Positions 1 to 64,000 of a stretch of 64,000 nucleotides of DNA are shown piece after piece. Position 1 is the first letter of the stretch; each line of letters begins with the position of its first letter. The DNA is taken from contig NZ_CP085135.1 in the NCBI RefSeq assembly GCF_020616515.1, positions 3,162,001 to 3,226,000 of the forward strand, in the 5' to 3' direction. The notes beneath the pieces are model-generated. The model was not told the origin of the DNA. It did not search any database and saw only the letters and a program-made list of their open reading frames with translations. The translations under genes were made by a program, and so were the position numbers. The DNA comes from Mesorhizobium sp. PAMC28654. GTDB lineage: Bacteria; Pseudomonadota; Alphaproteobacteria; Rhizobiales; Rhizobiaceae.

Positions 1-66
1 ACAAGGGGTCCGGCCGCGCGGTGAGAACCGCTGTCCACGACACCGCCTCGGAGCGGAGAGCGCATC

Positions 67-1080
67 ATGGCTGACGTGCACATCAAAAACGTAACCAAGA
101 GTTTTGGCGACCATGTCGCCGTCGACGGTCTCGACCTGCATATCGCCGATGGTGAATTCGTCGTGCTGCTGGGGCCGACCGGGGCGGGCAAGACGACGAC
201 GCTGCGGCTGATCGCCGGGCTGGAGCGGCCGAATGCCGGCACGATCGAGATCGGTGGGCACAACGCCACGACCCTGTCGCCGGCCGAGCGCGACACGGCT
301 TTCGTCTTCCAGCAATATTCGCTCTATCCGCATCTGTCGGTGTTCGACAATCTCGCCTTCCCTCTGCGCTCGCCGGCGCGGAAAATGCCGGAGGACCAAA
401 TCCGCCGCCGGGTCGAGGAGGTGGCCGGGATGGTGCGCATCCATCACAAGCTCGCCAACCGCTCGACCAAACTGTCAGGCGGCGAAATGCAGCGCGTCGC
501 CATCGGCCGCGCACTGGTGCGCAAGCCGGCTATCTATCTGATGGACGAGCCGCTGTCGTCGCTCGATGCCAAGCTGCGCGCCGACCTGCGGCTCGAACTG
601 AAGCGCATCCAGACCGAGCTCGGCGCCACCATGCTCTACGTCACCCATGACCAGATCGAGGCGATGACGATGGCCGACCGCATCGGCATCCTTGCCGACG
701 GCGTGCTGGTGCAGATCGGCTCGCCGCGAACGATCTATTCCGAGCCGGCGAACCTTCATGTAGCGGCGAGACTCGGCCAGCCGGCGATCAATCTCCTGCC
801 GACCGGGCTGCTGCCCGATGGCGGCGCGCCAGCCGGCACCAAGACGATCGGCGCGCGCACCGAGCATCTGGCGATCGAGAAGGCCACGAATGGCCATGCC
901 GACGGCGTTGTCGACTGGGTCGAACACCTCGGCGACCAGAACCACCTGCATGTGACGGTGGGGCCGAAGAAACTGGTGACGCTGACCGATCCCGACACGG
1001 ATCTGGCGCAAGGCGACAGAGTGGTGATCCGCTACCGGTCGCCGCTCTATTTCGGCGCCGACGGACAAAGACTGATGTGA
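67..1080 (+). CDS. ABC transporter ATP-binding protein, MalK/UgpC type
   Basis: This 337-aa ATPase would energise import of a sugar, polyol or glycerol-like solute. Visible motifs are the Walker A segment GPTGAGKTT near residue 40, the Q-loop FQQYS, the signature LSGGEMQR near residue 138, Walker B with YLMDEPLSSLDAK, and the switch His in YVTHDQIEAMT. The last 100 or so residues form the regulatory beta-domain typical of MalK/UgpC proteins. A GGAG-rich ribosome site precedes the ATG. A stop at bases 22-24 may end an upstream transporter gene outside the window. The dihydroxyacetone kinase genes follow in the same direction after 72 bp, so import of a triose or polyol is inferred. The substrate itself cannot be read from the sequence. 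Confidence 0.9.
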   Translation: MADVHIKNVTKSFGDHVAVDGLDLHIADGEFVVLLGPTGAGKTTTLRLIAGLERPNAGTIEIGGHNATTLSPAERDTAFVFQQYSLYPHLSVFDNLAFPLRSPARKMPEDQIRRRVEEVAGMVRIHHKLANRSTKLSGGEMQRVAIGRALVRKPAIYLMDEPLSSLDAKLRADLRLELKRIQTELGATMLYVTHDQIEAMTMADRIGILADGVLVQIGSPRTIYSEPANLHVAARLGQPAINLLPTGLLPDGGAPAGTKTIGARTEHLAIEKATNGHADGVVDWVEHLGDQNHLHVTVGPKKLVTLTDPDTDLAQGDRVVIRYRSPLYFGADGQRLM

Positions 1081-1152
1081 ACGGTTTTCGGTGTTTTACT
1101 CCCAAGGGTTCAGCACCGGCTTATGATTGACCAATGGAACTGGACGAATTCG

Positions 1153-2796
1153 ATGAAGCACTTTTTCAACCGCCGGGAAACGATCGTCACCGAGGCGCTG
1201 GACGGCCTGTTGCAGACCATTGGCTCAGGCGAACTCGCCCGTCTCGACGGCTATCCCGAGATCAAGGTCATCCTGCGTGCCGACTGGGACAAGGCAAAGG
1301 TCAGCGTCGTTTCCGGCGGTGGGGCGGGGCACGAACCGTCGCATGCCGGCTTCGTCGGCAAGGGCATGTTGACGGCGGCGGTGTCGGGCGAGATCTTTGC
1401 CTCGCCAAGCGTCGAAGCCGTGCTGGCGGCCATTCGCGCGGTGACCGGCCCGGCCGGCTGCCTGCTGATCGTCAAGAACTACACCGGCGACCGGCTCAAT
1501 TTCGGCCTGGCGGCCGAGAAGGCGCGGGCCCAAGGTTTTCGTGTCGAGATGGTGATCGTCGCCGATGACATCGCGCTCCCCGACATTGCCCAGCCGCGCG
1601 GTGTTGCGGGCACGCTGTTCGTGCACAAGATCGCCGGCCACCTGTCGGAATCCGGCCGCGACCTGGCTGATATCGCGGCGGCGGCACGAGCGGCGGCGAA
1701 GGACATTGTTTCGCTCGGCGTGTCGCTGTCGTCCTGCTCGATCCCCGGCCAGCCGCACGAAGACAGGTTTGGCGAAAACGATGGCGAGCTTGGCCTCGGT
1801 ATCCACGGCGAGCCGGGCGTCGAGCGGATCGCGGTGCAAAGCGCCGACAGGCTGGTCGCGATCATGGCGGAGCGCCTCGCCGCGCGGCTCGATCCGGCAG
1901 ACAGCCATGCCTTGCTGATCAACAATCTGGGCTCGGTACCACCGCTCGAAATGTCCGTTATCGCCAATGCGGTGCTTGCCTCGCCACTCGCCAAAACCAT
2001 CAAGCTGACGATCGGCCCCGGACCGCTGATGACGGCGCTGAACATGAACGGCTTCTCGCTGTCGCTGATCCGGCTCGATGCGGCGCGCGAGACGGCCTTG
2101 CTGGCGCCGGTCGGCCCATATGCCTGGATGCCGGCAAAGCCTGTTGTTGCGCCGGCTGTGCTGCCCCTGGCGAAAACGGCCGGCGAAGGCACGGCACGCA
2201 AGCCTAGCCAGGATGCGCGCACCAGACGCCTCATCACCACCATTTGCGAAAGGCTGATCGCGCTCGAAGCCACCTTGAATGGGCTCGACGCCAAGGCGGG
2301 CGACGGCGACACCGGCTCGACGGTAGCGACCGGCGCGCGCAGCGTGCTGGAGCGACTTGATACGCTGCCGTTGGCCTCCCCCGCGGCAACCCTTGGTGCG
2401 CTGGGCGACATCCTGAGCTCATCCATGGGCGGCTCCAGCGGAGTGTTGCTGTCGATCTTCTTCACTGCGGCGGCGCAGGCTTTGGATGGCGGCGCCGACC
2501 TGGCCAAGGCGATGCTTGCCGGGCTTGAGCGGATGACTTTCTACGGTGGCGCCGGAATTGGCGATCGCACCATGGTCGACGCCTTGGAGCCCGCCTTGAA
2601 AGCACTCGGCGCCAACGGCCTGGAGGCAGCGGCGGCAGCAGCCCAAAGGGGTGCCGAGGCCACGGCGGCCATGGACAAGGCCAAGGCCGGGCGATCCGCC
2701 TATGTCGGAAGCAAGCTGCAGGGGGTGGTCGACCCCGGCGCCCATGCGGTGGCCGAGGTCTTCGCGGCCGTCGCCGCGCTGCATGCCACGGCCTGA
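1153..2796 (+). CDS. Dihydroxyacetone kinase, fused DhaK-DhaL (ATP-dependent type)
   Basis: A 547-aa single-chain glycerone kinase that phosphorylates dihydroxyacetone to DHAP. The N-terminal DhaK domain has GGGAGHEPSHAGFVGKGM and the GIHGEPG segment that carries the His binding the substrate carbonyl. After an Ala/Pro-rich linker, the C-terminal DhaL domain has AKAGDGDTGST, the Mg-nucleotide Asp motif. The start was set at MKHFFN, the usual N-terminus for this family; an in-frame ATG lies 30 bp upstream. The K-L fusion is the hallmark of ATP-using enzymes, whereas the split subunits downstream are the PTS type, so two biochemically different DHA kinases sit in one operon. Ethanolamine or other substrates for the fused enzyme cannot be excluded. 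Confidence 0.9.
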   Translation: MKHFFNRRETIVTEALDGLLQTIGSGELARLDGYPEIKVILRADWDKAKVSVVSGGGAGHEPSHAGFVGKGMLTAAVSGEIFASPSVEAVLAAIRAVTGPAGCLLIVKNYTGDRLNFGLAAEKARAQGFRVEMVIVADDIALPDIAQPRGVAGTLFVHKIAGHLSESGRDLADIAAAARAAAKDIVSLGVSLSSCSIPGQPHEDRFGENDGELGLGIHGEPGVERIAVQSADRLVAIMAERLAARLDPADSHALLINNLGSVPPLEMSVIANAVLASPLAKTIKLTIGPGPLMTALNMNGFSLSLIRLDAARETALLAPVGPYAWMPAKPVVAPAVLPLAKTAGEGTARKPSQDARTRRLITTICERLIALEATLNGLDAKAGDGDTGSTVATGARSVLERLDTLPLASPAATLGALGDILSSSMGGSSGVLLSIFFTAAAQALDGGADLAKAMLAGLERMTFYGGAGIGDRTMVDALEPALKALGANGLEAAAAAAQRGAEATAAMDKAKAGRSAYVGSKLQGVVDPGAHAVAEVFAAVAALHATA

Positions 2797-2868
2797 CGCA
2801 TGCTCCAGTTGTCGAATGACCGATCTTTCGCTACTGCCGGCAGGATGGAAACCGGGAATTCGGGTGAC

Positions 2869-3471
2869 ATGGCCGCGTTGAACCTTGCCAGGCTGATCGC
2901 CGCCGCCGCCGATACGATCGCCGCTCACGCCGAGGCGTTGACGGCGCTCGACCAGGCGATTGGCGACGGCGACCATGGGCTGAACATGAAGCGCGGGTTC
3001 GAGGCCGTGCGCAATGAAGCCGAGGCCTTTTCGACCAAGCCGCTGCCCGACGCATTGAAGGCGATCGGCACCAAGCTAGTGATGACGGTCGGCGGTGCCT
3101 CCGGCCCGCTGTTTGGCACCTTGTTCATGGCGCTCGGCAAGGAGATTTCGGCTGAGCCCGATCGCGCGAATCTGACGACGGCTTTTGGCAAGGCCATCGA
3201 CGCTGTGGCGGCGCGCGGCAAGTCGCATGTCGGACAAAAAACCATGCTCGACGTGCTGCAGCCGGTGCATGACGCGTTGTCGCAAGGAAAGACCGCGGCG
3301 GAGATCGCTGATATCGCCGACAAGGCCGCCGAGGCAACAATACCAATGAAGGCCCTGCGCGGCCGCGCCTCGTTCCTTGGCGACCGTTCGATCGGCCACA
3401 TGGATGCCGGCGCGCGCTCGACCGCGTTGCTGGTCCGGACAGTGGCCGAGACCATCGGGGAACGCATATGA
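2869..3471 (+). CDS. dhaL: PTS-dependent dihydroxyacetone kinase subunit DhaL
   Basis: A nucleotide-binding subunit of about 200 aa that holds ADP/ATP and transfers phosphate from DhaM to DHA on DhaK. Its motif QAIGDGDHGLNMKRGF supplies the Mg-coordinating aspartates, and GGASGPLFGTLF and GRASFLGDRSIGHMDAGA are conserved DhaL segments. The start is uncertain: in-frame ATGs lie at 2800, 2845 and 2869. The last was chosen because family similarity begins at MAALNLARLI. Its stop overlaps the dhaM start by four bases, which implies translational coupling. Confidence 0.9.
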   Translation: MAALNLARLIAAAADTIAAHAEALTALDQAIGDGDHGLNMKRGFEAVRNEAEAFSTKPLPDALKAIGTKLVMTVGGASGPLFGTLFMALGKEISAEPDRANLTTAFGKAIDAVAARGKSHVGQKTMLDVLQPVHDALSQGKTAAEIADIADKAAEATIPMKALRGRASFLGDRSIGHMDAGARSTALLVRTVAETIGERI

Positions 3472-3857
3472 GCAATGTCGGGATCGTGATCGTCTCGCAT
3501 TCGCCGCTGGTCGCGGAGGGTACGGCCGACATGGTACGCCAGATGGTGGGCGACGAAGTGCCGCTTGCATGGTGCGGCGGAAACGGCCATGGCGGGCTGG
3601 GCACCAGTGTCGAAGCCATCATGGCAGCCATCGAGAAGGCGTGGTCGGAAGCCGGCGTCGCTGTTCTCGTCGATCTCGGCGGCGCCGAGACCAACAGCGA
3701 GATGGCGGTGGAGATGATCGGCGAGCCGCGTGCGCAGAAGATCATCGTCTGCAACGCGCCGATCGTCGAAGGCGCGGTGATGGCGGCAACCGAGTCCTCC
3801 GGTGGCGCCTCGCTCAAGGAAGTGGTGGCGACGGCGCACGAACTGTCGCCGTCGTGA
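3468..3857 (+). CDS. dhaM: PTS phosphocarrier DhaM (EIIA-Man-like domain only)
   Basis: This 129-aa protein corresponds to the EIIA-Man-like domain of DhaM, which accepts phosphate from HPr and rephosphorylates ADP bound on DhaL. The N-terminus GIVIVSHS places the phospho-accepting His at residue 11, and GGNGHGGLGTS and DLGGAETNSEM match family blocks. In E. coli, DhaM is fused to HPr-like and EI-like domains. Here those domains are encoded by the next two genes, so the phosphorelay is split into separate proteins. The start overlaps the dhaL stop (ATGA). Confidence 0.9.
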   Translation: MSNVGIVIVSHSPLVAEGTADMVRQMVGDEVPLAWCGGNGHGGLGTSVEAIMAAIEKAWSEAGVAVLVDLGGAETNSEMAVEMIGEPRAQKIIVCNAPIVEGAVMAATESSGGASLKEVVATAHELSPS

Positions 3858-3879
3858 GTAAACGGGAATTTTAGAAGAC

Positions 3880-4182
3880 ATGTCCGCAGCCGCCGAAGCG
3901 ACCGTCCTGATTGCCCACGAGGTTGGGTTGCATGCGCGTCCTTCGGTGAAGTTCACCAAGCTTGCCAAGAGCTTTGCCGCCGAGGTGGAGATTGCGCTTG
4001 CCGCCAACGGCCCATGGTTCGACGCCAAGAGCATCGTCAAGGTGATGGCGGCCAAGGCGCCGAAGGGCACGCTGCTGCACATCAGGGCCAGCGGCGACGG
4101 CGCCAAGGAAGCCGTCGGGGCGCTGGTCGAACTGGTGCGACGCGATTTCGACGAAGGCGCGGACCATGCCCGAACCGCTTAG
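3880..4182 (+). CDS. HPr-like phosphocarrier protein
   Basis: This 100-aa HPr relays phosphate from enzyme I to DhaM. The active-site block is GLHARPSVKFTKLAKSF with the phospho-His at residue 18. The regulatory-serine region reads AKSIVKVMAA, so the HprK-type serine is kept. It lies 22 bp after dhaM, and its end overlaps the EI start by 17 bp. A dedicated copy inside a dha operon suggests it serves dihydroxyacetone phosphorylation, but crosstalk with the rhizobial regulatory PTS is possible. Confidence 0.9.
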   Translation: MSAAAEATVLIAHEVGLHARPSVKFTKLAKSFAAEVEIALAANGPWFDAKSIVKVMAAKAPKGTLLHIRASGDGAKEAVGALVELVRRDFDEGADHARTA

Positions 4183-5767
4183 GCTCCAGGGCATTTCGGC
4201 CTCGGCCGGCTATGCCGAAGGCCCGCTGTTCGACCTCGACAGGATCGCGTTATCCTATGTCGGCAAGGCAACCGCCGCTGACGAGAAAATAGCGCTCGAA
4301 ACCGCAATCGGTATCGCAACGGCTCGTCTCGGCGCGTTGATCAAGATGGCTGACAACAACGCGGCCGACATTCTCGAATTCCAGATCGCCATGCTCGAGG
4401 ACGACGCATTGAGCAGCCCGGCCTTTGCCGCGATCGCGTCCGGCCGGCCAGCCGATGCAGCGTGGCGACAGGCGCTCGACGCCGAAATCGACGGATATGA
4501 GGTATCGGAGCAGGATTACTTCCGGGCGCGCGCCGCCGACATCCGCGATATCAGGGACCAGGTGCTGCGCGCGCTGACCGAGGACGGCGATATCCAGGCG
4601 CCAGCCGGCGCCATCTTCTATGGCGAGGACATCGCGCCGACGCGTTTTCTCGAAACCGACTGGAGCAGCGGCGGCGGCATCGCGCTGAAGGCCGGCAGCA
4701 CGGCAAGCCATGTCGCCATGCTGGCGCGCTCGCGTGGCGTGCCGATGGTGGTCGGGCTTGGGGTGGTCGGCCTTGGCCACCCGTCGGCCAATCCCGCCGG
4801 CATAGCGCTGCTCGACGCTGAACATGGCGGCATCGTGCTTTCACCCTCCAGGGCCGAGATCGATGCCTTTCGCCAATCATCTCTATCATTCGCGGCGCGG
4901 CGCGACCGAGCCGCGACATTCCTGGCGCGGCCGGCGCTGACGAAAGCCGGCACGGCAGTGTCCGTGCGGGTCAACATCGCCGATCCGTCCGATGTCGATG
5001 GCATCGACATCGCGACCTGCGACGGTGTCGGCCTCATGCGTACCGAATTCCTGTTCGGCAAGACATTGCCGGATGAGGAGACGCAGTATCGCTGTTATCG
5101 CAAGGTGCTGGAGTGGGCCGGCGACAAGCCGGTGACGATCCGCACCGTCGATGCCGGCGGCGACAAGCCGGTGCCCGGTTTCACCGTCGAGGAGGGCAAT
5201 CCGTTCCTCGGCCTGCGCGGGATCAGGCTGTCGCTGGCGCGGCCGGAGGTGTTTCGTGTACAAATCCGCGCACTGCTGCGCGCCGCCATCCATGGCAGTC
5301 TGAAAGTGATGTTCCCGATGATCGCTGTTGTGGAGGAATACAGGCAGGCAACGGCGATGTTCGCCGAAGAGCAGGTCGCGCTCGATGCTCGCGGCATCCC
5401 ACACAAGATGCCGCCGCTCGGTATCATGGTCGAGGTGCCTTCGGTGGCGATCATGCCGGAGGCTTTTACCGAAGCAGCCTTCTTCTCGATCGGCTCCAAT
5501 GACCTCACCCAGTATGTGATGGCGGCGGCTCGCGACAACGCTGCCGTGGCATATCTCAACTCGGCCCGTCATCCGGCCGTGCTGCGGCTCGTCGCCGCCG
5601 TGACGGCATTTGGCCTGCGTCAAAAGATCCCGGTCAGCCTGTGTGGCGATGCCGGTGGCGATCCAGCCTCGATCCCCGCGCTGCTCGAAGCAGGCCTGCG
5701 CGACCTGTCCGTCGCGCCGGCGCAACTCGCCATGGCCAAGGCGGCCATAGCGGACGTTTCGATCTAG
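4166..5767 (+). CDS. PEP-protein phosphotransferase, enzyme I
   Basis: A 533-aa PTS enzyme I that takes phosphate from PEP and passes it to HPr. The phospho-His motif GSTASHVAMLARSRGVPMVVG puts the active His at residue 182. The C-terminal PEP-binding barrel shows DGVGLMRTEFLF, RTVDAGGDKPVPGF, GLRGIRLSL, SIGSNDLTQY and the catalytic-Cys segment LCGDAGGDP. It is somewhat shorter than typical EI proteins of about 570 aa. It forms a closed chain with the adjacent HPr and DhaM and is unlikely to be the general sugar-PTS enzyme of this organism. Confidence 0.92.
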   Translation: MPEPLRLQGISASAGYAEGPLFDLDRIALSYVGKATAADEKIALETAIGIATARLGALIKMADNNAADILEFQIAMLEDDALSSPAFAAIASGRPADAAWRQALDAEIDGYEVSEQDYFRARAADIRDIRDQVLRALTEDGDIQAPAGAIFYGEDIAPTRFLETDWSSGGGIALKAGSTASHVAMLARSRGVPMVVGLGVVGLGHPSANPAGIALLDAEHGGIVLSPSRAEIDAFRQSSLSFAARRDRAATFLARPALTKAGTAVSVRVNIADPSDVDGIDIATCDGVGLMRTEFLFGKTLPDEETQYRCYRKVLEWAGDKPVTIRTVDAGGDKPVPGFTVEEGNPFLGLRGIRLSLARPEVFRVQIRALLRAAIHGSLKVMFPMIAVVEEYRQATAMFAEEQVALDARGIPHKMPPLGIMVEVPSVAIMPEAFTEAAFFSIGSNDLTQYVMAAARDNAAVAYLNSARHPAVLRLVAAVTAFGLRQKIPVSLCGDAGGDPASIPALLEAGLRDLSVAPAQLAMAKAAIADVSI

Positions 5768-5769
5768 GC

Positions 5770-6201
5770 ATGGCTGGCATGGTCGACAGGACGCCTGAAC
5801 CCGGTTCCGAAGAGGCCATCCGCGCCTACAAGACAATCCTGTCGCACGTCATCGACCAGCGGCCGTCCGGCATGCGACAGCGCCTTGCCGACGCGCTTGG
5901 CAAGCACCGCAGTTTCGTTACGCAGATTTCCAGCCCGGCCTATTCAATCCCGATTCCATCAAAACATTTGCCGGCTATTTTTTCAGTCTGCCATTTCAGC
6001 CCAGCTGAGCGCGACCAGTTTCTCGCCGCCTACCATCAGGCGCATCCCGGCAAGATCTCGGTGGCCGCCGGCATGCGCAAGACGCGGCATGTATCACTGA
6101 TCGTTCCCGATTTCGGCGACGACAAACAAAATGCCGCGCTCGACCGTGCGGTCAATGATTTCATCCAGAAGATCACAAGCATCACCGGAAAAGGTGGCTG
6201 A
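5770..6201 (+). CDS. Small HTH-like protein of the dha operon
   Basis: A 143-aa protein without a recognised name. Residues about 36-89 (from MRQRLADALGKH to FLAAYHQ) look like a degenerate Cro/XRE helix-turn-helix. The C-terminal third (KTRHVSLIVPDFGD onwards, then a helical tail) may be an oligomerisation or ligand-sensing part. The start lies two bases after the EI stop, and dhaK follows 33 bp later, so it is co-transcribed with the phosphorelay. A role as a dha regulator or adaptor is inference only; no DNA target can be assigned. Confidence 0.75.
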   Translation: MAGMVDRTPEPGSEEAIRAYKTILSHVIDQRPSGMRQRLADALGKHRSFVTQISSPAYSIPIPSKHLPAIFSVCHFSPAERDQFLAAYHQAHPGKISVAAGMRKTRHVSLIVPDFGDDKQNAALDRAVNDFIQKITSITGKGG

Positions 6202-6234
6202 TCGGTTGGAGGCCTATTTCGGGAGGAGACGGCC

Positions 6235-7221
6235 GTGAAGAAATTTATGAACTCGGTGGACATGGTGCTGACCGAGAGCCTCGACGGTTTCGTCGCCGCC
6301 CATGCCGACATCCTTGTGCTTGGTGACGAGCACAAGTTCATCCGCCGCAAGAGCTTGCGGCCTGGCAAGGTGGCGTTGATCTCGGGCGGCGGCTCGGGCC
6401 ATGAGCCAATGCATGGTGGCTTTGTCGGCCACGGCATGCTGGACGCGGCCTGCCCCGGCCAGGTGTTCACCTCGCCGACGCCCGACCAGATGCTGGCGGC
6501 GGCGGAAGCCGTCGACACCGGCGCCGGCTGCCTGTTCATCGTCAAGAACTATGAGGGCGACGTGATGAATTTCGACATGGCCGCCGAAATGTCGGAAGGC
6601 ATCCTGCAGGTGGTGACCAATGATGATGTCGCCGTCGAGAATTCATCCTTTACGACCGGCCGGCGCGGCGTCGCCGGCACGCTGGTGGTCGAAAAGATCG
6701 TCGGCGCGGCGGCCGAGCATGGCCTGGCGCTGGCGCTGCTGAAGGCGCTGGGCGATCGCGTCAATGCTGCCACCCGTTCGATGGGCGTGGCGCTGACCAG
6801 TTGCACGGTGCCGGCGGCGGGAAAACCGACTTTCGACATCGGCGAAGGGGAGATGGAATTCGGCGTCGGCATCCACGGCGAACCCGGTCGCCGGCGCGAC
6901 ACCATGAAAAGCGCTGATGCCATTGCCGAGGAAATCTGCACCGCGATTGTCGGTGATCTGGGCGACCGGGCGAAAGGAGCGGCGCTACTGTTCGTCAACG
7001 GCTTCGGCGGCACGCCGTTGATGGAGCTCTATCTGATGTACAACAGCGCCCGCCGGATTTTCGAGAAGCACGGCGTAACGATCACCCGCTCGCTGGTCGG
7101 CAGCTACGTCACGTCGCTCGACATGGCCGGCTGCTCGATCACACTGACCATGCTCGACGACGAGATGACCGGCTGGTGGGACGCGCCCGTCCACACGGCT
7201 GCGCTGCGCCGGGGCATGTAG
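6235..7221 (+). CDS. dhaK: PTS-dependent dihydroxyacetone kinase subunit DhaK
   Basis: The 328-aa DHA-binding subunit. GGGSGHEPMHGGFVGHGML places His56 in the active site, and GVGIHGEPG contains His214, the residue that binds dihydroxyacetone covalently. The start is a GTG with a strong GGGAGGAG site about eight bases upstream, giving the usual MKKFMNSVDMVLTESLDG N-terminus. With DhaL and DhaM upstream it completes the three-subunit kinase. The gene order is unusual because dhaK is separated from dhaL by dhaM, HPr, EI and the HTH-like gene. Confidence 0.93.
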   Translation: MKKFMNSVDMVLTESLDGFVAAHADILVLGDEHKFIRRKSLRPGKVALISGGGSGHEPMHGGFVGHGMLDAACPGQVFTSPTPDQMLAAAEAVDTGAGCLFIVKNYEGDVMNFDMAAEMSEGILQVVTNDDVAVENSSFTTGRRGVAGTLVVEKIVGAAAEHGLALALLKALGDRVNAATRSMGVALTSCTVPAAGKPTFDIGEGEMEFGVGIHGEPGRRRDTMKSADAIAEEICTAIVGDLGDRAKGAALLFVNGFGGTPLMELYLMYNSARRIFEKHGVTITRSLVGSYVTSLDMAGCSITLTMLDDEMTGWWDAPVHTAALRRGM

Positions 7222-7299
7222 GACATGCGTGCTACTACCAATCGGCCCGAGCCGGTAAAGCCTTGAAAATGTCGAGCGCCAGACTCAAGTGGCGCAGGG

Positions 7300-7395
7300 T
7301 CAGCCCAGCGGAACGGACGGGCCGGCGTCAGCCGTGACGTTGGACAATTTCCCAGCCTTGCGCAGCACCGGCGCTTGATAGGCTTTCTTCGTCAT
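7300..7395 (-). CDS. Putative RiPP precursor with lasso-type leader (31 aa)
   Basis: A tiny reading frame encoding 31 aa with a GGGGA ribosome site seven bases before its ATG. Residues 6-21 fit the leader consensus YxxPxLxxxGxxxxxT known from lasso precursors: Tyr6, Pro9, Leu11, Gly15 and Thr21. If cleavage follows the residue after Thr21, the core is only DAGPSVPLG. That core lacks a Gly/Ala/Ser/Cys start with Asp/Glu at position 7-9, so a normal lasso ring is not possible. It is divergent from the nucleotidyltransferase gene and close to the B1/B2/kinase genes at 8.6-10.3 kb that could process it. The leader match is seen directly; the product type is unknown. Confidence 0.72.
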   Translation of the reverse strand: MTKKAYQAPVLRKAGKLSNVTADAGPSVPLG

Positions 7396-7536
7396 GCCAT
7401 TCCCCATTGCCCAATAACAATCAACGCCAGTCAACACATATGTTCGCCCGTCCACAAGAGCAGCTCTGGCTTCGGCTCAACATTTCTGCAACCCTCTTCC
7501 CGGAACATCCTGCTCATTGATGAAATTGCCCTGACA

Positions 7537-8562
7537 ATGCTGCCTCCTCTTTCGCCGGCCAACAAGAAGCTGCTGCTACGATACGCCGATCCGGAGGCGT
7601 CGATGGTTGGCGACAGGACTGATTCGGCCAACACCCTGTCGGGCTTGCTGGCCAATGCAGAGTTCCATGGCACCCTGCCGATCATGCTGCGCAAACTCCG
7701 GGAGCGCGGTGACGAGAACTTGCCGAGGGACGCGGCGTTGCACGCGACGTTGCACGACCTGCGCCAGAAGGCGACGATCATCACCGGCCAATCGATGCTG
7801 TTGCAGTACCACGGCGACCGCATCATGAAGGCGCTCACCGCCAACGGCATTCCGGCGCGGATCGTCAAGGGACCGGTCTTTGCGCGAAAGCTTTATCGCA
7901 ATGTCGCCGACAGGCCGTTTACCGACATCGACATCCTCGTCGAGCCGGCCCGTTTGGCCGACGCCAACCGGACCATCGCGGCATGCGGCTTCGAGCTCGC
8001 CGGTGACGAGGCCCAATCCTATGCGCTGCAGGAATTCAAATGGCTCGAAAAGGAGAATTCGAGCCTGCTGGTCGAATTGCATGGCGACCTCGTGCATGAT
8101 TCCGGCATGCGGCGGCGGCTGTCGCTGGGATATCGGGATTTGCGCGCCATCGATGACGAGGCAAGCGACACGCCGGCGGCGCTCCTGACGATCGCCATAG
8201 TCCACGCCGCCGGCGGGCACAAATTCCATCGGCTGCAGCTTTGCGTCGACGTGCTGCAAGGCGTGCGCGCGCTGCGGTCCCCGGACGCCGAAGCGCGCCT
8301 GCTCGATGCCGCGCGCATGACCGGCATCGAACTCGAGCTGGCGACCGTGCTCAACGTGACCGGCAGGCTGTTCGACGAAAGACGAGCGCTTGAACTCGCC
8401 GGCCGGATCAAGCCCGATCTCGGCATCCGCCTAGCCCGGCGGCTGATCACCAGGAATACGCTGCTGAACGTCAACTCCAGGGACAGGATACGCTCGCGCC
8501 TGCGCCGTGACGCCTTCCGCTGGATCCAGAGGCTTGCCAAACCCAGGCCCCGCTTTGCCTGA
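7537..8562 (+). CDS. Nucleotidyltransferase family protein (PF14907 type), RiPP/EPS-associated
   Basis: A 341-aa member of the uncharacterised nucleotidyltransferase family often found with PqqD, B2 and HprK-like genes. The segment ARIVKGPVFARKLYRNVADRPFTDIDILVEP holds the conserved Lys and the DxD metal motif of the catalytic domain. The reading frame is open back to base 7375, but similarity suggests MLPPLSPANKK as the start. In lasso systems related proteins further modify a peptide already phosphorylated by the kinase. It is convergent with the kinase gene, separated by only six bases, and divergent from the 31-aa precursor. Confidence 0.8.
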   Translation: MLPPLSPANKKLLLRYADPEASMVGDRTDSANTLSGLLANAEFHGTLPIMLRKLRERGDENLPRDAALHATLHDLRQKATIITGQSMLLQYHGDRIMKALTANGIPARIVKGPVFARKLYRNVADRPFTDIDILVEPARLADANRTIAACGFELAGDEAQSYALQEFKWLEKENSSLLVELHGDLVHDSGMRRRLSLGYRDLRAIDDEASDTPAALLTIAIVHAAGGHKFHRLQLCVDVLQGVRALRSPDAEARLLDAARMTGIELELATVLNVTGRLFDERRALELAGRIKPDLGIRLARRLITRNTLLNVNSRDRIRSRLRRDAFRWIQRLAKPRPRFA

Positions 8563-8568
8563 GCAGCG

Positions 8569-9567
8569 TCAGCGGCCCTGCTCCTGCCCCGCAAAGGCAG
8601 CGCTGATCAGTGCGGCGGCGTCGGCAGGACTGGCGCCAACTTCCAACGTGTAGGTCGGAACGGTGGTCACCAGTCTGGCGATCGTCGACAGCCGACGCTT
8701 TTGCAAAGGCAGCAGGCCGGTCATGCCGGTCCTGACATTGTCCGCCGCCAGAGCGACCATCGCATCGGTTTTGGCCATGGCGACAAGCCGGCTCTGACTG
8801 TCCATCGACCGCGCTAGATGGAGAACGGCGATGACCGGCCTGATGCTCGAATCCTCGACCCGCACGATCTCGCGCAGGCGTTCCAGCGAAACGGCCTGCT
8901 CGCCATTGCTGTCCCATGCGGTGCCCAGGCATGGTGAAACAAACGGAAGCATATCGGCGGTTTTCCGGTGGATCTTCACATGGCGCGGCAAGCCCCAGGC
9001 AGACGGCTTTGCCGATGCTCCGGTCACGATCATGGCGTCGTCCGAACAGATGCCGAATCCCCGCGAGGCAAGCGCCAATGATGTCGTGGTCTTGCCAGTG
9101 CCACTCGGCGCGTGGATCAGCACAATCGCATCGCGGTCCGGCAATGTCAGTCCAGCGGTGTGAAGCATGTGCTGGCCACCCGCATCCAATGCCATATCGA
9201 GCACCAGCATCCATGCTGTCCAGGTGATCCTGGCATCCGGACGGACGCGGATTTCCGCCCAGCCTTCGCCGCCATGGATCGAAAGCGTCTGGCTGGGAAA
9301 GACCAGATGAATGACTTCGCCGTCCTGGAACATGCGGCATGGGCCGTCCTCCGGCACCTCGCCGTCGAACACGAGAGATCCGCCCTGCGTTTCCGGCAGG
9401 AGCGCCGTCTCGGCAATGCGGACATGAAAGCCCGGTTCGGCACAGCTGGCCATGCGCAAGCTGCCGAGCATCCTGTCGAAGTCCAGCCAAAGGTCTGGAC
9501 GCTCGGCCAATATGCCGATGACCTGCCCATTGAGAGCGTAGCAGGCCTGGGCCGACGGCCCGGTCAT
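8569..9567 (-). CDS. HprK-like peptide kinase of the first RiPP locus
   Basis: A 332-aa protein with the P-loop HAPSGTGKTTTSLALASRG near residue 160 and an HprK-like fold afterwards (ICSDDAMIV as the Walker B-like acidic segment). HprK relatives in lasso clusters phosphorylate a serine of the precursor. The start ATG overlaps the end of the B2 gene by four bases, so B1, B2 and kinase form one coupled operon. The only hydroxyl residue in the predicted core of the local precursor is Ser5, which is a testable target. Confidence 0.85.
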   Translation of the reverse strand: MTGPSAQACYALNGQVIGILAERPDLWLDFDRMLGSLRMASCAEPGFHVRIAETALLPETQGGSLVFDGEVPEDGPCRMFQDGEVIHLVFPSQTLSIHGGEGWAEIRVRPDARITWTAWMLVLDMALDAGGQHMLHTAGLTLPDRDAIVLIHAPSGTGKTTTSLALASRGFGICSDDAMIVTGASAKPSAWGLPRHVKIHRKTADMLPFVSPCLGTAWDSNGEQAVSLERLREIVRVEDSSIRPVIAVLHLARSMDSQSRLVAMAKTDAMVALAADNVRTGMTGLLPLQKRRLSTIARLVTTVPTYTLEVGASPADAAALISAAFAGQEQGR

Positions 9568-9998
9568 GCTGCGCGCGCCTTTCGCGAATGGGCCTGGTGG
9601 CGATAGATTTCCACCATTCCCGGAAGGCTGTCGCTGACCACCGACCTGCCGTCGAGGCAAACCCAGCAATGCGCGGTCATGCGCGGCGCTTGCATCGATT
9701 TCGGATCGACGCCGAAGCGCAATTCCGGATCAAAGCCGGCAAAACGAAGAAACCGGTGCGCGAGCAGACCCTCCCGCAGGCATCTGCGGTCACGCATCAG
9801 CCATGGACGCCTGACCGCGCGGTTCACCGTTGAAACGATGTAGGACGATGGGAGGCCCCGATAGGGGGTCGGCGAACTGAGCGGCGCCCATTTGAGCACC
9901 GCCTCGAAACTGCGATTGGCGACCAGCAGCGGCATCAATCGCGCGCTTGCCCAGACATGGCAGCGGAACAGGGCACGCAGGATAGGTCCGTCGGCCAT
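9564..9998 (-). CDS. Lasso-type B2 protein, transglutaminase-like leader peptidase
   Basis: A 144-aa protein of the Transglut_core3 / lasso B2 family, a cysteine protease that removes the leader of RiPP precursors. The conserved Cys lies in RDRRCLREGLLAHRFL and the His in MTAHCWVCLDG, followed by an Asp, giving the expected catalytic triad. The start ATG overlaps the B1 stop (TGATG). It works with the PqqD-like B1 protein that binds the leader. No asparagine-synthetase-like cyclase gene accompanies it in this locus. Confidence 0.85.
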   Translation of the reverse strand: MADGPILRALFRCHVWASARLMPLLVANRSFEAVLKWAPLSSPTPYRGLPSSYIVSTVNRAVRRPWLMRDRRCLREGLLAHRFLRFAGFDPELRFGVDPKSMQAPRMTAHCWVCLDGRSVVSDSLPGMVEIYRHQAHSRKARAA

Positions 9999-10282
9999 CA
10001 CGCGTCCGGAGCGGCAAGAATACCTTCCGAGAGCAGATCGCCGGCCAAGGCCGCCATGTCCTGGTCGAGTGTGTCCTTGTCTATCTCGAATTCAGCGCTG
10101 AGCAAGCCGACGATCTGGTCTAGGCTGCGCGCGCCGTCGACCTTGTCGAGGAATGCCTCGGTCGTGCCGTTGCAGGTGTAGAGCTGGCCGCTGCGCGCGA
10201 GCAGCACCACGGCTCCGTCGCCAACGTGCTGGACGGAAGCGTCGTCCGCCAAACGCAGAATCGTTTCAGAGGCAATTTCCAT
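9998..10282 (-). CDS. PqqD-like RiPP recognition protein (B1)
   Basis: This 94-aa protein of the PqqD family would be the RiPP recognition element that binds the precursor leader and presents it to B2. The start MEIASETILRLAD was chosen because family similarity begins there; the frame is open upstream to 10450. The block DGAVVLLARSGQLYTCNGTTEAFLDKVDG matches the beta-sheet core, and the C-terminal helices carry the usual acidic pattern. It leads the B1-B2-kinase operon. A second B1 is encoded at 34966. Confidence 0.82.
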   Translation of the reverse strand: MEIASETILRLADDASVQHVGDGAVVLLARSGQLYTCNGTTEAFLDKVDGARSLDQIVGLLSAEFEIDKDTLDQDMAALAGDLLSEGILAAPDA

Positions 10283-10659
10283 CACCAACCCCACCAAGCC
10301 ATGCGATATCCCTTGAAATGCAGATAGCGCGGCGGTGCCGCGCTGTCTATCGGCCGACGGGGAAGGGCTCGTGCGGTTTTGGGTTGCGATGGGGTCTTGC
10401 CCAGTCGCAAGATTGCGTCCGCCGCGCATTAGAACGGTTGATCGTTTCACGGAAAACGCCGAACCGCTCTATCTCTTGTCTTGACGCAATTCCGGACGGA
10501 AAAACGTTTTACACTTGTCCTGGAATCGCTTTAGCGACCGAATTCGCCCCAGAAATAGTCATCAATCCTGCGTGACAGGCAAGCGGACTCACCGACAGGG
10601 CCGTTGCCTTCCTTCCCCTGAGTAAGGTAAGGAATCCACGGGTCTTGGGGAGATAGCGT
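10283..10659. other. Intergenic region upstream of B1, no gene seen
   Basis: Between the B1 start and a small ORF. Both strands were checked for a short precursor with the YxxPxL leader pattern and none was found. The promoter of the B1-B2-kinase operon should lie here but no clear -35/-10 pair was identified. Confidence 0.4.
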
Positions 10660-10776
10660 ATGCGTTACAATTGGGAGCGAGCTCCGACGGCTTTCGAACG
10701 CCATCGGAAAGTGCTGGCGACAGCAATTTTGATCTTCGGCGGCTTGGGCCTCATGTTCGTGGCCATGCCGATCTAG
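10660..10776 (+). CDS. Small putative membrane peptide (38 aa)
   Basis: A 38-aa frame with a strong GGGGAG site seven bases before ATG. A basic, hydrophilic N-terminal half (WERAPTAFERHRK) is followed by one hydrophobic helix (VLATAILIFGGLGLMFVAM), so a single-pass membrane peptide is predicted. No function is recognised. The start signal and the amphipathic design argue for a real gene. Confidence 0.5.
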   Translation: MRYNWERAPTAFERHRKVLATAILIFGGLGLMFVAMPI

Positions 10777-11175
10777 GGCAATCGCTTTTCATTCTACTGG
10801 ACCGTGCGCGATTGCGAGCGGCGACGCCAGATCCCGTGCACTTCAAAAGTCGTCCGAAGCGGTCGGCGCGGATGTTGGCCCGAAGCGTGGGCATCAGGAA
10901 TGCTGCCATCGAGCGAAAAGCCGACGATACGCCGTGACGCGGAGGCGCCGGCCTTGGCGATCCCGGCCGAAAGCGCGAGCAGCGCAATGGGTATTACCGC
11001 AGCAATCAATCCCTACGATCGGGTCATGTGGTGACGCGTTCGCCCGATGGCGCGCGTCTGCAGTCCGGACGGATATCCGACCTTGGCTCATCCCAGACGA
11101 AAATGCAGGAAGACATCGCCGGAAAAACCAGCATAGGCTATTGGCAAGACGGCAATGGTCCTGGGGAGGATGCGG
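10777..11175. other. Intergenic region upstream of prpE
   Basis: About 400 bp without a convincing gene. The minus strand has a TTG-initiated 71-codon frame (10794-11009) whose first 20 residues resemble a signal peptide, but it has no recognisable family or ribosome site. It may be decayed coding sequence. Confidence 0.3.
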
Positions 11176-13081
11176 ATGGCTTCACGCTATCACGAGGTCT
11201 ATGACGGTTGGAAACGCGACCCGGAAAAGTTCTGGGCGGACGCGGCCGGCGCCATCGACTGGTATTCACCCTATGACAAGGTGTTCGATGCGAGCCGGCG
11301 TCTACGGACGCTGGTTTACCGGCGCCACCTGCAACACCTGCTTCAACGCCATCGATCGCCATGTAGCGGGCGGACGCGCCGATCAGATCGCGCTGATCCA
11401 TGACAGCGCCATCACCGGAACGGTCAAGAAATTCACCTATGCCGAGCTGAAACGCGAGGTCGTCGCTCTGACCTCGGTGCTGAAGAACCGTGGCGTCGGC
11501 AAGGGCGACCGTGTCATCATCTACATGCCGATGGTGGCGGAAGCCGCCTTTGCCATGCTGGCCTGCGCCCGCATCGGCGCGGTGCATTCGGTCGTGTTCG
11601 GCGGCTTTGCCTCGCATGAGCTTGCCACGCGCATCGACGACGCCAGGCCGAAGCTGATCATCTCGGCATCCTGCGGCCTGGAGCCGGGCCGCGTCGTCGC
11701 CTACAAGCCGCTGCTCGACAGGGCCATCGAGATTTCCCGCCACAAGCCGGACGCCTGCCTGATCCTGCAGCGCGACCAGTTGCGCTGCGAACTCAAGGAG
11801 AACTACGACATCGACTATGCCGACGCGGTCGCCAGAGAGCGGGCGGCCGGCGCAAATGTCGACTGTGTGCCGGTGCTTGCCACCGACCCGCTCTATATCA
11901 TCTACACATCCGGCACGACCGGCCAGCCCAAGGGCATCGTGCGCGACAATGGCGGCCATATGGTCGCGCTGAAATGGACGACGGAGAACGAGTTCGGCGT
12001 CAAGCCTGGCGAAGTGTTCTGGGCCGCGTCGGATGTCGGCTGGGTGGTCGGCCATTCCTACATCGTTTACGGGCCGCTGCTGCATGGCTGCACCAGCATC
12101 CTGTTCGAGGGCAAGCCGGTCGGCACACCCGACGCCGGCACCTACTGGCGCGTCATCGCCGAGCATGGCGTCGTCGCCCTGTTCACCGCGCCGACGGCTT
12201 TCCGCGCGATCAAGGGACAGGACCCCAGGGGCGAATTCGTCCCCAAGCACGATCTGTCGAAATTCCGCACGCTGTTCCTTGCCGGCGAGCGCGCCGATCC
12301 GGATACCATCAAATGGGCCGAGCAGAAGCTGAACGTGCCGGTGATCGACCATTGGTGGCAGACCGAGACCGGATCGCCGATGACCATCAACCCGGCCGGC
12401 CTCGGCCTGCTGCCCGTGAAATACGGCTCGCCCGGCGTGCCGATGCCCGGCTACGACATCCGCGTGCTCGACGATGCCGGCCATGAGGTGCCGCGCGGCA
12501 CCTTGGGCAATGTGGTGGTCAAGCTGCCGCTGCCGGCCGGCTGCCTGCCGACGCTATGGAACGCCGACGACCGGTTTCGCCAAGCCTATCTCGAAGAATT
12601 CCCTGGCTTCTACAAGACGGCGGATGCCGGAATGGTCGATGAGGACGGTTATCTGTTCGTCATGGCGCGCACCGATGACATCATCAATGTCGCCGGGCAT
12701 CGCCTGTCGACGGGCGCCATGGAAGAGGTGCTGGCCGCGCATCCGGACGTGGCCGAATGCGCCGTCATCGGCATCGCCGATGCGATGAAGGGTCAGGTGC
12801 CGCTTGGTTTTGTCGTGCTGTATGCGGGCGTCGCCCGCGACAGCAGTGCTATCGAAAGCGAAGTGGTCGGCCTGGTTCGCGAGCGGATCGGCCCGGTCGC
12901 CGCCTTCAAGACGGTTGTGACCATCAAGCGTCTGCCCAAGACGCGTTCGGGAAAAATCCTGCGCGGCACGATGCAGAAGATCGCCGACAAGGAAGCGTGG
13001 ACGATGCCGGCAACCATCGACGACCCGGTCATCCTCGACGAAATCACCGAAGCGCTGAAGGGGCGTGGTATCGGATTGTAG
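11176..13081 (+). pseudogene. prpE: Propionyl-CoA synthetase, frameshifted
   Basis: An acyl-CoA synthetase of the PrpE type that would convert propionate, ATP and CoA to propionyl-CoA. The N-terminus MASRYHEVYDGWKRDPEKFWADAA, after a GGGGAGG site, is in one frame up to KVFDAS near base 11295. The rest, from AGVYGRWFTGATCNTC, is in the next frame. Restoring two bases in the local GC run would rejoin them into a protein of about 635 aa, the normal size. The body is intact: YTSGTTGQPKGIV (AMP-binding), GHSYIVYGPLLHG, and the acyl-lysine motif LPKTRSGKILRG near the C-terminus. Either the gene is newly inactivated or this is a sequencing error; the good conservation favours a recent event. Confidence 0.85.
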
Positions 13082-13105
13082 GACGGGCTGGTTGCCGCCG
13101 TGCCG

Positions 13106-13135
13106 ATGACCTCGGGAATCGATCCCCGAGGTCAT
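13106..13135. terminator. Bidirectional terminator-like hairpin between prpE and exoP
   Basis: A perfect 11-bp stem (ATGACCTCGGG with its complement) around an 8-base loop, lying between two convergent genes 59 bp apart. The flanking T-tract is weak, so efficiency is uncertain. Confidence 0.65.
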
Positions 13136-13140
13136 GCGAT

Positions 13141-15528
13141 TCAGACATTTTCCTTCGCCCGCACGTCTGACTTTTCCAGATAGTAGGACGAATATTTGTC
13201 GAAGAATTTTTCGGAACCACCCATCGCGCCATATTTGGCCAGCTTCTTCAAATCGACCTTGTTCAGGACGGCGCCAACGATCTTGTTGGCGATATAGGGT
13301 TCCGACCTCAGCATCGACTGCACCATGTTGCGCGGTGTGCGCCCCCACTCGGTGACGAGCACAAAGCCGTCGACAAGCGGGGCAAAGGCCTTGGCGTCGA
13401 CCACAGGGCCGAGCGGTGGCAGGTCGACGACAATGTATTCGAATGTCTCCTTGGCGTTGTCGATGAAACGCCGCATTCCCGCCGAAGAGAGAAGCTCGCT
13501 GGTATGCGAGAAATGACCGCGCGCAACGGCCGGGATGATCGCCAGCTTGGTCTGCCGGTCGATCTTGCCGACGGACTGCCAGGTCTGCCCGTTCACGACC
13601 GCTTCCATCAGGCCTTGCTCTGCCTCCATGCCAAGGCCGCGGCTGAGACCGGGGTTGCGCAGATCGCCATCGATGAGCAGCGTCTTCGATCCGTTGGCGG
13701 CAAGCAGCCCCGCCAGGTTCGCCGCGACTGTCGACTTTCCTTCACCAGGCAGCACCGAGATCACGCCTATGACCCGGCTGCCATGTCCTTCCATCACCAC
13801 ATCGAAGGCGATCTTGGCGCTGCGCAGCGTCTCGGAGAACATCGACGCCGGGGCATCGACACTCACCCGCATTCGCGCACGCCTTTCGACGGCGGACGGT
13901 GATTTCGCGGCCTTCAGATCAGGTTCGCCGTCGCCCGGCTTTTCGTCCTTGCGAATCTTGCCGCCGATCATCGGCAGATAGCCGAGGAATTTCAGGCCGA
14001 CGCGATCGCGAATGTCCTCGCCGGTCCTGAAAAAGCGCTCGTTGAACTCGTTCAGGCCGCCGAAGCCCGCGCCCATCAGCACGCCAAGCACGAGTGAAAG
14101 CCCGAGCACTACGATCGTGCGTGGGCTTGACGCGCCCTGGGGCATCGAAGCGTCCGATATTATCCGGATCTTGCCGACCGGGAAGGACCGCTGCTGGGCG
14201 GCTTCCTCGTAGCGGCCGAGGAACGTCTGATAGAGCGTGCTGAGTGCCGTCGCCTGCTGATCCAGCTCACGCAGCTTGACCTGCGTCTGGTTGTCGAGGG
14301 AACTCTGGCCGGCGGCCGAGGCGACATTTGCCCTGAGCGCCGTCTCACGCGCCAGGGCGACTTCGTACTCGTTGCGATAGCTCTCGGTCAGTTGCTTCAA
14401 CTCGCCGAAGATCTGCGTGGATATGTCGGCCTTCTCCTTGGTGAGCGCTACGGCCTGTGGATGCTGGGAACCAAAATTGGCTTCCACGTCCTGCAGCCGC
14501 TTGGCAACCGCGAGATAGCGCGTCTTGAGCCCCGCGATGACCGAGCTGCTCGGCTGGTCCGCGGAAATCGCGGCATCCTTGAAGGCGTTGTCCGAACCGC
14601 TGTCCACGATCGACTTGTATTGCTGATAGCGGGCGCTGGCGCGGGCGGTGTCGGCCTGTGCGGCGATAAGCTGGGCGTTGATGTCGGACAATTGCTTGTC
14701 GCTCATCAGCTGGCCGTCGCTGTTGGCGGCCAATCCATGCTCGGCCCTGAACTTTTCAACCGCGAGTGACGCGGCTTGAGAACTCTCGCGGAGTTCCGTC
14801 AGCCTGCCTTGCAGCCATACCGCCGCGCGCTCGGTGGCGTCGAAAGTGGCATCGAGCTGATCAGCAAGATAGGCGTCGGCGTAAGCCTTGGTGATCGCGG
14901 TTGCCAACGCCGGATCCGTCGACTGATAGCCGATGGCGATCACGTAGCTTCGCCCGGTGCGCTCGGCCCGCACCTCGTTCTGCAGCTTGAGGATGGCGTA
15001 GTCGCGTCGAGATGAAGCAATCAGCGCATCGCGTGTGGCCGGGTCGAGCTTGGTGATGTCGCCTACCCCAGCGACGGGAGAGCTGGGGTGCACGTACTGG
15101 ATCAGGCGGCGCACAAAGCCCATGCCCTTCGCCAAAGCTGACACAGGAGGGTTCATGAACGTATCGTTCTGATCGAGCTTCAGCTTGTCGACGACCACGG
15201 CCGCGAGCCGCGTCGAGGTCAGGATTTCAATCTGGCTCAGGATGGCGGAGTCGGTCTGCATGGTGACCGACGCCGCCGATATGTCATCGACGATCTTGTT
15301 CAGTCCCTCGTCGATCAGCACGCTGCTGAAAGACGCGTATTTGGGTGGTGTGGTCTGCAGATAGAGCACCCCCAGAAAAAGACCGATGATGGCACATACG
15401 GCAACCACCTTCGCCTGACGCGCGGCCATGCCAAGCAGGCGCTCGATGTCGATGAAGTCTTCGCCGTCTCCCGCATCTGAATTCGGCAACGGCATCCTCT
15501 TGTCGAGAGGAAAGTTGGCATAGTTCAT
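13141..15528 (-). CDS. exoP: Exopolysaccharide chain-length regulator and tyrosine autokinase (ExoP/Wzc type)
   Basis: A 795-aa inner-membrane polysaccharide co-polymerase. The N-terminal Wzz domain has a membrane helix at VVAVCAIIGLFLGVLYL, followed by a long periplasmic coiled-coil region and a second helix at TIVVLGLSLVLGVLMGAGFG. The C-terminal BY-kinase domain shows Walker A PGEGKSTVAANLAG, Walker A' LLIDGDLRNP and Walker B YIVVDLPPLGPV, and ends in a tyrosine-rich tail (KYSSYYLEK). It controls succinoglycan-type polymer length with ExoQ and ExoF. A 13-bp palindrome containing TGC-N3-GCA lies 55 bp before its start. It heads the convergent block at the left end of the exo locus. Confidence 0.93.
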   Translation of the reverse strand: MNYANFPLDKRMPLPNSDAGDGEDFIDIERLLGMAARQAKVVAVCAIIGLFLGVLYLQTTPPKYASFSSVLIDEGLNKIVDDISAASVTMQTDSAILSQIEILTSTRLAAVVVDKLKLDQNDTFMNPPVSALAKGMGFVRRLIQYVHPSSPVAGVGDITKLDPATRDALIASSRRDYAILKLQNEVRAERTGRSYVIAIGYQSTDPALATAITKAYADAYLADQLDATFDATERAAVWLQGRLTELRESSQAASLAVEKFRAEHGLAANSDGQLMSDKQLSDINAQLIAAQADTARASARYQQYKSIVDSGSDNAFKDAAISADQPSSSVIAGLKTRYLAVAKRLQDVEANFGSQHPQAVALTKEKADISTQIFGELKQLTESYRNEYEVALARETALRANVASAAGQSSLDNQTQVKLRELDQQATALSTLYQTFLGRYEEAAQQRSFPVGKIRIISDASMPQGASSPRTIVVLGLSLVLGVLMGAGFGGLNEFNERFFRTGEDIRDRVGLKFLGYLPMIGGKIRKDEKPGDGEPDLKAAKSPSAVERRARMRVSVDAPASMFSETLRSAKIAFDVVMEGHGSRVIGVISVLPGEGKSTVAANLAGLLAANGSKTLLIDGDLRNPGLSRGLGMEAEQGLMEAVVNGQTWQSVGKIDRQTKLAIIPAVARGHFSHTSELLSSAGMRRFIDNAKETFEYIVVDLPPLGPVVDAKAFAPLVDGFVLVTEWGRTPRNMVQSMLRSEPYIANKIVGAVLNKVDLKKLAKYGAMGGSEKFFDKYSSYYLEKSDVRAKENV

Positions 15529-15583
15529 CTTCGGTCCAATTCTAGGTTGCAGGCGCTAGGCCTCGAAGATCGGGGGCAAGGTT

Positions 15584-15592
15584 TGCAACGCA
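15584..15592 (-). promoter_or_regulatory. TGC-N3-GCA motif upstream of exoP
   Basis: The centre of the palindrome TTTGCAACGCAAA, 55 bp upstream of the exoP start. It is part of the set described at the other exo promoters. Confidence 0.55.
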
Positions 15593-15686
15593 AACTTCAT
15601 GCCAGCCCGGGCTATTTCTGAGCGACCAAACGCAAAGGCGTTTCCTGAGCCACCGGCCTCGTGAGAATGCATCCAAAAAATGGGCA

Positions 15687-16583
15687 TTATGCGGCTTCCT
15701 CGCGGCGTTCATGCGACCGGACAAACTCCTGGAGCATCTCGAAAATAGGCCCCTTCATGTCGTCGCGCGCCAGCGCGAAGGCGACATTGGCCTGGATGAA
15801 CCCTTCCTTCGAGCCGCAGTCGAACATGCGGCCATTGAAGGGCCGGGCGAAGAAAGCCTGGCTCCTGCCGAGACGAACCATGGCGTCGGTCAGCTGGATT
15901 TCGTTGCCGGCGCCGCGCTGCTGATTGCCCAGCAGGGCGAAGATCTCGGGCTGCAGTATATAGCGGCCGTTGATGTAATAGTTGGACGGCGCATCGGCCG
16001 GAGCCGGCTTCTCGACCATGGCCGTCACCTCGAAGCCAGTGCCGACATCCGCGCCGCGGCCGACGATGCCGTATTTGCTGGTTTCGTTTGGATCGCAACG
16101 TTCGACAGCGATGACGTTGCCGCCGGTCTCGGCATAGAGATCGGTGATTTCGGCCAGGCATCCACGCCCGCCGAACGATACCATGTCCGGCAACAGCAAT
16201 GCGAAGGGCTCGTCGCCGATGACCTCGCGCGCGCACCATACGGCGTGGCCGAGGCCCTGCGGCGACTGCTGGCGAATGAAACTCGTGGCGCCGGCTACGG
16301 GAAGCAGGCTTTCCAGCGACTCCAGCTGGGCCTTCTTGCCGGTCTGCTCCAGGGTTCCGATCAATTCAGGGTGCAGGTCGAAATAGTCCTCGATGACCGC
16401 CTTGTTGCGGCCGGTCACGAAAACGATGTGCTCGATGCCGGCTTCGAACGCTTCGTCCACCGCATACTGCACGACGGGCCTGTCGACGACGGGGAGCATT
16501 TCCTTCGGCATGGACTTGGTCGCCGGCAAGAACCGCGTTCCGAGCCCCGCCACCGGAATAACTGCCTTCCTGATTTTCTTCAT
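15687..16583 (-). CDS. exoN: UTP-glucose-1-phosphate uridylyltransferase
   Basis: A 298-aa GalU-family enzyme that makes UDP-glucose for exopolysaccharide synthesis. The N-terminus contains [24 protein letters not shown], the nucleotide-binding and sugar-1-phosphate activation motif, and [21 protein letters not shown] is the usual GalU block. A ribosome site AAGGA lies eight bases before ATG. It sits between exoP and exoO as in Sinorhizobium, so the symbol exoN is used; it may equally be the only galU of the genome. Confidence 0.92.
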
Positions 16584-16657
16584 CGTAAATTCCTTCTGAG
16601 GAGATCAATTTCAACGTATCGCGGGCCATGAAGAAGCATTTTCATGTGCCCACCCCC

Positions 16658-17608
16658 TTACCTCCCCGCGCCGACGGCAAATTGCGCCGCCACCCTGCGC
16701 AACCGGACAGCGATCGGCATGCTCATATGCCTGACCGCCGCCGGATCACTGAGCGCGGTCCGGATCGCCTTGAGCGGAGACCGCGCCTTGATGTGTTGAA
16801 CCATTGAAAGGTACGACGCCGCCTTGCGCAGGCTGCGGCCGCGCCGCGCGAATGCGGCCTTGGCCTCGGCGTCCATGAAATGGGTCGCTGCGAAGGCGGC
16901 ATCCGCCTTGCGCATCGCCTCGACATGATGGATTTCAAGCACGTGGGAAATCGAGCCGGTGCGGATGTGATAGATGTAGCCGGTCTCCGGCTCGACCACG
17001 CACTGCCCGCCCTTGGCGAGCGCTTCGGCCAGCAGGATGTAGTCTTCGCCGATGATCAAATTTTCATCATAGCGAAGCCGGTTTTCGTTCAGAAACCGGC
17101 GCAGGAAGATCGGCTTGAGATAACCGAGGTTGAACTTGGATTCGAAAACCACATTGCCGGCGATATAGCTGGCCAGCGAAATCTCTTTCAGGCCTTGCAG
17201 GTAACCGGCCGGAAACATCGTGGCATCCGGAGTACCATGCTCGCTGATGACCTGGATATTGTCGACGGCGACCTGGGCGCCGGCTTTTTCCGCACGTGCG
17301 ATCATGGCACGCATGCGCTCGGGATAGACAGCGTCGTCGGAATCGAGGACCGCGATCCATCTGCCACTGGCGGCGTCGAGGCCGGCATTCCTGGCGCCGC
17401 CAGGACCACGGTTCTGGGCGAGCGCGATGACCCGCACGACGTCGCTCGGATAGGATTTCGCCACGTCGAGCGTCATATCGCTGGATTGGTCGTCGACAAT
17501 GATGATCTCGACGCTGACGCCCTTCTGGGCCATTGCGCTCGCAACAGCCCGGTCGAGCGTCCGTTCGGCATTGTATGCCGCGATGACAAAGCTGACGTCA
17601 GGCTGCAC
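16658..17608 (-). CDS. exoO: Succinoglycan-type glycosyltransferase ExoO (GT2)
   Basis: A 316-aa GT-A fold glycosyltransferase that would add a glucose to the lipid-linked repeat unit. It has VSFVIAAYNAERTLDRAV, IIVDDQSSDMT, GPGGARNAG and the metal-binding IAVLDSDDAVYPER. The GTG start at 17608 was chosen because AAGGAGG lies five bases before it, and the gene then overlaps exoM by 11 bp. The order exoN-exoO-exoM-exoA-exoL supports the name. Linkage specificity is inferred from position. Confidence 0.85.
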   Translation of the reverse strand: MQPDVSFVIAAYNAERTLDRAVASAMAQKGVSVEIIIVDDQSSDMTLDVAKSYPSDVVRVIALAQNRGPGGARNAGLDAASGRWIAVLDSDDAVYPERMRAMIARAEKAGAQVAVDNIQVISEHGTPDATMFPAGYLQGLKEISLASYIAGNVVFESKFNLGYLKPIFLRRFLNENRLRYDENLIIGEDYILLAEALAKGGQCVVEPETGYIYHIRTGSISHVLEIHHVEAMRKADAAFAATHFMDAEAKAAFARRGRSLRKAASYLSMVQHIKARSPLKAIRTALSDPAAVRHMSMPIAVRLRRVAAQFAVGAGR

Positions 17609-18548
17609 GATTGCCTCCTTCCCGTGGCGAGGGCTGGCCATAAAGGCGCAGTTCACGAACGCCGACGAGACCGCTGACGACACCGATATGCATGATGCCG
17701 CGCAGCACGCTGCGGTTCCTGCGAACAGGGCTAATCGCGACCGGTATAGCCGAGGCGAAACAATAGGCCGCCTTTGCCGAGGCAAGGCCGACCTCCTTGA
17801 CCAGGGCAAGGCCTCTCGCATCGCGCCCCAGGAGATGCCCATGTGTCTGGCCGACGCGAAAGCGGCGGCGGCCAAGCCAGTCGAATGCGGCTCTCGAACG
17901 CGGCACCACCTCGTCCACCCAGGCCTCCGGCGCGAAGGCGATCCAGCCGCCGGCCTTGACCATCTGATCGAAGAACTCGGTGTCCTCGCCGCCGGTCTGG
18001 CCACGCGCCAGGCTGAAACGGCGGCCGCGAAGGCTTTCATCCCCCATGCGAAGCAGGACATTGCAGGTGTAGCCGGTGCGGATCTCGCCACCGACCCAGA
18101 CCGGCAAGGTCGAGTGGAAATCGCCGTTGCGCATCCAGCGGGGTGCATCGGGTCGATAAAGGGCCCGCACCGGGCCGAGCACGACGGTGGCGCCATCGGC
18201 TTCGGCCGCGGCTACAAGTTCGACGAGCCATTGTGACGACGCCGTCTCATCATCGTCGATGAAGGCGACAAAATCCGATGTGCTGGCATCGAGGCAGGCG
18301 TTGCGGGCGATCGAGATATTGCGTGCCGGGGCATGCCGGTAGGCGATCGGAAGCTTCAATTCCTTCGCCAGTTCCGTCACCAGCGGCTCCGCCGTTGGCG
18401 TGTCGTCATTGTCGGCGACGATGACGCGGACATCGAATCGCCCGGGCATGTCCATCTCGGCGATGGAGCGAAGCGTGTCGGCCAGTTCCGGCCGCCGGAA
18501 CGTGCAGACGCAGATATCGATGCTGCGAGGGTTGGCTACCGCTTCCAT
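17598..18548 (-). CDS. exoM: Succinoglycan-type glycosyltransferase ExoM (GT2)
   Basis: A 316-aa GT2 enzyme with SIDICVCTFRRPELADTLRSI, VIVADNDD, the SIARNACLDAS acceptor segment and FVAFIDDDE as the DxD-type metal site. A GGEDTEFFDQM motif is the catalytic base region. The ATG overlaps the exoA stop (TGATG), so the genes are translationally coupled. By analogy with Sinorhizobium it adds the fourth sugar, a glucose, to the growing octasaccharide; this is position-based inference. Confidence 0.88.
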   Translation of the reverse strand: MEAVANPRSIDICVCTFRRPELADTLRSIAEMDMPGRFDVRVIVADNDDTPTAEPLVTELAKELKLPIAYRHAPARNISIARNACLDASTSDFVAFIDDDETASSQWLVELVAAAEADGATVVLGPVRALYRPDAPRWMRNGDFHSTLPVWVGGEIRTGYTCNVLLRMGDESLRGRRFSLARGQTGGEDTEFFDQMVKAGGWIAFAPEAWVDEVVPRSRAAFDWLGRRRFRVGQTHGHLLGRDARGLALVKEVGLASAKAAYCFASAIPVAISPVRRNRSVLRGIMHIGVVSGLVGVRELRLYGQPSPREGGNRAA

Positions 18549-19543
18549 CACGCCACCCCGCGCCGCGACCCAAGGCCGACAAGCTGCAGCCAGAAGCCGA
18601 CCGACCAGCCAAAATGCATGACCATCGCCGAAACACCGGCAAGCGCGATGTTCGGATTACGCTGGCGGATGGCGGTCAGGACGCCGTAGCCAAGGCACAC
18701 CGACGCCCACAGCAGGAGCGGCAGGGCGGCCACCCAATGCACGAAGGAGAAAGCCGCCAGCAGCACCACCGGAAACACCAGAAGCGGCACCATCTGCCGG
18801 ACTTTCGGGATCACGCGGTGCTTGAGGACATTCCTGGCGCGGCCACGGCCATAGCCGAGATACTGGAAATAGAGGCCCTTCAGGGAGGAGCGTGGATAAT
18901 AGACCATCTGTGTCTTGCCGCTCATCCAAATCCTGTACCCGGCCTGGCGCAGGCGATAATCAAGCTCGGCATCCTCGTTGTGGCTGAACGTCTCGTCATA
19001 GCCGTCCACTGCCGTGAAAGCCGCTATGCGCATCAGCGCGTGGTGACCGTGATCGATCCACTCTCCGCCGGAGAGGTGCCGATGCCTGGAGCCGCCGGTG
19101 CCGAGCTTCGAGTTCTGCGCCGCCGCCGCCGCTCTCTGGACAGCGCCGCTGCCGCTGGTCAGCATTGAAACGACCACGGAGTCCGCGCCGGTGGCCAGCG
19201 CCTCCTCGACCAGCCGATCGCAGTAATCCTGGGGATAGCCGCCATGCGCGTCGATGCGGATGAGATATTCCGCGCGTGTCCCGAACGTCGCCACGGCGAG
19301 ATTGATGGCCGCGCTCTGGATGCGCTTTTCGTTGTGGAGCAGGACGACCTTCGGATCCTCGCCGGCAATCTCCTGCACAATCGCCAGCGTGCCATCCGTG
19401 CTGCCGCCATCGGCAACCACGATGCTGGCGCCAAGCCTTGCCGCCGCTGGCTGAAGCTGCCGAAGCAACGCACCGATATGGGCCGCTTCGTTGAGGCACG
19501 GGACAACGATCAGGCTGGATGGAAGCGTTTCGGTTTGCGTCAT
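18548..19543 (-). CDS. exoA: Succinoglycan-type glycosyltransferase ExoA (GT2, membrane-anchored)
   Basis: A 331-aa GT2 enzyme with LIVVPCLNEAAHI, VVADGGSTDGT, YLIRIDAHGGYP and NEDAELDYRLRQAGYRIW. Two or three hydrophobic helices near the C-terminus (MVPLLVFPVVLLAAFSFVHW and following) anchor it in the membrane. Start chosen at MTQTETLPSS. In Sinorhizobium ExoA adds a beta-1,3-linked glucose directly after the ExoY-initiated galactose. It lies between exoM and exoL as expected. Confidence 0.9.
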   Translation of the reverse strand: MTQTETLPSSLIVVPCLNEAAHIGALLRQLQPAAARLGASIVVADGGSTDGTLAIVQEIAGEDPKVVLLHNEKRIQSAAINLAVATFGTRAEYLIRIDAHGGYPQDYCDRLVEEALATGADSVVVSMLTSGSGAVQRAAAAAQNSKLGTGGSRHRHLSGGEWIDHGHHALMRIAAFTAVDGYDETFSHNEDAELDYRLRQAGYRIWMSGKTQMVYYPRSSLKGLYFQYLGYGRGRARNVLKHRVIPKVRQMVPLLVFPVVLLAAFSFVHWVAALPLLLWASVCLGYGVLTAIRQRNPNIALAGVSAMVMHFGWSVGFWLQLVGLGSRRGVA

Positions 19544-19569
19544 CAGCCCATGTCCATCCTTGACCACGC

Positions 19570-20742
19570 TCAAGCCAGCGCTTCGGCAATGAGAGGCTCC
19601 GGCTTGGTAGCCAGTCCTCGGAGTTTCTCGACGAGCGCCTGGCAATCATTGCGATCGTGGCTCCACGTGCGCGGATTGCGGGCCAGAACACGCCCCCTCA
19701 GTTTCCCGAAGCGGTGCTCGTCCATTTTTCCAACGGCCGCCTCGAGCGCTTCGGGCGTGGCCTGGGACAGCAAAACGCCGATGTCCTGCTGCTTCAAGAA
19801 TCGCCCTGTTTCGGTGTTGCCCATCGAGATCGGCACGGCGTCGAAGCGGCAGCCTTCATAGAGGCGATTGGGGAGCAGCCATTGGGAGTTCTGCCCATCC
19901 TCGAAGAAATCGATCGCCCAGGAGAAATGAACCTCCCGGTAGATCGCGGCCATGTCCTCGGGATTGCGATACGGTCCGCGAAACGAGAGCCACGGCTCGG
20001 CTTCGACGAAGGCGTGGAAATCCGGAAATTCGGAAAGTGCCGGGCGGCCCCTCAGGATGATTTCGAAACGTCCCTCGAGCCGGCGGGAGAATTCGGCCAG
20101 GAGTTCAAGCGAACGGCGGCAGCGCAGCGCGCCGAACCAGCCGATCCGCCACGGCGGAGCGACAGGATTTTCCGCCGCCACGGGATCATCCGGCGAAACA
20201 GCCGAGGCTTCGAAATACTTGTTCTCAAGCAGTTCGACAGGGGCGGCGACCTGGCCGAACGGCGTGAAATAATTGGCTATGAAGGCAGGTGAACTGGTCA
20301 CAAGGAGTTTTACGTCCCGGGCCAGGTAACGTTCCGTGCCACGCAACGCCTTGCCCAGAAAATCGTCGCGAAGCACGAGCCGATGAATGTCGAGGCACTC
20401 GTAGACGATCGGCACCGTTGCCTGGAACGCGGATTTGGCGCGCCGGGCCAACGCCAGCATTTCAAGGTTGCGCGCGATGATGAGGTCGGGCCTGGGCATG
20501 TTCCCAAGTTTCGAGCCGATCGAAACCGCCGCCTTGGCGACTGCGGCCATGCGCTGGCCGAATCGGCCGTCGCGCGTGGCGCCAAGGTCGATCGGTCGCA
20601 GTCCCTCGACATCCGAAACAGGATTGGCTGTGCGACGGAAGCCCGCGAGCGTGACCCGGGCCCCACCTGCCCTGAGCATTATGATCCGCCGGCGCACTGC
20701 CGGGTCGGAAACATCGTGCACGAGGTACAAGACATGCAGCAT
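19570..20742 (-). CDS. exoL: Glycosyltransferase ExoL
   Basis: A 390-aa GT-B fold protein with LYLVHDVSDPAVRRRI at the N-terminus, VPIVYECLDIHRLVLRDDFLG, and C-terminal nucleotide-sugar segments WRIGWFGALRCRRSLELL and NRLYEGCRFDAVPI. It follows exoA in the conserved order and would add the third sugar of the repeat. Its start is preceded by the regulatory motif at 20795. It appears to begin the transcription unit exoL-exoA-exoM-exoO, which probably reads on into exoN and exoP. Confidence 0.82.
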   Translation of the reverse strand: MLHVLYLVHDVSDPAVRRRIIMLRAGGARVTLAGFRRTANPVSDVEGLRPIDLGATRDGRFGQRMAAVAKAAVSIGSKLGNMPRPDLIIARNLEMLALARRAKSAFQATVPIVYECLDIHRLVLRDDFLGKALRGTERYLARDVKLLVTSSPAFIANYFTPFGQVAAPVELLENKYFEASAVSPDDPVAAENPVAPPWRIGWFGALRCRRSLELLAEFSRRLEGRFEIILRGRPALSEFPDFHAFVEAEPWLSFRGPYRNPEDMAAIYREVHFSWAIDFFEDGQNSQWLLPNRLYEGCRFDAVPISMGNTETGRFLKQQDIGVLLSQATPEALEAAVGKMDEHRFGKLRGRVLARNPRTWSHDRNDCQALVEKLRGLATKPEPLIAEALA

Positions 20743-20794
20743 ATAAACTCGACCGCTGTTGGCCCACCCACGGGGATGCTAGTACAGCTCTTGC

Positions 20795-20803
20795 TGCATC
20801 GCA
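20795..20803 (-). promoter_or_regulatory. TGC-N3-GCA motif upstream of exoL
   Basis: Read on the coding strand it is TTGCGATGCAGCAA, 52 bp before the exoL ATG. A degenerate second copy lies at 20814-20825. Confidence 0.55.
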
Positions 20804-20995
20804 ACATTTTTGGTGCAGTGTAGCAAAAATCGCCATGATGGCTCGATCAAGTCGACGACCGGCAATCGGGAGAACCCCGCGCCCCGAGTTGATTTCGTAA
20901 ATTGATTCAGATGCTTGAGAGTCCACCAGCGCTTTCCGCAACGCGCCTTACGCCATCGGGCACCGCAAGATCATCAATTTATCCACAGCGCATAT

Positions 20996-21004
20996 TGCAC
21001 TGCA
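20996..21004. promoter_or_regulatory. TGC-N3-GCA motif in the exoL-GT8 gap
   Basis: A perfect palindrome TTGCACTGCAA, 254 bp upstream of exoL and 35 bp past the GT8 stop. Its distance from a start codon is atypical for the set. Confidence 0.4.
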
Positions 21005-21039
21005 ACATAAAATTGAGCTGATCGAGGCCAGATGGCGCC

Positions 21040-21966
21040 CTACGGATTGGTCGGGCCACGAGCCAGATGCGGCTTTTTGAACAGGTACTTAAGCCACATC
21101 TTGATTATGTCTCGGTACTTGATGTTGCCTTTCCGCATGACATCCCCGGCAAATCCCGACCGGAGCAGATACTTCCAATAGAGCCAGGCAAACGGATGCC
21201 ACTCTCCGGCCTTCCACGGCTTAACGCTTTCCGTGAAATGGATGATCTTCGGCACCGTATGACGGTCCTTCGACATGGAGCGCCACGCAGCGAGATCATC
21301 GTACATGAATTCCCTCTGGAAATTCCAGGTCGCATCCACCTGCTTCCACTTGCCCCACAAAACGACATTCAGCGCGTCCTGATCGGCATATTCAAACTTC
21401 GATTGATCCTCCAGCAACAGATTCAATGCGCGCTTCAGAGTTCCATCGATGCGAGTGCGAGGCATATCAAATACCATCACGCCCGCGTTGAAATACTGAC
21501 CGGGAAGGTCCAGACCGTGCTTCCCGGCAAACTCTCCGACATCCACGCCAGGATCAGGAACCGCCGCACAAACACAGTCGCCCAAATCAGACTGCCACAG
21601 CTCTTTCAAGCTGCCGGTCACAACCATATCGATATCGAGGTATATGAGACGAGATATGGATTCATCCAGAACCTCGTCCATGATCAAGCGCAGATATGTC
21701 GCGCGGCTTATCTGCAAAAGAGGAGGTAATGTCAGTGCGGCGTGACCAACAATCGAGTACCAACGAACCTCCATTCTTCCCAACTCGGACGACACCTGCT
21801 TTTGCAGATCGCCACTGATGGAATCATGGATGATGTGCACCTTGAAACTGTCGTCATTGGCGGAGTTTGCCTCGACAGACTTCAACAACGTCACCAGATG
21901 CGGCGCATAGTTTGTGTCGGAAACACATACGATGTCGATATTGTTATCAACAAAAGACTTCATCAT
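21040..21966 (-). CDS. Glycosyltransferase family 8 protein
   Basis: A 308-aa GT8 (LPS galactosyl/glucosyltransferase-like) enzyme. It has IDIVCVSDTNYAPHLVTLLKSV, the metal site RLIYLDIDMVV, QYFNAGVMVFDM, ADQDALNVV and the late His in KIIHFTES. It is visibly poorer in GC and has a different codon choice from exoA-exoP, which suggests later acquisition. It has no counterpart in the Sinorhizobium exo cluster, so the repeat unit probably carries a different side chain. Sugar specificity is unknown. Confidence 0.85.
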   Translation of the reverse strand: MMKSFVDNNIDIVCVSDTNYAPHLVTLLKSVEANSANDDSFKVHIIHDSISGDLQKQVSSELGRMEVRWYSIVGHAALTLPPLLQISRATYLRLIMDEVLDESISRLIYLDIDMVVTGSLKELWQSDLGDCVCAAVPDPGVDVGEFAGKHGLDLPGQYFNAGVMVFDMPRTRIDGTLKRALNLLLEDQSKFEYADQDALNVVLWGKWKQVDATWNFQREFMYDDLAAWRSMSKDRHTVPKIIHFTESVKPWKAGEWHPFAWLYWKYLLRSGFAGDVMRKGNIKYRDIIKMWLKYLFKKPHLARGPTNP

Positions 21967-22017
21967 AACTCCTTGACCTAAAACAACCCGCTCTCAATCC
22001 TTGCGTCCTGGAAAATG

Positions 22018-22953
22018 TCAGCCAGGCGTGCCCGGCAGAGGTTCCATGGGAAGGACACGCGTCGTTCTGTAGTGATCCAACCGCTTTCGGATCGGGTCAT
22101 CGTCACCGTTCAACTTGCGAACGAAAAGTGCGGCGCGCGCGCTCCGCCCACCGGTTGCCAGATGAAAGTCCGGCGCGGTCACGACATCAACGAGGCTGTC
22201 GTCGACGACGGTAGGTCCGCTGCTGCCAGGGAACCATTGTGCATAGGTTGATGAGCCGGCGACGTGGGAGGCACGGGGGCCTGCCATGACGGCGGTGTGA
22301 AAGAACGTTTCGTCGGAACAGACGCTGTGCGACAGCAGCCGGACGATGGATTTGTTCGTCCGCGTGAAGGTGAAGATGCCTTCGACCGCTTCCCGTGTCA
22401 GAATCCAATATGCGCTGCCGCGAAAGAAGGACACGGGGCCGGCAATGGCGCGAACATCTCGGTCAGGCAGGCGGGAGAGGATGTGGGCGTTCACCTCGCG
22501 GATGATCCGTCCCCGCAGGCCGGCGCCGCGCCAGCCGCCTTCCAACTGATATTTGAGCATACGCTGCCACGGCATGCTGTCGGGCCCTTCCACCACCGGT
22601 TCTGCGTCGATGAACTCCCGATCCTGCGCGGCCAGATAGCCCGCAATGGCGTCCACCGTGGCGATTGGATAATCGCTGCCGCTCAGCAACGCGAAATGGG
22701 TGAAAGGAAGCCGATCTCGCAGGGCGTGCCGCATGAGCGCCAAGGTGGCGCTCACTTGCGAAAAGCCGCCCCAATGCACGCCTTTCCGCTCCTCGATCAG
22801 AATGGCCCCAGCATGGGCGCATTCCTGGAACTGACTGATATCGGACTTGGCATCGACATGAATGAATGTGCGGGCGTGCGATGATCGAAGACTTTTCACA
22901 AGCGCCAGCGCCTGTCTGGGATTGTCGTGAGCAAGGACTAGAAACGCAATCAT
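22018..22953 (-). CDS. Core-2/I-branching family (GT14-like) glycosyltransferase
   Basis: A 311-aa protein of the beta-1,6-N-acetylglucosaminyltransferase 'Branch' family. Conserved segments are MIAFLVLAHDNPRQA, FIHVDAKSD, RKGVHWGGFSQVSATLALM, HFALLSGSDYPIA and SVCSDETFFHT. The start MIAFLVLAH was chosen as the family N-terminus, although the frame is open to 23247. Branching GTs are unusual in succinoglycan loci, so a modified side chain is inferred. A regulatory motif lies 62 bp upstream, in the gap after the next gene. Confidence 0.85.
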   Translation of the reverse strand: MIAFLVLAHDNPRQALALVKSLRSSHARTFIHVDAKSDISQFQECAHAGAILIEERKGVHWGGFSQVSATLALMRHALRDRLPFTHFALLSGSDYPIATVDAIAGYLAAQDREFIDAEPVVEGPDSMPWQRMLKYQLEGGWRGAGLRGRIIREVNAHILSRLPDRDVRAIAGPVSFFRGSAYWILTREAVEGIFTFTRTNKSIVRLLSHSVCSDETFFHTAVMAGPRASHVAGSSTYAQWFPGSSGPTVVDDSLVDVVTAPDFHLATGGRSARAALFVRKLNGDDDPIRKRLDHYRTTRVLPMEPLPGTPG

Positions 22954-23015
22954 GCAAGAATCTCCAACGTCTCTGGCTATTGACCCCCCAAGATGCCCTT
23001 TCGATTTGCCGGGAC

Positions 23016-23024
23016 TGCACAGCA
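23016..23024 (-). promoter_or_regulatory. TGC-N3-GCA motif upstream of the GT14-like gene
   Basis: The coding strand reads TTGCTGTGCAGT, 62 bp before the ATG at 22953. Confidence 0.5.
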
Positions 23025-23030
23025 ATTCTG

Positions 23031-23891
23031 TCAGAAATATCTCGATTTCGCGTTTGGTTGCTTGAAGTTCGCCTTGGTCATGGCCCAGGCAAAGCCAAAA
23101 TGCATCCTGGCCTTGTCTGGCCGACGGCGCAGAGTGGCCAGGACACCGCGTAGAAAGCGCATGATGATCCTGTCCGGCAGAAGCAGCCGCCGGTTGACGA
23201 AATATCCAATCGCCAACTCCTCCCGCAGGAGCTTGGTCTCGCTCCATGTCTGTGCGTTATGATTGGGATTGTTGTAGCCGACATCCCTGGTGTCGATGCG
23301 CAACATCGCGCGACGGTGGGACGCGAAATAGTACCTTGTCCATTCCTGATCCTCGGCGGAAAAGACCTCCTCGCGAAAGGGACGCTCTCGCAGCAATTGC
23401 GTGGGGATCATGGCCATGGTGTTGGACAGGCCATTCTTGCCGTCGAAGTTGCGGCGGGTCATGACATGGTGGCACTCGTGCGGTGCATCCCGGTGTGGCG
23501 GATGCCTCCAGTAGACAATTTCCATGCCGCCATTCAGCGCCGCTTCCCACCCTTTCGCTATCAGGTCAGGCGCATGAATGAGCATGTGGCTGCTGATGAT
23601 CAGCGTGAGAGGCTGGTCGTTGGCCGCGACACCGAGATTGATCGCCTTCGAGAAATTGAACTCCTCGGCGGGGTATGTCACGACATCCGCACCGAGTTCT
23701 TCAAATTGGCTGGATATCGCCGGATCGCGCGACGAATCCACGATGATCAATCGCTCGGGGGGCACGCTTTGCCTTCGCAGCGCTTCCATCACCTCGACCA
23801 GGAGCGGCGTGCATTGATATGCGCGGATCACCGCCGCGTAGCGCGGCGAAGGAGTAGGCTCCTGATCCGGCATTTCAACGACCTGGCTCAT
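23031..23891 (-). CDS. Glycosyltransferase family 2 protein
   Basis: A 286-aa GT2 enzyme with YAAVIRAYQCTPLLVEVMEAL, LIIVDSSRDP, FNFSKAINLGVAAN and FSAEDQEWTRYYFASHRRAM (the acidic catalytic-base region). It overlaps the exoV stop by four bases, so it is coupled to the pyruvyltransferase gene. Its position resembles that of exoW in Sinorhizobium, but the sequence alone does not prove orthology, so no symbol is assigned. Confidence 0.82.
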   Translation of the reverse strand: MSQVVEMPDQEPTPSPRYAAVIRAYQCTPLLVEVMEALRRQSVPPERLIIVDSSRDPAISSQFEELGADVVTYPAEEFNFSKAINLGVAANDQPLTLIISSHMLIHAPDLIAKGWEAALNGGMEIVYWRHPPHRDAPHECHHVMTRRNFDGKNGLSNTMAMIPTQLLRERPFREEVFSAEDQEWTRYYFASHRRAMLRIDTRDVGYNNPNHNAQTWSETKLLREELAIGYFVNRRLLLPDRIIMRFLRGVLATLRRRPDKARMHFGFAWAMTKANFKQPNAKSRYF

Positions 23892-24949
23892 TTCGGCGGC
23901 ATCACGGCTTGGACAGCATGGACCATGTCGGAGGGATCATCGGCCAGCCGGCAGATGGGCGCTGCATGTGTCCATGTGTCGTAGAAGGCGGCGGCCTTGG
24001 CGTCGAATGACCTGAAAACGACGTTCGGGATGTCGAGAAGCGTGCTCAGGATATGTGCATGCAGTCGATCGGTGACCACAATGCGCCCGCGGCTCAACAG
24101 ATCGATACCCACCCTCAGCCGAGCTTCCGCGTAGCGTCGGCGCGCGGTAAACGCCAGGGGCGCCAGCAACGGATAGGCAATCGGAAACTTGCGTGTGAGT
24201 TTGGAATACAATCGGTCCCACAAACGCGCTGCGGTCCTGGGATCATCCATCCAGTCTCCCGCCTCCGCGGAAAGCCCCATCTGGTTCAACTGCTTCTTGA
24301 TGCCTTCATGCGGCGCCACCGCTTCCTTGTCGGTGCGCAACAGGCAGAACGCATCCAAGGTCGCGGGCTTGCGCACGATCCGGTCCATGGCGAATGCCAT
24401 GTCCGGACAGAGCGCTACATGGCAATCGAAATTCGCGCGGGCAAAGGCTTCACTTTTTGTGTCACGAGCCAGCAAAGTGAAATCGGAGTGCGCGGCGATG
24501 GCCTCGCGCGTCTCCTGCAACGCCGCCGATGAGTCGAAATGGATGCTTTGGGCCAGCTGGATGGTCGGCCGATTGGGGAAGCACCGCAGGATCTTCAGAC
24601 GAAACTGATGGTGATGGGGCCATATGTCGCCGAAATTGCCGCCGCCATGCATCAGCAGCACGGATGCGCGTTCGATGTGTCGATCAGAAGATGGGCTGTA
24701 GGTGCTCCAGTCGTGGAATCCCACGTGGCTGCCGGGAAGCTCGCGCTTGAAAAAATCCAATTCACCCAACAGGATAGCGCAGTCGCCGACGTTAGGATGA
24801 TCGGGTGGGTCGATAAGGTGGATGCGCTCGCCGCGCCCGGAGATCAGCGGCAGCAAAACCTCCTTGATCCGGTCTCGCAAGGCAATTCGAAGGTCTTCGG
24901 TCGTCCGGCTCTCTCGCGGCGTGTCGTCCCGCCATTCCTGTTGCATCAT
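23888..24949 (-). CDS. exoV: Polysaccharide pyruvyl transferase
   Basis: A 353-aa enzyme of the pyruvyltransferase family that adds a pyruvate ketal to the terminal sugar of the repeat. Family segments are IDPPDHPNVGDCAILLGELDF, SVLLMHGGGNFGDIWP, TIQLAQSIHFDS and VVTDRLHAHILSTLLDIPNV. The start was placed at MMQQEWRDD because the preceding 21 codons show no similarity pattern; no strong ribosome site is visible. ExoV has this role in Sinorhizobium and lies in the corresponding part of the locus. Confidence 0.83.
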   Translation of the reverse strand: MMQQEWRDDTPRESRTTEDLRIALRDRIKEVLLPLISGRGERIHLIDPPDHPNVGDCAILLGELDFFKRELPGSHVGFHDWSTYSPSSDRHIERASVLLMHGGGNFGDIWPHHHQFRLKILRCFPNRPTIQLAQSIHFDSSAALQETREAIAAHSDFTLLARDTKSEAFARANFDCHVALCPDMAFAMDRIVRKPATLDAFCLLRTDKEAVAPHEGIKKQLNQMGLSAEAGDWMDDPRTAARLWDRLYSKLTRKFPIAYPLLAPLAFTARRRYAEARLRVGIDLLSRGRIVVTDRLHAHILSTLLDIPNVVFRSFDAKAAAFYDTWTHAAPICRLADDPSDMVHAVQAVMPPK

Positions 24950-25000
24950 CAGGAGTCGATCCTTTTTGTCCGTCGCCCTTCGCCATCTTGCCCCATTGAC

Positions 25001-25009
25001 CGCAGTGCA
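25001..25009 (-). promoter_or_regulatory. TGC-N3-GC motif upstream of exoV
   Basis: The coding strand reads GTGCACTGCGGTC, 51 bp before the exoV start. It has one mismatch from TGC-N3-GCA. Confidence 0.45.
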
Positions 25010-25026
25010 CAATAGCTGAATCCGTT

Positions 25027-25049
25027 TTTATGCTGCACTGCGGCATAAA
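25027..25049 (+). promoter_or_regulatory. 23-bp inverted repeat in the exoV/exoT divergent region
   Basis: TTTATGC and GCATAAA flank the nine bases TGCACTGCG, a near match to the exo motif. It lies between the divergent exoV and exoT genes, 109 bp before the exoT GTG. Confidence 0.5.
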
Positions 25050-25158
25050 TGCTTGCACCCCGAGGCCGTGGAGAATAAAAACGGTCGCACCGGACATTGA
25101 TCGAGCATCGATCGCGGGCGGGATGTGTCGGTTCTGAGTGCACTGGAGACGCCGACGC

Positions 25159-26664
25159 GTGGACGGAATCAAAGGAAGACTGGCCAAGGGCGCGGCGTGG
25201 ATCACGGCGGCCCGGATCATCACCAACCTTCTGGGGCTGGTGAGCACGCTTGTCCTGGCGCGCCTGCTCACCCCCGGCGATTTCGGAATTGTGGCCCTTG
25301 GCTGGACCGTGCTCGCCATCTTGAACTCAGTCACCGAGATTTCGATCGGTGCGGTGCTCATTCATCATCCAAATCCCACCAGGGAGCACCTCGACACGGC
25401 ATGGACGCTTAGCGCGCTACGCGCCGCGGCCGTCGCCGCCATGCTCATGGTCGTCGCGATACCGGCGGAATCGGCCTTCGCGGAACCGCGCCTGCCGCCG
25501 GTGCTTGCGGCGCTTGCGATTTCGACACTCCTGGGAGGGCTCGGCAGTCCGCGTCGAATCCTGCTCACGCGTGACCTGGTGTTCTGGCAGCAATTCCTGA
25601 TCGAGGTCTCCCAGAAGCTGGTCGGGCTTATCGTGGCGGCTGTGTTTGCGTTCACCTTCAGAAGCTATTGGGCACTCGTTGCGGGAACACTGGCGTCGGA
25701 TCTCACCGGCCTCGTCATTTCCTATGTCGTTGCGCCGTTTCGGCCAAAGCCCGGGCTGCGGCACTGGCGCGAGATGTTCGGCTATTCCATCTGGCTGACC
25801 CTGGCACAGGCCATCAACACGCTGAACTGGCGCTTCGACCACCTGCTGATCGGCGCCTTCCTCGGCAAGACTCCGCTTGGATATTATTCGGTGGGCGACA
25901 ATCTCGCCGCAATGCCGACGCGCGAGGCGATCGCTCCTTTGACCTCCGTCCTGTTTCCCGCATTCGCCCATGTGAAGAACCGGGACGACGGTGGCCTGGA
26001 GAAGGTCTACCAGTCATCGCAAGCGCTGGTCACGATGATCGCCTTGCCGGTGGGTGTCGGGATGGCACTGATCGCCGAGCCCTTGGTCCGACTGACAATG
26101 ACGGACAAATGGCTGCCCGCCGTAATCGTGATCCAGGCCTTGTCCGCCGTGTTCGCCGTACAAACCCTGGGAAGCCTCGCGCAGCCGCTTGCAATGGCCA
26201 CAGGCGACACGCGACTGCTCTTCAAGCGCGACGTTCAGGCATTCATCCTGCGCGTCCCCTCCGTCGTCGTGGGGCTTTGGCTTGGTGGACTTGCCGGGGT
26301 GGCGATCGCGCGAGCGATTGCGGGCGTCATCGGCATCTTCTTCAATCTTCAGGTCGTTCGGCAGCTCACCGGCATTGGCTACCTGGCGCAATTGCGCCCC
26401 AATCTGCGCAGCCTGGCAAGCGCCGGAGTCATGGTCGCGGCCGTGCTCGGGTCTCGTTTGGTGCTTCCATCCGGCGTCGAAACGTCCGAGCTGGCTTTGA
26501 GCCTGTCGTCGCAGATCGCCATCGGAGCGATCGCTTTCATCGGAGCACAATTGCTGCTTTGGAATTTGATGCGGCGGCCTGAAGGACCCGAAACCGAAAT
26601 GATCGCCCTGTTCAAGCGGCTGTTGGTGGGCAGGGGCGCACGCCTGCTTGGGCGGTGGGCATGA
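25159..26664 (+). CDS. exoT: Polysaccharide repeat-unit flippase (Wzx type)
   Basis: A 501-aa membrane protein with about 12 to 14 hydrophobic helices. The N-terminus KGAAWITAARIITNLLGLVSTLVLARLLTPGDFGIVAL is typical of the MOP/Wzx flippases that move lipid-linked repeats across the inner membrane. The GTG start at 25159 is preceded by GGAG at a spacing of 10; an upstream GTG at 25138 is possible. It is coupled by ATGA to the following GT8 gene. It is divergent from exoV with a motif-bearing region between them. Confidence 0.86.
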   Translation: MDGIKGRLAKGAAWITAARIITNLLGLVSTLVLARLLTPGDFGIVALGWTVLAILNSVTEISIGAVLIHHPNPTREHLDTAWTLSALRAAAVAAMLMVVAIPAESAFAEPRLPPVLAALAISTLLGGLGSPRRILLTRDLVFWQQFLIEVSQKLVGLIVAAVFAFTFRSYWALVAGTLASDLTGLVISYVVAPFRPKPGLRHWREMFGYSIWLTLAQAINTLNWRFDHLLIGAFLGKTPLGYYSVGDNLAAMPTREAIAPLTSVLFPAFAHVKNRDDGGLEKVYQSSQALVTMIALPVGVGMALIAEPLVRLTMTDKWLPAVIVIQALSAVFAVQTLGSLAQPLAMATGDTRLLFKRDVQAFILRVPSVVVGLWLGGLAGVAIARAIAGVIGIFFNLQVVRQLTGIGYLAQLRPNLRSLASAGVMVAAVLGSRLVLPSGVETSELALSLSSQIAIGAIAFIGAQLLLWNLMRRPEGPETEMIALFKRLLVGRGARLLGRWA

Positions 26665-27638
26665 AGGGCCCGAGCCGGCACGACACCGCGGTCATCTTCG
26701 TGACCGACAACGGATATCTCGGTCCGTCACTGCTGGCGGCACTTCAGCTGACAGCGCAAGGCGTCGACGCGCAGGCCGACATCCTCATCTACACGGTCGG
26801 CATCGATCCAGTGCTGATCGACACACTGCAGAACAGTGTGGGGCGAGCGATATCCTTCATCGCGCTCCCCGACACGTCCTATGTGCCACCCGATGGTGTG
26901 GCGTTTGCCAAGAACCACGTGCCCGTCACGTCGTTGGCGCGGCTGGTGATAGCCCCCCACCTCGCACCAGCGTATCAGAACATTGTCTATCTGGATGGCG
27001 ATATCCAAATCGTTGGAGACGTTACTCCGCTCATCCGACATCGCGTTCGCGACGGTTGGATTGCGGCGGGCAGAGGCAGCGCCTGGTTTGATCCCGATGA
27101 CAGGCTGGGCCTCAATCCGACAGGCTATTTCGATGCACTCAACGGAGCCACCCGCGACAGCTACTTCAACGCGGGGGTACTCGCATGCCGCCGGGATACC
27201 TGGGCGATTTATGGACCAAGGGCGCTGGACGCCTTCTTTCGCAACAGCGAAAAATTCATTCGTCACGACCAGAGCGCGCTCAACGCGGTGTTTCAACAGC
27301 ACGTCGAACCGCTCTCACCGGCCTATAATTTTCACAATGCGTATGCCGGTCTCCTCTGCCACAGGATTATCGCGCCGAAGGTCATTCACTTCACCGGCGC
27401 CGCCAAGCCATGGAAAGCCGCCGTCCCCCCATGGGGATGGCACTTTCATAAATCATATGTCGATCTAATCGAGCGTTTTCCCGAGCTTGCGTCGGTTTTT
27501 TCGGTCGCCACGCCCCATCCGCAGCCGAAATCCAGCTTGCGCGGCAAGGTTATGGCACTGCGGGGCGCACGCCATCGAATGGTCCAGCGCCGCGCATTTC
27601 GCACCTATGTCAAGCGGGACGTCTTCGCCGTTAGATAA
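26661..27638 (+). CDS. Glycosyltransferase family 8 protein (second copy)
   Basis: A 325-aa GT8 enzyme with AVIFVTDNGYLGPSLLAALQL, the metal site NIVYLDGDIQIV, SYFNAGVLACRRD, HDQSALNAVF and KVIHFTGAAKPW. The ATG overlaps the flippase stop. It is GC-rich like the exo genes and unlike the GT8 gene at 21040, so the two did not arise by a recent local duplication. Its sugar and linkage are unknown. Confidence 0.85.
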   Translation: MKGPSRHDTAVIFVTDNGYLGPSLLAALQLTAQGVDAQADILIYTVGIDPVLIDTLQNSVGRAISFIALPDTSYVPPDGVAFAKNHVPVTSLARLVIAPHLAPAYQNIVYLDGDIQIVGDVTPLIRHRVRDGWIAAGRGSAWFDPDDRLGLNPTGYFDALNGATRDSYFNAGVLACRRDTWAIYGPRALDAFFRNSEKFIRHDQSALNAVFQQHVEPLSPAYNFHNAYAGLLCHRIIAPKVIHFTGAAKPWKAAVPPWGWHFHKSYVDLIERFPELASVFSVATPHPQPKSSLRGKVMALRGARHRMVQRRAFRTYVKRDVFAVR

Positions 27639-27671
27639 CGCCGCCATGTCGATCAATCTGGGAAACAGGTC

Positions 27672-28820
27672 TTGGCTCAAGAGCGTTTCAATTCTCTGCA
27701 TGCAGTTCGTGGAATTGCGGCTATCGTCGTACTGACGAGCCACCTGGTGTTTGCCATTCCGGGCCTAGACTTGCTTGTATGGGCGGACCCAAATGCAACA
27801 CGTCATTTCAGTTGGCACTGGAAAAACGCGATTACCTATTCTCCCCTCCATGTCTTCTGGAGTGGACACGAAGCCGTGCTGGTGTTTTTCGCATTGAGCG
27901 GTTTTGTCCTGACGTTGGCTATTCTCAAATCACGGGACTCTTTTGCCGCTTATGTGGCAAAGAGAATCGTGAGAATTTGGGTGCCTTTTGCGATCGCATT
28001 GTTGCTGGCGATAGCTGCCTCAGAAGCTCTTTTCGTCCTCCCCATCGGAGACGGTTACAGCGAATGGCTCCGGCACACCCCACCTGGGGTGATTTCAATC
28101 AAGTCCGTATTGGGTCATTTGTTGATGACGGGGCTGACCCAACATATGACGCTATCGCCCGTAATGTGGTCTCTTGTGCACGAGATAAGAATATCCATCG
28201 CGATGCCTATTATCGTTTGGGGTATTCTGAAATTTCCAAAGCTCATGGTCGCTTTGGCTTTGTTTCTATTAGTGCCCGGCGCAATTTGGCCTGAAGCATT
28301 CGCCCTCACGGCCAACAGCGTCTCGCAATCCTTACTGCAAACCGCCATTTATGTTCCAATTTTTATCGGCGGAGCGTTCCTTGCCATCTATCGAGACACA
28401 TTGAAAACGACGATCGCCAAATTTCCGACCCTTGTCGTTGCGTTGATATGGGTCACGGGAATTCTTCTTTTGGAGGCTCGTTGGATCATCCATGACGGGT
28501 TACTTTTCAGCCACATTGCGTCTGGAATTGGCGCTGGCCTCATAATTCTTATGGCGTTCGCCTCGCCCGGGAGTAGTCGTTTCCTCGACAGGCCGGCGCT
28601 GTCATGGCTGGGGGATATATCTTACCCATTGTACCTCACTCATTTCACAGTGCTCATCGCTGTCGCGAAAATAGGTACATTGATTGGTGCTCCGGTGTGG
28701 GTGGTCCTGCCCGCGGTTTTTGTAGTGGCGCTTTTGGTGGCAGACATTTTCAGAAGAGTGGTCGATAGTCCCGTGCAGAATCTCAACAGGATGTTTTCGG
28801 CCAAGCCCCAAACCGCCTGA
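27672..28820 (+). CDS. Acyltransferase family 3 membrane protein (ExoH/ExoZ-like)
   Basis: A 382-aa integral membrane acyltransferase with about 10 helices. The N-terminus RFNSLHAVRGIAAIVVLTSHLVF carries the conserved Arg and His of the OafA/NodX family, and WSGHEAVLVFFALSGFVL and YPLYLTHFTVLI are further family blocks. It would acetylate or succinylate the exopolysaccharide. No ATG is available: after the GT8 stop only TTG at 27672 fits. The gene is clearly AT-richer than its neighbours, a sign of lateral transfer. Confidence 0.82.
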   Translation: MAQERFNSLHAVRGIAAIVVLTSHLVFAIPGLDLLVWADPNATRHFSWHWKNAITYSPLHVFWSGHEAVLVFFALSGFVLTLAILKSRDSFAAYVAKRIVRIWVPFAIALLLAIAASEALFVLPIGDGYSEWLRHTPPGVISIKSVLGHLLMTGLTQHMTLSPVMWSLVHEIRISIAMPIIVWGILKFPKLMVALALFLLVPGAIWPEAFALTANSVSQSLLQTAIYVPIFIGGAFLAIYRDTLKTTIAKFPTLVVALIWVTGILLLEARWIIHDGLLFSHIASGIGAGLIILMAFASPGSSRFLDRPALSWLGDISYPLYLTHFTVLIAVAKIGTLIGAPVWVVLPAVFVVALLVADIFRRVVDSPVQNLNRMFSAKPQTA

Positions 28821-28926
28821 TCCGAGCCGCCACCATTGAAGTGGCAGGGTGGTCAGCCCGCTACGTGCTTTGGATCGAACTGGTCACGAGTACGGGGCGC
28901 ACGACGGCGTCATTGCATTCAGCGGC

Positions 28927-30258
28927 TCACGCCGCCATCCTGCCGATACTGTGATATTCGATGCCGTGGCGGGCAATGACTTTCGGGTCATACAGGTTTC
29001 GACCATCGAAGATGACTGGCGTGGTCAGCGCGTCCCTCACCGCGTCGAAGGAGGGGGCGCGGAAGTTCTTCCATTCGGTCGCGATCAGCAGGGCATCGGC
29101 GCCACGCAGCGCCGCCTCCTTGGTGCCGCACAAGAGCAGGTCATCGCGCAGCCCGTATATGGCCTGGCATTCCTGCATGGCCTCGGGGTCGTAAGCCTGG
29201 ACGTTGGCGCCGGCCTTCCACAGTGCTTCCATCAGAGTGCGCGCCGGGGCCTCGCGCATGTCATCGGTGTTGGGCTTGAACGCCAGGCCCCACAGGGCGA
29301 AGGTCTTGCCCTTGAGGTTGCCCTTGAAATAGCGGTTCACCTTGTCGAACAGCACCGACTTCTGTTCATTGTTGCGTTCCTCGACGGCCCTCAGCAGCTT
29401 GGCGTCGAACTGGACCCCTTCGGCGGTCTTGATGAGCGCGCGCACGTCCTTTGGAAAGCACGAGCCGCCATAGCCGAGACCGGGATAGATGAAGTGGTAG
29501 CCGATGCGCGGATCGCTGCCGATGCCCTTGCGGACCTCCTCGATATCGGCGCCGAGCTGCTCGGCCAGGTTGGCCATCTCGTTCATGAAGCTGATCTTGG
29601 TCGCCAGCATGCAGTTGGCGGCGTATTTGGTGAATTCGGCGCTGCGCACGTCCATCACGATCATCTTCTCGTGGTTGCGGTTGAACGGCGCGTAAAGCTC
29701 GCGCATCACCGCCTCGGTGTCCTCGCTGTTGGTGCCGACAATGATGCGGTCGGGCTTCATGCAGTCCGCCACGGCCGAGCCTTCCTTGAGGAATTCCGGA
29801 TTTGAAGCGACATCGAAGGAGAGGTCCTCGCGGCCTCGCGCCTTCAGCGTCTCGGCGATCCTGGTCTTTATCTTCTCGCAGGTGCCGACCGGCACGGTCG
29901 ACTTGCCAACGACGATCTTGGGCGCGTCCATCTCCCTGCCAATCGCCTCGGCGACCGCCAGCACATATCTGAGGTCGGCCGAACCATCCTCGCCCGGCGG
30001 GGTGCCGACGGCGATCATCTGGATCTCGCCATGCTTGACGGCAGCGACGGCATCGGTGGTGAAGGTGATGCGCCCGGCCGCGTGGTTCTCCTTGACGAGG
30101 CTTTCGAGCCCGGGTTCGTAGATCGGAACGAGGCCCTGGTTGAGCCGCTCGACCTTGCTCGCGTCGATGTCGACACACATCACCTGATGGCCGACTTCCG
30201 CCAGCACCGCCGCCTGCACCAATCCGACATAGCCTACCCCAAAGACCGTCAAGTTCAT
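28927..30258 (-). CDS. ugd: UDP-glucose 6-dehydrogenase
   Basis: A 443-aa enzyme that oxidises UDP-glucose to UDP-glucuronate with two NAD+. It has the Rossmann motif [20 protein letters not shown] followed by the NAD-selective [15 protein letters not shown], and the active-site Cys in [16 protein letters not shown]-glucuronate is not needed for classic succinoglycan. Its place inside the exo locus therefore suggests that the polymer contains glucuronic acid, as in other rhizobial EPS types, or that the gene is shared with other glycans. Confidence 0.95.
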
Positions 30259-30330
30259 CCGGTGCCGCCCCCGTTCAAGCCAGCGGACCCTCTCGGGCCC
30301 GCCGGTTCAGATGTATTTTTCCTATCGCTT

Positions 30331-31197
30331 TCACTTTATGGCGCATGCGACCGATTCTGGAAACTGGCAAGGCTGGCCCAAGGCCGTGAACGCAACGCGC
30401 TTCACTTGGAGCGTGACCTTGCGGCCCGGGTCCGAGAAGGGTCCCATCCAGCCGGTCAAGGTGTCGCTGCCCCACAGGCTGAAGAATATCTTCTGCGCGT
30501 GCGTGGGCAGCTTCGCCGGATCTGTAATGGTGTTGACCAACTGGCCATTCAGGTACCAGCGCAGCCGGTCCTTCTCCCAGACAAAGGCGTAGTCGTTGAA
30601 GGCGTTTTCAGTGCCGCCCGCCACATCGACCAGCTTTTCGTTTTTTCCTTTGCCGGCTATATAGACGTTGGCCTGCACCTTGGAGGTGTCCTTGGTCAGG
30701 ATTTCGAAGTCGATTTCATCCCAGGGCTGCTTGTCGGAAGGCCCGATATAGGAGAAGAACGCCGCGTTGAGACCAGAACCCGTGTCGGTCTTCATCCGCG
30801 CTTCGTAGGTGCCGTAGCCGAAACGCTCCTTGGTCTGGATTTCGGCGCAGCCAAAATCGCGGTCCTTCAATTTTCGTTTTTCGAAGCCAAGCGTCAGTGC
30901 GCCGTCGGAAAGCCGGATCAGGTCCTTGGACCAGGTACAATTCTGATGGCTGCCATTTGTCCAGCCGTCGGAAACGTACCACCGCGATTGATTGAAAGTG
31001 GTGAAATCGTCAACGAATGACGGTCCGCTCGGAATATCCTGGGAACGCGACACCGTCGGCCCCACAATAAGGCTTGCGAGGGCAACCAGCGTAAACATGC
31101 CAGGTGACCACAACCGCTCAAGGCCGCCTTGTCTTGCGTGACGCGGCATCGGCCTGGCAGTTGTGATGGTAGAGGTGTTTTTCGAATTCGCGTTCAT
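30331..31197 (-). CDS. exoK: Secreted endo-beta-glycanase, GH16 (ExoK-like)
   Basis: A 288-aa glycoside hydrolase family 16 enzyme that trims nascent exopolysaccharide. The N-terminus is a long basic segment followed by a hydrophobic helix (MFTLVALASLIVGPTVSRSQD), consistent with export. The catalytic motif is WDEIDFEIL with nucleophile and acid/base glutamates, supported by FGYGTYEARMKTDTGSGLNAAFF. The start MNANSKN was chosen because AAAGGTGAG precedes it. It lies between ugd and a small unknown gene, close to its position in Sinorhizobium. Confidence 0.88.
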   Translation of the reverse strand: MNANSKNTSTITTARPMPRHARQGGLERLWSPGMFTLVALASLIVGPTVSRSQDIPSGPSFVDDFTTFNQSRWYVSDGWTNGSHQNCTWSKDLIRLSDGALTLGFEKRKLKDRDFGCAEIQTKERFGYGTYEARMKTDTGSGLNAAFFSYIGPSDKQPWDEIDFEILTKDTSKVQANVYIAGKGKNEKLVDVAGGTENAFNDYAFVWEKDRLRWYLNGQLVNTITDPAKLPTHAQKIFFSLWGSDTLTGWMGPFSDPGRKVTLQVKRVAFTALGQPCQFPESVACAIK

Positions 31198-31350
31198 ATC
31201 AAACTCACCTTTGTGCTGTGTACCCCAACCCAAAGTCGACATTCGAACTGTAACGAGACGAGTCGACCTCGATCGTCTGCTACCCCCTCTCAACCTTGTT
31301 GCATGCAGTTTCAGAGTCAGAACGTTGCCCGCGGCCCTGACGCCTCCGCC

Positions 31351-31743
31351 TCACCCTCTGCCGGCGCGAGCCGGCCTGGGGAACTTGACATCCGCCTCCA
31401 GCGATCCCTTCCCGTCGAAGATCGCATCCAGCGAATGACGGAGTTCCTTCATCCGGAGGTGCTGCTGCGAGAGCACGGCGATGCGCCGCTCGCAATTCAG
31501 GATCGACTTCGTCAGTTCGCCGATTTCGGACGCGCGGCCGGAGGCGGACCCGTTCTCCATCGCCTCGACCAGAAAGGCCGCGTTCGTGGCCTTGGTCCTG
31601 TAACGATTTTCAAGTCCGTTTTTCTCCGCCTCGACCTCCGCCGAGATCTGATCGAACAATCTTGCCAGCCGATCCAGGCGCGAGACATCGGTCTGCTGGT
31701 CGCGGGCGGGGTTTCTGGATCGGAAGCCGAATATCGAGGCCAT
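31351..31743 (-). CDS. Small coiled-coil protein in the exo locus, unknown function
   Basis: A 130-aa protein that starts MASIFGFRSRN. Residues about 20-105 are strongly helical and rich in Glu, Lys, Arg and Leu heptads, so a coiled coil is likely, followed by a short basic tail. No family is recognised. It has its own copy of the TGC-N3-GCA motif 80 bp upstream, which argues that it is a real member of the exo regulon. Confidence 0.6.
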   Translation of the reverse strand: MASIFGFRSRNPARDQQTDVSRLDRLARLFDQISAEVEAEKNGLENRYRTKATNAAFLVEAMENGSASGRASEIGELTKSILNCERRIAVLSQQHLRMKELRHSLDAIFDGKGSLEADVKFPRPARAGRG

Positions 31744-31823
31744 CGTTTCAGACTCCTGTCGTTGCCGGATTCACCCGGCGGGAGAGACACATTGGACCAA
31801 TTCGCGCGGCCGTTTGGAATTGC

Positions 31824-31832
31824 TGCATCGCA
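31824..31832 (-). promoter_or_regulatory. TGC-N3-GCA motif upstream of the coiled-coil gene
   Basis: The coding strand reads TTGCGATGCAGCAATT, identical in its core to the exoL site, 80 bp before the start codon. Confidence 0.5.
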
Positions 31833-31934
31833 ACATAGAGTGCCATCCCGGGAGCGAGTAGGCAACCATCAAGCTCGTAAACTGACAAATCCGATCGAAA
31901 CGGCGGCTGCGATGGGCTCAAAAAACACCACCGC

Positions 31935-32957
31935 TCAAGGTTCGCCAGCGGTTTTGGTTCCAGCCATGAGAACCCGGAACGGCGGCGTTTTCTGGGGCTT
32001 GGAAGCAAGACCGGCATGGCGAAAGAGTGCCTCGAGCTTGTCGGCGGCGACACCCCGAACGATGGGAATGAGGTTGGATTGACTGGCCAGCGCATAGGCG
32101 GCCGCCGATGCCAGCCCGCGTTCGGCCTTCACATCGAGGAACTTTCGCAAGCGGTATTTGTCGCGGACATGACGTTCGTGCTTTCTCAGCACGGCCTTCG
32201 ATCCCTCCGGCAGGCTGTCGATCTTCAACAACGACAGATCCGCGTCGGCAAGGCGCTTCAGATCTTGCGTCTTGTGCCGGCCGCTCAGCGAATCCGGACG
32301 CACGATGGCGCCATAGCCGCAAGACCGGATGACCTTGAACCGTGCCCCCTGAGCAACCGCGCGCGCATAGAGTTCGTAGTCTTCGCCAAGGCGCAGGCCC
32401 TCATCATAGCGCAGCCCGTGCCGATCAAGGAAGGCGCGGCTGATCACCGGCTTGAGGAAGCCGAGTTCACCCCTCTGCACGCGGCGCCTGGAAATATTGC
32501 CTTCGATGAAGCGCTCGAAATCGAGGAATTCGGGATCGGCCGAAAATCGCGGCGCGACGATTTTCGTGATGTCTCCGGCCACGTCATCCCTGATGAGCAT
32601 GATGTTGTCAGCCGCGAAATCCCAGTCGGCGCGGGCAAACAGTTTTCGAAACCGGCCCTCGAGAAAGAAATCATCGGCGTCGAGGATACCGATGAAGGGC
32701 GACCTGGAGCCGGCGATCGCGGCATTGCGGGCAAAGGAGGGGCCACGGTTGATCTCGAGGCGCATGACGGAGAGCCGCCCGCTGCCATCATCGGCAGCCC
32801 GGGCCACGCTTGCCGTGTCGTCGGTGGAAGCATCGTCAACGACCACGACTTCCGTCACTTCCGGTTCACGCAACGCGGAAGCGATGGCAACCGGGATTGT
32901 CCGCGCCGCGTTTCGTGCCGCGATGATCACGCAGACCTCGGTTCCTGTCATGGACAT
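31935..32957 (-). CDS. exoU: Glycosyltransferase family 2 (ExoU-like)
   Basis: A 340-aa GT2 enzyme with CVIIAARNAARTIPVAIASAL, VVVDDASTDDT, GPSFARNAAIAGS and FIGILDADDFFLEGR, plus the late LGEDYELYARAVAQG catalytic-base region. In Sinorhizobium ExoU adds the sixth sugar, a glucose, and exoU adjoins exoX; here the lasso cluster lies between them. ExoO is a close paralogue, so the name rests mainly on position. Confidence 0.78.
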   Translation of the reverse strand: MSMTGTEVCVIIAARNAARTIPVAIASALREPEVTEVVVVDDASTDDTASVARAADDGSGRLSVMRLEINRGPSFARNAAIAGSRSPFIGILDADDFFLEGRFRKLFARADWDFAADNIMLIRDDVAGDITKIVAPRFSADPEFLDFERFIEGNISRRRVQRGELGFLKPVISRAFLDRHGLRYDEGLRLGEDYELYARAVAQGARFKVIRSCGYGAIVRPDSLSGRHKTQDLKRLADADLSLLKIDSLPEGSKAVLRKHERHVRDKYRLRKFLDVKAERGLASAAAYALASQSNLIPIVRGVAADKLEALFRHAGLASKPQKTPPFRVLMAGTKTAGEP

Positions 32958-33034
32958 GGATTAACCTCTTCATTGCACCGGTAGCGTCTCGTTTTGCTTG
33001 CCCCTCCCGTTCGGCGTCAGACATGTTCACACTC

Positions 33035-34164
33035 TCAGCGACCACCCGGCCGTTCAAAAATGCGACGGCTGAGATCGGCTGACGCGGCCCAACCGGCCTC
33101 GGCCATGTAGCGGACCGGCGCGCGGCCGCACAGTTCCCACAACACGGTTCGCCGCTGCGGCCACCGCAACGACGACAACCAGGGAGCGATGACCATGTTG
33201 AGCAGGTCTTCATTACCGATGCGCGACAATATCCGGGTGGCCCGTTCCGACAGCAGCGTCCCAGCCCCGCCAAGAAGCACGTCGGCGGCGCGCAGACCAA
33301 GCAGCAACGTGTCGACCAGCCCCTGCTCCGTTGCGTAATCAAGCACATTCTGCTGCTCCGTCGCGCTCAGCCGGCTGGCGCTGGCGCGGACATCACAGAC
33401 ATAGCCGGCGCAGGGCTCGCGGTTGAAAAGCGCCTTGGCAACGCTGATGCAGGAAAGAAGCAAGGTGTCGGACGCCGAAATGAACGGCACGTTCGTGCCG
33501 ACGATTTCGACAGGCCGCTTGCGCCTCAGAAATCCGTCCGTATCGCGCGGACTGGGCGAACCCGGCTGCTGGAGGCGGTAGTGAAGATCGACGGTGGAGG
33601 ATGCCGAGCCAGTGGAACGGGTCATGTGCTGCTCGCCAAGAAAACGAACCCACCACACGGACCTCGATTTGCCTGCAACCTCGTAGCCAATCGCCCGCAG
33701 CGCATCACGTGCCCAAGAGAACCCCGATGACGAGACCAGGATATCGACATCCCCGGAAGGCTTCATGAAATGATCGCCATAGAGAAGCTGCTGCTGGAAC
33801 GGGCCCTTCAGAAACACAAAATCGATATTGCGGTCACGCAAGGCAGTGTGGATGGCCAGCGAATCCATGATGCAGGACGAGTTCATCGCCATCGTCCTCC
33901 TGCGATAGGTATCCAGCCACTGGGACAGATCCGGAGGTTTTCGCCGGGTGAACGAGACAGTGCCTTGAGGACAAACGTGGCAACCTTGTTCAACCTGGCG
34001 ATGTCCGCGACGTTGGCAACCGACACGCTCGACATGGGGGCTTCGCCTGCGGATGCCCCCGGGCTTACTGCGAAGAACAACCTCAGGCATGCCTGCACAT
34101 AGGCAATCTCGTCGGCGCAGTTGGCGGTGCGCAACCGTTCATACGAACTTTCCTGCAAGGCCAT
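33035..34164 (-). pseudogene. Lasso-associated nucleotidyltransferase, frameshifted
   Basis: A PF14907-type nucleotidyltransferase related to the one at 7537. The first part, from MALQESSYERLRTANCADE at 34164 to about residue 75, is in one frame. The catalytic part (FVFLKGPFQQQLL...KPSGDVDILVSSS) is in another. Adding one A to the four-A run at 33938-33941 rejoins them as SPGEKPPDLSQWLDTY, which aligns well with the intact homologue. The break may be a true mutation or a homopolymer sequencing error. It is divergent from the lasso precursor gene, mirroring the arrangement at the first RiPP locus. Confidence 0.75.
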
Positions 34165-34680
34165 CCTAGGCAAAGTCTCCGCAAAACAATCTGCACGACA
34201 CCTATGCTGCAACTGCGAACACGCAGCATCGCCAAAATCTCTTGCGGCGTCCAGTTTTTCCTTTTGGCGCCCGACCTCTACAATCACAGCGTGCGTGAGT
34301 TCTATCTTCAAAACTTACGACAACCGCGGTTGCAATATTAACCGGCGCTCCATTTCAACCGCTCTCAACAAGATTTTACCAGTTTAGATACACTCTTTAG
34401 CTGTGTCTAAAAAATGGGCGCCTGGACGAATATTTTTATTTCAACAAAATCAAATGCTTAATGAATCAGCACAAGAAGACGCTCATGCACACCGATTCAG
34501 CATGGAGGACGGCCGGCTCCGACCGTCCCTTCACAGAATCAGCAGCCATCGCAACCCATAATTGATTAACGCTTGGTAAATCAGGCTTGACTCATGAATG
34601 TTGCCATGCAGCTATTGCGGTGCAGCAAAATATGCTGACGGCACTCGACAGGCCGTTTCCAGCCCTTATCGGAGACTTAA
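34165..34680. other. Divergent regulatory region between the nucleotidyltransferase and lasso precursor
   Basis: A 516-bp gap that is distinctly AT-rich in its middle (about 34300-34480). It holds the TGC-N3-GCA site at 34616 and the GGAG ribosome site of the precursor at 34671-34674. Two short ATG frames near 34455-34461 lack leader motifs and were not called. Confidence 0.6.
34616..34624 (+). promoter_or_regulatory. TGC-N3-GCA motif upstream of the lasso precursor
   Basis: TTGCGGTGCAGCAAAA, 56 bp before the precursor ATG. Sequence and spacing are the same as at exoL, exoY and exoQ. Confidence 0.55.
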
Positions 34681-34833
34681 ATGGAACAGAATGTTGATAG
34701 GCAAGAGTACGAAACGCCCAGCCTGACGGTTCATGGTTCGATCGAAACCATCACCCAGGGCGGTGGCGGCAATACGGCGATCGACGCATCCTTTCCCGCG
34801 CACACGCCGATCTCCCAGCTGACGTTTTCTTGA
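34681..34833 (+). CDS. Lasso peptide precursor (50 aa)
   Basis: A 50-aa precursor. The leader has Tyr10, Pro13, Leu15, Gly19 and Thr25, matching YxxPxLxxxGxxxxxT with Thr at the penultimate leader position. The predicted 24-residue core begins GGGGNTAID: Gly1 could bond to the Asp9 side chain, giving a nine-residue ring, followed by a 15-residue tail that ends in Thr-Phe-Ser. The ribosome site GGAG is six bases before ATG. B1, B2, cyclase, kinase and exporter genes follow in one direction. The C-terminal Ser matches the site phosphorylated in kinase-containing lasso systems. Bulky plug residues (Phe and His) are present in the tail. Confidence 0.9.
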   Translation: MEQNVDRQEYETPSLTVHGSIETITQGGGGNTAIDASFPAHTPISQLTFS

Positions 34834-34888
34834 ACTTGTACCGGCTTCTAGAGTGACGAAGTTGGGACTCTAGATCCAAAATACACAA

Positions 34889-34915
34889 GGGCCGGGGATC
34901 AAGGATCTCCGGCCC
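34889..34915 (+). terminator. Hairpin between lasso precursor and B1 gene
   Basis: A 12-bp stem (GGGCCGGGGATC with its near-complement, one G-T pair) around a three-base loop. No T-run follows, so it is better seen as a partial terminator or 3' mRNA stabiliser that would raise precursor mRNA over enzyme mRNA, as known for other proteobacterial lasso operons. Confidence 0.65.
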
Positions 34916-34965
34916 CCCTTGATTCCCGGCAATTGCCGAAGCGTATCCGTAACCGAGGTTTTAGG

Positions 34966-35265
34966 ATGAACTGGAACCCATCTGAGCATGACAGCGTGAG
35001 TGCGACCAAGGATGCCGTGGCTTGCGAATTCGGCAACGGCCTGGCGCTGCTCAACGTGAAATCCAACATCTACTACAGCCTGAACGGTGTCGGTGCTTTC
35101 ATCTGGGACCTGATCCAGGACCCGAAGCCGATCCTGGAGATCCACCAGGCGGTGCTTGCGCGCTACAATGTCGATCCCGAGCGCTGCAAGGCCGACGTCG
35201 ACGGGCTGCTGAAGGGCCTGGCGGACAATGGGCTTGCGAGGCTGCATCATGAGGAACTTGTCTAG
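34966..35265 (+). CDS. Lasso B1 protein, PqqD-like leader-binding
   Basis: A 99-aa PqqD-family RiPP recognition element that binds the precursor leader for B2. The block GNGLALLNVKSNIYYSLNGVGAFIWDLIQDP is the classic PqqD core, followed by two helices. The start MNWNPSEHDS was chosen by similarity, after a GAGG-like site. It overlaps the B2 gene by 17 bp. Its leader-binding partner should be the YxxPxL region of the precursor at 34681. Confidence 0.88.
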   Translation: MNWNPSEHDSVSATKDAVACEFGNGLALLNVKSNIYYSLNGVGAFIWDLIQDPKPILEIHQAVLARYNVDPERCKADVDGLLKGLADNGLARLHHEELV

Positions 35266-35665
35266 AGTTCTCTCCCTGAGCGGCTCGGAAATACTTTTTC
35301 TTGGCCGCTGCCTGCTGGTGGTCACGGCTGCCCGGCTGGGGTTGACGCTGTTTTCCTACAATCGCGTTCGCGCCGTGGTGATGCGGCTGGACGCGCGGCA
35401 AGCCGCTGATATCGCCGACCTGCGGCGTGTCGCCTGGGGCGTTGCCGCCGCCGCGCGGCTCGTGCCGCGCGCCAGCTGCCTCACCCAGGCGCTTTCAGGC
35501 CAATACATCCTCGCCCGTCAAGGCAGCGCATCGAATATCCGCATCGGTATCGAGCGGGATACGGGAACGCAGTTGAAAGCGCATGCCTGGCTGATGAGCG
35601 GCAACCACATCGTTCTTGGCGGCACGGTCGACGGCTTCGCCCATCTCGTCGATCACGGTCGGTAG
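35249..35665 (+). CDS. Lasso B2 leader peptidase
   Basis: A 138-aa transglutaminase-like cysteine protease that cuts the leader after the residue next to Thr25. The catalytic Cys is in PRASCLTQALSGQYIL and the His in KAHAWLMSG. The hydrophobic N-terminal segment (ILFLGRCLLVVTAARLGLTLF) is common in this family. Start MRNLSRVL gives a 17-bp overlap with B1; the cyclase gene starts five bases after its stop. Confidence 0.88.
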   Translation: MRNLSRVLSLSGSEILFLGRCLLVVTAARLGLTLFSYNRVRAVVMRLDARQAADIADLRRVAWGVAAAARLVPRASCLTQALSGQYILARQGSASNIRIGIERDTGTQLKAHAWLMSGNHIVLGGTVDGFAHLVDHGR

Positions 35666-35669
35666 CCGA

Positions 35670-37592
35670 ATGAGCGGCGTGGCCGGAATTCTGCTCAGGC
35701 AGGGTGGCGCGCCGGCGGCAGCGGCCGCGGACATCCAGCAGATGCTGGCGCGCATGCGGCATCGGGCCCGCGACGGCAGCTCCTGGTGGATGGATACGCC
35801 CATCGCCCTTGGCCATGCTTGGTTCAACACAACGGATGAATCCGGTCCCGGCCCCCTGACCATGGCCGGCGGCAAGCTTGCCGTAACGGCTGACTGCCGG
35901 CTGGACAACCGGGACGAGTTGCTGGCGCGGCTGGGCATCAGGGACAAGTCGGTCGCCGATGCGGTCCTTTTGATGCGGGCCTACCTGCGCTGGGGCGAGG
36001 ACTGCCCGGTCCATCTGCAAGGCGATTTCGCCTTCGCCATCTGGGACAGCGAACGGCAAGCGCTGTTTTGCGCGCGCGATCAGTTCGGGGTCAAACCGTT
36101 CTACTACCACGCCAGCGTGCAGCGCTTCGTCTTTGCCTCGGAGGCTGGACCGATCCTTGGCATCGACGGGGTCGGTACACGCATCAGCGAGCATCAGGTT
36201 TCCGGGTTCCTGGCAGGACTTCCCGATGACCCGCAATCAACACACTATGCCGATATCTTCCGCTTGCCGGCGCGCCACACTCTGACCGTGACGGCACAGC
36301 AGGTGGTGTTGCGCCGATATTGGCAGATCGAGCCGTCATCGCGGCCGATCCGGTCGGACGCGGCCGAGGAATTCGCCCATCTGTTCTCGCAATCGGTTCG
36401 AAACCGAATGCGGGGCACTTCGGCTGTAGGCGCGATGTTGAGCGGCGGCCTCGATTCCTCGTCGATTTCCTGTGTGGCAGCCATGCAAAACGCCGCTGAA
36501 CACAAGCCAAGGCTCCCCACCTTCTCGCTGATCTTCGAGAAGGGGTCGTCGATGGACGAACGCCCGTTCATCGACGCGGTGCTGCGGCAGCAAAAGGTCG
36601 ACGGGACGTTGATCCCGGTCGGCAATTATCAGCCATTTGCCGAATTCGAACAGGTTCTCGAGGAACAGGAAGGGACCTTCCTGGCGCCGGGCCTCACGCT
36701 TACCCGCAACCTCTACAGGACCGCTGGCGCCAAGGGCATCAAGGTGCTCCTCGACGGACATGGTGGAGACGAAGTCGTCTCGCAGGGCCATGGTCACCTG
36801 CATGAGCTCGCCAATGCCGGCAAATGGATCGACCTGTGGCGCGAGATCCGCAGCGCCTCCAACACCTATGGCGACGGTATGCTCGGCCTGTACTTCCAGT
36901 TCCTGACCATTTACGGGCCGGCCTGGCGCGTCGCCAAGCTCAAACATGCGGCGAACCGTGTTCTGAACCGGATACGCAAGCCAGCGCAGGCATCGCAAGG
37001 CGCAAGCTGGCACGGCCTGATCAATCCGGACCTTGCTGAAAGAACCGACCTTGTCGATCGTTTTCACAGGGCCGGCTACATGCCCCCGACGGTAAGCGCC
37101 AGCGAAGCGTTGACCCATCGCTGGATCCTGTCGAACGGCTACGTACCGCATTCCTTCGAGGTTCTGGACAAGGCGGCGGCCAATTTCGGCGTCGAGGCGC
37201 GCTATCCGTTCTGGGACAAGCCGCTGGTCGAGTTCTGCCTGGCACTGCCGGGCGAGGAGAAACTGAGCCACGGCTTTGGCCGTTACGTGCTGCGCCGTGC
37301 CATGGAAGGCATTCTGCCGACGGCGGTTCAGTGGCGGCGCGACAAGATCGATTTCACCGCCAATCTCGTCAACGGCATGCTCGGTAACCACCGCGACCTC
37401 CTGGAGCGCGTACTGGTTTCGGATGCAATCCGTATCGCACCCTATGTCAACCTGTCGGCGGTAACCGCGGCCTACGCACGGCTCGTGCGCCAGCCGGATC
37501 AGGCAGCGCCGCTCGATGTCCAGTACGTCTGGCGTTCGGTGTCGCTGTCCCTCTGGCTGCGGCAGGTCCAGCTTCGCGGGAGCCACGCATGA
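35670..37592 (+). CDS. Lasso cyclase (asparagine synthetase-like C protein)
   Basis: A 640-aa ATP-dependent macrolactam synthetase that activates the ring Asp by adenylation and joins it to Gly1. It has an N-terminal class II amidotransferase-like domain and a C-terminal synthetase domain with the PP-loop AMLSGGLDSSSISC near residue 260 and LDGHGGDEVVSQGH. The N-terminus is MSGVAG, so the nucleophile Cys2 of true asparagine synthetases is replaced by Ser, as expected for an enzyme that does not use glutamine. It overlaps the kinase gene by four bases. Confidence 0.92.
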   Translation: MSGVAGILLRQGGAPAAAAADIQQMLARMRHRARDGSSWWMDTPIALGHAWFNTTDESGPGPLTMAGGKLAVTADCRLDNRDELLARLGIRDKSVADAVLLMRAYLRWGEDCPVHLQGDFAFAIWDSERQALFCARDQFGVKPFYYHASVQRFVFASEAGPILGIDGVGTRISEHQVSGFLAGLPDDPQSTHYADIFRLPARHTLTVTAQQVVLRRYWQIEPSSRPIRSDAAEEFAHLFSQSVRNRMRGTSAVGAMLSGGLDSSSISCVAAMQNAAEHKPRLPTFSLIFEKGSSMDERPFIDAVLRQQKVDGTLIPVGNYQPFAEFEQVLEEQEGTFLAPGLTLTRNLYRTAGAKGIKVLLDGHGGDEVVSQGHGHLHELANAGKWIDLWREIRSASNTYGDGMLGLYFQFLTIYGPAWRVAKLKHAANRVLNRIRKPAQASQGASWHGLINPDLAERTDLVDRFHRAGYMPPTVSASEALTHRWILSNGYVPHSFEVLDKAAANFGVEARYPFWDKPLVEFCLALPGEEKLSHGFGRYVLRRAMEGILPTAVQWRRDKIDFTANLVNGMLGNHRDLLERVLVSDAIRIAPYVNLSAVTAAYARLVRQPDQAAPLDVQYVWRSVSLSLWLRQVQLRGSHA

Positions 37593-38596
37593 TGTCCAAA
37601 AGCGCGCCGTTCGCCTCGTATCCCGAATTTGCCCGCGAGCGCCCGCAAGGCGGGTCCGTGCGAAAGCGGCGCTTCTACAAGGCCTACGGGCTGACCATCG
37701 CTTCAGATGTGAGCTTGCCGGAGCTTGAACCGACCGCGCCGGCGGCAGTCGATGTGCTCATCCATGTCGGCCCCATCGACCTGCCCAAGCCCTCGCCGGA
37801 GCTTGGTAGCGACTTCCGCTTCGAAGCTGACCGGCAATATCTGGCATGGCAGGCGGTCGGCGCGTTCCTGATAAGCGATGCCTGCCGCATCGACGTGGAG
37901 CCGGCGCCGGGCGTCGACGACGCCTTGATCGCCTTTCCACTGCTGGGACCGGTCATGGCGCTTCTGCTGCATCAGCGCGGCCTGCTCATCCTTCACGCCA
38001 GCGCAATAGCCGTCGGCGGCAAGAGCGTGATCTTCATGGGCGACAAGGGCGCAGGCAAGTCGACGACCGCGGGTGCGATGATCCGGGCCGGCCACGAATT
38101 GCTCACCGACGACGTTGTGGCGCTCGACATGACCCGTTCGGACAAGGCGATGATCGTTCCGGGTTTTCCGCAGTTGAAACTGGCCGCCGATGCCGCCTCC
38201 GCCATCGCCCTCGACGATGTCGAGGTCCGCCCGCAGGTTCATCCGGCGATCGACAAGGCACAGCACCGCCTGCTCGGCGGCTTCTCCCACGACAGGGTTC
38301 CGGCGACCAGGATCTATATCCTCGAACGGGGCGAGCGGGCGGCGATCTCGCCCTTGCCCACCATTGCCGCGTTGCCCGCGATCATCAAATTCTCCTATGT
38401 CACACGTTTCGGCCGGCCCGCTTTGGTCGGCGACGCCGCCGCGCTGCATCTTGGGCATTGCGCAAGATTGGCTGATCAGGTCGGGGTGTGCCTTCTCGAA
38501 GTGCCGACGGGACTCGACAGGATCGGCGAGGCCGTGGACCTCATCGAGAGGGACCTGGCGGCAGAGGGCGCGCGGCGCTCCAACCATTCCCGGTGA
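37589..38596 (+). CDS. Lasso peptide kinase (HprK-like)
   Basis: A 335-aa HprK-related kinase with P-loop IFMGDKGAGKSTTAGAMI near residue 150 and the acidic LLTDDVVALDM segment after it. Known relatives in lasso clusters phosphorylate the C-terminal serine of the precursor; the precursor here ends in Ser. The start ATG overlaps the cyclase stop, and the exporter gene follows after five bases. It is a distant paralogue of the kinase at 8569. Confidence 0.87.
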   Translation: MMSKSAPFASYPEFARERPQGGSVRKRRFYKAYGLTIASDVSLPELEPTAPAAVDVLIHVGPIDLPKPSPELGSDFRFEADRQYLAWQAVGAFLISDACRIDVEPAPGVDDALIAFPLLGPVMALLLHQRGLLILHASAIAVGGKSVIFMGDKGAGKSTTAGAMIRAGHELLTDDVVALDMTRSDKAMIVPGFPQLKLAADAASAIALDDVEVRPQVHPAIDKAQHRLLGGFSHDRVPATRIYILERGERAAISPLPTIAALPAIIKFSYVTRFGRPALVGDAAALHLGHCARLADQVGVCLLEVPTGLDRIGEAVDLIERDLAAEGARRSNHSR

Positions 38597-38601
38597 AGAG
38601 C

Positions 38602-40446
38602 ATGTCCGGATTACCAGCCATTCGCCTGTCGCTGTTTCGAGAGATCGCCGGATTCGGCGCCACCATGGCCCGGATTGGCGGCCGGCGAACCTGGACGACG
38701 TTGATCTTCCTGGTCCTCGGCAGCCTGACCGAAGGCATCTCGATCCTGCTTCTCATCCCGTTGCTGCAACTGGTCGGACGCTCCGACCAGAACTATGCAA
38801 TCAGGCTGCCTGACAATGAATTCTTCCGCTGGCTGTCGCCTGACGGAACGCTGCAACTGACGACGGTGCTGTGCGCGCTTGTCGGGCTGATCACCCTGCA
38901 GGCGGCTTTCAACCGCTTCAAGTCCGTCTACATGGCCAGTCTTCTCTATGACTTCATCAACCGCCTGCGCATCAACCTGTTCGAGAGCATCGGGAAGGCG
39001 CGTTGGGGCATATTCACCCGGCTGCGCGGCTCCGACCTCGACCATGCCCTGACAGGCGACATCGACCGCGTGCAGGCAGCGGCCTTCGCCCTTCTGATGC
39101 TGGTTCAGATCGCCGTGCTTCTGGCCGGATACCTCGTGGTGTCGGTGTTCATCTCGCCGGTGATGACGTTGTTCGCCGTGGTGATCGGCATCCTGATGTT
39201 TGCGGCGCTTCAGCCATTTCGCACCCGGGCCACCGCCTTTGGCCGGGTTCTCACCGCCAATCGCCAGGATCAATACCGTACGGTTTCGGAATTCCTTGGC
39301 GGCATCAAGGTGGCGAAGAGCCTGAATGTCGAGGCCAGCTATTTCGCCCAGTTGCAGTCGATCCTCGAAAGGATGAAGGCCGACAACATCAACTACGTGC
39401 GCAACTCCACGATCGGCACCGCCTTGTTCCAGGTGGCGAGCGTCGTGGGCTTGAGCCTGTTCATCTATGTCGCGCTGGTTCGCTTCAACCTGTCGCTTGC
39501 CGAGATCGTCGTGCTGCTTCTGGTCTTCATGCGCATTGCACCGCGCTTCATGGATCTGCAGACGCAAGCCCAACAGGTCCTGATCAATTTGCCCGCCTAT
39601 ACGTCGATGCGCGGCCTGCAGATGCGTTTCGATGCGGAGCGCGAGCCGGCCAGTTCCAGCATTGACGAGCCTGGCAAGTTGTCGCTCGATACGGGACTGA
39701 ACATACGCAACGTGTTCTTTGGATATGGCGACGGCACCGGCAAGGCGGTTGTCAGTGACATCACCTTTGGCCTTCCCGCCGGAAAGGTCACCGCCCTTAT
39801 CGGCCCTTCCGGGTCGGGCAAGAGCACGATCGCCGACATGCTGCTTGGCCTGCTCGAACCAACGGCCGGCAAGATGCTCGTCGATGGCATCGAAATCACG
39901 GGCGCCAATCGCAGGCGTTGGCGCGATCAGGTGGCCTATGTGCCGCAGGATGTGTTTCTCCTGCATGATACGATTGCTGCAAACCTTCGCCTCGCCGCGC
40001 CCCAGGCGACCGACGACGAGTTGTGGACAGCGCTTCGCTCAGCGCATGCCGGCGACTTTGTCGAGCGGCTGGAACACCGGCTCGCGACAGTGGTTGGCGA
40101 CCGTGGCGTGCGGCTTTCGGGCGGTGAGCGCCAGCGCATTGCACTGGCGCGGGCGTTGCTGCGCAAGCCGTCACTGCTCATCCTGGATGAAGCCACAAGC
40201 GCACTCGATTGGCAGAACCAGTCGTTGATCGCCAAGTCGATCGACGGGCTGCGCGGCTCGATGACGGTCCTGACCATCGCGCATCGGCCATCGATGATCG
40301 CCTTTGCCGACTGGGTGGTGGCGATGGAAAATGGCCGCGTCGTGGAAGTCGGGCAATATCAGAGATTGAAGGAAAAGCCGGAAAGCCGGTTGTCCAGGAT
40401 GCTGTCGGGCGAACAGTCCGACAGGGAACCCGCCGACGCGGCCTGA
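38602..40446 (+). CDS. Lasso peptide ABC exporter (D protein)
   Basis: A 614-aa half-transporter that would export the mature peptide and give self-immunity. About six membrane helices fill the first 330 residues (for example TLIFLVLGSLTEGISILLLIPLLQLV). The ATPase domain has Walker A GPSGSGKSTIADMLLG, signature RLSGGERQRIALARALL, Walker B LLILDEATSALD and the switch His in TIAHRPSM. It is the last gene of the lasso operon, 39 bp before the stop of convergent exoX. Confidence 0.9.
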   Translation: MSGLPAIRLSLFREIAGFGATMARIGGRRTWTTLIFLVLGSLTEGISILLLIPLLQLVGRSDQNYAIRLPDNEFFRWLSPDGTLQLTTVLCALVGLITLQAAFNRFKSVYMASLLYDFINRLRINLFESIGKARWGIFTRLRGSDLDHALTGDIDRVQAAAFALLMLVQIAVLLAGYLVVSVFISPVMTLFAVVIGILMFAALQPFRTRATAFGRVLTANRQDQYRTVSEFLGGIKVAKSLNVEASYFAQLQSILERMKADNINYVRNSTIGTALFQVASVVGLSLFIYVALVRFNLSLAEIVVLLLVFMRIAPRFMDLQTQAQQVLINLPAYTSMRGLQMRFDAEREPASSSIDEPGKLSLDTGLNIRNVFFGYGDGTGKAVVSDITFGLPAGKVTALIGPSGSGKSTIADMLLGLLEPTAGKMLVDGIEITGANRRRWRDQVAYVPQDVFLLHDTIAANLRLAAPQATDDELWTALRSAHAGDFVERLEHRLATVVGDRGVRLSGGERQRIALARALLRKPSLLILDEATSALDWQNQSLIAKSIDGLRGSMTVLTIAHRPSMIAFADWVVAMENGRVVEVGQYQRLKEKPESRLSRMLSGEQSDREPADAA

Positions 40447-40485
40447 GGCAGGAGGATATCTAACCGGATGGTGAAGGTGCGGGAT

Positions 40486-40758
40486 TTAGTGAAGGCTCCT
40501 GCGGGCGCCGAGCTTCTCGCCCTCGGCGGCCTCGGTCGAATTCAGTTTTCTTTCAGCGTCGCGAATCTTGTCGGCCGGGGTCGGAGCACTTCTGGCAACC
40601 ATGATGTAGACGAGCACAAAGTAGCCGATTTGAATGATGACGGCACAGACGACAACGCGAACAAGCGTCGTGACCACCGAGGCGCCGTCGAGATAAGACC
40701 ACAGGACCACGATCGCGAGCGCGAAGACCATGCCGATGATAAATTTTGGCAGCGACAT
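40486..40758 (-). CDS. exoX: Exopolysaccharide production repressor ExoX
   Basis: A 90-aa small membrane protein with two hydrophobic helices (FIIGMVFALAIVVLWSYL and VVVCAVIIQIGYFVLVYIMVA) and a charged C-terminal tail. Size, topology and its position divergent from exoY match ExoX/PsiA-type post-translational inhibitors of exopolysaccharide synthesis, which are thought to act on ExoY. Start chosen at MSLPKFII with a GAGAGG site before it. Confidence 0.82.
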   Translation of the reverse strand: MSLPKFIIGMVFALAIVVLWSYLDGASVVTTLVRVVVCAVIIQIGYFVLVYIMVARSAPTPADKIRDAERKLNSTEAAEGEKLGARRSLH

Positions 40759-40910
40759 ATCGGACCGCCTCTCAGCCGGCCCGAGCAAAAATCGACGACT
40801 GACCCACCCAAGCCTCCCTTCACCACACGAGCTTATTTGGCTGCCCGCTTTCGGCCGGTTGCTTCCCGCCTTACGACCTACGCATTTTCTAGCAGAAACA
40901 ATTTGCTAGT

Positions 40911-40929
40911 CTATTAAGGCGCTTAATAG
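40911..40929. promoter_or_regulatory. Inverted repeat, candidate operator of exoX
   Basis: CTATTAAG and CTTAATAG separated by three bases. A second pair, CTAGCA/TGCTAG, lies just before it at 40889-40909. Both are 130-170 bp upstream of exoX. The binding protein is unknown. Confidence 0.4.
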
Positions 40930-40987
40930 GCAGCAAGGCCGGACGCACATATTTTTGAATGAGCTGCGAAGATAGAGTCCGTAATGT

Positions 40988-40996
40988 TGCATCGCA
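40988..40996. promoter_or_regulatory. TGC-N3-GCA motif in the exoX-exoY region
   Basis: TTGCATCGCAC, far from both starts (about 230 bp from exoX and 360 bp from exoY). Confidence 0.4.
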
Positions 40997-41292
40997 CACA
41001 CAGAATCATGGTCGATTCCTTCGCGCTCCATTCCGCCAGTATAATCTCTAATATTGATTAGTATTTTACGCTAATATTCCTATGCTCGCTACCACACTAA
41101 AGCAGTGAACTCCTCATCGAATCGTGATCAAGGGCGAATCGCCCCAATTTTGCCGCAGAAGCACCATCAATTTTGCGGATATGCCTCGCACATGTCATAA
41201 ACGTGCCATAAAAGCCGAATCTTGTGCAGGCAGAGCTTATTATTTAGTCAATCCATGACGTGACTATTTCAACGGTATGGGAAATTGTGTGT

Positions 41293-41301
41293 TGCGCTGC
41301 A
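41293..41301 (+). promoter_or_regulatory. TGC-N3-GCA motif upstream of exoY
   Basis: TTGCGCTGCAGCATTTT, 54 bp before the exoY ATG. Confidence 0.55.
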
Positions 41302-41355
41302 GCATTTTTTTGGTACCGTGCCGTGAACCATTCGTTCAACGCATGGAGTTTCGGC

Positions 41356-42033
41356 ATGAGGGACGTTGCGAAGTCAGCCACAGCGGGCTTTCCGCAAGCT
41401 GACATTGATTTTCCGCCGCCGATCGGCGGCCTGCTCAAGCGCAGCTTTGATATTGCCGGTTCGCTGGCTGGATTGATTGCACTCAGCCCGCTGTTTGTGA
41501 TGATCGCGCTGCTTGTCAAATTTTCCGACGGCGGATCCATTTTCTATGGTCATCGGCGGATAGGCCGGGGCGGGCGGATTTTCCCTTGCCTCAAGTTCCG
41601 CACCATGGTGCCGGACGGCGAAAAGGTTCTGGCGGCGTATCTTGCCGCCAATCCGGATGCCAATGCCGAATGGCTGTCGACCCGCAAGCTGAAGAACGAC
41701 CCACGTGTCACGCGTGTCGGGGCCATACTGCGCAAGCTTTCCCTCGATGAACTGCCGCAGATCATAAACATCCTTCAGGGCGACATGAGCCTTGTGGGAC
41801 CTCGTCCGGTCGTGCGCGACGAGTTGGAGATCTATGGCAGCGCCGCGGTCTACTACCTGAAATCGCGCCCCGGCCTGACCGGGCTCTGGCAGGTCAGCGG
41901 GCGCAATGACGTCTCCTATGACAGCCGGGTGGCATTCGATCGTCACTATGTCGAGAATTGGTCGATGTTCGAGGACATTCGCATCATCATCAGGACCGTG
42001 CCCGCCGTCTGGATGTCGCGCGGCTCCTACTAA
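41356..42033 (+). CDS. exoY: Undecaprenyl-phosphate galactosephosphotransferase, initiating enzyme
   Basis: A 225-aa polyprenyl-phosphate hexose-1-phosphate transferase that starts each repeat by placing galactose-1-phosphate on undecaprenyl phosphate. One membrane helix (FDIAGSLAGLIALSPLFVMIALLV) is followed by GHRRIGRGGRIFPCLKFRTM, LRKLSLDELPQIINILQGDMSLVGPRPV and RPGLTGLWQVSGR, all family hallmarks. The start MRDVAKSATAG was chosen by family length and because the regulatory motif lies just upstream of it; the frame is open further. It is followed by exoF as in Sinorhizobium. Confidence 0.95.
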   Translation: MRDVAKSATAGFPQADIDFPPPIGGLLKRSFDIAGSLAGLIALSPLFVMIALLVKFSDGGSIFYGHRRIGRGGRIFPCLKFRTMVPDGEKVLAAYLAANPDANAEWLSTRKLKNDPRVTRVGAILRKLSLDELPQIINILQGDMSLVGPRPVVRDELEIYGSAAVYYLKSRPGLTGLWQVSGRNDVSYDSRVAFDRHYVENWSMFEDIRIIIRTVPAVWMSRGSY

Positions 42034-42125
42034 GCTGTCGGCTCAGGCAAACAAAAAGTCGACTGCCTCACACCAGCATTCGTCAAAGCTCATTGGGCGG
42101 GCCAAAGCGGATCGGAAACGTTCAG

Positions 42126-43391
42126 TTGAAAACAGACATATTTGACGTCTTTAGCGCCGGTCGTCAGCCGCGTGTGCGGCTTGCCGCCGGCTGCCTGGTC
42201 TTGGCCCTCGCCTTTCCTGCCGCCGCCAGCGAGTATCATCTCGGCGCGCTGGACAAGCTCAACATACGCATTGCGGAATGGCAGACCGTTGACGGCACCT
42301 TCCGCGACTGGTCTTCCGTCAATGGAGAATACACCGTCGGTCCGGCCGGCACATTGTCGGTGCCTTTCGTGGGTGAGTTTCCCGCATCCGGCAAGACCAC
42401 GTCCGAAGTCGCCGCGGCGATCGGCGAGGCGTTGCAGCGCAAGCTTGCCCTGCCGGACAAGCCGGAAGCTTCCGTGGAAATGGCTGCATATCGGCCGTTT
42501 TACATTTCGGGCGAGGTACAAACGTCCGGCCAGTTCCCCTATGTGCCTGATCTGACCGTCCTGAAGGCCATCAGTGTCGCCGGCGGGATTCGTCACAGCG
42601 ACGATACCGGCCAGCGCTACGACCGCGACCTGATCAATGCCAAGGGAAATTTCGACGTTCTCGAGGACCAGCGGGTGCGGCTGATCGTCAGGCGTGCCCG
42701 AATCGAAGCTGAAATGGCGGATAAACCGACGTTCGACGTGCCGAAGGAAGTGGCTGACAATCCAAAGCTGCCGAGTATCGTTGCCGACGAGATGGCGATC
42801 CTGGGAGCTGATCAAAAGAAGCTGAAACTGCAGCTCCAGGCCCTCGACGAGCTCAAGAACCTGCTGCAGTCCGAGATCGAGTCCCTGCAGAAGAAGATCG
42901 ACAACCAGCAGCGGCAGGTCGATCTTGCAAAGCAGGAGCTCGCCAGCGTCGGCGTGCTGGCGCAGAAGGGCCTGGTTGCCAATACAAGGGTTCTGACGTC
43001 GGAGCGATCGATCGCCGACCTGCAGGGCCAGGTCCTGGATTACGACACGGCCATCCTCACCGCCAGGCAGTCGATCAGCAAGGCCACGCAGGATGGCATC
43101 GACGCGGAAAACACCCAGAATGCCAAGCTTGCCACCGATCGGCAGCAGACGGAATCGGACCTCAACGCGGCAATTCTCAAGCTGAACATGAACAAGGGCC
43201 TGATGTCCGAAGCCATGTCCGGCAGCCCCGGTTCGCAGGCCTCTGGCGACAGCGACCAGCAGCCCACGATCTCCTTTGCCCTGGTTCGCACCGTCGATGG
43301 CAAGACCAGCGAGATTGCCGCCAGCGAGGATACGCCGGTACAGCCCGGAGACGTTATCAAGGTCAAGCTGACGCCAGCAGCCAGTCAGTAG
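42126..43391 (+). CDS. exoF: Polysaccharide export protein ExoF
   Basis: A 421-aa export protein. A signal peptide (RVRLAAGCLVLALAFPAAAS) leads into a polysaccharide export domain (YHLGALDKLNIRIAEWQ... GEYTVGPAGTLSVPFVGEF) and a SLBB-like segment (AYRPFYISGEVQTSGQFPYVPDLTVLKAIS). A long coiled coil from about residue 200 to 370 follows, and the end is PVQPGDVIKVKL. A TTG start at 42126 gives the correct N-terminus; no ATG or GTG fits. It likely forms the periplasmic or outer-membrane part of the secretion machine with ExoP and ExoQ. Confidence 0.88.
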   Translation: MKTDIFDVFSAGRQPRVRLAAGCLVLALAFPAAASEYHLGALDKLNIRIAEWQTVDGTFRDWSSVNGEYTVGPAGTLSVPFVGEFPASGKTTSEVAAAIGEALQRKLALPDKPEASVEMAAYRPFYISGEVQTSGQFPYVPDLTVLKAISVAGGIRHSDDTGQRYDRDLINAKGNFDVLEDQRVRLIVRRARIEAEMADKPTFDVPKEVADNPKLPSIVADEMAILGADQKKLKLQLQALDELKNLLQSEIESLQKKIDNQQRQVDLAKQELASVGVLAQKGLVANTRVLTSERSIADLQGQVLDYDTAILTARQSISKATQDGIDAENTQNAKLATDRQQTESDLNAAILKLNMNKGLMSEAMSGSPGSQASGDSDQQPTISFALVRTVDGKTSEIAASEDTPVQPGDVIKVKLTPAASQ

Positions 43392-43406
43392 GGTTCGCCG
43401 CGATTT

Positions 43407-43436
43407 GAGCCTGACATGGTCCGTCCCGGCAGGCTC
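43407..43436 (+). terminator. Candidate exoF terminator hairpin
   Basis: GAGCCTG pairs with CAGGCTC across a 16-base loop, and the stem can extend by CCGCG/GCGG past a small bulge. No strong T-run follows. Confidence 0.4.
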
Positions 43437-43589
43437 GCGGCCCTAGTCCGCTACCCGCTTGGCCGACCGCCGAGCTGCAATTAGTTGCAGCCTCGGCCGA
43501 GTCCGCAATTTTCGACGGAAAGCCGTTTCCTCTAGTCTAGAGCCTGTTCTAGCCCGATGGAATCGGGATTGGGCTCCATCTGCTTGTTT

Positions 43590-43660
43590 GAGCATGATCT
43601 CTGGACAGACGGGAACCGTTTGTCCGAGAAAACCGGGTCCCACTTTTCGGGATCATGCTC
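43590..43660. repeat. RIME-like rhizobial intergenic repeat
   Basis: A 71-bp element bounded by GAGCATGATC and its exact complement, with inner GAACCGTTTGTCCGAG and CGGGTCCCACTTTTCGG blocks typical of Rhizobium intergenic mosaic elements. A further small hairpin (AGCCCGAT/ATCGGGATTGGGCT) just before it probably belongs to the same element. Confidence 0.75.
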
Positions 43661-43745
43661 TAAGTCCATCACCTTGGTACGAATTGATGCGACGCGCCCT
43701 ATACGTGTCGCTATCCCAAAACCGCCGCGCTTTGGGCGACGGCCT

Positions 43746-45011
43746 TCAGCCCGTCGCCATCTTCGCTTCATCGAGGTTGGACGGGGCCCACCGCGTATGG
43801 GTGACAGGCACCTTCACCAGCTTGAAGAAGCTGTAATACATCAGGAAGGAACCCATGACGTAGGGGGTGAGGATGTCGACCTCGACAAAGGACCGGATCA
43901 GAAGCAGCACCATCACGCCGGCAAGAATGACAGGCTCGGGTCGCCATGCCTTGAACACCACCGCCGATATATGCCCCCACACCGTGCGCAGGAGTATCAG
44001 CGAAATGAGCGCCGCCCCGACATAGCCGAGCTCGACAAGGGTTTCGATATAGGTGTTGTGGAAATGGAAGCCGGCGCGGGCGGTGATGAAGAATTCATTC
44101 CAGAGCCGCTCGGCCTCGGAGGAGCCCTGCACCCAATAGGCCGCGTAGCCAACGCCGAGAATTGGCGACCGCTGCACGGCATTCCACCCCTGCTCCCACA
44201 GATATGTCCGGCCAGTGAGGGTCGAATCCTTGCCGAAGATGCCAAGGACAAGATCCATGAGTCCCAGATTGAGGGCCGCTACCACCCCGACGACGACCAA
44301 TCCGCCGCCGACAACGAACACAACCCTTCGATACCGACGTGAGAGCAGCTTGCTTGCCGCAAGCAGCACCACCAGCGCCAGGACCGCCGCTATTGAAGCG
44401 ATAGAGGTGGCGGAATGCGAAGCGACCAGCAGATAGGCTGACAGAAGGGCAATGGGCGCCGTCCACAGAAGGCCGAAGCGGTCACGCCGGAGAAAGGCAA
44501 GGAAAATAACGTAGAAATAGATGCCAAGCGACGCGACAAAGCCGAGCTGGTTCTTCGACGCGAAGGCGCCGACAAAATTGTAGGAACCGTCGAGTGTGTC
44601 TTGGGAATAGCCTCCGACCTTGAGCGAATAAATCAGGACGAAGAAGATCCCGACCAGGCAGCCTATCGTCAGGGTCCTGACGCTGACGGTGCGCGCCGCG
44701 ATATAGGCGCAGGCTATGTGAGAGGAGTACTGGATCGCCGTCCTGGCGGTGATGCCGGGCGCCGCTGACCAGAATATCGAGAAACAGACATAGGCGGCAA
44801 ACGCCAGCGGCAACCACGCGCTCGAGACGTGGCGCAGGTAACGCCGGTAATCCACGAGGATGAGCGGGAGCCAGACGGCGTAATAGGCCAGGATGACCAT
44901 CTGGCCGAAAATGGTGGAATAGGAGAACGCAAAGATGGAAACAGCGACAGCGAAGCTGCCATAGGCTGTGTTCTTCTCCGGGTTGACCAGCAAGGATTTC
45001 GGAATCTTCAT
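43746..45011 (-). CDS. exoQ: Exopolysaccharide polymerase ExoQ (Wzy type)
   Basis: A 421-aa inner-membrane protein with about 10 to 12 helices and an O-antigen-ligase/polymerase-like periplasmic loop (GRTYLWEQGWNAVQRSPILGVGYAAYWVQ... HFHNTYIETLVELGYVG). It joins lipid-linked repeats into high-molecular-weight polymer. It is convergent with exoF, whereas exoQ follows exoF on the same strand in Sinorhizobium, so a local inversion is inferred. A regulatory motif lies 60 bp upstream. Confidence 0.88.
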   Translation of the reverse strand: MKIPKSLLVNPEKNTAYGSFAVAVSIFAFSYSTIFGQMVILAYYAVWLPLILVDYRRYLRHVSSAWLPLAFAAYVCFSIFWSAAPGITARTAIQYSSHIACAYIAARTVSVRTLTIGCLVGIFFVLIYSLKVGGYSQDTLDGSYNFVGAFASKNQLGFVASLGIYFYVIFLAFLRRDRFGLLWTAPIALLSAYLLVASHSATSIASIAAVLALVVLLAASKLLSRRYRRVVFVVGGGLVVVGVVAALNLGLMDLVLGIFGKDSTLTGRTYLWEQGWNAVQRSPILGVGYAAYWVQGSSEAERLWNEFFITARAGFHFHNTYIETLVELGYVGAALISLILLRTVWGHISAVVFKAWRPEPVILAGVMVLLLIRSFVEVDILTPYVMGSFLMYYSFFKLVKVPVTHTRWAPSNLDEAKMATG

Positions 45012-45071
45012 CTCGGTATCGGATTTCCCATGCCGTTCAATGCCTGACCCGCCGCCCCCAATGTCTCATTG

Positions 45072-45080
45072 TGCAGTGCA
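45072..45080 (-). promoter_or_regulatory. TGC-N3-GCA motif upstream of exoQ
   Basis: The coding strand reads TATATTGCACTGCACAAT, 60 bp before the exoQ ATG. Confidence 0.55.
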
Positions 45081-45245
45081 ATATAACCCATCCCCTGCCG
45101 CCTGTCACCCAGATGACGGGTATTGCCGAGGGCCTTGGCGTCCGACCAACGGACTCCGTGCAAAAGATCAGGACGGGACTTGCAGGATCAGGCCATCGCC
45201 CGGCTGGCTATCGCGGGCTGAAGACGCGACCATCCGGCGTGAGCG

Positions 45246-46073
45246 CTACCAAAGCGCTCCGCCGGTGATCTGGATGTTTTCCATGGTAATGCCCTTGGCG
45301 GCATCCGAGCAGAGGAAGATTGCGAGCGCGGCGATCTCCTGCGGCTGCAGCATGCGCTGCTGCGGGTTGCCCCTGGCGATCTCGGCCATCGCTTCCTCGG
45401 CCGTGCGCCCCTTGCCCTCGCGCTCGACGACCTGCGCCACATTGCGGCGCATCAATTCGGTCTCGACCCAGGTCGGGCTGATCATGACGCAGGTGACGCC
45501 ATGCGCCGCCCCTTCCAGCGCCACGCAGCGGGTGAGACCCAACAGCCCGGCCTTGGAGGCGCAATAGGCGGGATTGTCTTTCCAGCCGACGGAAGCGGCG
45601 GTCGAACCGATGTTGACGATGCGGCCCCAGCCGCGCCCGATCATGCCCGGCAGTACGGCACGTGTGACACGGAAGGCGCCGGTGAGGTTCGTGTCGACGA
45701 TCTTGTCCCAGAGCGCATCGGAATGACCGCAGACCGGCTGTTCGGCGGTGGTGCCGGCGGCATTGACCAGAATGTCGGCGGGGCCGATAGCCGCTTCCGC
45801 GTCTGCCACGAAACGATTGGTGATGTCGCTGTCGCGCACGTCGAGGTGGGCGGCATGGACCTTGGTTCCGTGGGCGGAAAGGGCCGCGCGCACGCGATCG
45901 ATTTCATCCGCGCCGGGATAGTAGGCCGCATCGGACTTATCAGCACAAGCGGCCGCTATATAAGAGCCGACGGCGACATTGGCGCCGGCCTGCGCCAATG
46001 CCGTGGCAATCGCGAAACCCATTCCGGAAAATCCGCCGGTGACGATGGCGCTGCGGCCGGAAAGGTTTGTCAT
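45246..46073 (-). CDS. Short-chain dehydrogenase/reductase (3-hydroxybutyrate dehydrogenase-like)
   Basis: A 275-aa classical SDR. The cofactor site is VTGGFSGMGFAIA, the NAAG motif is VNAAGT, and the catalytic set is Ser in NIGSTAAS plus YCASK. It lies downstream of the acetone carboxylase genes on the same strand. Acetone carboxylase makes acetoacetate, so interconversion of acetoacetate and 3-hydroxybutyrate is a plausible role, but the substrate is inferred from context only. Confidence 0.85.
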   Translation of the reverse strand: MTNLSGRSAIVTGGFSGMGFAIATALAQAGANVAVGSYIAAACADKSDAAYYPGADEIDRVRAALSAHGTKVHAAHLDVRDSDITNRFVADAEAAIGPADILVNAAGTTAEQPVCGHSDALWDKIVDTNLTGAFRVTRAVLPGMIGRGWGRIVNIGSTAASVGWKDNPAYCASKAGLLGLTRCVALEGAAHGVTCVMISPTWVETELMRRNVAQVVEREGKGRTAEEAMAEIARGNPQQRMLQPQEIAALAIFLCSDAAKGITMENIQITGGALW

Positions 46074-46130
46074 CAGGCACGGTCTCCGGACAGTTCAGGA
46101 CGGGCAACCGGGCCCGAAAAGGTTTGAAAA

Positions 46131-46205
46131 TCACGCGGCAAGCCAGCCTCCATCGACAAGCATTTCGGAGGCGGTGACGACCTTTGTTCCCTGGCCGCAG
46201 GCTGC
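46131..46205 (-). pseudogene. C-terminal remnant of another SDR gene
   Basis: The minus strand encodes CGQGTKVVTASEMLVDGGW followed by LAA and a stop, the typical C-terminal end of an SDR (substrate-loop tail and VDGG motif). No start or upstream domain is present. It appears to be a leftover of a second SDR gene between acxC and the intact SDR. Confidence 0.55.
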
Positions 46206-46288
46206 AACGCAGCAGCCTACCCTGGAACCATACAGGTGCCAGTGACGAGCGCTACCTTGCCTGCGACGCGGTTCACAAATCGAAGTCT

Positions 46289-46774
46289 TTAAAGCGGCTT
46301 GCCCAGCCATTCGCGATAAAAGCCTTCGAGATCCGGCTCGAAATCATGCACCAGGGGATAGCCGGGTGCCGCCGCCTCCACTTCGTGCATCGTGCCGCAC
46401 TGCGGGCAGATGAATTCGCGGATTTCCATCCACCGCGGATCAGGAATGTCACTGTTGGGATAAATCTCGCGCAAAGCCTCCTCGGTGTTGCGCACATTGA
46501 TCGCGGCCTTGAGCTTCCAGTTCTTGCGATAGTCGCCGAAGGAATGGCCGCACTCGCAGCGGGTTATCCGCTCATCGCCGCTCTGGCAGATGAACAGATG
46601 ATCCGAGACCGGCAACAGGATCGGGTCCTTCCAGGCGACGCGGTCCTGATAGACGGCGACCATCTTGAAGAAACGGTCGTCGTCTTTGTAGGCGCTCATG
46701 ATGCGCCTTGTCTGCGGCCAGGGCAGCTGGCCTGCAGCCAGATCGCGGAGGACTTCCTTGCTGTACGAGGTCAT
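46289..46774 (-). CDS. acxC: Acetone carboxylase gamma subunit
   Basis: A 161-aa small subunit. It has two Cys pairs likely to bind metal (CECGHSFGDYRKNWKLKAAINVRNTEEAL and FICPQCGTMHEVEAAAPGYP), with YPNSDIPDPRWMEIREFICPQC as a family hallmark. It overlaps the acxB stop by four bases. With AcxA and AcxB it carboxylates acetone to acetoacetate using ATP. Confidence 0.9.
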   Translation of the reverse strand: MTSYSKEVLRDLAAGQLPWPQTRRIMSAYKDDDRFFKMVAVYQDRVAWKDPILLPVSDHLFICQSGDERITRCECGHSFGDYRKNWKLKAAINVRNTEEALREIYPNSDIPDPRWMEIREFICPQCGTMHEVEAAAPGYPLVHDFEPDLEGFYREWLGKPL

Positions 46775-48975
46775 GGCTTTGCTCCCGGCATGAAGATCGA
46801 TCTGGCATCGACGTTCCAGAAATCACTGAAGTCCTTGGTGAAGCGCGAGGAAAGCTTGATCGCGCTGGCGTACATTTTCTTCACCTCCGGCGCGAAGTCG
46901 GCCTTTTCGACGCGGCCGCGCTCGGTGGCGATCCAGTCCGCTACCGGTATTGCCTTGGCCAGCCGCTCCTTGCGCATGGCGGCGCGGCGTTTGACCGTCG
47001 CGTCGATATCGGCAAGGGGATAGCCGTCTTCATCATCCTTCAGCACAATGCCGAAAACCTGGTCGGCCGCCTGGCGGGTGAGAAAACCATTCTCGACATC
47101 CCAGGCCGTCTTGATCGGATCGCGCTCCAGCACATCGCCATAGCCGCCGCCGCCATTGTAGGAATGGCTGAAGATGTCGCCGGACTTGTGCGGCGCGGTG
47201 ATGTAGGGGCCTTCGACCACGACATGGTCGCCGCCGATGTTCTTTTCATAGTCCGAGACATGCGGGTCGATGCCGGGCGCATGCGCCAGCGGTTCGCCCC
47301 TGGCAGCCAGTTCGTGGATATTGGAATCGCGCACGGCGCGGTGCTTCTGGCAGGTCGGCGCCGGATAGCCGCCGCACATGCCGCCATTGTCGAACACGCG
47401 CGAGGAGTGCTCCGACGTGTGGAGCCGCAGATGCGAGGTCTTGTTGATCAGCCAGGTCGAGACGAAGGAACAGCCGCCGCGATATTTGCCGGCGCCACCC
47501 GAATTGGGCACGATCGAACGGCCGATATAGACCATCGGCATCGACTGTTCCCAGACCTCGATGTTGCCCATGTCGGATTCCGGATTCCAGCCGACATAGG
47601 CGGTGTCGAGCCCATCCGCGATGGCAAGCGCGCCGGAGCCGGCGGCGGCGCATTCGAAATGCGCCATGCCGAACGGCGTGCCGTACTGGCTTTCGCCACC
47701 CATCTCGATCATCGGGCTGTTGACCTGGCCGACGAAGGCTTCCTCAACGAAACCCCGCGCCACGAAGCCGCGCGACAGCAGCCGCTGGAACACGCCATAG
47801 GCCGGCAAGAGCAAAGCCCATGAGGTGGCGGTCGCCACCATCTCGTTGTCGGGGTTGGTCCAGGTGCCGTGCGGCAATTTCAGCTCGGTCGCCATCCAGG
47901 CGCCGTCATTGACCAGGCCTTCGAAGTTCATGTGCTGGGTCAAGGTGACGAACATGCCGCCATCCATGCCGGCCGGCGTGCAGTTCATCGAATGGTAGCC
48001 CCAGGGCTGCGTGCCCTCGAAGTCCATGGTAATCTTGCCGTCGGTGGTGATCTCCATCTCGATCGGGATGTTGTAGAGCCAGTCCGGATCGCCGAGCAGC
48101 TGGAAGCCGGGCTTGCCGGCGGTGACGTGACCATAGAAGGTGTGGCCACGATAGATGCCGGGAACGGTGAGCTGGCGGGTGCGGGCGAGCTGGGCGCGGC
48201 GGCCCTCCTCGATGAATTCCTTCGACACCTTCATCCAGTAATCGAGGCCGATCTCCGAGATCAGCTGCTTGACGCTTTCACGCATGTCGATGCAGGAGGC
48301 GACCTTGGCCTTCTCATCGAGCACCCAGTAGATCGGCATGCGCAGATTGCGCTCGCAGCGGATGACGTAGTCGCGACGGATCTCGTCGTTCTCACCGATC
48401 TTCTCGGCGCAGACGAACAGGCCTTCTGTGAAGCGCTCCTGGGCGAGGCAGACGTCGCCACCCGGCGTGATGCCGCCGGCTTCCAGTTCGTGGCAGACCG
48501 CGCCGGCCCAGCCGACCAGCGTGCCTTCATGGAAGATCGGCACCACATCCATGACATCGGGCACCTGCACGGTGCCGATGAAGGCATCATTGTTGGCGAA
48601 GATATCGCCTTCACGGATGCGCGGGTTTTCCTCGTAGTTGTTCTTGATCATCCATTTGATGAAACGGCTCATCGTATGGACATGCACCATGATGCCGTTG
48701 GAGAGCGCGATGGCGTCGCCCTCGGGGGTGTAGATGGCGACCACCATTTCGCCGACCTCGCGCACGCCGGGCGAGGCAGAGATGCGGCGCGCCATCTCGC
48801 GTGCCGAGACGCAATAGGCACGCAGCTTGGTGTGCAGCGTCTCGAATTTCAGCGGATCCTGGTTGCGCAGAGAGAGCTCGGTGATGCCGTCATAGCAGCC
48901 GGTCTCTTCCATCAGCCGCTCGGAATCGAGCAGTCTTTCGCGAAGGCGCAGGGCCGAAGCAGGTTTGTCCAACAT
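46771..48975 (-). CDS. acxB: Acetone carboxylase alpha subunit (HyuB family)
   Basis: A 734-aa protein of the hydantoinase B/oxoprolinase family. It shows YTPEGDAIALSNGIMVHVHTM, REGDIFANNDAFIGTVQVPDV, the metal-site-rich VCHELEAGG and NYNGGGGYGD-type glycine loop. The start MLDKPASALRL follows an AGAGGG site. The gene lies 13 bp after acxA. The alpha subunit carries the carboxylation site of the enzyme and a bound Mn in characterised homologues. Confidence 0.92.
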   Translation of the reverse strand: MLDKPASALRLRERLLDSERLMEETGCYDGITELSLRNQDPLKFETLHTKLRAYCVSAREMARRISASPGVREVGEMVVAIYTPEGDAIALSNGIMVHVHTMSRFIKWMIKNNYEENPRIREGDIFANNDAFIGTVQVPDVMDVVPIFHEGTLVGWAGAVCHELEAGGITPGGDVCLAQERFTEGLFVCAEKIGENDEIRRDYVIRCERNLRMPIYWVLDEKAKVASCIDMRESVKQLISEIGLDYWMKVSKEFIEEGRRAQLARTRQLTVPGIYRGHTFYGHVTAGKPGFQLLGDPDWLYNIPIEMEITTDGKITMDFEGTQPWGYHSMNCTPAGMDGGMFVTLTQHMNFEGLVNDGAWMATELKLPHGTWTNPDNEMVATATSWALLLPAYGVFQRLLSRGFVARGFVEEAFVGQVNSPMIEMGGESQYGTPFGMAHFECAAAGSGALAIADGLDTAYVGWNPESDMGNIEVWEQSMPMVYIGRSIVPNSGGAGKYRGGCSFVSTWLINKTSHLRLHTSEHSSRVFDNGGMCGGYPAPTCQKHRAVRDSNIHELAARGEPLAHAPGIDPHVSDYEKNIGGDHVVVEGPYITAPHKSGDIFSHSYNGGGGYGDVLERDPIKTAWDVENGFLTRQAADQVFGIVLKDDEDGYPLADIDATVKRRAAMRKERLAKAIPVADWIATERGRVEKADFAPEVKKMYASAIKLSSRFTKDFSDFWNVDARSIFMPGAKP

Positions 48976-48988
48976 GGCGGTCGCCCTC

Positions 48989-51166
48989 TCAAGCGTGGGT
49001 GTAGTGCAGCAATGTCCATTCATCGACATGGACGCGGTCCTGTGGATGAATGACGAGCGTGGTGGCGGGGTGTTCGATGATGGCCGGGCCGATCACTTCG
49101 TGGCCGGGCTGCAAGAGATCCATCTCGTAGAGATTGGCCTTGTGCCAGCGCCCGCCGATATAGGCCTCGCGTACGCCCTTGTGGGCGGCTGCCGGATTGG
49201 AAGCGCCGAGCGGCCGCTTGAGCAGCACCGGCTTGACCTTGTCGGCGGTGGCGATCAGGCCGAGTTCGGTGATGGTGAAGCCGGCCTCGCCATAGCGCGA
49301 CACGCGGTGGTTGACCTTGGCGTAGACCGCCTCGAACTCGTCGATAACCTTGCGCATGTCATCGGCCGAATTGACCTCGGCCATTGGCGCCATGACTTCG
49401 ACGTCCTCGAGCTGGCCGGTGTAGCGCATCATCAGGAACGGCACGGTCTTGATCTTGTCGCGGGCATGACCGTCGACGATCATCTCGTCGACCGCTGCCT
49501 TTGTGAGATCGTTCCAGACATTGGTGACCTTCGTCCCAAAAGCCAGCAGTTCGTCATCGCTTGCCCGCGCGCCAATGTCATGCTGCGTCGATACCGAGTG
49601 GCGGCGCATGAAATCGGCGGTGGTGCAGCCGAAGGCGGAGAAGGCGGCGGCGAACTGGAAGGTGATGATGTCCTTGAAGCCGATGCCCCTGGAACAGCCG
49701 GCGAGATGCAGCGGACCCGAGCCGCCATAGGAGAGCAGCGTGAATTCGGAGGGATGAATGCCCTGGCCGGAGATGACGCGGCGCAATGCGTTGTTGGCGT
49801 CGGCCTCCAGCATTTCGATCATGCCTTCGGCGGCTTCCTCCAGTCCGACGCCCAATATGTCGGAGCATTTTTCCTGGAAGGCGCGGCGGGCCTCTTCGAC
49901 CTGCAGCACGACCTTGCCGCCCAGGAAATAATGCGGGTTGAGGCGGCCGAGGATGGCGTCGCAATCGGCGATGGTCGGCTCGGTGCCGCCGCGATCGAAA
50001 CAGATCGGGCCGGGATCGGAGCCGGCACTTTCCGGCCCGAGCGAGACCTTCTTGGTCAGTGGATCGACCTTGAGGATCATGCCGGCGCCGGCGCCGATCG
50101 TGTCGAGATGCAGGGTCGGCACGTTGAGCTTGAAACGGTCCATCAGCGGCTCGTTCTCGATCCGCGTCTGGCCGCGAGAGATGACGCCCATGTCGAAGGA
50201 GGTGCCGCCCATGTCCGAGCAGATCAGCGAGTCATTGCCGATCAGCTTGCCGACATAGGCAGCACCCAGGATGCCGCCGATCGGGCCGGAGATCATGGTT
50301 TCGTGCAGGCGCGGATGGTTGATCGAAGTCAGGCCGCCGAAGGAGAGCAGCGTCTGCACGCCATATTTGAAGCCGTATTTCTTCGAGACGTCCTCGATGC
50401 CCTTGAGCTGCTTGCGGCCGCGCGAGGTGGCATAGGCCTCGATCAGCACCGAGTTCAGCCGCGACTGTTCGCGGATGACCGGGCGGACCTCATGGCTGGT
50501 GTAGACGATGATATCGGCGCCGGCCTTCTCGACCTCCTCGCGGCATATCTCGGCGATGCGCTTCTCGTGCACCGGATTGACGTGCGAGAAGATGGTCATG
50601 ATGCAGATCGCCTCGACCTTGTCGGCGATAAGCTTCCTGGCTGCAATCGCGACCTCATGCTCGTAGAGCGGGAGCACGATGTCGCCGAACTGGTCGATGC
50701 GCTCGGTGACGCCGTGCGTGCGGCGGCGCGGCACCAGCGGGTCGGGATGATGATGGGTCACGGCATGAAGCCGGTCGGCATAGGAATAGTCGGCCCAGGC
50801 CTGCAGGCCGCGGCCCATCAGGATCATGTCCTCAAGGCCCTTGGTGGTGATCAGGCCGAGCCGGCGACCGGTGCGCGACAACAGCGTATTGAGCATGCCG
50901 GTGCCGGAATAGAGCACGACGTTGACGCCGGAAAACAGCTGCTCCAGCGAGATGCCCCAGGCGTCCGCCGCATCTTCGGCCGAGGCAAGAAAGCCCTCGG
51001 CCTCGTTCTTCGGCGTCGTCGCCGACTTGCCGATCTTGAAGTGGCCGTCCTGATCGACAAGGATCGTGTCGGTCATGGTGCCGCCGGCGTCGATACCAAT
51101 GACAATTGGGCTGCCAATGATTGGTGGGTTGCCAACGATGGGGGCGGTGAGGTTGGGTTGGGTCAC
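48989..51166 (-). CDS. acxA: Acetone carboxylase beta subunit (HyuA family)
   Basis: A 725-aa ATP-using subunit of the hydantoinase A/oxoprolinase family. The phosphate-binding motif IGIDAGGTMTDTILVDQDG is near residue 25, and SDMGGTSFDMGVISRG is the second actin-like ATPase loop. A run of Pro/Ile/Gly repeats precedes the first motif, and an early Met at the start of the IDAGGT block cannot be ruled out. In homologues this subunit phosphorylates acetone and bicarbonate. It heads the acxA-acxB-acxC-SDR operon, divergent from a LuxR-type regulator. Confidence 0.93.
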   Translation of the reverse strand: MTQPNLTAPIVGNPPIIGSPIVIGIDAGGTMTDTILVDQDGHFKIGKSATTPKNEAEGFLASAEDAADAWGISLEQLFSGVNVVLYSGTGMLNTLLSRTGRRLGLITTKGLEDMILMGRGLQAWADYSYADRLHAVTHHHPDPLVPRRRTHGVTERIDQFGDIVLPLYEHEVAIAARKLIADKVEAICIMTIFSHVNPVHEKRIAEICREEVEKAGADIIVYTSHEVRPVIREQSRLNSVLIEAYATSRGRKQLKGIEDVSKKYGFKYGVQTLLSFGGLTSINHPRLHETMISGPIGGILGAAYVGKLIGNDSLICSDMGGTSFDMGVISRGQTRIENEPLMDRFKLNVPTLHLDTIGAGAGMILKVDPLTKKVSLGPESAGSDPGPICFDRGGTEPTIADCDAILGRLNPHYFLGGKVVLQVEEARRAFQEKCSDILGVGLEEAAEGMIEMLEADANNALRRVISGQGIHPSEFTLLSYGGSGPLHLAGCSRGIGFKDIITFQFAAAFSAFGCTTADFMRRHSVSTQHDIGARASDDELLAFGTKVTNVWNDLTKAAVDEMIVDGHARDKIKTVPFLMMRYTGQLEDVEVMAPMAEVNSADDMRKVIDEFEAVYAKVNHRVSRYGEAGFTITELGLIATADKVKPVLLKRPLGASNPAAAHKGVREAYIGGRWHKANLYEMDLLQPGHEVIGPAIIEHPATTLVIHPQDRVHVDEWTLLHYTHA

Positions 51167-51283
51167 GGTCGCCTCGGGTCTGGTCTAGGTTGACGCAAGG
51201 CTAGATTCGACAGGCGGCGTCGCGCCATATGCCTAAAGACACAATGACGATTGGGCTGACATCGCCGAGAAAAGGGCATGCGC

Positions 51284-52057
51284 ATGAGCAATATCTGGGC
51301 GCCGCTCGCCAAGGCGATCACCGCCACCGGCACGGACAGGCATGTCGACTGCCTGATCGACCTGATCGGTGCTGATATCGAGCACGACCTCGTCACCGTG
51401 ACGCGCTATTCGGCGACGCAGACACCGGAGTTCATCAAGCACCGGCGCTTCTCGGACGAGATGGTGCAGCGCTATCTAGCCAGCTACTATGTCTTCGATC
51501 CGTTCTATGCGTCGTGGCGTCGCGAGCGGCGACTTGGCATTATGCCGTTGAAGCGGCTCGCTGATGATGAGGCCAAGCGCGGCCAGTACATAGCCGGCTT
51601 TCTCGCCCAGTCGGAGATCTGCGACGAAGTGGGCATCATGCTGGCGGATGGCGGCGACTGGTGCCTCGGCATCTTCCTCGACCGCTCGACCGCCTCATTC
51701 AAGGACAACGAAATAGCCCAATTGGAAGAGCGGTTGCCGGTGTTCGAGGCCCTGCACGCGCTCGATATAACCGCGCGGGGAACCGAGTTTTCGCGCACGT
51801 CGGCGCCGACAGGCCCCGGCGCCTCTCCCCGGCAAGAGCCGACCATCCCGGCGAGCCTGTGGCCGGAGCTGTCGCTGCGCGAGCGGGAACTTGTGCAGTT
51901 GATCCTCGCCGGTCATCCGACGGCCAACATCGCCGAACGTCTCGGGATCACCGTCGGCACTGTCAAGAACCATCGCCGGCGGATCTATGAGAAGCTCGAC
52001 ATCACGACTGAGCGGGAGCTGTTCCTGCAGTTCTTCCAGCATCGGACGGATCGATAA
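51284..52057 (+). CDS. LuxR-family transcriptional regulator, divergent from acetone carboxylase
   Basis: A 257-aa regulator. The C-terminal HTH is LSLRERELVQLILAGHPTANIAERLGITVGTVKNHRRRIYEKL (residues about 195-240). The N-terminal 180 residues form an alpha/beta sensing domain of GAF/autoinducer-like size with no obvious receiver domain or autoinducer-binding pattern. The ATG at 51284 is favoured over 51278 because AAAGGG then has correct spacing. The 117-bp divergent gap with acxA suggests local control of acetone use, unlike the sigma54-dependent AcxR of other bacteria. Confidence 0.83.
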   Translation: MSNIWAPLAKAITATGTDRHVDCLIDLIGADIEHDLVTVTRYSATQTPEFIKHRRFSDEMVQRYLASYYVFDPFYASWRRERRLGIMPLKRLADDEAKRGQYIAGFLAQSEICDEVGIMLADGGDWCLGIFLDRSTASFKDNEIAQLEERLPVFEALHALDITARGTEFSRTSAPTGPGASPRQEPTIPASLWPELSLRERELVQLILAGHPTANIAERLGITVGTVKNHRRRIYEKLDITTERELFLQFFQHRTDR

Positions 52058-52363
52058 TAGTCGGACGTCTCCCGATCCGCCATGCAAACGGCTGATTATA
52101 TCAGACGAGTCACAGCTCTCACCGCAATCTGGCATTCCGTTTTCAAGACCGAAGCGCCTACCGATCGCCTCAAAATTCCTCTTGCGGAACCGCGCCGTCC
52201 CGGCTTAGTCTCGGCACGGTGTCAGAAAATGAAATTTAATTCCATTTATATGGCACCCGCGCATATTCCCTGGGAGGGCTGCGGCAGGCATGAAGGTTGA
52301 GATAGCGCTTCAATCGTTGAGAAAATATTTGATATATCATCTACCAGAACGGAAGTAGCTGAA
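52058..52363. other. Regulatory region upstream of the E1 gene
   Basis: 306 bp without a gene. Its right end is AT-rich and holds the TGATATATCA palindrome. No clear -35/-10 pair was assigned. Confidence 0.5.
52330..52339. promoter_or_regulatory. TGATATATCA palindrome, candidate GntR operator
   Basis: A perfect 10-bp palindrome 24 bp before the E1 start codon. The same sequence recurs at 56283. Confidence 0.6.
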
Positions 52364-54538
52364 ATGGTCCAGCAGACATCAATCCAGCCATCGGCGCCCT
52401 GGTTGCGGCTGGACGTCGACGAATCGGATTGGAACGCAGCCGAGGGTTCGAGTCTCGTGCGCTGGTACCACCAGATGCTGCTGATCCGCCGTTTCGAGGA
52501 AAAGGTGCTCGACCTCGCCAATGCCGGGCTGGTGCATGGACCCGCACATGCCAGCATCGGGCAAGAGGCGACGGCGGTCGGCGCCATGTCGGTTCTGGGA
52601 ACCGGCGACCGCATCAACGGCACCCACCGCGCCCACCATCAGGTGCTGGCCAAGCTGGTCAACGCACAGACGCCGACGGGTTTCGACCCGCTGCACGACG
52701 CTTTCAATCCGGACATGCAGGGCTCGGTGCGTGGTCTCATGGCGGAGATCATGGGTCTCAATGTCGGCTATTGCGGCGGGCGGGGCGGCTCGATGCATAT
52801 GCGCGACGACGCCTCCGGCATTCCAGGCACCAGCGCCATCATCGGCGGCAACCTGCCCCATGCGGCGGGCTATGCGCTGGCCGACAAGCTGCTCGGCACC
52901 GGCAACATCTCCGTCGCCTTCTTCGGCGACGGGACAATGATGGCGGGGCCAGCCTATGAAGCGATGAACATCGCGGCACTCTACCGGCTGCCGGTGATCT
53001 TCTTTGCCGAAAATAATTTCTATGCCGTCTCCACCCATGTCAACGAACAGACGCGCGAGACGCGGCTGGCCTCGCGCGGCCCGATGCTGGGCTTTCGCGG
53101 CATCGAATGCGATGGCATGGATGTGGTGGCGGTCCATCACGCCATGCGCGAGGCGCGCCGGACGATCGAGGAAGACGGTGGCCCGGTGCTGGTCGAGGCG
53201 CTCTGCTATCGCTTCCTGCATCAGAGCGGCGCCCGCCCGGGCAGCGAGTTCGGCTACCGCACGCGCGCCGAGGAAGACGCCTGGAAGGCGCGCGACCCGC
53301 TCGTCACAATGGCGGCACGCCTCAAGGCGATGGGCATTCTCGATGCCGCCGACTTCCCCACGCTCGACCAGCGTGTCATGGAGGTGGTCAACACCGCCGC
53401 CGACTCGTTGACCGAGATGAGCGGCAACGCCCTGCGTATTCCCGACCATCTGTGGCCGAACGCCGATGAGGTCGACAACCAGATACGCGGCGATCTCTCG
53501 GAACTGAAGGATGAGCGTTTCCTTGAGATCGAGGACGTCCCGTCGGCCGAGACCAAACCAGTCAAGTTCATGGTCGCCGCGTCCGAGGTGATTGCCCGCG
53601 CCATGGAGCAGGACCCGCGCATCATCATCATGGGCGAGGATGTGCACCGCCTGCGCGGCGGCGTCTCCGGCGCCACCAAGGGCGCGCTGGAGCGCTGGCC
53701 GGAGCGCGTTCTGGCGATGCCTATCGCCGAGAACGGTTTTGTCGGCGTGGCGTTGGGTGCAGCACTGTGCGGCCTGCGGCCGATCGTCGAGATCATGTTC
53801 GGCGACTTCTGCCTGGTCGCCGCCGACCAGCTTTTCAATGCGGTGAGCAAGGTGCGGCACATGTTCGGCGGCGGTTTCCCGGTGCCGATCGTGGTCAGGG
53901 TCCGCGTCTCGCCGCACACCGGCTATGGCTCGCAGCATTCCGGCGATCCATCGGGCTTGTTCGCGCTCTATCCCGGCTGGCGCATCGTCGCGCCGACGAC
54001 GCCCTTCGACTATATCGGCCTGATGAATTCGGCCTTGAAATGCGACGACCCGGTCGTTGTCATCGAACATGTCGAACTGTTTCCCAGCGAAGGCCCCGTT
54101 CCCACCGACGACCGCGACTATTGCGTGCGGCTGGGCAAGGCAAAGATCGTCAGGCAGGGCGGCGCCTGCACGCTGCTCACCAGCGCCAGCATGGTTGCCG
54201 TCGCCAGGCAGGTCGTCGAGGAGACCTGCGTGGATGCTGAGATCATTGACCTGCGCAGCCTCGACCCGACCGGGCTCGACTGGCCACTGGTGGAAGCCTC
54301 GATCCGCAAGACCAACCGCGTCGCCATCGTCGAACAGGTGCAACGCGGCCTGTCGCTCGGCGGAGGACTGACGCAGGAGATTCAGGACCGCGTGTTCGAC
54401 TATCTCGACCACGAGATCCTGCATGTGGCGGGGAGCCTTTCGGCGCCCGTCGTATCGGCCCCGCTCAACCGGGCCGCACTGGGCGGCGCTGACAAGATCA
54501 AGGCCGCGCTTCGATCCCTCACCGGTGTGAGCGGATAG
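52364..54538 (+). CDS. Fused alpha/beta E1 of a 2-oxoacid/acetoin-type dehydrogenase
   Basis: A 724-aa ThDP enzyme. The N-terminal alpha part has ARRFEEKV-like RRFEEKVLDLANAGLVHGPAHASIGQEA and the ThDP motif FFGDGTMMAGPAYEAMNIAALYRLPVIFFAENN near residue 195. From about residue 395 the beta part follows (IIMGEDVHRLRGGVSGATKG, IAENGFVGVALGAALCGLRPIVEIMFGDF, HSGDPSGLFALYPGWRIVAP). No E2 or E3 gene is nearby, so partner subunits must come from elsewhere or the enzyme acts as a stand-alone ThDP lyase. The substrate is unknown; the binding protein and aminotransferase downstream suggest an amino-acid-derived 2-oxo acid. Confidence 0.88.
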   Translation: MVQQTSIQPSAPWLRLDVDESDWNAAEGSSLVRWYHQMLLIRRFEEKVLDLANAGLVHGPAHASIGQEATAVGAMSVLGTGDRINGTHRAHHQVLAKLVNAQTPTGFDPLHDAFNPDMQGSVRGLMAEIMGLNVGYCGGRGGSMHMRDDASGIPGTSAIIGGNLPHAAGYALADKLLGTGNISVAFFGDGTMMAGPAYEAMNIAALYRLPVIFFAENNFYAVSTHVNEQTRETRLASRGPMLGFRGIECDGMDVVAVHHAMREARRTIEEDGGPVLVEALCYRFLHQSGARPGSEFGYRTRAEEDAWKARDPLVTMAARLKAMGILDAADFPTLDQRVMEVVNTAADSLTEMSGNALRIPDHLWPNADEVDNQIRGDLSELKDERFLEIEDVPSAETKPVKFMVAASEVIARAMEQDPRIIIMGEDVHRLRGGVSGATKGALERWPERVLAMPIAENGFVGVALGAALCGLRPIVEIMFGDFCLVAADQLFNAVSKVRHMFGGGFPVPIVVRVRVSPHTGYGSQHSGDPSGLFALYPGWRIVAPTTPFDYIGLMNSALKCDDPVVVIEHVELFPSEGPVPTDDRDYCVRLGKAKIVRQGGACTLLTSASMVAVARQVVEETCVDAEIIDLRSLDPTGLDWPLVEASIRKTNRVAIVEQVQRGLSLGGGLTQEIQDRVFDYLDHEILHVAGSLSAPVVSAPLNRAALGGADKIKAALRSLTGVSG

Positions 54539-54589
54539 AGCTAACATATTGCCACAACGATCCTACAAGAAAATGGGAGAATGAAGAAC

Positions 54590-56188
54590 ATGACGATCCT
54601 ATCAAAAACCAAGACCCGAGCGACCATCCTGGCGGCCGCACTGCTGGCGACCAGCACTTTTTGGGCACCCGCCGCCTTCGCGCAGGACAGCAAGCCGCTG
54701 GTCATCGCGCGCAACATCGACCTCAACTCGCTCGATCCGCACCGCGCTTTCTGCGACACCTGCCAGATCTACAATTCGAGCGTCTATGAATCGCTGCTGA
54801 CGCTGGACAAGGACAACAAGCTGATCCCGCTCCTGGCCTCCAAGTGGGAAGGGAATGCCGACCAGACCAGCTTCACCTTCACGCTCGACCCGGCCGCAAA
54901 ATTCTCCGACGGTTCGCCGGTCGAGGCCAAGGACGTGAAATGGTCCTGGGAGCGCCTGAAGAACCTCAAGGGCAGTTCCTCGTTCCTGATGGACAATGTC
55001 GCCTCGATAGAGACACCGGACGCACACACGGTCGTCGTCAAGATGGTCGCGCCATCATCGGAATTCCTCAACATCGCGGCGGCGCCCTATACGGCGATCG
55101 TCAACAGCAAGGTCGCTGCCGAAGCCGGCGCGAAGGCGGATGGCGATGCCTCGACGACGGACAATGCCGAAGCCTGGTTCCTGCAGCATTCGGCAGGCAG
55201 CGCGCCGTTCGTGCTGAAGTCCTATGAGCCCAATTCGGAGCTGCGCCTGGCGCGCAACGACAAGTACTGGCGCAAGGCGCCGGCGCTGAGCGAAGTCGTG
55301 ATCCGCCAGACCAAGGACGCGGTGGCGCAGGCGCAGATGCTGCAGAGCGGCACGGCCGACATCGCCATGCAGATCGACCCGGATACGGCCAAGACGATGA
55401 CGGGCAGCGACATCAAGATCGAGACCGTTCCTTCCTACAACTTCATCTATGTGGCGCTGTCGCCCGGCGCCAAGGCCAACAAGGTGCCGCTGACGGCGGA
55501 GGTGCGCGAAGCGATCTCGCTCGGTCTCGACCGTCCGAGCATCCTCGACTTCACCATCGGCGACCAGGGCCAGCTGATCAGCGCGCCGATCCCGATCGGT
55601 TTTCCGGGCGGTTCGGGTTTCGAGGCGCAGCCCTATGATGTCGCCAAGGCGAAGGAATTGCTGGCCAAGGCCGGGCATGCCGACGGCTTCGAGATGGAAG
55701 CGGCTTTCCCAGGCATGAACGTCTATGGCGTCGACCTGTCGCTGCTGATGCAGAAGGTCCAGCAGGACCTGGCCAAGATCAACATCAAGCTCGACCTGCA
55801 GCCGATCCCCTTCGCCAACTGGCGCGAACGCGTCAATGGCGACGGCATTCCGATGACGGCGGTGTTCTATGCGCCGGACTATTACGGCACGTCGCAGTAC
55901 ATCGAGTATTTCGGCATGACCAAGGGCAGCCCCTGGGCACGTCGCGCCGGCGCGGAGCGCGAGCCCTCGGTGCTCAACCCGAAGGAATCCGAACTCTACA
56001 AGTCGGCGCTTGCGGCGAGCGGCGACGAAGCCGCCAAGCTCTGGCACCAGGCCGGCGAGGAAATGATCAAGGACAGGGTCATCCTGCCGCTGGTCAGCCC
56101 GAACTTGATCCTGGCCTACAAGTCGGACGTCAAGGGCGTGCGCTACAGCGCCTGCTGCAACCTGCCGCTGGCCGAGATCAGCCACTGA
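54590..56188 (+). CDS. ABC transporter substrate-binding protein, family 5 (peptide/opine type)
   Basis: A 532-aa periplasmic binding protein. A signal peptide (RATILAAALLATSTFWAPAAFAQ) is followed by a DppA/OppA fold: RNIDLNSLDPHRAF, WEGNADQTSFTFTLDPAAKFSDGSPVEAKDVKWSWERL and YDVAKAKELLAKAGHADGFEME. The ATG at 54590 is preferred because GGGAGA then has good spacing; the ATG at 54581 has none. The permease genes are not adjacent. The matching ATPase may be the truncated gene at the right edge of the window. Confidence 0.9.
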   Translation: MTILSKTKTRATILAAALLATSTFWAPAAFAQDSKPLVIARNIDLNSLDPHRAFCDTCQIYNSSVYESLLTLDKDNKLIPLLASKWEGNADQTSFTFTLDPAAKFSDGSPVEAKDVKWSWERLKNLKGSSSFLMDNVASIETPDAHTVVVKMVAPSSEFLNIAAAPYTAIVNSKVAAEAGAKADGDASTTDNAEAWFLQHSAGSAPFVLKSYEPNSELRLARNDKYWRKAPALSEVVIRQTKDAVAQAQMLQSGTADIAMQIDPDTAKTMTGSDIKIETVPSYNFIYVALSPGAKANKVPLTAEVREAISLGLDRPSILDFTIGDQGQLISAPIPIGFPGGSGFEAQPYDVAKAKELLAKAGHADGFEMEAAFPGMNVYGVDLSLLMQKVQQDLAKINIKLDLQPIPFANWRERVNGDGIPMTAVFYAPDYYGTSQYIEYFGMTKGSPWARRAGAEREPSVLNPKESELYKSALAASGDEAAKLWHQAGEEMIKDRVILPLVSPNLILAYKSDVKGVRYSACCNLPLAEISH

Positions 56189-56200
56189 GCGAAGAAATGA

Positions 56201-56226
56201 CAGGGAGGCGGCTAGCCGCCTCCCTG
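56201..56226 (+). terminator. Terminator hairpin after the binding-protein gene
   Basis: A perfect 26-bp palindrome (CAGGGAGGCGGCT and its complement) 13 bp after the stop, followed by TTCC. A weak or partial terminator is likely. Confidence 0.7.
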
Positions 56227-56282
56227 TTCCCCATGACGGAAGATCCACCAAATCCTGTTCTTCCAACATCCATTTCAATATA

Positions 56283-56292
56283 TGATATATCA
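56283..56292. promoter_or_regulatory. TGATATATCA palindrome upstream of the aminotransferase
   Basis: A copy of the 52330 operator, 18 bp before the aminotransferase ATG. Confidence 0.6.
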
Positions 56293-56310
56293 ACGAGCGG
56301 AGACCCTGCG

Positions 56311-57540
56311 ATGCCTTCCCTGATCAACTCCAAGGACCAGCTGCTGCGCGAGCGCGCGGCTTCGGTCATTCCGGGCGGCATGTGGGGCCATATGGCCACG
56401 CGTTATCTTGGCTCCGCCTATCCTCAGTTCTTCGAGCGTGCCGACGGCTGCCGGATCTGGGATGTCGACGGGCGCGAATACATCGACCTGATGTGCAGCT
56501 GGGGCCCGAACATCCTAGGGCATCACCACAAGGCCGTCGAGGAAGCAGCCGAACGCCAGCGCCGTCTCGGTGACGCCATGAACGGACCGGGCGAAGTGCT
56601 GGTCGAACTGGCCGAACTGCTGGTCAAGACCGTAGCACATGCCGACTGGGCCATGCTGCAGAAGAACGGCACCGACGCCACGACGGCTTGCGTGACGATC
56701 GCGCGTGCCGGCACCGGCCGGCGCAAGGTGCTGGTCGCGCGCGGCTCCTATCATGGCGCCGTGCCGTGGTGCACGCCCTCGCTCGCCGGAGTCATCACTG
56801 AGGACCGCGCCCATCTCATCCATTTCGACTACAACGACGTCACCAGCCTGGAGGCCGCGGTCGAGCTGGCCGGCAACGACCTCGCTGCTGTCGTCGTCAC
56901 CGCCTTCCGGCACGACATTGCCCGCGACCAGGAACTGCCGACCGCCGCTTTCGCCAAGCGGGCGCGGGAACTCACCACCGCCGCCGATGCGGCGCTGATC
57001 GTCGACGATGTGCGGGCCGGGTTCCGCATCGATCTCGCCGGCAGCTGGGAGCCGCTGGGCGTGCGCCCGGACCTGTCCGCCTTCTCCAAGGCGATCGCCA
57101 ACGGCTATCCGCTCGCCGCCATCACAGGCACGGATCGGTTCCGCGAAGCCGCGACAAAAGTCTATGTGACGGGTTCGTTCTGGTATGGCGCGGTTTCCAT
57201 GGCGGCGGCGATCGCCACCATCAAGACGTTGCGCGACACCAATGCGATCGCCAGCATGAATGCAGCAGGCGACAGGCTGCGCTCAGGCTTGGACGCCACC
57301 GCCAGCAAGCATGGACTCTCGCTTCGCCAGACCGGCCCGGTGTCGATGCCGATGGTGCTGTTCGACGGCGATGCGGAATTCAAGAAAGCCGATGCCTTCT
57401 GCTCGGCAGCCTTGCGCGAGGGCGCCTATTTCCACCCCAAGCACAACATGTTTCTCAGCGCAGCTCACACCGACCGTGATATCGACCTGGCGCTTCAGGC
57501 CGCCGATGCCGGCATGGCCGCGGCGGCGCAGGTGGCGTGA
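56311..57540 (+). CDS. Class III PLP aminotransferase (glutamate-1-semialdehyde aminomutase-like)
   Basis: A 409-aa class III aminotransferase. It has VIPGGMWGHMATRYLGSAYPQFFERADGCRIWDVDGREYIDLMCSWGPNILGH, RGSYHGAVPW, LIVDDVRAGFR and the PLP-lysine segment LSAFSKAIANGYPLAAITG. Start at MPSLINSKDQ with GGAG at a spacing of 9. It is not in a haem context, so a catabolic role on an amine or amino acid is more likely than glutamate-semialdehyde mutase. It has its own operator and follows the terminator of the upstream unit. Confidence 0.88.
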   Translation: MPSLINSKDQLLRERAASVIPGGMWGHMATRYLGSAYPQFFERADGCRIWDVDGREYIDLMCSWGPNILGHHHKAVEEAAERQRRLGDAMNGPGEVLVELAELLVKTVAHADWAMLQKNGTDATTACVTIARAGTGRRKVLVARGSYHGAVPWCTPSLAGVITEDRAHLIHFDYNDVTSLEAAVELAGNDLAAVVVTAFRHDIARDQELPTAAFAKRARELTTAADAALIVDDVRAGFRIDLAGSWEPLGVRPDLSAFSKAIANGYPLAAITGTDRFREAATKVYVTGSFWYGAVSMAAAIATIKTLRDTNAIASMNAAGDRLRSGLDATASKHGLSLRQTGPVSMPMVLFDGDAEFKKADAFCSAALREGAYFHPKHNMFLSAAHTDRDIDLALQAADAGMAAAAQVA

Positions 57541-57574
57541 AACGACGCCGATGTGTTTGAAGAGGACAGTCCGT

Positions 57575-58312
57575 TCAGCCGGCCGCCGACACCAGACGGC
57601 CGTTCTGCGCCGCGCGGCGCAGTTCCTCCGGCGTGACCGCACCGTCGTTCAGCCGCTCGAGAACCTTGACCAGCAGGCGGCCGCCTTCGATCATGTCCTG
57701 CTGAATACCCTTGCGCACGCCATTCTCGTCGCGCGCCCGCAGCGCGTCGAGGATGTCGAGGTGCCGGTGGCGCCCGTCATAGGTCGGCCTGGCGTGCGGG
57801 TATTGGTAATTGACCAGCGGGCCGTTGCGCAGCCAGATCCCCTCGATGATCGCCAGCAGTTCCGGCATGCCGGCGGCCTGATAAATCGAGTGGTGGAATT
57901 CCCAATTGTCGCGGACGGCTTCGAACCAGCGGCCATTGTCCTCGTTGGCGATCAGCTTCTCATGCACCGCGGCCAGGCGATCGATTTCGCGCGGCTCGAT
58001 GCGCGTGGTCGCCGCCGCGCCCGCCATGCCTTCGAGGTGCAGCCTTATGCTGCGCAGCTCAAGATATTGGGCGAGCGAGAGCTGGGCGACGGTGATCGAA
58101 CGTCCGGCCTCCATCTCCAGGCCCTTCTCACGCACCAACTGCATCAGCGCCTCGCGCACCGGCGTTTCGGACACATCGAGGCTGGCGGCGAGGTCACGAA
58201 TCTTGAAGCGATGGCCCGGCCAGAAACGGCCTTCCATCATGGCGCGGCGAAGCTCTTCGTAGACGCGGGTCGTCAGGTTGTCGCGCGCGATCGGCGCGAT
58301 GGAAGCAGTCAC
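57575..58312 (-). CDS. GntR-family transcriptional regulator (FadR/FCD type)
   Basis: A 245-aa regulator. The N-terminal winged HTH contains LTTRVYEELRRAMMEGRFWPGHRFKIRDLAASLDVSETPVREALMQL, and the C-terminal FCD domain has the metal-binding His pattern (WEFHHSIYQAAGMPEL... GRHRHLDILDAL). GTG start at 58312 after GGAG. It is divergent from the otnK-like gene with a TGATATCA palindrome between them. The TGATATATCA sites at 52330 and 56283 are its probable further targets. Confidence 0.88.
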   Translation of the reverse strand: MTASIAPIARDNLTTRVYEELRRAMMEGRFWPGHRFKIRDLAASLDVSETPVREALMQLVREKGLEMEAGRSITVAQLSLAQYLELRSIRLHLEGMAGAAATTRIEPREIDRLAAVHEKLIANEDNGRWFEAVRDNWEFHHSIYQAAGMPELLAIIEGIWLRNGPLVNYQYPHARPTYDGRHRHLDILDALRARDENGVRKGIQQDMIEGGRLLVKVLERLNDGAVTPEELRRAAQNGRLVSAAG

Positions 58313-58371
58313 ATCGAGTCTCCGTCCTTGCAGGGGCGCAGGCGTCGCCTGCGTCGAGCGGGCTGTGTATA

Positions 58372-58379
58372 TGATATCA
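58372..58379. promoter_or_regulatory. TGATATCA palindrome in the GntR/otnK divergent region
   Basis: An 8-bp palindrome (a two-base-shorter form of the TGATATATCA sites), 59 bp before the GntR start and 49 bp before the otnK-like start. Autoregulation is possible. Confidence 0.5.
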
Positions 58380-58428
58380 CGAACAGACTGGCCATCGACA
58401 TCGGACACGCAAAAATGAAGCAAAGCGC

Positions 58429-59799
58429 ATGACCGCGTCGATGAATTCCCTGTTGTTCGGCGCCATAGCCGACGATCTGACCGGCGGCACCGAGCTGACG
58501 TCCATGCTGGTGGCCAGAGGCATTCCAACGGGATGCACGGTTGGGCTCAATGCCCCGATCCCGTCGGGCAATCTGGCTCATGTGATCCTCTTGAAGACGC
58601 GCGTCATCGCGGCCGGCGACGCGGTGCGCCAGGTCCTGGAGGCCGCCGATCGGCTGGTCGAGGCCGGTGCACGGCAGATTTTCTTCAAATACTGCGCCAC
58701 GTTCGATTCCACGCCGGCCGGCAATATCGGTCCCTGCGCCGAGGCACTGCTGGAACGGCTTGGTGGCGGCGTCACGCTGTTCACACCGGCTCTGTGCGAG
58801 ACCGGACGTACCGTCTATCAAGGACACATGTTCGGTGGCGCCCAATTGCTGGGTGAATCGCCCAAGCGGTTCGATCCGCTGACACCGATGACCGATTCCA
58901 ATCTGGTGCGCGTGCTGCAGGCGCAGAGCAAGGGCAAGGTCGGGCTGGTGCCCTATCTCACCGTCGATGCCGGCGCCAAGGCGATCCGCAATGCCATGCG
59001 CGAGCAGAGCGCGCGCGGCGAGACATTGCTTGTCACCGACACGATCCGCGAGCGCGACTTGGTGGCCATCGCGGAAGCCACCTTCGACCTGCCTGTCATG
59101 ACCGGCAACTCCTCGGTAACCGCGCATCTGCCGCCGGCCTGGCTGGCGCATGGACTGCTGAAGTCCGACAATCTCGTCGCCGCCAGCCTGCCGGCTGTCG
59201 AAGGACCGGCGGCGGTCCTGGCCGGTAGCGTCGCCGACCGCACCATCGAACAGCTTGAACGTTTCGCTGGAAATAACCCATCGCTGACGATCGACCTCGC
59301 CAGTGCCTTTGCCGGCAAGGATGTCGTGATCGAGGCGCGTGCCTTTGCCGAGCGGTATTTGCCCGGTGCGATGATCGCCATTGCCACAACGGCGCCGCAG
59401 CAAACAGTCGAAGCGCTGCAGCACGCATATGGCCGCGACGCGGTAGCGGCAAGGGCGGAAGAGATACTGGCCGGGATTGCACAGATTCTGGTGCGCGATC
59501 TCGGCGTGCGGCGGTTGGTCGTTGCCGGCGGCGAGACGGCCGGTTCGGTGGTCAAGGCGCTCGGCATCACCCGGATCGAGATGGGCGCCTATGAAGGGCC
59601 CGGACTGTCGCGCGCCATCGCCCATCTGCCCGGCCTGTCCGATGATCCGCTGGCGCTGATGCTGAAATCGGGAAAGCTCGGTGGCCCCGACATTTTCGCC
59701 GACGTTCTGCAAGACATGACACGGGCCACCACCATCGCGCCGGCAATCGACACATGGCCTCCGGTAAGGCCGGCCATTGAGCCAAGGAAGACATCTTAA
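58429..59799 (+). CDS. Four-carbon acid sugar kinase family protein (OtnK-like)
   Basis: A 456-aa DUF1537-family kinase. The N-terminus LLFGAIADDLTGGTELTSMLVARGIPT is the acid-sugar binding domain start, and VVAGGETAGSVVKALGI is the nucleotide-binding segment of the C-terminal domain. In characterised pathways OtnK phosphorylates 3-oxo-tetronate (or related acids) at O4. Its stop overlaps the next gene's start (TAATG). The true substrate in this organism is inferred. Confidence 0.82.
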   Translation: MTASMNSLLFGAIADDLTGGTELTSMLVARGIPTGCTVGLNAPIPSGNLAHVILLKTRVIAAGDAVRQVLEAADRLVEAGARQIFFKYCATFDSTPAGNIGPCAEALLERLGGGVTLFTPALCETGRTVYQGHMFGGAQLLGESPKRFDPLTPMTDSNLVRVLQAQSKGKVGLVPYLTVDAGAKAIRNAMREQSARGETLLVTDTIRERDLVAIAEATFDLPVMTGNSSVTAHLPPAWLAHGLLKSDNLVAASLPAVEGPAAVLAGSVADRTIEQLERFAGNNPSLTIDLASAFAGKDVVIEARAFAERYLPGAMIAIATTAPQQTVEALQHAYGRDAVAARAEEILAGIAQILVRDLGVRRLVVAGGETAGSVVKALGITRIEMGAYEGPGLSRAIAHLPGLSDDPLALMLKSGKLGGPDIFADVLQDMTRATTIAPAIDTWPPVRPAIEPRKTS

Positions 59800-60437
59800 T
59801 GGATACCGAGACCGCACGCGCAAAACTGATCGCCGCGACGGAGACGCTGGACGCCAGCGGGATGAATGTCGGCACCACCGGCAATATCAGCGTGCGCACG
59901 GCAAGCGGCATGCTGATCACGCCGACGGGAATAGCCACAAGCGCCCTGCGGCCGGAGCAGATGGTGGCGATGCAGTTCGATGGCTCCTGGGAAGGCGCTT
60001 TCCGGCCGTCTAGTGAATGGGAGATGCACGCGGAGATCTACAGGGCTTTCCCGGAGGCGGGCGCCGTGGTGCATGCCCATCCCGACCATTGCGTGGCACT
60101 GTCTTGCCTGCGCGAAGGACTGCCGCTGTTCCACTACATGGTCGCGGGCTTTGGCGGCGACGACGTGCGCTGCTCGGACTACGGGCTGTTCGCGTCCAGC
60201 GAACTTGCCAAGGTAGCCGTTACCGCACTGGAGGACCGAACCGCCTGCCTGCTTGCCAACCATGGCATGATCGCCTTTGGCGGCGATCTCGATACCGCGC
60301 TTATCCGCACCATCAAGCTCGAAACGCTGGCGCGGCAATACCTTCTCGCGCGCAGCGCAGGCACGCCCGTTTTGATCGAGGGCCGTGAACTCGCCGCCAT
60401 TCGCGGCCGCTACAAGACCTACGGCCAGCAGAAATAG
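59799..60437 (+). CDS. Class II aldolase family, OtnC-like decarboxylase
   Basis: A 212-aa class II aldolase/adducin protein. The zinc His residues appear in AVVHAHPDH and ANHGMIAFG. Paired with an OtnK-like kinase it most likely acts as OtnC, decarboxylating 3-oxo-tetronate 4-phosphate to dihydroxyacetone phosphate and CO2. It overlaps the kinase stop by one base. DHAP output links this operon to the DHA kinases at the left end of the window. Confidence 0.82.
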   Translation: MDTETARAKLIAATETLDASGMNVGTTGNISVRTASGMLITPTGIATSALRPEQMVAMQFDGSWEGAFRPSSEWEMHAEIYRAFPEAGAVVHAHPDHCVALSCLREGLPLFHYMVAGFGGDDVRCSDYGLFASSELAKVAVTALEDRTACLLANHGMIAFGGDLDTALIRTIKLETLARQYLLARSAGTPVLIEGRELAAIRGRYKTYGQQK

Positions 60438-60447
60438 CCAGATCTGC

Positions 60448-61884
60448 TCAGTCGACCTGCAGGTGCGAGACGAACTTGTTGTTGAGATAGCTTTCCAGAG
60501 CGTCGGCGCCGCCCTCGGTGCCGTTGCCGGAATCGTTGATGCCGCCGAACGGCACCTCCGGCAGCGCCAGGCCATAATGGTTGATCGACACCATGCCGCT
60601 GGCTATGCCCGACGACATCTTCGCGGCACTTGCCGATGAACGGGTAAAGCCATAGGCGGCAAGCCCGTAGTTCAGCCGGTTGGCCTCGGCCAGGGCTTCG
60701 TGCAGCCCGCTCACCGGCGTCATCAGCGCCAGCGGGCCGAACGGTTCTTCGTTCATTGCACGGGCGTCGGAGCCGACGCCCGACAGGATGGTCGGCTCGA
60801 AGAAATAGCCGGAGTTGCCGATGCGCTTGCCGCCGGTGACCAGCTCGGCGCCTTTCTGCACGGCGTCATGGACCAGTTCCTCCATCGCCTGCACCCGGCG
60901 TGGATTGGCGAGGGGACCCATGGTGGTGCCTTCGGCCATACCATCGCCGACCTTGATCTGGCTGACAGCCTCGGCGAAGCGGCCGACGAAATCATCATAG
61001 ACGGCGTGGTCGACGAGGAAGCGCGTCGGCGCGACGCAGATCTGGCCGGCATTGCGGAATTTCGACGCCACCATCGAGCGCGCGGCGCGGTCGAGATCGG
61101 CGTCGGGCAAGACGATGACCGGCGCATGGCCGCCAAGTTCCATCGTCGCCCGCTTCATGTGCAGGCCGGCAAGGGACGCCAGCTGCTTGCCGACCGGCGT
61201 CGAGCCGGTGAAGGAGATCTTGCGGATCACCGGATGCGGAATGAGATAGGCGGAGATTTCCGCTGGCGTGCCGTAGACGAGTTGCACGACCCCGTTGGGC
61301 AGGCCGGCATCGATGAAGGCGCGCACCAGTTCGGCTGGCGAGGCCGGCGTTTCCTCGGGCCCCTTGATGATGATCGAACAGCCGGCGGCAAGTGCGGCCG
61401 ACAATTTGCGGACCGCCTGGTTAAGCGGAAAATTCCACGGCGTGAAGGCGGCCACAGGGCCGACAGGCTCCTTGACCACCGACTGGCTGACGCCTTCAAG
61501 TCGGGCCGGCACGATGCGGCCGTAGCTGCGCCGCGCCTCTTCGGCGAACCAGTCGATGATGTCGGCGGCGGCAAAGGCCTCCATTCGCGACTCGGCGATC
61601 GGCTTGCCCTGCTCCAGCGTCATCAGCGTGGCGATATGCTCGTTGCGCTCGCGCAGGATGTTGGCGGCCTTGCGCATCAGCTTGGAACGATCGAAGGGCG
61701 ACACGCGCCGCCATGCGTCGAAGCCCTTTGCCGCCGAAGCCAGTGCCTCGTCGAGATCGTCGATGCCGGCATGCGCGAGCGTGCCAAGCTCAGCTTCCGT
61801 TGCCGGATTGACGACGGGCATGGTCCGTCCGCCGCGTGCCGGACGCCACGAGCCATCTATGTGAAGGAGAACGTCGGGATACAT
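60448..61884 (-). CDS. NAD(P)-dependent aldehyde dehydrogenase (succinate-semialdehyde type)
   Basis: A 478-aa aldehyde dehydrogenase. It has the cofactor segment FTPWNFPLNQAVRKLSAALAAGCSIIIKGPEETP, the Glu motif MELGGHAPVIVLPDAD and the catalytic Cys in RNAGQICVAPTRFL. Sequence pattern is closest to succinate-semialdehyde or glycolaldehyde-type dehydrogenases (DPATEAELG-like NPATEAELGTL). It is convergent with otnC and downstream of the CoA-transferase on the same strand. Substrate not assignable. Confidence 0.88.
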   Translation of the reverse strand: MYPDVLLHIDGSWRPARGGRTMPVVNPATEAELGTLAHAGIDDLDEALASAAKGFDAWRRVSPFDRSKLMRKAANILRERNEHIATLMTLEQGKPIAESRMEAFAAADIIDWFAEEARRSYGRIVPARLEGVSQSVVKEPVGPVAAFTPWNFPLNQAVRKLSAALAAGCSIIIKGPEETPASPAELVRAFIDAGLPNGVVQLVYGTPAEISAYLIPHPVIRKISFTGSTPVGKQLASLAGLHMKRATMELGGHAPVIVLPDADLDRAARSMVASKFRNAGQICVAPTRFLVDHAVYDDFVGRFAEAVSQIKVGDGMAEGTTMGPLANPRRVQAMEELVHDAVQKGAELVTGGKRIGNSGYFFEPTILSGVGSDARAMNEEPFGPLALMTPVSGLHEALAEANRLNYGLAAYGFTRSSASAAKMSSGIASGMVSINHYGLALPEVPFGGINDSGNGTEGGADALESYLNNKFVSHLQVD

Positions 61885-61901
61885 GTCAGGCTCCGTAAAG
61901 G

Positions 61902-63170
61902 TCAGGCGGTAACAGGTTCAGCGGGGCTGTAGATGCCGATGGCGCCCGTGTCGATCAGGTCGCGAATGCTGTCGGCGCTGTAGCCGAGCACGTCAGTCAG
62001 CACCGTCTCGGTGTCCTGACCCAGCATGGGCGGAGCGGTGAAATCCGCCGTCAATTGCGCGGCAAGGCCCTGCGCCGGACGAACCATGGCGACCGAGCCC
62101 AGATGCGGATGCGGCAAGGTCTGGACGAGGCCACGCTCACGCACATTGGGACTGTCGAAGACCTCCGGGATCGACTTCACCACGCCGGCCGGCACGCTGG
62201 CCGCCGCACATGCCGCCATCCAGTGGTCGCGCGTCCCAGTCCTGAAGACCGCAGCGAGCTGCGGGATCAATTCCTCGCGGTTGGTGGCGCGAGCGCCTGC
62301 CTTGATGAAGCGCGAATCCCCCGCCAGTTGCGGCAGACCGACCACCTTTTCGCACAGCGCCGCGAATTGCCGGTCATTGCCGACGGCCAGCGCGAAACGG
62401 CCGTCCGAAGTCTCGAATATCTGATAGGGCACCACCGTCGGATGCGCATTGCCGTAGCGGGCGACCTCGCGGCCGGTGTTGAGGTAGCCGCTGCCGACAT
62501 TGATCAGGAGGCTCAGCGCGCAATCGATCAGCGACAGGTCGAGGAACTGGCCCTTGCCGGTCGTCATGCGTTCGTAGAGTGCCGCCAGGATCGACTGCGT
62601 CGCGACCATGCCGCAGACCACGTCGGTGATGGCGACGCCAACGCGCATCGGCTCGCCGCCGCTCTCGCCGGTAATCGCCATCAGGCCGCTTTCGGCCTGC
62701 ATGACGAAATCATAGCCAGGACGGTTCGCATCGGGGCCGGTCTGGCCGTAGCCGGAGATCGAGCAGTAGATCAGTCGCGGATTGGACGCGCTGAGTTCCT
62801 TATAACCAACGCCGAGCCGGTCCGCGGTACCGGCACGGAAATTCTCGACGACGACATCGGCCTTCGCCGCCAGTTCGCGCACGATCGCCAGGCCCTGCGG
62901 GCTCTTCATGTCGAGCGCGATGCTCTGCTTGCCGCGATTGGCGGACAGGTAGTAGGTGCTGATGCCCTTGTAGCTCGGCACCGACCACGCCCTGGTGTCG
63001 TCGCCGCCATCGATGTTCTCGATCTTCCAGACCTCGGCGCCGAGATCGGCAAGGCTCATCGTCGCCCACGGGCCGGCGAGAACGCGTGAAAGGTCGAGCA
63101 CCTTGATGCCTTCGAGCGGCAGGCGCTGGCGGCCTGCCACGGCGGCATCGACGGGACAGTCTTCAGTCAC
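61902..63170 (-). CDS. Class III (CaiB/BaiF family) CoA-transferase
   Basis: A 422-aa family III CoA-transferase. It has [33 protein letters not shown] at the N-terminus and [20 protein letters not shown], which contains the catalytic Asp. The GTG at 63170 is preferred over the TTG at 63176 because AAGGA then lies eight bases upstream. It would activate a carboxylic acid to its CoA thioester, working with the neighbouring aldehyde dehydrogenase and ABC importer. The acid is unknown. Confidence 0.88.
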
Positions 63171-63208
63171 AATCAAATTCCTTCGCGGGTCATTGCGGAA
63201 GTTGCCTG

Positions 63209-64000
63209 TCAGGCGGCGCTGAAGGCGTTCACCGGTTCGGGGAAATGACAGGCGACACGGTGCGCGCCGCCAGCGGGGTCGAGCGGCGGTTCGACGGAGG
63301 CGCAGATCGCCTGCGCCTTGAAGCAGCGTGTGCGGAAGCGGCAGCCGGAGGGCGGATTGAGCGGGCTCGGCACGTCGCCGGTCAGCACGATCCGCTGTCG
63401 CTTGCGCTCTTTTTCGGGATTGGCCAGCGGCACGGCCGACAGAAGCGCCTGGGTGTAGGGATGCAACGCCTTGGCGTAGAGCTCGCCCGCCGGCGCGATC
63501 TCGACGATCTTGCCGAGATACATCACCGCGACATGGTGCGAGATGTGGCGCACGACCGAAAGATCGTGCGCGATGAACAGATAGGATGTGCCAAAGGACT
63601 GCTGGATATCCTTGAGCAGGTTGAGCACGCCGGCCTGCACGGAGACGTCGAGCGCCGATACCGGCTCGTCGAGGATCACCACTTTCGGGTTGAGAGCGAG
63701 CGCGCGGGCGATGACGACGCGCTGGCGCTGGCCGCCGGAAAGCTCGTGCGGATAGCGCCTGCCGTGCTCGGGATTGAGCCGCACCAGTTCGAGCAGTTCG
63801 GCGACGCGCGCGCGGCGGTCGGCCGACGACATGTCGCTCATGCGCAGCGGCTCGGCGATGTTGTCGGCAATGCGCATGCGCGGATGCAGCGAACCGTAGG
63901 GGTCCTGGAAGACTAGCTGGATATAGCGCCGCATCAGGCGCATGTCCTCGTGATTGAGCGCCAAAAGGTTCTGGCCACGGAACCAGCTTTCGCCGCTGGT
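63209..64000 (-). CDS. Peptide-type ABC transporter ATPase (DppF/OppF-like), partial
   Basis: The C-terminal part of an oligopeptide-type ATPase, cut by the window end. Seen are [17 protein letters not shown] (Q-loop), [20 protein letters not shown] (signature), [23 protein letters not shown] (Walker B) and the oligopeptide C-terminal Cys-containing domain ([22 protein letters not shown]). The Walker A region lies beyond base 64000. It is a likely partner of the binding protein at 54590. Confidence 0.92.

Follow-up and report, generated by a model that had tools for sequence, protein, structure and literature searches.

A kinase-type lasso peptide operon in the exopolysaccharide locus of Mesorhizobium

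The window analyzed here, a 64,000-nt stretch of the Mesorhizobium sp. PAMC28654 genome, includes a lasso peptide operon embedded in an exo locus. An earlier note had described this cluster as complete and as located between exoU and exoX, accompanied by a divergent nucleotidyltransferase gene (N). Profile matches confirmed the precursor, B1, B2, cyclase, HprK-like kinase, and ABC exporter genes at the positions given below, and the flanks were matched as described. On the minus strand, an exoU-type family 2 glycosyltransferase gene (31935..32957; PF00535) is the downstream neighbor of N (33035..34164; PF14907, NT-fold nucleotidyltransferase-like), which is divergent from the operon. The plus strand carries precursor A, encoded as a 26-amino acid leader (34681..34758) and a 24-amino acid core (34759..34830), followed by a GC-rich hairpin predicted in single-sequence folds of 10 loci (34889..34916), the PqqD-like leader-binding protein B1 (34966..35265; PF05402), the leader peptidase B2 (35249..35665; NF033537), the lasso macrolactam cyclase C (35670..37592; NF033535), the HprK-like kinase K (37592..38596; Hpr_kinase_C), and the MsbA/HepA-like ABC exporter D (38602..40446; PF00664 and PF00005). 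The right border is a minus-strand gene (40486..40788) that scored 24.6 bits against the ExoX/SyrA family (cut-off 25) and 53.9 against NF052519 (cut-off 140); this weak family match, supported by synteny, suggests that it is exoX. The first gene past the border encodes an exoY-type sugar transferase (41260..42033, plus strand; PF02397). The surrounding locus holds Wzz/ExoP, Wzx, Wzy, ExoY, an export protein, a pyruvyl transferase, GH16, and GT2, and is of the succinoglycan type as judged by its gene set.

Upstream of the precursor, a promoter-like region (34562..34615, plus strand) is largely conserved among 101 aligned upstream regions. It consists of a dyad, TTGATTAACG..TGGTAAATCAG (34562-34584), and a CTTGAC element (34586-34591). 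This region was not picked up by a simple sigma-70 scan, and a scan of 34100-35100 for sigma-70 promoters and terminators gave no more signals than shuffled sequence. An operator shared with other exo promoters was unsupported, since no second copy of the dyad was found in the window when up to 3 mismatches were allowed.

The precursor consists of the leader MEQNVDRQEYETPSLTVHGSIETITQ and the core GGGGNTAIDASFPAHTPISQLTFS, and scored above the cut-offs of both NF033521 and NF033528. As a rule, lasso peptide cores start with Gly and have Asp or Glu at positions 7 to 9. The precursor has a leader of the YxxPxL type (YETPSL) with Thr at position -2, and its core begins with Gly1 and has its acidic residue at position 9. 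The predicted structure is thus a Gly1-Asp9 ring of nine residues and a 15-residue tail (positions 10-24) ending in Ser24, as the earlier note had correctly read it. That note had also named a lack of Asp9 conservation among homologues as grounds for abandoning the idea; Asp9 is present in 103/103 Mesorhizobium cores, as are Gly1 and Ser24, and both Asp9 and Ser24 are kept in the nine relatives sampled outside the genus. The most common core in the genus is GGGGSTAIDASFPAHTPIGDLTFS. Judged from dN/dS, which is about 0.2 (0.20) for the core and 0.028 for the leader, purifying selection acts on the core.

The maturation proteins are those expected of a lasso system: B1, a B2 with Cys and His plus a presumed Asp, and an Asn-synthetase-like cyclase. 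The cyclase scored 786.8 bits against NF033535 (cut-off 525). In B2, Cys77 and His112 are kept in all 113 sequences and Asp135 in 110 of them; no solved structure matched it by sequence at E values up to 0.1. The kinase scored 32.6 bits, just below the Hpr_kinase_C cut-off of 33.3, and its His135, Lys156, Asp173, and Asp174 are each present in 113/113 sequences. By our own assignment, these four residues are the candidate catalytic His-Lys-Asp-Asp set. The invariance of the C-terminal Ser (103/103 genus cores and 9/9 relatives) agrees with its prediction as the kinase target, and a phosphorylated product would show a mass shift of +79.966 Da. Calculated monoisotopic masses are 2327.118 for the lasso form of the core in the window, 2407.085 with HPO3, 2569.137 with HPO3 and one hexose, and 2731.190 with HPO3 and two hexoses; for the most common core in the genus, the corresponding values are 2257.065, 2337.031, 2499.084, and 2661.137.

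The reading frame of N at 33035-34090 does not encode the native protein: by comparison with 22 orthologues and with 38 Mesorhizobium loci (the genomes partly overlapping), the first third of its product is read in the wrong frame. The conserved N-terminal sequence is encoded in a different frame, which extends up to an ATG at 34164, and the frame breaks near 33937. In this genome, N is either a pseudogene or affected by a sequencing error. Candidate catalytic residues of N are conserved, and the predicted structure of an orthologue shows an NT fold, as expected of a pseudomycoidin-type system (K plus N); no solved structure matched N by sequence at E values up to 1. N lies directly upstream of exoU, and in some relatives (5/47 protein hits) it is fused in one frame to an ExoU-like glycosyltransferase. 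The fusions come from perhaps two lineages and could be incidental. A model of the fused protein has two mostly confident domains joined by a low-confidence linker (residues 367-407; pTM 0.51) and is uninformative on how the domains meet. In all 25 genomes that have exoU and no lasso genes, N is absent as well; in one of them, exoU is apparently interrupted.

The cyclase was found in 101 of 146 Mesorhizobium genomes, in the exoU-exoX slot wherever the contig permitted a check. The gene order exoU-N-A-B1-B2-C-K-D-exoX-exoY-exoF is present in 99 of 102 genus loci, the remaining three deviate because the contig or the locus ends or because a single exoK match is missing; an exoU match is absent only from a 4.9-kb locus (101/102). 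In 25 of the 146 genomes, the module is missing and the exo genes are retained, with exoU adjoining exoX, so the module is not required for the exo genes. The same adjacency was found in four of the nine genomes whose only exoU is a more distant one. Because exoU and exoX are neighbors in those 25 genomes and a remnant of the exporter gene persists in three lasso-less ones, absence within the genus looks like loss. On a tree of exoU, exoY, and exoF from 136 loci, presence and absence changed six or seven times, against 27.5 when shuffled. Lasso and exo distances were strongly correlated in a Mantel test (r 0.916, 0/999 permutations as high) covering 98 of the 102 genus loci, four being dropped for missing values. 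The earlier note had spoken of a cluster inserted in an exo locus. Its location stands; a recent insertion does not, since the comparison of the junction across the genus indicated an old cluster in a conserved slot. Co-inheritance with neighboring genes is also expected from passive linkage.

Beyond Mesorhizobium, the same module recurs in polysaccharide loci, in other genera and also in other families and orders. Eight alphaproteobacterial loci outside the genus combine N with a cyclase of 36% identity or more and have flanks that could be read; all eight are situated in exopolysaccharide loci. Lineages with 36-54% cyclase identity keep the module in such loci also outside the exoU/exoX slot, as in P. 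rosea and in Caulobacter S45, whose locus yielded no recognisable precursor. Near four weaker cyclase matches (G755, G820, G651, and G922; 27-34%), tblastn found no exo-type genes. None of these four alphaproteobacterial matches was accompanied by a detectable N, and G755 lies on a 5.9-kb contig. Spread by plasmids was considered and set aside, the only plasmid match within an E limit of 1e-80 being a Halopiger plasmid at 34% identity.

Sequence and position have been preserved in much of the genus as well as in distant relatives, which suggests that the peptide is a partner of the polysaccharide and not a weapon under rapid evolution. Together, conserved synteny and the N-ExoU fusion support the link to exopolysaccharide that the earlier note had proposed. 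With moderate confidence, we propose that the operon makes an exo-linked, Ser24-phosphorylated, possibly glycosylated lasso peptide that acts with the exopolysaccharide and, as part of the same explanation, that it is a vertically inherited, integral yet losable part of the exo locus. In the chemistry and order of steps that we infer, B1 would present the YxxPxL leader, K would phosphorylate the invariant Ser24, B2 would cleave after Thr-Gln, C would close the Gly1-Asp9 lactam around the tail, and D would export the product. N would probably glycosylate the phosphate together with the neighboring ExoU-type glycosyltransferase. Once exported, the (glyco)phospho-lasso may act in exopolysaccharide physiology (matrix, regulation, or export) and not in an arms race. 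The frameshift of N in this very genome counts against this explanation.

Many lasso peptides are antibacterial, and the earlier note had considered a competition factor, that is, an exported peptide with antibacterial activity in the rhizosphere whose genes just happen to lie in the exo locus. The exporter gene would fit this role, and the patchy relatives in Bacilli have been read as typical of conflict genes (PMC13381572). However, purifying selection acts on the core, whose tail has invariant residues, the location in exopolysaccharide loci is maintained across orders, and the few gain and loss events here differ from the at least 102 of the very patchy Bacilli paeninodins (PMC13381572). 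A competition factor is therefore possible and rather unlikely. Equally improbable in our judgment is passive linkage, in which an ancient insertion has been inherited along with a stable locus and is functionally independent of the polysaccharide. Vertical inheritance would yield the same synteny, and exoU and exoX remain where the module has been lost, but the lineages with divergent cyclases are still found in exopolysaccharide loci, within and outside the slot, and N has become fused to a glycosyltransferase.

A more doubtful variant is that the peptide is joined covalently, through a Ser24 phosphodiester, to a sugar of the exo machinery. N and ExoU would build a glycan on the phosphoserine, and the HepA/MsbA-like pump would export a lasso-capped or lasso-primed oligo- or polysaccharide; we know of no example of such a conjugate. 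A symbiosis signal acting in the nodule, also raised in the earlier note, is very improbable and unsupported: the genus is rhizobial and exopolysaccharide matters in symbiosis, yet NodC over the cut-off is rarer in lasso-bearing (76/101) than in lasso-less genomes (24/25; Fisher p 0.025, uncorrected for phylogeny), a direction opposite to a symbiosis link, and is found neither here nor in 24 other lasso-bearing genomes (25/101 without).

Among the matches listed in a literature search whose coverage excluded most subscription papers, no title indicated a publication on the Mesorhizobium cluster. Related systems are known elsewhere. Cyanobacterial kinase-type clusters (e.g., Fischerella thermalis L235) also have B1, B2, C, K, and often N, and some lie near Wzz-type genes; their cyclases form a separate group, the exporter is only partly alignable, and the cores are mostly different or none was recognised. 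The psm cluster of Bacillus pseudomycoides likewise combines lasso core genes with a kinase and an annotated nucleotidyltransferase (review PMC9266682). According to that review, PadeK phosphorylates the C-terminal Ser, and PsmK and PsmN phosphorylate and hexosylate it, so that pseudomycoidin bears a phosphate and one or two hexoses. The psm cluster belongs to a different phylum, whereas the Mesorhizobium-type N adjoins or is fused with an exopolysaccharide glycosyltransferase in a conserved locus. PMC9266682 leaves open which enzyme attaches the sugar, N or a glycosyltransferase of the host, a question on which the N-ExoU fusion bears.

The paeninodin and SyanK systems share the His-Lys-Asp-Asp kinase set and the C-terminal Ser target (PMC9266682). 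Paeninodin leader-binding proteins favor Trp (Popov et al. 2026, PMC13381572), whereas the precursor in the window has YETP in place of the Trp leader motif of that clade. Tyr was present in the leaders of the 101 precursors found by a search pattern that itself demanded it, one of 102 loci giving no precursor. Paeninodin and LPP clusters occur in capsule loci of Bacilli and, as here, have a kinase, an NTP transferase, and an MsbA-like exporter beside polysaccharide genes (Popov et al. 2026, PMC13381572). In that paper, the role of the Bacilli kinase-type lasso peptides is stated as unknown and a biofilm role is called tempting but untested. Those clusters belong to Bacillota and are patchily inherited, in contrast with the vertical inheritance, conserved core, and six or seven changes in 136 exo loci found here. 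In the Mesorhizobium system, a kinase-type lasso peptide has a conserved sequence and is bound to a single, well-studied locus of tractable bacteria, which makes its role testable.

The source genome of the window is a single 6.70-Mb contig, and family matches place an exo locus at approximately 13141-45011. Its left part carries genes for a Wzz/ExoP-like protein, a nucleotidyl transferase, GT2s, GT8s, a pyruvyl transferase and Wzx, followed by an acyltransferase, a UDP-glucose dehydrogenase, a GH16 and an ExoU-type GT2; ExoX, ExoY, an export protein and Wzy lie beyond the lasso operon (ExoU, ExoX and similar names are based on family matches and synteny). As proposed in the earlier note, the operon A-B1-B2-C-K-D is located between ExoU and ExoX, with the nucleotidyltransferase-like gene N divergent from it. 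The precursor, A, has 50 residues and passes the lasso models of NCBIfam; the source names of its homologues already read 'lasso peptide [Mesorhizobium]'. The NCBIfam models nearest to the exporter, D, are HepA and MsbA, with scores below both cut-offs. The stretch preceding the precursor (34520-34680) is in large part near-invariant across 101 loci and contains a dyad and a CTTGAC element; its CTTGAC and GCTATTGC parts were found again in two divergent loci, L158 and L160. After the exo locus, positions 46289-49029 carry an acetone carboxylase gamma gene and a hydantoinase-B-like gene.

The exoU-exoX junction was compared across the genus, as the earlier note had suggested. Of 146 genomes, 101, the window's own included, have a cyclase with at least 74% identity along most of its length, and two others, G051 and G078, have broken copies. 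In these decaying loci (L130 and L157) the cyclase is split or rearranged, and the G051 precursor has no ATG start. In 25 of the other 43 genomes exoU (at least 81% identity) adjoins exoX with no lasso genes in between, except that a remnant of the 3′ end of the exporter gene persists in the gap in three of them (L136, L143 and L154). The last 18 comprise nine with only a distant exoU (57-62%), eight with none, and G123, in which a short contig carries exoU and N and then stops; the four distant-exoU genomes that were fetched all have exoU-exoX without lasso genes. Two of the 25 lasso-less genomes with adjacent exoU and exoX have an apparently interrupted exo gene, matched as two separate segments: exoU in G098 (L148) and exoY in G127 (L151).

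Gene order is identical in 99 of 102 loci, the exceptions being a 4.9-kb locus (G082), a contig-end locus and one with no exoK match. When fetched longer, the G082 locus showed A to exoF, with its N side at the contig end. Damage or partial matching of single genes was seen for the exporter in L037 and for B2 in L053. In a FastTree phylogeny built from exoU+exoY+exoF of 136 loci, the presence/absence label for the lasso genes switches seven times, one of the changes being due to G078, scored absent despite its broken copy; shuffled labels gave a mean of 27.5, and 0 of 500 shuffles were as low. For 98 of the 102 genus loci, the correlation between lasso and exo distances is 0.916, a value reached in none of 999 permutations. 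The lasso-bearing G136 (L045) is nested in a lasso-less clade, and therefore the module was possibly regained there by recombination at the exo locus. The NodC table of lasso-bearing versus lasso-less genomes uses statistics that ignore phylogeny.

Asp9, whose conservation the earlier note had singled out, is invariant in 103 of 103 Mesorhizobium cores and in all nine cores sampled outside the genus. Gly1, Phe12, Pro13, Thr16, Pro17, Thr22, Phe23 and Ser24 are also invariant in the former; Phe12, Thr16, Thr22 and Ser24 are invariant in the latter, with Gly1 in eight of nine. The core exists as 87 DNA variants and 32 protein variants in 101 Mesorhizobium sequences, and its dN/dS (pairwise Nei-Gojobori) is 0.20, with 0.32 for the ring, 0.15 for the tail and 0.03 for the leader. 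A random subset of 28-30 sequences per gene gave 0.10-0.28 for the flanking exo genes and 0.16-0.27 for the other lasso genes.

The cyclase scans scored the best candidates per genome and, beyond the genus, covered family, order and class by samples. Matches were found in 10 of 394 genomes of the family (E ≤1e-90; six in this genus, leaving four other genera), in 13 of 397 of the order (1e-60; seven in this genus) and in 2 of 385 of the class, one being the window's own. All eight divergent loci that carry N together with a cyclase of at least 36% identity to the window's, and whose flanks are readable, are in polysaccharide loci; a ninth (L159/L221), on a 4.5-kb contig, was left out of this count. 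The full order exoU-N-A-B1-B2-C-K-D-exoX-exoY-exoF is found in L158, with no exoK match, and in L177 and L178, from the two genomes of one family outside the genus (f40). L160 retains the exoX side and L161 the exoU and exoK side; of the three other flank proteins scanned in L161, one is a DHDPS and none belongs to a polysaccharide family. L179, although rearranged, has Wzx, Wzz, export and pyruvyl-transferase-like genes around it. Wzy, Wzz and GT2 genes surround the loci of Pseudaestuariivita rosea (L222) and Caulobacter sp. S45 (L230), and a search of L230 recognised no precursor. Four weaker alphaproteobacterial cyclase matches (G755, G820, G651 and G922; 27-34%), one on a contig of only 5.9 kb, showed neither exo-type genes nearby nor N, which weighs against this pattern of location. 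The 12 alphaproteobacterial cyclases labelled as exopolysaccharide (EPS) type, L221 included, are set apart from the remaining cyclases by a single branch (support 84, long branches).

Only three of 38 non-alphaproteobacterial loci (L224, L226 and L228) yielded a similar core in a motif search; the others gave different cores, chance frames or none. The core of the cyanobacterium Nostoc MG11 (L224), one of the nine outside the genus, and that of an acidobacterial MAG (L224:12175 and L228:12068) have 24 residues and share the rhizobial D9, F12, P13, T16, T22 and final S. None of seven cluster and flanking proteins scanned in L224 belongs to a polysaccharide family. A Wzz/Wzx/ExoY-like match occurs in 14 of the 31 loci of at least 12 kb, in most cases to the ExoP kinase half and approximately 3-7 kb upstream of the cyclase, many of the hosts being related Nostocales; Pfam confirmed Wzz in both loci checked, L235 and L233. 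These two and about 11 other cyanobacterial loci have the ExoP-matching gene (Wzz/BY-kinase-like) at this distance upstream of the cyclases of kinase-type lasso clusters, a hint that the same polysaccharide link exists in another phylum.

N is part of the lasso module, since it is missing in 25 of 25 genomes that have exoU and lack the lasso genes (G123 is undecided). Where N and exoU share a strand (107 loci), N is the upstream gene and the median distance between them is 64 bp, compared with 77 bp in the window; the two overlap by 8 bp in L158 and 4 bp in L161, and are not adjacent in L179. In both f40 genomes, one of them Pararhizobium sp. IMCC21322, N and an ExoU-type glycosyltransferase form a single 750-codon open frame with PF14907 and PF00535 (scanned in the MAG's copy). 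Both domains were present in 5 of 47 protein-search matches, from a scored set of 7990 candidates sharing most words, and one of the five (P0039) is 39% identical; the fusion is thus not an error of a single assembly. It suggests a dedicated N-glycosyltransferase pair, and we infer that N works with an EPS glycosyltransferase. The same MAG has a small ORF next to exoU fused in frame with a GH16 (exoK-like) gene (L185:4893-6233, equivalent to L178:14425-15765). The predicted structure of the Mesorhizobium sp. YC-39 orthologue of N (pLDDT 85) has a nucleotidyltransferase fold nearest to MenT1, ANT(2'')-Ia and LnuA, a likeness that does not show the reaction. Asp48, Asp50 and Asp102 (window numbering from 33904) are invariant in 110 of 110 sequences.

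The window's own N (33035-34164) is frameshifted near 33937, with the conserved N-terminal part in another frame. The nearest orthologue (G046) aligns through the break at 90% and differs in length by one base at two places, near 33937 and near the start, and the frame is intact in the orthologues examined. The window copy is either a pseudogene or an assembly error; if the shift is real, the product of this strain would be at most a phosphorylated, unglycosylated peptide.

The candidate catalytic residues are conserved in both B2 and K. Kinases of this type are reported to phosphorylate the C-terminal Ser, once or more, ahead of maturation; PsmN leads to one or two hexoses on that Ser, the donor enzyme being unresolved (PMC9266682). 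By this precedent, K would phosphorylate Ser24; the N-ExoU fusion suggests that N and the ExoU-type glycosyltransferase may act as a pair in glycosylating the peptide. BsfK targets a ring Ser (PMC10368454), whereas the Mesorhizobium core has the conserved Ser24 and no conserved ring Ser; these features favour the C-terminus as the probable target of K. In Bacilli, paeninodin-like clusters of unknown role are reported to lie within capsule loci and to have a patchy distribution, the gains and losses numbering at least 102 (Popov et al. 2026, PMC13381572). The case described here is distinguished by vertical inheritance, a conserved core, a place in the exo locus of Alphaproteobacteria, and the fusion of N to ExoU in relatives.
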